Positions 1-23,925 of a stretch of DNA of 23,925 bases are shown piece after piece (the stretch's first letter is position 1; each line of letters starts with the position of its first letter). Under the pieces are notes generated by a model, which had not been told where the DNA came from, searched no databases, and was given only the letters and a program-made list of their open reading frames with translations. This stretch comes from Aureococcus anophagefferens (taxonomy: Eukaryota > Sar > Pelagophyceae > Pelagomonadales > Pelagomonadaceae). The translations under genes and the position numbers were made by a program. The DNA is taken from assembly GCF_000186865.1 (NCBI RefSeq), contig NW_008705595.1:172520-196444 (forward strand), in the 5' to 3' direction.

Positions 1-58
1 CCGCTGGATCCCCGCTGGACGCGAGGGGGTCGCGGCTTCGAATCTCCCTTCCGCGAAG

Positions 59-159
<101 letters not shown>

Positions 160-549
160 CGGCACGGGGTCACTTTTTTTGTTCCAACGAGTGATCTCAC
201 GGATGAAATAAGATCTCCGATGCTGGGAGAGGTCGACAGAGAGATACGACCCCGACTCCGCGGACAACGAGGCCGGGCGCTGCGCACCGTGGCCCGAGTG
301 CGTGACCGCGCCGCAGGAGCCATCCGAGTTCCCCGACGCTCTGCGTTCCTGTTAGCCCCCCCCCGGTCCCTACGGCCCTGATGGAGCGGCCTGCGCCGGC
401 TCGGGGTCGCTCTGGTGCCGTTTGGAGTCTAGCCTGGCGTACTTATCGTGCTTCGCCACTTCTGCGCAGGGCCCCGGTTTCTCGCAGCATCGGGAGTCGT
501 ATATCATCGCCCCTATCAATTTCCTTCAGAGGGGCTCTCGGTTGGTCGG

Positions 550-550
<1 letters not shown>

Positions 551-585
<35 letters not shown>
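551..585. repeat. CCG/GCC trinucleotide microsatellite
   Basis: A pure 35-nt run of the trinucleotide cgc/ccg (about 12 units). It creates poly-Ala, poly-Arg or poly-Pro in the shadow frames on both strands, which explains the apparent open frames around it. Confidence 0.97.
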
Positions 586-586
<1 letters not shown>

Positions 587-839
587 CAGCCCTTCTGGCA
601 TGCACTCTGGCATGCCCCGCGGTCGTGGGTGACTTGGTGAATATCCCTGTTGATTTGCTTCCGAGCAAATGGGTTCGCGCGTGCGGAATTCACCCGCAGA
701 CGGCTCTCGTTGGCAGCGTCTTGGAGGCCTTCTTGGCAAGGCGCGCCGCTGGTGGCTGCGGTAAATGCAATTTTTTAGCGTGACGGTCAGCGTAAATCCA
801 TATCGACACAACTCGCTGTCGCAGAGTTTGCCTGTCGAC

Positions 840-3800
840 ATGCCACTTCGGTGCGTCTATTCAGCCTCTCTAAAATATCATCCTGCAATAGGTTGGAGAT
901 TAAAAAGCGGCTCTCTGCACGGTAAGGATGCTGCAAGTTCATGCACCGACGCTCGAAGGCTGGCGGTAGGTCGGACCGCGTGAAGTGTGTAGACTTGCAT
1001 CCGACCGAGCCATGGGTCCTCTCGGCACTGTTGTTCGTCGGCGTGCGTATGTACTTGCTCAAAGAAATTGCGAGGTTCAGGTATTCTGGGAACATTTTTC
1101 TTTGGGACACCGAAACTTGCTCACTCATCAAGTCGTGGGAGATTTGTGAACTGCCCGTTCGTTCTTGTAAATTTATTGCGCGTCGCTCTCAATTTATTTG
1201 CGCATCTGGTGCGCACTCCAGAGAGTGTATCACTCATTGGCATTTGTATGGGGCATAGATGACATGCGATTGCGGATTTATAATTATAACACCATGGAAA
1301 AGATCAAAGATATGGAGGCCCACGCAGATTACATTCGCTTTGTAGAGATCCATCCAACTATGCCTTACATCTTGTCTTCATCAGATGATATGTCGATGAA
1401 GCTTTGGGATTGGGACAATAATTGGGACTGCACATTGACCTTTGAAGGTCATGCCCATTATGTTATGATGTGTAAGTTTAACCTTAAAGACACGAACACG
1501 TTTGCTTCGGCTTCACTCGACCGAACGATCAAGGTGTTAGATCCAGACAAACAAATCGCGTGATTCTTTCAACCTTTGCTTTACGTGATCTCTTGATTAT
1601 GTTCATGACATCTTTTTAGGTATGGGGTTTGGCAGCGCAGCAACCTCATTTTTCTCTTGAAGGTCACGAGAGGGGCGTCAATTGTATTGATTACTACCCT
1701 GGCGGTAGGAAGCTGCTAATAGACTCACTCGTTCATAGCCTCACCTCTTAGGTGACAAGCCTTATATACTCTCCGGTGCTGATGATAAAACTGTTAAAAT
1801 ATGGGACTACCAGACCAAGGCTTGTAATACACTGCATACTTTCAAAGGAGAAACTGCGGTGGGTGAACATCCTTGTTAGGTATCCAAACACTGGAAGGAC
1901 ATTCCAATAATGTTTGTTCTGTGCTTTTCCACCCTCGACTACCTGTACTAGTCTCTGCATCGGAGGATGGGACCGTGCGGATTTGGCATGCAACAACATA
2001 CCGTGCCGAAACTACTCTGAATTATGGACTTGAGCGTGCGTGGTCGATTGCTGCCGCAAAGGAATCAAACGGGCTCGCCATTGGCTATGACGAGGGGACC
2101 ATCCTCATCAAGCTTGGCCACGACGCCCCTGTTGCTTCCCTTGACACGTCGTTCCCGCGCCTCCGTGGAGACAAAACTTGGAAACCAAGATTCTGTCTGT
2201 GCAGACATACGGGCAAGCTAGTTTGGGCACACAATAATGACATTCAGTCTGCTTCGCTCAAGGGCTTGGCATTAGATTCCATCGATGGTCAAACATTGAT
2301 TCAATTGAAAGCAGAGATACAGTGCATAGCAACCTTGCTCTAGGTGAGAAGCTCAATCTGGCAACAAAAGACATGGGCTCGTGCGAGATATTTCCGCAAA
2401 CAGTGCAACACAACTGCAATGGGCGCTTTTTGGTCGTTTGTGGCGATGGTGAATACATAATATACACGTCCCAGGCTCTAAGGAACAAAGCGTTTGGACA
2501 AGCACTTGATTTTGCATGGTCTGCTGTCTGTGGCACTGTGTCTGTTCCAACAGCGGATTACGTGCTTTGGCTCGTTGACACATTTGCAGGTTGGAACTGG
2601 AGACTTTGCCATTCGTGAATCTTTGTCAAGGGTGAAGATTTTCAAGAACTTTAAAGAGCACCGAACGATCAAGGCACCGATTTCCTCGTCTGAAGGGTTA
2701 TTTGGCGGAGCGTGTATTGCTGTAAGAGGTCCTGATTGCATCTGTTTTTTTGATTGGGGCGAGGGCGCGTTTCTATGCAAAGTCGATGTGGAGCCCTCTG
2801 CAAGCGCAGCGCAATAATATATCTGTGTTTGCCCTTGGGTGGGTTGATTCTTGACTGAATTGGATGACATGCGAATTTTGGTTTGACATGTTTCACATAA
2901 TCTTTTGGGGAATTGAATCGTATTTGCTGATATATAGTGCTCATAGGCCGTCTATTGGAATGAGACTCAAGAGCTTGTACTTCTTGTATGTGATGAACAG
3001 GCATTCGTGCTTAAACATGACAAAGACCTCGTTGACAGATCCATCAGCGAAGATTCGGTATCTCCAGAACTGGGTGTACCTGGGGCGCGAGTGCTCAGCG
3101 TGTGGGCTACGAATGATTGCACCACCACCTCCCCCTCCTTGAGTGTAGGTTTGAACCAGAGCATGAGATATCTGATAGGATTGTCAAGGGCCAATGGGTA
3201 GGAGATTGCTTCATCTTCTCCAATGGCGCGGGCCGATTGAATTATTTTGTCGGTGGTAACACCATGACTTTGTGTCACCTTGATCAACAAAGTACAGGGC
3301 CACTCTTCATGATTGGCTACTTGCCAAGGGAGGACAAAGTGTATCTCATGGATCGCTCAAGAAACGTTTTCTGTTATCGAGCACTGCTGGCTGTTTTACA
3401 GTATCAAACCGCTGTGGTTCGGCAGGACTTCGAAACAGCCAACACGATCCTGCCAGCAATACCAGAGACTGAGCATTCGTCAGTCGCACGCTTCCTTGAA
3501 GCGCAGGGTTATAAAGATGTTGCACTTGAAGTTTCCAGAGATCAAGACCATAAGTTTGACCTCGCGCTTGAGCTTGGTAAGCTTGATGAAGCGACAGTGC
3601 TGCTTGACGCTATGCCGGCGCACGACAAGGATACTACAGACTCAATGACCAAGTGGAAGCGTCTTGGTGACCTCGCCCTCGCCAAATGTGATCTATCCCT
3701 CGCAGAGCGTTGCGCTAGTAATGCCAGAGACCTTGCCGGGCTGCTCATGCTGTATACTGCAGTCGGAGATCGTGCAGGAGTGCAAACTCTTGCCGGGAAT

Positions 3801-4451
3801 GCAGTCGCACAAGGTAAATTCAATATAGCGTTTGTTTCCTTCTTTGTACTCGGCGAGATTGAAAAATGCTTCGAGCTTCTTCTTGACACAGATCGAATTC
3901 CTGAAGCTGCTTTTCTAGCTCGTACTTATCTTCCTTCCCAGATTTCGCGTGCTGTCAAAATTTGGCGCGAAGATTTAAAGCAGGTCTCTGACCGAGCCGC
4001 GGCAGGGCTTGCTGACCCGGAAGAGTACCCAAACTTATTCCCAGATCTTGAATGGGCTTTAAAGGTCGAGAGAGTGTTCAAATTGAACCGGCATAAAACT
4101 GTTCTTGCGTCTGAGTTCACCACCGCCAAGGATGATCTTGATTTGGATCTCATTGCCCTTATGAAACAGCAATTCTCTGATGGTGCTATGGACGAGCAAC
4201 CTGGTGGGACTCAGGATGCAACAAATGGAGATGAAGAGGGAGCAAAGGTTGATATCTCTACAGGCGTGGATGACAATTTTGACCCGGTTTCAAGTGATTT
4301 AGGAAATCAGACTCTCTCGAATGATTCCAGTCCAGGTGTCAATGACTCTGGTATTTCGGACACGTCTGAAATTGTGCCTGAGTTGAATGTCAATGATGAA
4401 GCTGATGCAATACTGAATAGCGATTTTGGTGATGATGACGATGATTGGTGA
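840..4451 (+). CDS. COPB2: Coatomer subunit beta' (beta'-COP), 13 exons
   Basis: Beta'-COP is the WD40 plus alpha-solenoid subunit of the COPI coat on Golgi-to-ER vesicles; its N-terminal propeller binds dilysine cargo tails. Exons by conservation and splice signals: 840-850, 892-921, 970-1029, 1081-1208, 1259-1533, 1620-1704, 1752-1823, 1880-2147, 2205-2287, 2344-2525, 2590-2799, 2947-3101, 3149-4451. They sum to 2862 nt, a clean 953 codons plus stop (family about 900). The N-terminus reads [19 protein letters not shown]. Hallmarks include [94 protein letters not shown] and [22 protein letters not shown]40 repeats fill roughly residues 1-300, then a second propeller and a helical solenoid. 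The C-terminus is an acidic tail ending DDDDDW. Exon 11 appears to end at a GC donor. Identity is near certain; the small junctions 2147/2205 and 3101/3149 are inferred. Confidence 0.96.
2800..2946 (+). other. Probable GC-AG intron in COPB2
   Basis: The upstream frame reads through VDVEPS and then meets a TAA, with no usable GT donor before the stop. Splicing from gcaagc at 2800 to the acceptor catag ending at 2946 gives VDVEPS-AVYWNE, which matches the beta'-COP family spacing (IEIQP..-.IFW..) with no gap. At 147 nt it is the longest intron found here. Confidence 0.65.
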
Positions 4452-4789
4452 TGATTGAAGATAACACATATCAATTTGATAGAACAGCTCGTCCCCATAT
4501 GGTCAATCCGCAGTTCGCTAGTAGTATTAAGTCCTGCGCAGCATAAACTCCGCGGTATAAACTCCAAATTGCCACCCGGATCTGGGACACGATGGAACAA
4601 CGGCGATTTGAAGTCCAAGCTCCGACATACCAGGGCTCCTGGGAGAGCCTAGGCGCCCGAACCCGCCCTGGGAAAATCCAACGGACTTCCGCGGACCTTG
4701 CAAACGGACCTGAGTTCGTGACTTAGTCGCCTCCCTGGCCGCGCTCCAGTGCCTAATGCCAGGTGCTCCCTTTCTATCTGTCGGGGTAA

Positions 4790-4811
4790 CATATCCCGCC
4801 GGCGGGATATG
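4790..4811. repeat. Perfect 22-bp palindrome
   Basis: An 11-nt arm starting catatcccgcc is followed immediately by its exact reverse complement with no spacer. The symmetry stops at the flanking bases. It lies ~340 bp past the COPB2 stop in gene-free DNA. It could be a protein-binding site, a cruciform or a relic of a mobile-element end; nothing decides between these. Confidence 0.95.
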
Positions 4812-4849
4812 CTAAACGCCGCTTCAACTTGGACTTCAACCTCAAACCT

Positions 4850-4917
4850 TGCACTTCAACAGGGACCTCAACACCGCCGCTTGCCCTTCAAAAGGGACAT
4901 CAACACCGCCGCTCACG
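4850..4917. repeat. Imperfect tandem duplication, 32-bp period
   Basis: The core gggac(c/a)tcaacaccgccgct occurs at 4862-4881 and 4894-4913, each preceded by a cttcaa(c/a)a-type phrase. A looser relative (caacgccgccgct) occurs near 5140. Confidence 0.85.
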
Positions 4918-4982
4918 CCTCGCGGGGGACCTCTGACGCGCCGCCCACGCCTTAGGGGGCGCGACCCGCCCCATACCACGTG

Positions 4983-5015
4983 CCAGAAGCCCTCCAGAAG
5001 CCCTCCAGAAGCCTT
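4983..5015. repeat. 11-bp direct repeat, three copies
   Basis: Unit ccagaagccct occurs twice perfectly and a third time with one change. No coding context. Confidence 0.9.
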
Positions 5016-5301
5016 CTGCGGACCCGAAATACCCCAAACCCCTTACGATTTTGCGATTTAAATTCCCCCCACTGCCTCGCCCTAGTAAATTGCCCTTCAA
5101 GATCCCTCAAAATAGCAAAATGAAGTCTCTAGGGCAAACTGCAACGCCGCCGCTTACCTTGTCAACTTGCATTTCACTGGCAAGCTTCCTCAAAATGCCC
5201 TTCAAGCCCCCAGCTTCAAAGGATATCCCAAATACGGGAGGGTTACGACGGAGCGGGCATCCGGGTCAAAGTCTGTGATAGAGGGTTGCCACTTCAAGAA
5301 G

Positions 5302-5529
5302 ATGGCCCAGTCAATGGTTAGTCATATAGCACAACTACAGGGGCAGGAAGCACTTCTACAGCAGCAGCTACTAGTACAGCAGGCACTTGGTCCTCTTGTC
5401 CAGCATGGACTCCTACGACAGCCGCAGGGACAGCTACAGCTACCACAACATCCAGCACCAGTGCTACAACATCCAGCACCAGTGCTACAACATCCACCAC
5501 CAGTGCCACGACATCCAGCACCACTATAG
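5302..5529 (+). CDS. Possible Gln-rich low-complexity peptide (75 aa)
   Basis: A short open frame begins MAQSMVSHIAQLQGQEALLQQ, a Gln/Leu-rich stretch that could form a coiled coil, and ends in a QHPAPVL heptad encoded by a 21-bp tandem repeat. I recognise no family. It may be a terminal fragment of a larger gene or simply repeat DNA that stays open; the frame extends upstream to 5167 without a conserved start. Weak call. Confidence 0.2.
   Translation: MAQSMVSHIAQLQGQEALLQQQLLVQQALGPLVQHGLLRQPQGQLQLPQHPAPVLQHPAPVLQHPPPVPRHPAPL
5445..5528 (+). repeat. 21-bp tandem repeat, four copies
   Basis: Unit acaacatccagcaccagtgc(t): copies at 5445-5465 and 5466-5486 are identical; 5487-5507 and 5508-5528 are diverged. 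In the open frame it encodes QHPAPVL-type heptads. Confidence 0.93.
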
Positions 5530-5611
5530 CGCTTTGTATCTTACTCGTCCCGTACTAGTTGGTTGGTTCACATAAAATTTTAACACAGTATTCGGTAAAA
5601 GTCGGTGCCAA

Positions 5612-7084
5612 ATGGCGATCATGCTTCGGTATCGTGACAAAGCGTCTACCGCAGTCGTCCCCGCTACTTTGAAACTCGTCCTCGAGACATCACGAGACGC
5701 GCTTGCGTACTCGCTCGAATTTTATGATTTCGGTCGAATTTATAGAGTCTCGGACCTCTGTGAGCCACTTTTAGAAGCTGGTGAGCGCAATTCCATTGAC
5801 CGCATGACTTTGCAATCTTACAGATGTCGAACACGACATCTGCCTGAATCTGGAAACTTTTCAGTGCAAGGGGACTATTGCTGGAGTTGAATGGGTTCCG
5901 TCTTTTGGTGCAGGTATTCAAATGCGCACTAGACGGGCACTCTGGGTGCGGGGGGCTCAGTTAGTCACCCTGTATCCACCTCATCGAAGCGAATGGCTTT
6001 CACTAGCCAGAACCAAGAAGTACTCTCGGTCTCATTCCGAAGACAGAATCAACTCGATTGACTGTAGTGAACTAGCTTGGCCGCTTAACACTGACCTAGT
6101 CTTCACAATGGTCTCATGTGCCCGCACAGCGCTTGTATCAAACTTGTGTCCGATTATTCAAGCTGCTGATCTGGCCGAAAGAAGAACGACTTTTTGTGTG
6201 TGTGGCATCGACTGCAATGCAGGTGCGGCGCGCGGAAAATTGGATGAAGAATTAACGAGACAGCGTGTCATACAGAACAATTCAACCCGCCTCGTCGATC
6301 CGCTCGGAACTGGCCTCAGTATTCATGACCTTTGTAGACACGAATCAATAGTCTGTTGGCAGTGCGCAACAGAACCCACCCATGTTGGCAAGTCCTGATC
6401 TTTGTATCCCGCAGGTTGCAAGTGGCCGCCTCGTGCTCCAGTCGAACATCTCGGCGTGTTTCATCTATGAGCCTAGGGTAGCAGCTCTTCGCTGTGAGGT
6501 CTGCATCGTCAATGTGAGGCAGTCGTCAAAGCACATGTGTGCATTCTTGAAAATAATTGCTATAGGCGTCCGCAGCCCGCACCTACGAGACAGAGTCTGC
6601 CGAAGGTACTATGCTGTGCTGTGCGCAATGTCTTCATATGCTGCATTACAGTGTCACTGGGCAGACATGCACCAATGGGACTTCAGCTCGGCGAAGAATC
6701 CCGCCAGGAGTATCTGCCCTGCTACATTCAGGACCGTTCTCTCTCGCCGTTAGCGACCCTGCCTCCCAAGAGACGCCCACTCGTGTCTTCGATAGTTACA
6801 ACATTCCAACGGGTGTGTCTTGCGAACAGGCCTCAGCGAACAGGCCTCCCACTGGCGATACCAAGCCCGGGCAAGGCCTGCACCGACCTGGATAGCGAGA
6901 TAGTACAAACCAGATTATGCTACAGCACTGTAGATCACCATGATAAGCTTGCTTCCACCATGAAGCTGCTGTCTTACGACTCTGGCGTAAGTTCAATCAC
7001 GAATAATGATTCCAGGTCCCTAGGCACCGGATCATCTGCGACCATGGATAGCGCGGCAGAGGCAGGGGGCTGCGGCAAAAAAAA
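5612..7084. pseudogene. Unassigned coding-like stretch, probably a decayed gene
   Basis: Both strands give coding-like fragments and neither gives a complete gene. On the plus strand, an ATG at 5612 opens 56 codons to 5780, then a good intron (gtgagc at 5781 to ttacag at 5823, 43 nt) joins to an open frame running to 6398. The product (MAIMLRYRDKASTAVVPATL... then VEHDICLNLETFQCKGTIAGVEW) matches no family I know. On the minus strand, 5850-5770 reads ADVVFDICKIAKSCGQWNC..., faintly like a helical FAT/TPR repeat. Also on the minus strand, about 6590-6330 carries a protein-like frame interrupted by a TGA. I see no start-to-stop model on either strand. From 6600 to 7084 I recognise nothing. Confidence 0.25.
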
Positions 7085-7153
7085 GGTACAATCACCCAGG
7101 GGTCGTTTTACTCCGCTGACGCTACTTAAAACGACGCCCTGAGTGATTGTACC
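7085..7153. repeat. Long hairpin / foldback, 26-27-bp arms
   Basis: Left arm 7085-7110 (ggtacaatcacccagggg...) is matched by right arm 7127-7153 (...gagtgattgtacc) with one mismatch and one bulge, around a 16-nt loop. No target-site duplication is obvious at the ends. It could be a miniature foldback element, an RNA hairpin or a transcription stop between the convergent COPB2 and IFT172. The function is unknown. Confidence 0.9.
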
Positions 7154-7760
7154 TATTTTCCCTCGTCGCTACGCTCCTCGGGGTCGCTGACGCTCCTCCT
7201 CACTCGCTTCGCTCGTTTGCGCTATGTAACTTTGGTTGAAATTGGTAAAGCATTATTTTCATTCTAGGAGCCCCCCGTGCCGCCCCCCAAGAGCCCCCCC
7301 CCCCGCGCAAGCCCAATGGCAAAGCGCAACGACCCGGAAACCCACGGACCCCGAACGGCCCACGGGAGCACAACCAGCCGCCAGGAAGAGCAGCCGAAGC
7401 GCCGAAAGCGCCCGAAACGCGCTTTCGGGCCCGAGCCCCGAACGCCCGAAATCGGCACGTAAACGGGCGCACTCCGGCGCCACCTGGTCCCCTTTGCGCG
7501 GACGCGACCCCAGGACGTCCGCTGAGCCCAGCGGAACCGAACGCACATATATACACCCCCACCAGGGCCATCTAGGAATCAATCCCAGGGGCTCAGGGGG
7601 TCCGACCGTGAACGGGCCCGGGTGGTCTTCACATGCCAAGATATTCGAGATATTCGCCGCTTGATCACCATTATCCCCTGTTAATACAGGCTTCATTATC
7701 CCCTTCATAATTCGTGCTAGTAGAGAGGGCCCTGGTCTTTTTTAGTCCACGGACATTTCT
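7154..7760. other. GC-rich intergenic block before the IFT172 3' end
   Basis: No gene is recognised. About 7263-7620 is a distinct GC-rich, C-rich block with long but low-complexity open frames in several frames on both strands, typical of GC-driven shadows. Two mutually exclusive hairpins sit at 7403-7430. From 7660 on the composition becomes AT-richer, consistent with the 3' UTR of IFT172 on the minus strand. Confidence 0.6.
7403..7430. repeat. Two overlapping, competing hairpins
   Basis: Arm cgaaagcgc (7403-7411) pairs with gcgctttcg (7419-7427). The overlapping arm gcccgaaa (7410-7417) pairs with tttcgggc (7423-7430). The two stems cannot form at once. They may be a by-product of local GC repeats. 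Confidence 0.7.
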
Positions 7761-10700
7761 TCACTTTCCGCACATACTGATTCCAATCGACCTATGCATA
7801 TATGCTACGGAAAGCAAAAATCGTGCAAAGCCACCGACCTTATTGGCGATTGAGTTATTGACATTCAACAACTCCCACTTTTGAACTGGATATCCAGTGA
7901 CAATACACGTGGGCAGATCAGAGGCATAAAGTCCAGCATGTACAGTTCCCGCTGCTTGCTGCTTTGCAGGTAACTGCTGATCGACAGCTTTATCCACGCA
8001 TATAGACAACACCCAATCCCTTATCTCTTCGCGATCGTCTTCTCGGGGAAGATACTGCTGTAGAGGCAACTCAAACGGGAAAGGCACATTGGTTGCATCT
8101 GCGAAGTCAGCATTATCGATGTTGTCGATACTGCCCTCTTCGATGGCTTCGGTGAGATCTATGTAACGATTCAAGAGCACAAAGGCTAAATTATCATGTC
8201 CTTGGTCCCGTGCCATGATTCCAGCTTGATGAAATGCTTTATCGATTGGAATCAATCCTGAGTATCGAATTAATGTAATGGATACTTTTAGTGCTATGTC
8301 TTTCAATCCATGCTTTGTGCAGATAAGATATAAATTATAAAAATGGGTAGTCATGAGTAGCTGCTCGAAGCCATTTGCGCCTGAGATACCAAGCGCATCG
8401 TGCTGTGTCCCTTGATGAGAAGAACCAAGGCTAAAAAGAATATCTCGAAGCTCTGATACTGAGTTTATATGGGCATCCTGCTCCGGAGGGTTTGCGTGAT
8501 TTTGGCCCAACACGGCCATGACTAGGTCACGATACATCTGAATGTTGGGTCCGGGCGGTGGGGCCCCGTGTTGCTTGAGAGTCCGCACGGCCTGAATTAA
8601 ATCGCCCTTGGAAGCGACGATTTGTGCAGCTTGCAATCCAGCATACTTTGCACGGACGGAGAAGTGGATTTGTTCTCGATCTGCCATCTGCCATAGTCGA
8701 TCCCACTCCTTGCGATCCGCGAGAACATCTAGAGCTGCCGTCCTGTGCCCAAGCTCAAGTAGTCCATCGGTGTCTTCGGCCGATCGCAATGCAGATTGAT
8801 AAGCAGCATCGACTTCCGCCTCCAACGTGCTAGAACCTATGGCCAGTTCACGGGCCTTTGCCCAGCACCGCCCTTCCATCGCACACCTTACCGCACCATC
8901 TATGTCGTTCAATTCACGCAGCAATTCGGACGCTGCCTCATGTCGACCAATCTCCCTTAGCTTCAGCGTCACATTAGTCACAATATCACGAAGCTTTTCT
9001 GGTGACATATGCCGGCGTGCAACATCGATGGCGCACTCCCATATTTCCTCCAACTCTTTCGGATCTTCAAGGAGTCCCGGACGGGCATTCAAGTAGGCCT
9101 CAATAGCGCGGCCCCACTGTTTTTGCTGTTCCCATTGTTGCCCAGCGCTCAAAAAGTCTACCTTAGTACCTCCAGTGCCACGCTGCGCTTCGGCTTGTGA
9201 GTAAGCCAGGGAAACTTCGGCAAGCTGATGGGGTAAGTGGCGCTGCGCAAGAGCCAGGGCCTCTGTCCACATACCTGCATCGCGGTACATCGAAAGGGCA
9301 AGTTCGGGCTTTGCCGCCAGCATGAATAACTCTTCTGCGTGTTGGTGTTGGCCCGCGTCAGCTTCAGCGCGCGCGTGAGACACATAGACATCTGGCGAGG
9401 CTGATGGATCATACTTGTTAGCGACCGCAAGTGCTTCAGCCCATGCTTGTTGATGTATGTACATATCTATTGCTTCACGCGGTTTGTTTGCCTGGATGAA
9501 TTCTGCTTCTGCCTCCTTGTAGCGCTCTTCGTCCTCAAGGTAAAGCGCATGTTTCAAATGAACGTCAGGCAATTTCCCTGGACACGCGGAGCGAGCTAGC
9601 TCAAATGCATGATCAAATGCTCCCGACTCTATTGCATAGTCAATGGCCGGCTCAATCAGACCCTGTTTAGTAAGCAATTTGGCCCCCGCATCACCACCCA
9701 GCGAAAGTGCCCACGCATAAGCTACGCGCTTTGACCACCATGGAGCTTGGCAATTCGCATAGCCTCTTCCCACATGTCATTCGTCCGATACATGTTCACT
9801 GCCGAAAGCCACTCACCAGCTTCACAGTAGTGGTGCTCAGCATCGCGTAAACTTCCCTCTGACTCCAGATGCTGCGCAAGATACTGATGGGTCTCTTTTA
9901 GGAGCTCTCGTCGATGCTTTTCAACAAGTTGCACCATCGCATCGTATTTTCGTTGCTTTTTATACATATTTATGGCTAAATCTGGCTCATCGACTGTCAG
10001 ATAGAGCTGTTCAGCATCTTTCAGGTTGCCTTCTGCCTCAAGCTTTTGCGCATGCGATATGTACAACAAACTGACCTCCCGAGGTTCCATGTAGGACGAA
10101 GCTATTTTGTGGGCCCGATCCCACAAATTTGCTCGAGTGTACATTTCAACGGCCTTATCTGGTGCACCAGCTGCCACATAAAATCGCTCAGCTTCGCTCG
10201 TGTCGTTAGAATCTTCGTAGTGGCGAGCTAGGCGGCGAAGATAGGGCTGAGCTATATCCAAGTCGACGTTCTCTAACATCTGCGCTGCTTTCGTCCATTG
10301 CCGGGCACTAAGCGCAGCATCGATTGCTTTAGAGGACATGGATGCTTCGATGTAATGATTGATAGCCATCTCAACTTGATTATGCTCAAAAAGATAATCG
10401 CCCCATAATTCTTGTAGCTCAACGACTCGCCCCGGGAAATGTTTCCGCGCAAGCTCCACAGCTTTGCGAAATGAGGCACCCTTCAAGTATGCGTCCATGG
10501 CACGCTGTAGCTGGTCCATACGTTCATAAAACTCGCCCGCCTGTTCATGCAGCCCACCAGCCGTGAGAGATGCTGAAACACGTTCCAAGATGGATGGTGG
10601 ATTGTTAATACCATGCTGCTTGACGAGCCGTGCAGCACGCCCGGGCATTCCGCCTCTTAGGTACAATTCGATAGCCTGGAGGAAATCGCCTTCCATTTCC

Positions 10701-13281
10701 TTTAGTTGCGCGGCCTTTGCCGCCTGATTTGAATCTAGAAGGTATTGGAAATGATCCTGCCGCATTGAATTAGCATCTGGGTGCGATCGCTCTTCTGCAA
10801 TTGCCACGGCACGATCAAAGTTGTGCAGCTGCTGATGCATTTGGATAGCTTCGTCAGTTTTCCCTTGAACTAACAGAATAGTCTCCGCTTCCTTTGCATC
10901 TTTTCGAAGCAAGGCATGCCTTGCTCGCACCAGGAAGTAGTCTGGCCCCATAGCACTTTCGATGATGAGTTTATTGAGCTTGTGCAAATATCGAGCGCGG
11001 CCAACGTTCCCCAGAGCGGCTGCACAACGCTCCGCAATGAGTAAATTCCCACCCAAAAGTGCCATTTCCTCGAGTTTTTTCCACATGCCTTCAGCCTCTG
11101 GTGAGAGCTCCAATAACTCAAGAATGTCTGCAGCACGCTCATAGGCACGATCATCAATAGCGGTACCAAATTGGATGAGAGCCTCGTCGAGCAAGTAGGA
11201 TGCCGTTGAAAGTTGTTCGTCAACTATTACCTCTGTACGACCGTTGATGCGCTCTATGTCTTCAACATCGCCCTTGATCTGGTGAACAGTAACTTGGTCA
11301 GGAGTATGAATATTATACCATACACACAAGTTGTTGCGGTTTTGCGCAACAACCACGTCAGAGTCGGGAACCCACTGGACATAGGTGCAGTAGTTTAAGA
11401 GCGTGGTCCGTGTTTGTGTTTCAATATCATATAAGTGTAGCTGACGACGCCGGTCTCTGAAAAGGAGCAAGGAAGCCCGCCCATTCAACTCAAGCCAGTC
11501 AATTTTGGAGTCTTGGGACACTGTCGTTGAACTCCCAGTCACAAGATCTTTGATATTGATAGTCTGTGCATCCAGCAAGTATGCAATTTTCTTATTATCC
11601 GGCCAGCTTGATCGTTCACGCTCGTCATCCAAAGGCGGATTGCCATCCGTTGGGTTAGGGCGTTCATTTATTCTCACTGAAAGAAGGTGACCCGAGATGT
11701 GGTCGGTGCGCACAGTTCCAAGTGCTTCATTGCAACCATACTCGACGAGAGCCAATTCCCCAGCATGATACACAATACAGCAGACTGGATTATCAAACAC
11801 AAATTTTTCGTTTCCTCCATTTGACCAAGATATTTCGGAGAGTTTGTAGGTGGCTAGATCACCGAGTAGCAAAGTTTCAGTCGACGTGCCGTGATCCGTA
11901 GTGTTTGCAACCACGTAGCGGTCTTGAAAGATATTGATCTTAGTTATCTCACATCCATAAAGAGATTTGAGCACAATGCGAGTGCCCGTTTCAAGACGCT
12001 TGACAATCACTTGAGAAAGCGAGGAATATGTGAACTCAAACTTACCCTTGTAACGATATCGCCGCACACAAGCATCATAAAGATCAAGAGAACCAAACAG
12101 AGATCCAATGGCTAGTCGAGTGCCATCGTTTTTCCAAGCTACTGATGTTACCGCGTAGAGATTCTCGATCACCTTGGGTCCTATCTCCTCCCACAAATCT
12201 TGTCGTTGCTTGTATGTGTAGGTGTAAAATGAATTCCAATTGCCAAGCACCACGGTCTCGCCAGTGGGATTAAATGCGGCAATTGTAAACTCACCACAGA
12301 AACAGCTACCCTTCGGATTGGGCTCGGCATCACCGCCACGAGGCGAGTCTGAGTAATCAAACCTTTTTTCGATCCCCCCCTGATCGTCGTAAAACACCAC
12401 TGTGCCGTCGTTCCCACCAACGACGATCGAGTGCCCCCAGGCAAGTGCATACGGTACACACCTAGAAGAATTTTGTTAAATAAATCGGTCGGTCACTGAC
12501 ATGACACGGAAAGAGGGCGAATGATGAGCTATTTTTGTATTGACAAGACCACCTCCAGCCTGCATTGGAGATACTGCGTCAGATCGGGCAAGGGAAACGG
12601 AAATCAGACGCGTATACAGGCCTGGTGAAAGAAGAATCGGTGGATTGAGCCATCAATATGTGATGAACAAACTCCGTGCCCATCAGTCGAACTTGCCACC
12701 GCGCACACATATGAATCTGTAGTGTACAAAGTTGCCGGTTTATTGGTACGAAGCTGGCCAACTTTGACCTTGCCTTCTGCAAGTCCGTACCTGTCGGACA
12801 GGTGATCACAGAGCTATTTGAAATTTAAATTTGGAATGAGGATTCCATTGCCAAGTGTTGTCCAAGGCGCGGGGTGTGACACGAGCTCATTTGGCCTGCT
12901 TGAAGGCCATGTTAATCCAGTAATTGGAGAAGCTTGCAAAAACTTGTTACAGATAGATTTTTTATCCCCCCATTCTAATCCAAGTTTGTACACAAAAACG
13001 ATGTTATCGCTCTGGGCAATGGCTAGCTTGGAAGAGTCTGGAGAGAAGTGCATGGCCCTCACAACATATGTTTTGGGACCCTTATCTGCCGGCTTCGTGG
13101 AAAATTTGTCAACGGGATCCCCTTGGTCGTCAAAGAGTCGCACGACTCGGTCCATGCCACACACTGCCAGCTTGCGGTTATTCGGCGAATAGCAAATAGC
13201 TGTAATCTTGCCATCGTGAACCCTCCCCGAGGTGGTGCCCCCATTAGCGGGTAACAGAGTGCACAAGTGACGAAGCTGCAT
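7761..13281 (-). CDS. IFT172: Intraflagellar transport protein 172, 4 exons, one frameshift
   Basis: IFT172 is the largest peripheral subunit of IFT complex B; it links trains to cargo and acts in turnaround at the ciliary tip. Its presence implies a flagellate stage. Exons on the minus strand: 13281-12881, 12790-12618, 12573-12501, 12461-7761. The start MQLRHLCTLL matches the family. Two WD40 propellers (DKFSTKPAD, HFSPDSSKLAIAQSDNIVFVYK, WGDKKSICNKF, LVEYG, VRINERPN, VDWLELNG, VAQNRNNLCVWYNIHTPD, FGTAIDD) precede a long TPR-like solenoid (DYFLVRARHALL, MYKKQRKYDAMVQLVEKH, FEFALLNRYIDLTEAIEEG-like end, CIVTGYPV). With one missing base near 9730 restored the length is about 1782 aa, close to the animal protein (about 1750). 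Frame is lost exactly inside the conserved ..RIAKLHGG|.KRVAYAWALSLGG.. stretch, with no room for an intron. The exon 3 donor is ambiguous: gtcagt at 12500 or GC at 12518. Confidence 0.95.
9722..9740 (-). other. Apparent 1-nt frameshift inside IFT172
   Basis: On the minus strand the frame encoding MWEEAMRIAKLHGG reads into QSA and a TAG, while the conserved continuation KRVAYAWALSLGG starts within the same bases in another frame. One extra A in the AAA run (plus-strand ttt 9730-9732) restores HGGQKRVAYAW. Both sides are conserved, so this is an indel in the sequence or the gene, not an intron. Confidence 0.85.
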
Positions 13282-13427
13282 AACTTACGACTGCAGTTTG
13301 ACTCAAGTTAAACCGTTCACGTATCGCGCTGTCCGTAGGAAGTTAGGATAGTTTATTACAATAGTAGCCCTAACGTTATGACCGTCGCTTAAAATTACCA
13401 AAAAAATACTTGGGGTGGTAATTCGCC

Positions 13428-13447
13428 GGTAATTACTAGTAATTACC
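13428..13447. promoter_or_regulatory. Perfect 20-bp palindrome with GGTAATT half-sites
   Basis: ggtaattactagtaattacc equals its own reverse complement. Two further half-sites lie just upstream: AATTACC at 13393-13399 and GGTAATT at 13417-13423. It sits 147 bp upstream of the IFT172 start and 650 bp upstream of the LHC start. The sequence shows the symmetry directly; a role as a binding site is inferred. GGTAAT fits the degenerate plant GT-element pattern (GRWAAW), but that link is weak outside plants. Confidence 0.5.
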
Positions 13448-13502
13448 AGAGAGAGATATCAGTTCCCGAGTACCGCGGCATACAGCGCCCCAAGTGCGCA
13501 CG

Positions 13503-13538
13503 CCGTCGCCAGCGACTGCTGTCGCTCGCTGGCGACGG
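13503..13538. repeat. Perfect 13-bp stem hairpin
   Basis: Arms 13503-13515 (ccgtcgccagcga) and 13526-13538 (tcgctggcgacgg) are exact reverse complements around a 10-nt loop. It lies at the left part of the GC-rich island, ~110 bp before the orphan exon. Confidence 0.9.
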
Positions 13539-13650
13539 GGCGCGTCGCCACCTGCCCGTGCGTGAACCCGGGCCCGTTGCCAGCCTCCCCCGCACGCTCG
13601 ACACTCGTTGTTGGGCCTCTGCGGCGGGAGCCGCGCGCCCCACGTCGAGC

Positions 13651-13827
13651 ATGGCGACGAACCTCGTCGACTGGTTGGACGCCGACGGCGACGTGGAGCA
13701 TGTGCCGCCGCATGTCAAGCAGGCCCTCGAGGCCCCGTGGCGCGGCCAGGACGACCTCAAGGGCGCCAAGGCGCGCGCGACCCTGTCCTTCTTCACCGAG
13801 GAGGCCGTCTTCACGCCCATGGATCAG
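13651..13827 (+). pseudogene. Orphan GC-rich first exon / 5' gene fragment
   Basis: An ATG opens 59 codons reading MATNLVDWLDADGDVEHVPP... to FFTEEAVFTPMDQ, then stops looking like protein at a possible donor (cag|gttcga at 13827/13828). Nearly every codon ends in G or C, unlike the mixed third positions of COPB2, IFT172 and the LHC gene around it. No further exon with this style follows before the LHC gene begins at 14099. It looks like the 5' end of a gene copied from a GC-rich part of the genome, or a gene truncated in place. I do not recognise the family; the start is a guess from where protein-like sequence begins. Confidence 0.35.
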
Positions 13828-14098
13828 GTTCGACGCACGCGCACGACGCCGAACAAGTTGACGGCCAGCAACCAGAGAGTCCAATCGATCAGTGGTCTAT
13901 CAGTTGACTCATGGACTTTAGTTACTCGCCTGGGCTCGCGCGTCTAACTTACCGGGTCGCTGGAGGCTGCAATCCGAGTCGGTCCAAATCGGCCCTCTGC
14001 ATTATGGTGGGCGCCAATGTGTTTCGGACGGCAGGCTGAGCTCTGAAACAAAATCTAGTGTCCGAGCCCAAGGCTCGTTGACGATCTTTGAGCTCAAC

Positions 14099-14879
14099 AT
14101 GGCACGACCGGCGCTAGTCTCGCTCTTGGCCCTAAAGGCCGCAACTGGATTCGCGCCTACGAAACCGATGAAGCGTGCCTTTTCACTGTTCGCTGAGAAT
14201 TCTGAAGCATTTCCTTTTCTGAACCGCCCGGAGAAACTCGACGGTCTGTCGGTGTCGTTTATGTCGACTAGGACACTTATTCTGGTAGGCACGATGATCG
14301 GCGACGTTGGGTTTGATCCGCTCCGACTTGCTGAGGTGCAGGTGGACCTAAGTTACGCGCGTGGTGCTGAAATAAAGCACGGGCGCATTGCAATGCTCGC
14401 TGGCAAGCCGTGTCTTCGAATCCAGCTCAGGGTAATTCAGGTAATGTCACCAATGTTCGCATCAGGCAACTGTCGGATTCCTCGTACAAGAATATGTTCA
14501 CCTTCCTGGAGAGGCCTACCAAAATTCGCAACCGCACACATGCCCTGAGTCTTGCAATCATCCTTCTTATACCTGGCGCTTGATCACTCTCATTGTCATC
14601 CATAGGCTCAAGGCGCCGTGGACTGTGCCATGGGCAGCTAATTTCCAGATCTTGCTACTTGCAGGCTGCGTCGAGCTTGCCACTGCAGACAAGACTTACG
14701 GCGACACACCGTGGGACCTCGGATTTGACCCACTCTGCTTCCAGGAGGGCAAGTCACAAGCAGAACTTGATGACCTTGCTCTCAAGGAGCTCACAAACGG
14801 CCGTCTCGCTATGATGGCCTTCGTCGGTATGACAGTCCAGACGCTACTCTTTGACAAGCCACTCCTCTCCTTTTCGTAG
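14099..14879 (+). CDS. Light-harvesting chlorophyll a/c-type antenna protein, 4 exons
   Basis: A plastid antenna protein that binds chlorophyll and carotenoid in the thylakoid membrane. Exons 14099-14243, 14289-14398, 14466-14548 and 14606-14879 sum to 612 nt, 203 codons plus stop, normal for red-lineage LHC/FCP proteins. The presequence MARPALVSLLALKAATGFAP is a signal peptide ending in an ASAFAP-like site with Phe at +1, the mark of bipartite targeting into a complex plastid. The mature part reads [21 protein letters not shown]. Helix 1 carries AEIKHGRIAML (Glu-Arg chlorophyll motif), helix 2 is ANFQILLLAGCVELATADK, then GDTPWDLGFDPL and helix 3 KELTNGRLAMMAFVGMTVQTLLF. Exon 2/3 joining needs a GC donor. 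Subfamily (Lhcf, Lhcr-9-like, Lhcx) cannot be settled by eye. Confidence 0.93.
14399..14465 (+). other. Probable GC-AG intron in the LHC gene
   Basis: Joining CTC at 14398 to GCAACTGTCGG at 14466 gives GRIAML-ATVGFLVQE, exactly the expected family sequence, and keeps the total CDS in frame. The donor is gctggc; the acceptor is catcag. The only in-phase GT alternative (14431) would insert ten residues into transmembrane helix 1. Confidence 0.6.
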
Positions 14880-15330
14880 CAGTGTCTTGGCCTGAGTGTT
14901 CCAGGTAATCTGGACATATTCCGATTGGTCGCGGACGGAACCCTCAGTATCAGCCAGCCTATCCGCAATATGCGGCATGGAGTAAATTTGCCGCGAGCCC
15001 TGGGTCCGAAATCACACACCAATTACCCATGATTAACGCCACAAAAAACGTGGCCCAGGAACCCGCGGTCAATCACGCGCGACCCTGGCGCGACCCCCCC
15101 CGCCTGCCGACCCGTCTGGTTATTGACTGAGTCGCCAGGACGAGTTGGACACGGGAAACCCAACGAAGCTGAGTTTTAGAGCTGAGTTTGCGACTTGCCC
15201 CCCTCCTTAGTCGCCCTTAGGAGCCCCGGGCCTGGCGCCATCTCTGCCCAGGGAGCCCGAGCAGGGAGCCCGTAGGGTCCGTGGGATGGCGGCGAGGTGC
15301 GAAGCGGGGTCGGGGGGGGGGCTCTTCCGG

Positions 15331-15356
15331 GCCGCCGCGCGGCCGGTCGCGGCGGC
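15331..15356. repeat. 9-bp-arm GC hairpin
   Basis: gccgccgcg and cgcggcggc are perfect reverse complements around an 8-nt loop that is itself nearly self-complementary. Such stems are expected by chance more often in DNA this GC-rich. Confidence 0.8.
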
Positions 15357-15454
15357 TGGTACTGAGACTACTGAGTCCCAGTATGGGGGGCGGCCTGCCA
15401 GCCCGCGGGAAAGCCTTGAACCGTTCAGGCTCCTAGGTCCCAAATTACGTGACG

Positions 15455-15525
15455 GCGTTTTTTACGTGAGCCGTCGCCACAGCGTTTGTTACGCGTCTTT
15501 ACTCGTATTTCACGCGTTTTTTACG
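15455..15525. repeat. Three spaced copies of a 12-bp motif
   Basis: gcgttttttacg occurs at 15455-15466 and 15514-15525, with a one-mismatch copy gcgtttgttacg at 15482-15493. Related shorter phrases lie between them. Confidence 0.8.
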
Positions 15526-15968
15526 CGGAGCTGTTTTTTTGTCTTATTTTTTTGTTTCCGCCGGGGGTCCGAGATGCAAACGGCGTCGATTTAGATTAGA
15601 AACCGCCCTCACCTCCTTTCCGTCGACTAGGACGCCCGGAACGCGTCCCAGGCATCTGGAACGGCCAGGAACCAACGTTTCGACCCGGTATCGACCCGGG
15701 AGGCGTTCGCGGCCCGCGAAATCGACGGCTCCCAGACGCCCGCCACGACGTGCGAACACGCGCGTTCAAGAAGTTCGCGCGATTTGGACGCGGCGCCCCC
15801 CCCCAGGACCCTCCCAGCTTAATCGTGACGCTCAGTCCGCCAGGAACCGGCGTCCGGGGACTGCCCTTGCTATTTGAGCTGTGGTGGCTGGGCTGATCTA
15901 GGAGTCACCCAAAGGAAGGCTTGTGTCCCCTGATTTGTGAGAAACGTCGCCCCTTAGGTGGCATCGAC

Positions 15969-18900
15969 TCAAGGCAAAGCATGGTCATTGACTGCCGTGG
16001 CCACCCGACGCGCACATGCTTCCGCGGCGGCGAGCGCGCTGGCGTCGTTCCCTGACCAACCGCGGCAACACACGCCGGATTGCTCGCCAAGACGCCTCCT
16101 CAGCTCGCTTAGGAGCAACACGTAGCGCGGTGCGCGCTGCACTGGCAGGATGGCTAACGATGCAAGGGTGAGCCGTCGTGTGTTCGCCGGCTGGAGCTCG
16201 CAGCACTTTAGGAATGCCTCAACAGTCTTCGACTTTGCCCGCAGCGCCGCGAGATCATCCCAGGCCACCGTGTAACTCGCCACGTAACACCCGTAGCACC
16301 TGACCAGCTCCAGCTCATGCGCCTCGAAGCAGCCCCGCCAGTCGCCGCTCTGCTCCGCAGCGCGCAGCGCGGCGGCGAAGCGGCTGGCAAAGGCCACGAT
16401 ATCGTCCAGCGGGCCAAAGAGCCGCTGCGCCGCGCTGCTAACCTCCGCGCCGTCGACGCCGTCAACGACAGCCACACCGGCATCAATTTGCGATCCCCAA
16501 AGCCGCAGAGGCGCGGCAAAGACCTCAGCTAGAATGTTTAAATCGACCACCATCCGCTCTTCGGTCTCACCAAATTCAGCAGCTGCCTGCATAACACCCT
16601 CCATCCGTCGACAAGCTGGCACGCCATCCAGAAGTGAGAGGACAGCTGTCACACCAGGCGATGGTGAGATCAAGCGCCGAAATGAGTCACGGAGAAGGCA
16701 CAGAGCGCCAGCAGCCTCACCCGGTATGTCGTGCCGAGGTATCGGGTGCCAGAAGTGATGGGGGATTTCACTATCAATGTGCTCAGCGACAGTCGCGGAT
16801 AGTACATACGCCAGTGTACTTGCGGTTGTCTTGTTTCCGACAGAAAGATGCCCATCAAAGCGTTGCAGGTCACCGAGGCGGGACTGTAGCTCAGCAACAG
16901 CCACATCAGCCAAGAGCCTGATGGCAAGGGCCTGAATTGCACCAGACGTTGAACTTAACAGATGAACAGCGTGTTGCACGACAGTCACGCCAAGATTGGC
17001 ATGATGGTGTGCCACAACGCAGATATAGTCTTTATCTGCGACGTGGCCTGCTCCGAGTCGCTTCCACGCAGCATCAAGTGTGGCAATAGCGGAAATACGC
17101 ATATGAGCAAACCTGAGCCCCGATGCGGTGAGGACGTAGCCAAGTTTAATGTCTGTCATGCATGTTACATCTGTTCCAGGGGAGTGAAGAAGTGCGAGTC
17201 CAAGGCTAAAAAACTGACCAGAGTCAGCGGTCATCGGGTCAGCAGAGTCAGCACCACCCTGCGGTCCGCTGCTGGAGACAACAGTGGCAGCCTTGTCCAG
17301 AACTTGGGAGCACGCTAGCGACGTGCACGCGTTAAGTACGGGCCAAGCCAACGAAAATGGTTGCGCCATAAGAGCCCGGCACGCCCGAAGCTCTGCGTTT
17401 ATCACGCGTGGATTGTCGGCGATGCCTCCAACTCGCAACATTGCAAGAGTTGCCATAGTGCAATCTTGGAAGGAGTCGCGCTGCAGGCCTCCAAAGGGGG
17501 GTTGCTCCTCTGCACCGATCACCTCAGCGTCCACGTGGAAGCTAGACGAGGAGCGGTACGAGGAAGTTTCATATCGAGGTCCAGCGTCGACCTGGTCTGT
17601 GTACCACTCCATGAATGCCGTGGATGCCACCTCCGTTAACCATCCAGGTAAAAATACAGTGGCCAGCATAGATGCATCATTGATCTCCCCGTTGGCTGTA
17701 GAGATAAGTTCACTGATTGCCTGTGCTCCAAGTCCCCAGCAAAGCACCAGATTATCTGAAGTAACGCATCCAATCCGAGCTGCATTTGCGCGTTTTAGTA
17801 TATCAATGACGGCCATTCCAATTTTCAAAGCCAATGCCTGACGACCCTGGCGCAGGTGGCACACTAGTGGCATCCGTGAAATATCTCGAAGAAAAACGAG
17901 CTCGCCAATAGCCGCATCAATACTGAATTCGTTGAATTGGCTTGGGATCGCATCAATAAGGAGAATGGCACGCTCTGCAGTTGTTGCAAGGGGGAAACAG
18001 CCTTGCAGTGCCTCTAATGTGCCGGCAAGCGCGCGTACGCTGAGTTGTTGCGCGTGGGATATCCATGCTAAGCGATCTGTCTTCAAGAACATGCGGCACA
18101 CGAGTCTGAACACCTCGTCGACGAGGTCGAGCATCAACGGGGCTGTGTGGTCTGGTTTCTCACGTGATGCTCCACCGGAGCGCACGTAGCTAGCACAGCA
18201 TATTGCGAACAAAGCATCTAGGGATGCGACTGTCTCAGTCAGTGCAGACCGCCTCTGCTCCTCACCAGTTCCATCATCGTCCCAATCGGCACCAAGGACA
18301 TCCAACCACTGAAGTGGAGCGGCAACCGCAGTCATGAGTGAAACATGCAATTCTGGTTGAGCTGGGGTATTCGATGGTGCTAACGATGGTTGTGAAGATA
18401 GCTCACGAGCGGCCGAGATCTCAAGAAACCGATTCCACTCGTGTTCGGCAACTCCCTCTTCCGTGTAAGAAGAACTGCCTTTCAAGGATAGCTCCCTGGA
18501 CACACCAGGGCGTGTCAAAAGTTCGACTTCACGTGGGATGGCATCAATAGCCGTCTGCTCGGCGGTGCGTGACGAGGATGGGATCCAAATTTCCATCATG
18601 GGACTAGGGGTGCGCTGCTTGTTATCATCGGAGGGGGTTCCGTGGTGTGATACGCGCGAGGTATGCATCGGTGGTGGTGGACTTTCATGCAGAGGTGACG
18701 TGGGCACCTCTGACTCCAGTGTTGGTGGCCGTAGTCCTGGGAGAAAACTACTGATATCAGCGGCGAGAGCACGTCTGAGGGAAACTCTGTGAATATGTGC
18801 ACGACCTGGTCGTATTGCGAAGTTTGCGAGGGTTGTTGCAAGCGTTCTAAATGCAGCAGCAGGTTCTCCTGGCGCGCGCTCTGTCAGAAAAATATCTAGG

Positions 18901-21171
18901 AGCGCATGGAGACCATAAGTAAACCGCGACGGCCAGAGTCGAGAATCATCGACAAGAGCGTCTGCGCTCGCAGCTGCATGAATCGCCCGGACTGTCTCCT
19001 GGCCAGGGCTAAGCTGCTTCCATCGGAGGAGTTTCTGTAACTCCGGTGTGTAGGCGCTAGCGCTGCACTCTGACACTAGTGTCGTCTCGATTGCCAGCCA
19101 TTCACGTTCCCCGCCTGCTGCTGCAGCTGCCTGTGCAACTGCGCCAGACCGCGTCGAAGCCGTCGAGAAGAGAACGTCACCGCGCCTTGGGGCTCGCAGC
19201 GCACCTCCAAGGGCAACCGCCGCGCCACCAGCAGACATGCGACGTCCACGCTGCCTCGCGGCACCTCGCTGGAGGTAGCTCGGCATTCTTTTGTCCATGG
19301 CTTTGACTCCACGGCCCATAGACACTGAAGATGGCAACGGCTCGGTCATTGCAGTCAAGGTTGGGCTGTCATGTTCGAATGGCTCAAAACAGGCGAGTTT
19401 ATGTGCGCCATCTACAATAGGAGAAGCCTCATTTTCTTCTCGACCTTCGCCATCTACCCATTTCGCTGTCGAGGTAAGCACAGCGCCCCGTGCCTCTTCG
19501 CAAGCCAAGGGCAGAAAAGCGAATGCAAATATGTCCCGTGGAAGTTTACAACCGCAGTGAGCAAATGAAAAGAGCAAGTGGTACTTCCGTAGATCATCCA
19601 TAGGAAGTGTCACTCGGAAGCACTCCTCCCACATGGGACGATTCACGTGATAGTGTGTTGAGCTGCGGAACTGGCAGTGGCCCACATGGCGTAGACAGCC
19701 GCGCGCTATGTTGGGAAGAGTTTTGCCAGCATCAGATATGAGGTGCGCGCGAACTTCAACGGACCGTGCTGCGAGCTTGGAATCCTGAGAAAATGAACCT
19801 GATACCAGTGTGACAAAGAGACTATTCCGTCGCCTATCGTCCATGATCGGCTCGGCAAATGTTGCGGCATCAGCACAAATGCCACCCTCTGGGGGGCGTA
19901 TGCGGTCTACTGGAGTGACGCTGGTACCTCCTGCAAAATGTGCCCGAATGGACAACTCAAGGGCGGCAGCATGCCCTAGACGTGCTGGAGGGACGCACTG
20001 GATAGACGCCGCAAGCTTTTGTCTGCCCTTGTCACACGCATTGGATGCGCATAAAGGTTGCACAGTGCTTTCGTCAGCTGACGCCCTGACGTCGCTCTTC
20101 TCTTGTTTGAAAGATGCAACCTTGCAACCGCCATCCAAGCCACAACCTGCGATAATCCGGGGCAGACGCGCAAATATGTCGGCGGCGCGCTGGTTATCGC
20201 TCGTTACTGGCCGCCAAAATGGCGCTCCAGGCGTATCCCACAAACAGTTCGCTTTTTCTGAGTCACTCGATTCGAAGACCCATAGATCGTTGCGATCAAG
20301 CGCTGCGCTCAAATTTATAGCTGCGACGCCTAGAGGTCGCCGGAAAGCTGCGACGTCGTCCACCAACAAATCGAACCTAAGAGCGCCATAGAGTGGATGT
20401 ATGAAAGCGTTGGGATTTGAGAGACACGGATTATTTGTCCGGACTGCTCCATGGCAGCATCAGTTTTGACAGCTGTAAACCGTGCATCTACGCCGAGCTT
20501 GCGCGTCTCCTTGAGCAAGCCACTGTTGCCACGGCTCTCATCATCACATGCGGGACTCTTGTCGCCATCAGTTCGCAAACGACCGACGCGATATGCGCGG
20601 CAAACAAGCCAGATGCCTTTGTCACGTAGCTCGGAAAGTAGAATATCTCGAAACACCACACGCTTGCGCACTACTTTCTTCGGTAGTGGCTGGCTCTTGA
20701 GCGGCATGCGCAATGTCGACGCTTCCGACGAGAGAGCAGCCTAGAGGAGATTGTTCCAGAGAGACGGGATCGATCATATGAGACGCTGGACATGACGAAC
20801 GCTGCTGGCCGCGGACTCGGCGATCGTGAGAGGCTAGATTTACGCTGCCTCTGTGAATTTGACCAGCCATGGTGGAGGAAGACAGAGTCGTCGCGAGGAG
20901 CAGCCACCAGGCGTTCCTCTGTGAGTGGGACAAAATCTTCGCCCACTTGGCTCCATAGGCTCATGTAGAAGTGCCTTGGCTCTTCGCCACGTGGAAGACG
21001 CCGCAATTCAACGTCAACAAAAATGCGGCGCGACACGCTCGCGCTAGAGGACGTCCTTCTTGCGCGTGCTAGGCTACAACACCGATGTAGGGCGATAAGA
21101 CGTGATGAGGAACAATTGTTGATAGTTGCGAGATGACCATCTGCGGTGCGCGGCGACTCAAAGAAATCCAT
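15969..21171 (-). CDS. Chimeric Rho-family GEF: DOCK-type N-terminus and C2/DHR-1 with a C-terminal Dbl (DH) domain
   Basis: Predicted to activate a Rho/Rac-family GTPase at membranes. Exons on the minus strand: 21171-20785, 20740-20481, 20376-15969, giving 1684 aa in frame. Residues ~45-240 match the DOCK N-terminal region (RRIFVDVELRRL, FYMSLWSQVGEDFVPL, VFRDILLSELRDKGIWLVCRAYRVGRL, AAFRRPLGVAAINLS). Residues ~398-560 match the DOCK C2/DHR-1 lipid-binding domain (SLFVTLVSGSFSQDSK, VEVRAHL, YHVNRPMWEE, FAFAFLPL). A DOCK-like helical stretch follows (PELQKLLRWKQL). I find no DHR-2. Instead the last ~200 residues form a DH domain: GETEERMVVDLNILAEVFAAPLRL (CR1), AFLKCCELQP and AILPVQRAPRYVLLLSELRR (CR3), ending AVNDHALP. 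No SH3 precedes and no PH domain follows. DHR-1 to DH is one exon, so the fusion does not rest on splice guesses. The exon 1 donor could instead be 20796 (12 nt shorter). Confidence 0.88.
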
Positions 21172-22853
21172 TATAGCTAAAGAACAATATTAAGGAACAT
21201 TGATGCAAGCCTGAGATGTAGAATGATATAGGATGATATAATAGTTGGATTAGGAGCCGGGTGTGCCTTCAACATGGGTTCCACCCAGCTCGGGACTGGC
21301 TCCTAGTCTAGGACCCCAAAGGAAAAGAATAGGGCCGGCTGGATGGGAGAAGATTTTCCTGGGTGCGCTGCAGGTAGAGAGATAGAGAGATTCTACCTTC
21401 ATCTTCAGTTAACTGCTGGCGGCTCTGGATCACTGAAAACAGGCGCCAGTTCGACGCCCGAAAGAGCTGAGATGCAGCGCGCGAAGTATTGCGAGCAGGG
21501 TTCCATAAGTGTAACGCGATTTAAGTAGACGAGGGCAACCAGATACAATGTGTACGCCGACTTTGAAGGGCAAAGCGAGATTTCGCGATGAAAGACTGCA
21601 GCGTTCGTGAGTCTCGGTGTGCGAGTGATCCACGTACATGCAGCCCATGTGGCCCGTGTAGGTCGGCGACTATCACTTCATTTGCCCGCATGTCATTCCG
21701 CGACGCCGATATCCGGGCAACTTTGGGTTCCTACTCGGAGGTGGTAGCTGACGGGGATCCTGTCCTAAAATCTGGGGCTGGGACCGCGTTTGGACGCGCC
21801 TGGGAGGCGTCGAATCGAGCAAACGCTGGGTTCTCATTGGTCGAAATCCTCGGACAAAAAGATCGCGGGCGGCGTCGAGCTCCTCCGGCCGCCTTGAGAG
21901 CTGTGGGCGCGTCCGTCGGCGCTCTGTGCGCGTCCCTCCGGGCCTGGGCGGTGGCGACGAAGGCCTCGTACCCCTGGGCGACCTCTGAGGTGCTTTGGTT
22001 GCGGAACTCGCACGTTTCGACGCGCGCCGGGGCGTTCGAAGGCCGTCTCCCAGTGGCGGCAGTCCTTCGCGCGCCGCTCGGGCGACGCCAACGCAGCGTC
22101 GCACGCAGCTGGTCGAGCCCGGCACTCGTCTAGTATGTCGTGACGCGTACGACAGCGACATGCTCTGCGCGGCGACCGGATTCACTCGTGGCGCCGAGGA
22201 AACGCTCCGGAACTACCGAGGACGTCTTTGAGCGGCGGCGGGTCGACGAACACGCTGGACATGCTGCGGCTGAGCCCATCACGCGGGCCCGTACCACCCA
22301 TGGACTGGATCGGACGCGCAAACGCGGGCTCTGGGCTGGATCTGCGGCCGACAGGGCCCCGTAAGCTGACGCGGCTCGCGTGGCCTCGGGACGCCGCGGT
22401 CGCCACTGGTGCGATCGCGCGGCCGCCGCCCCGATTAAACTACGTCGAGGAGTCCTTTAGGGTGCTAGGACGACCGTTCTCAGGTTGCCCGGGAAACGGT
22501 GTTCACCGCGTCGCGCTAGGGAGCCCTAGGGGGTCCGTCTCGTCCCCCGTCCCCAAACTAGAACGCGTCGAGTTTCCCGCGTTCGACCTTCCCACCGTGA
22601 CCAGGGCAAAGTTGCACATCCAGCGCCGCTCCTTAGCAAACGACGTCCTCGTACCCGGATGGTCCTTCCGATACCATATCATATAAACCACCACAAGAGG
22701 CCAAGAGGCAGCGGGCCGCGCAGGCGGATGCCCGCCGATGCGCGGCCTGGACTGCGGGGTGGGCTCGAGAACCTCGGGGCTGCAGCCCTGGAGCCTCCCT
22801 GGTACTGTGGGTCGTGCCAGGGTGGTGCACCCTAGCTAATGGAATGGGACCGC
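21172..22853. other. Intergenic region between the GEF and RING genes
   Basis: No intact gene is recognised. The first ~70 bases carry an AT-rich gatata/gatgatataat phrase that could be part of the GEF promoter. A nested hairpin lies at 21251-21305. About 21780-22650 is a GC-rich block with several open frames on both strands; on the minus strand ~22091-21917, protein-like sequence (ERRAKDCRHWETAFERP, then FRNQSTSEVAQGYEAFVATAQARRD) continues across a frame change, suggesting a decayed exon. I cannot name it. Confidence 0.55.
21251..21305. repeat. Nested inverted repeat, 55 nt
   Basis: Outer arms taggagcc (21251-21258) and ggctccta (21298-21305) are exact; an inner gggtg (21259-21263) pairs with caccc (21282-21286). 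It lies 80 bp upstream of the GEF start. Function unknown. Confidence 0.6.
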
Positions 22854-23732
22854 TCAAGGACTAAAAACAACATATTTTTTCTGTATGGCGAGACGGCAGA
22901 TGGGACATTCATCGATTGTACTACTGCAGTCACGGCAGACGACGAGATGCATGCAGTCGAGGAAAACCACATCCCTTATCCCATCGAGGCAGACAACGCA
23001 AGAGGCTGCCATTGCCGCATTGCGTGCTGCCTTTGCCTGCATAACACGGGGAAGAAGACTTCCCACTGCAATGGAAAGCCTCTCCAGAGCCTCTGATTCA
23101 AGGTTGATGGGCCTGACGGCCTCGAGCCAATCAAAAACACTTGTAGCAAAATCTAATTCTGGGCTGGCTTTGTTGGAGATATTTGCTGCTTCAGCAGCCT
23201 TCGATAGGATGCCATTCCCAAATATTAATTTACCACATATCTGGTGAAAGGTCTGCTTATGACCTGCTGCTGCAGCTATCAAGTCCAAAAGCTCCGAGTC
23301 AAAGGCCAGATACGTAGATTCCAAAATAAATGGCGACTGTTGACCCAGGAATGAGAGCTGATTGTGTAGATTGATAAGCATGCAATAGAATTCATCGTAC
23401 ACAGAGCAGGCCTGTTCACGCTTACGAGACTCGGAGATGAGACATCGCTTTGACATTAAATTGAGCTTTGCCCATCGCTCGATCTGCGCCTGGAGACTTT
23501 TGACGTGATGTGCACACTGTGTTCCCACTGCAATCAGCAAAAAGAAGGTAGCAGCAAATGACCAATAATGAAGAATCATGCGCACGCTTCGTAATCTTTC
23601 TAGCGCATGAAAGACATGATTTGCCACAACTTTGCCCACCCTGCTCGAATGCTGGACCGTAACAGCATTCCTGACATATTCATACACAGGCTGCCCCGAA
23701 AACAGGGCGAGCGTATCCTGAAAGTCTGCCAT
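22854..23732 (-). CDS. Membrane-anchored RING-HC protein, probable E3 ubiquitin ligase
   Basis: An intronless frame encodes 292 aa from the start MADFQDTLALF to a TGA at 22856-22854. Near the C-terminus, residues ~245-282, lies a C3HC4 RING finger: CVVC, then DCMHLVVCRDC and CPIC, with all eight zinc ligands present. This form, close to the C-terminus and followed by a short basic tail, resembles the RING of IAP, MUL1 and CGRF1-type ligases, which recruit an E2 to ubiquitinate bound substrates. Residues ~55-72 (LHYWSFAATFFLLIAVG) form one likely transmembrane helix. The remaining ~170 residues are helical with no family I recognise. Substrate and membrane are unknown. Gene limits are secure; the name is generic. 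Confidence 0.85.
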   Translation of the reverse strand: MADFQDTLALFSGQPVYEYVRNAVTVQHSSRVGKVVANHVFHALERLRSVRMILHYWSFAATFFLLIAVGTQCAHHVKSLQAQIERWAKLNLMSKRCLISESRKREQACSVYDEFYCMLINLHNQLSFLGQQSPFILESTYLAFDSELLDLIAAAAGHKQTFHQICGKLIFGNGILSKAAEAANISNKASPELDFATSVFDWLEAVRPINLESEALERLSIAVGSLLPRVMQAKAARNAAMAASCVVCLDGIRDVVFLDCMHLVVCRDCSSTIDECPICRLAIQKKYVVFSP

Positions 23733-23925
23733 TCGAAATCAGTACGACCTATAGGCGGTACCCAAAACAACAGCGCCATACGCTGAATATATAATATCCC
23801 ACGACCCAGCCTGTTCCGTGCCGCTGAGCGCGAAATCCCTCGGGCGCGCAGTCATAGGACAGAAACCAGCAGTGCGCGAAACGCCGAAGGCGCTGATATT
23901 GCATACGCAGCAGTATTTCTGTCCG
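23733..23925. promoter_or_regulatory. Upstream region of the RING gene with a TATA-like stretch
   Basis: On the minus strand attatatat-type sequence lies at 23797-23787, about 55-65 bp before the start codon, a plausible distance for a TATA element with a short leader. The rest of the stretch to the window end shows nothing recognisable. Confidence 0.3.

What the first reader, a model, noticed from the sequence alone, without database searches (positions are those of the whole stretch)
15969..21171. A DOCK scaffold carrying a Dbl (DH) GEF domain in place of DHR-2
DOCK and Dbl proteins are the two unrelated classes of Rho GEF. Here DOCK-type N-terminal and C2/DHR-1 sequence, a DOCK-like helical middle, and a C-terminal DH domain with recognisable CR1 and CR3 lie on one polypeptide. 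I see no DHR-2. DHR-1 and DH share a single 4.4-kb exon with no stop, so the link does not depend on splice prediction. It implies that a PIP3-reading DOCK platform was fitted with a different catalytic engine. I do not know of a described case.
Basis: partly seen in the sequence, partly recalled or inferred. Interest (0 to 1): 0.88.

Follow-up and report, generated by a model that had tools for sequence, protein, structure and literature searches.

The report
DOCK scaffold with a Dbl engine
One algal gene carries the scaffold of a DOCK protein but ends in the catalytic domain of the unrelated Dbl class, at the point where more distant relatives carry DOCK's own catalytic domain, so evolution likely swapped one Rho-switch engine for another.

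Summary
One 1496-codon frame (15969-20459, minus) encodes a DOCK C2/DHR-1 (E 8e-23) and a Dbl DH domain (E 3e-17); no DHR-2 was found in it. Relatives turn this into a traceable event. Four proteins (P0005, P0007, P0008 and the N-terminally short MMETSP transcript P0009) share the scaffold but end in a divergent DHR-2 whose profile matches DOCK2's (E 1e-12). The match stops at residue 1205; the window gene goes on with an 80-residue linker and the DH. The DH has a 65-67% identical paralogue in the same genome; that match starts at an ATG and ends with the DH. Third-position GC rises from 0.50 to 0.71 in the DH (paralogue 0.99). P0002 (99%) has the same C2-to-DH frame; P0003 and P0004 (about 80%) have scaffold and DH. 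The scaffold model matches DOCK5's solenoid best, by a modest margin; the DH model matches DH domains. Exchange activity, lipid binding, substrate and transcript are untested, and absence of DHR-2 elsewhere in the genome lacks a positive control. Nine literature searches listed no DOCK-Dbl chimera.

The parts
15969..21171 (-). Whole gene: DOCK-type N-terminus, C2/DHR-1, helical scaffold, linker, DH domain. 21171 is the ATG of the upstream frame.
   Evidence: splice junctions of the two upstream exons not resolved
20881..21171 (-). Upstream exon 1, homologous to the N-terminus of DHR-2-bearing relatives
   Evidence: tblastn P0005 1-99 at 21180-20881, P0007 2-104 at 21183-20878, P0008 15-71 at 21099-20884
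20573..20668 (-). Upstream exon 2 (homology extent)
   Evidence: tblastn P0005 105-136; P0007 115-153 at 20665-20540
15969..20459 (-). Large open frame, 1496 codons plus stop, holding C2, scaffold and DH
   Evidence: P0002 encodes the same frame from residue 33 to the stop with 8 differences in 1464 residues
19500..19829 (-). DOCK C2 / DHR-1, residues 211-320
   Evidence: Pfam PF14429 E 8.4e-23; DOCK1 DHR-1 structure 3l4c E 6.5e-14
16845..19082 (-). Helical ARM/HEAT-type scaffold, about residues 460-1205
16605..16844 (-). Linker, residues 1206-1285; no detectable sequence homology to the DHR-2-bearing relatives or to the paralogue
   Evidence: 64 of 80 identical to P0003
15984..16604 (-). Dbl homology (DH) domain unit, residues 1286-1492; identity to the paralogue starts at M1286
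   Evidence: Pfam RhoGEF E 2.9e-17; paralogue alignment; fold; GC3 shift
16575..16577 (-). CR1 glutamate, E1295 (role recalled)
   Evidence: Glu in the 5 of 7 other own-genome DH rows that cover this column; the other two have a gap
16122..16157 (-). CR3 motif LAILPVQRAPRY, residues 1435-1446
   Evidence: P1439, Q1441 and R1442 invariant in all 11 rows
15987..15989 (-). C-terminal helix asparagine N1491 (role recalled); the protein ends five residues later without a PH
   Evidence: Asn in 5 of the 6 other own-genome DH rows that cover it, Asp in L009

Best explanation
This is a DOCK-type gene whose DHR-2 catalytic module was likely replaced by a copied Dbl DH domain, giving a protein predicted to bind membrane through its C2 and to switch on a Rho-family GTPase through the Dbl mechanism. 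Shown: C2, scaffold and DH share one frame; the scaffold is homologous to genes that end in DHR-2; one DH elsewhere in the same genome is far closer to this DH than the six others found there; the DH segment has a different third-position GC from the rest of the frame. Inferred: DHR-2 is the ancestral state and DH the derived one; the copy came from the source-like gene or its ancestor; the DH exchanges nucleotide; its substrate is a Rac-like protein such as the one at G000:C19. Expected mechanical consequences, also inferred: without lobe A of DHR-2 the DOCK dimer interface is gone; without lobes B and C the ELMO PH contact site is gone; the nucleotide-sensor valine is replaced by the Dbl contacts to switch 1 and switch 2; and with no PH of its own the DH would rely on the DOCK C2 for the membrane.
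For: Domain hits in one frame. Four DHR-2-bearing relatives: P0005 alone matches DOCK2's DHR-2 at 2.6e-8, the four-sequence profile at 1e-12. Homology ends at residue 1205 (hhalign; scaffold profile 47.7 bits vs best of 200 shuffles 6.1; DHR-2 profile finds no window-gene row above shuffles). No significant match of P0005's DHR-2 in the window (best E 0.37) and none at E 10 in the genome. Source-like paralogue: 67% over 167 of 167 residues of the DH core, 65% in the 11-row alignment where the six other own-genome DHs are 22-39%; DNA 349 of 473 identical. Boundaries at M1286 and the end of the DH. GC3 0.50 scaffold, 0.50 linker, 0.71 DH, 0.99 paralogue; the DH segment is 8.9 s.d. above the mean of the (overlapping) windows before it, reckoned. 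Three further records with scaffold plus DH, P0002 with C2 as well. Folds. A Rac-like GTPase in the genome, Rac1 best in PDB, E 9e-38, and 4 RhoGAP matches.
Against: No transcript or protein evidence for the window gene. The Aureococcus record P0004 lacks the C2 and lacks 33 linker residues (1215-1247), as if an intron had been predicted near the junction; P0003 has only the end of the C2 and a duplicated stretch, so C2 plus DH in one protein rests on the window and P0002, which are nearly the same sequence. The relatives carry no organism names, so orthology rests on full-length homology and a single DOCK-C2 hit in this genome (searched exon by exon), not on synteny; the branch between the two groups is long (1.71). 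The genome searches for DHR-2 had no answered positive control; the tool itself says that such an empty answer shows nothing. The GC3 change-point estimate is residue 1332, not 1286, and the high GC continues into non-coding DNA past the stop (0.62 at 15001-16000). The scaffold's structural margin is modest.
Confidence: 0.82

Rival explanations
1. Two genes or a gene-model artefact: a DOCK scaffold that lost its catalytic part, and a separate DH gene that happens to continue the same frame.
For: P0004 lacks 33 residues near the junction; the linker has no detectable homologue outside P0002-P0004.
Against: One frame of 1496 codons without a stop; the same frame in P0002 with 8 substitutions in 1464 residues; linker 64 of 80 identical to P0003, with an in-frame length difference; scaffold and DH in one protein in P0002, P0003 and P0004 too.
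Confidence: 0.07
2. The DH was inserted ahead of DHR-2 first, giving a double-engine GEF, and DHR-2 was lost later; or DHR-2 survives in an unfound exon or gene.
For: The order of events is not visible in the data; the genome-wide searches lacked an answered positive control.
Against: No significant DHR-2 match in the window, none in the genome with Pfam lobes A and C or with P0005's DHR-2; the stop falls five residues after N1491.
Confidence: 0.15
3. The DH is a pseudo-GEF: it binds a Rho protein or serves as scaffold without exchange.
For: Some animal DH domains are inactive in vitro: the title of PMC10118190 (search listing only) reports this of obscurin's.
Against: E1295, the CR3 motif and N1491 are kept; DH identity to P0003 is 184 of 206 against 640 of 758 in the scaffold.
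Confidence: 0.15
4. The DH came by horizontal transfer.
For: Its GC3 differs from its neighbourhood.
Against: A 65-67% identical DH sits in the same genome, and 40 of the 45 loci fetched by then are 0.66-0.78 GC, which explains the shift from within.
Confidence: 0.03

Closest known systems
DOCK family (DOCK-A/B, e.g. DOCK1, DOCK2, DOCK5)
   Same: C2/DHR-1 (best PDB hits DOCK1, DOCK2 and DOCK5); helical solenoid with DOCK5 as top three structural matches; order N-terminus, C2, solenoid, catalytic module.
   Different: No DHR-2, the domain that a review calls common to all DOCK proteins together with DHR1 (PMC10152721, passages).
Dbl family (DH GEFs: ECT2, Vav, Tiam1, P-Rex1, Kalirin)
   Same: DH domain by profile, motif and predicted fold.
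   Different: No PH after the DH; set on a DOCK scaffold at the C-terminus.
P-Rex1/2 (PIP3-dependent Dbl GEFs)
   Same: A DH engine on a protein that may read phosphoinositides; P-Rex1 is among the PDB hits.
   Different: P-Rex has a DH/PH tandem; here a DOCK C2 would do the lipid binding (inferred).
Aureococcus anophagefferens AURANDRAFT_66200 (P0004), 'DH domain-containing'
   Same: Same scaffold and DH, about 80% identical.
   Different: The record is N-terminally short and its name, as shown, bears no DOCK relation.

Membership tests
DOCK family | DHR-1 (DOCK C2) | tested here: met
   PF14429 E 8.4e-23; 3l4c E 6.5e-14
DOCK family | DHR-2 catalytic domain | tested here: not met
   No Pfam DHR-2 match up to E 1; no match to a DHR-2 profile that does find canonical DOCK. 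So it is built on a DOCK scaffold but is not filed as a DOCK GEF.
DOCK family | ARM/HEAT solenoid between DHR-1 and the catalytic domain | tested here: met
DOCK family | N-terminal DHR3-C2 region | tested here: inconclusive
   Upstream exons match the N-termini of DHR-2-bearing relatives, but Pfam shows nothing in the exon-1 frame and the fold was not predicted
DOCK family | Phosphoinositide binding by DHR-1 | not testable with these tools
   Needs lipid-binding assay
Dbl family | DH domain with CR1 and CR3 | tested here: met
   PF00621 E 2.9e-17; motifs; Kalirin entries 9ifk and 5o33, TM 0.82 and 0.77 by target length
Dbl family | PH domain directly after DH (usual, not universal; recalled) | tested here: not met
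   Stop five residues after N1491
Dbl family | Exchange on Rho-family GTPases | not testable with these tools
   Needs assay

The most novel reading that the evidence does not exclude
A natural engine swap between the two unrelated classes of Rho exchange factor: in the Aureococcus lineage the only DOCK gene found lost DHR-2 and took the DH of a resident Dbl gene at a clean domain boundary, so a DOCK platform now drives the Dbl reaction, with unswapped relatives and a source-like gene both at hand.
Probability: 0.75. Interest if true: 0.85.

Novelty: new variant of a known kind. Interest (0 to 1): 0.78.

Why it matters
DOCK and Dbl proteins open the same switch by different chemistry and structure. 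A DOCK scaffold that lives with a Dbl engine would show that recruitment and catalysis are separable in DOCK proteins, and that dimerisation through lobe A and ELMO gating can be dispensed with. Source-like gene, chimera and unswapped relatives can be compared directly, which makes a question testable: what does the DOCK platform contribute that does not depend on DHR-2?

Tried and rejected
Pfam DHR-2 models as the absence test: in the four relatives lobes A and B show nothing up to E 1 and lobe C at best 0.12, in 2 of 4, so the zero hits in this genome for lobes A and C (lobe B was not searched there) carry little weight. The relatives' own DHR-2 was used instead.

Residual DHR-2 or linker homology: the alignment suggested a weak match in 1206-1280, but with the profile of that stretch all eight rows printed were shuffles; dropped. 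Two structural rows (8xm7_B, 9lxh_B) do extend to ORF residue 1280, so the linker may still fold like the solenoid's end.

In one search the loci L003 and L009 were read on the wrong strand; their rows there are void. Both were read correctly (31% and 22% to the DOCK-DH).

The GC3 change point fell at residue 1332, not 1286 (log-likelihood ratio 22.4, highest of 300 permutations 11.4); the shift is real but its edge is not sharp.

The DH-region protein search returned only P0002-P0004, so the source-like gene's orthologues in other species were not found; its length limits may exclude them.

Literature: ten searches. Nine concern RhoGEF or DOCK; two of these returned nothing, and none of the listed papers is by title or abstract about a DOCK-Dbl chimera. 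Only the top rows of the longer lists were seen. One search was on genome composition. Most subscription journals are not held. Passages were seen of PMC8063744, PMC10152721 (plus its section 10), PMC11788884 and PMC3727952. One other DOCK shuffling was seen (PMC11788884, a table passage: DOCK-C2 with Cse1 in a DOCK1 homologue), not with DH.
Full report
What is there. The window lies on contig C35 (172520-196444) of a 49-Mb genome in 86 contigs. The nearest named relative of the product is Aureococcus anophagefferens AURANDRAFT_66200, about 80% identical, so the source is probably a pelagophyte close to Aureococcus; no call names it. The minus-strand frame 15969-20459 is open for 1496 codons. 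Pfam finds two families in it up to E = 1: DOCK-C2 (E 8.4e-23, residues 211-320) and RhoGEF (E 2.9e-17, residues 1293-1458). By phmmer in the PDB the C2 matches DOCK1, DOCK2 and DOCK5 (best 6.5e-14), and the DH alone matches ECT2, Vav, Tiam1 and P-Rex1 (best 2.5e-4).

Upstream exons. The N-termini of three relatives match at about 21183-20878 (exon 1, which contains the ATG at 21171) and 20668-20540 (exon 2). Splice junctions were not resolved.

Relatives that kept DHR-2. Besides P0002-P0004 they returned P0005 (36% identical over 61%), P0006 (a canonical DOCK, 27% over 8%), P0007, P0008 and P0009; P0009 is an MMETSP transcript without the N-terminal half, and P0005, P0007 and P0008 are single-contig records marked lgn. 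None carries an organism name. hhalign of the two groups gives E 1e-91 over window residues 29-1205 against P0005 148-1393, and stops there. P0005 then has a DHR-2: its C-terminal part matches DOCK2's DHR-2 crystal structures at E 2.6e-8, and a four-sequence profile of the region matches them at 1e-12. Pfam's DHR-2 models do not reach their cut-offs on it, so a Pfam-only reading of these genes would miss the comparison.

Where the homology ends. A profile of the last scaffold stretch (P0005 1300-1393) finds the window gene at 1096-1205 with 47.7 bits; the best of 200 shuffles of residues 1206-1496 has 6.1. A DHR-2 profile (P0005 1484-1960) finds the canonical DOCK P0006 at 51 bits, and no window-gene row is among the eight best rows, six of which are shuffles. 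With a profile of the stretch between (1394-1490) all eight rows are shuffles.

Where the DH came from. Pfam finds eight DH places in the genome, this one included. The DH at C5:79244-79744 is 67% identical to the window gene's over all 167 core residues. In one alignment of all of them it is 65%, and the six others are 39, 31, 30, 28, 25 and 22%. The DNA is 349 of 473 identical. The identity starts at M1286, an ATG in both genes, preceded in the source-like gene by CTCCACAG; it ends at N1491 (the next residue is Asp here and Glu there), and the window gene stops five residues after N1491. Upstream of that ATG the source-like locus holds, by eye, tandem copies of a stretch next to an opposite-strand frame, so the ATG may be its start codon or follow a splice acceptor; this was not settled. 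The source-like frame continues with a likely PDZ (E 3e-5, just under Pfam's cut-off), a weak UBA-like end (E 0.008) and a possible PH (E 0.085). The window gene kept none of that.

Composition. Third-position GC is 0.50 in residues 29-1205, 0.50 in the linker, 0.71 in the DH, and 0.99 in the source-like DH. The highest window of 211 codons starts at residue 1285, one before the DH unit; the DH segment is 8.9 s.d. above the mean of the windows before it (overlapping windows, so a guide, not a test). The one-change-point estimate is residue 1332. The window has 0.535 GC, while 40 of the 45 loci fetched by then have 0.66-0.78. So the DH looks like a piece of the GC-rich genome on its way to the local composition. 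Against this, non-coding DNA past the stop is also 0.62 GC.

Other copies. P0002 (JGI; 99%) has the same frame from residue 33 to the stop with 8 substitutions, C2 and DH included. P0003 and P0004, about 80%, have scaffold and DH; P0003 keeps only the end of the C2 and a duplicated stretch, and P0004 starts after it. Identity to P0003 is 640 of 758 in residues 440-1205, 64 of 80 in the linker and 184 of 206 in the DH. The linker thus looks like translated sequence, although P0004 lacks 33 residues of it.

DHR-2 elsewhere in the genome. DOCK-C2 has one match in the genome, this one. Pfam lobes A and C gave none, with the weakness told above. P0005's DHR-2 as a protein query gave none at E 10; the tool adds that without a known match such an empty answer shows nothing. 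A positive control with a whole relative did not complete in 13 requests. The loss is therefore likely, not proved.

How it would work (inferred). DOCK proteins use a valine sensor in DHR-2 and do not need switch-2 residues that Dbl GEFs use; lobe A makes the dimer; ELMO's PH sits between lobe B and Rac (review PMC10152721, passages). All three features go with DHR-2. The chimera keeps the C2 and the solenoid, so the most likely mechanism is membrane recruitment by the C2 and exchange by the DH on a Rac-like GTPase; one was found, at C19, among the 25 Ras-family loci scanned of 44 matches. The genome also has four ELMO-domain matches and four RhoGAP matches; whether any ELMO still binds is open.

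Novelty. The two classes are described as distinct (PMC8063744, passages) and DHR-2 as common to all DOCK proteins. Nine searches of the held library listed no DOCK-Dbl chimera. I rate it a new variant of a known kind: both modules are known, the combination and the traceable swap are, as far as I could search, not described.

Noticed in passing
window 1-23925; L001, L006 (C35), L030 (C46), L034, L038 (C24): These five loci are 0.52-0.58 GC while the other 40 of 45 fetched are 0.66-0.78: a low-GC compartment of the genome.
   Followed up: partly
P0005, P0007, P0008, P0009 C-termini: Divergent DHR-2 domains that Pfam's lobe models miss (lobe C at best E 0.12) but a four-sequence profile ties to DOCK2.
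   Followed up: yes
P0003 residues 1-250: A stretch like ...LRWRQL... with its surroundings occurs twice, once before the C2 remnant: this Aureococcus-type gene may be rearranged in its C2 half.
   Followed up: no
L043 about 4320-4720: By eye, repeated blocks of roughly 110 bases between the source-like DH gene and an opposite-strand frame.
   Followed up: no
window 7761-13284 minus and 1867-4451 plus: By eye these look like IFT172 and beta'-COP; not searched.
   Followed up: no
window 13922-14548 plus: By eye a light-harvesting-protein-like fragment; not searched.
   Followed up: no
window 22854-23738 minus: By eye a protein with a C-terminal RING-type zinc finger; not searched.
   Followed up: no
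PMC3727952 (passage): A survey reports that RhoGEF was not found in four diatoms, whereas this genome has eight DH places.
   Followed up: no
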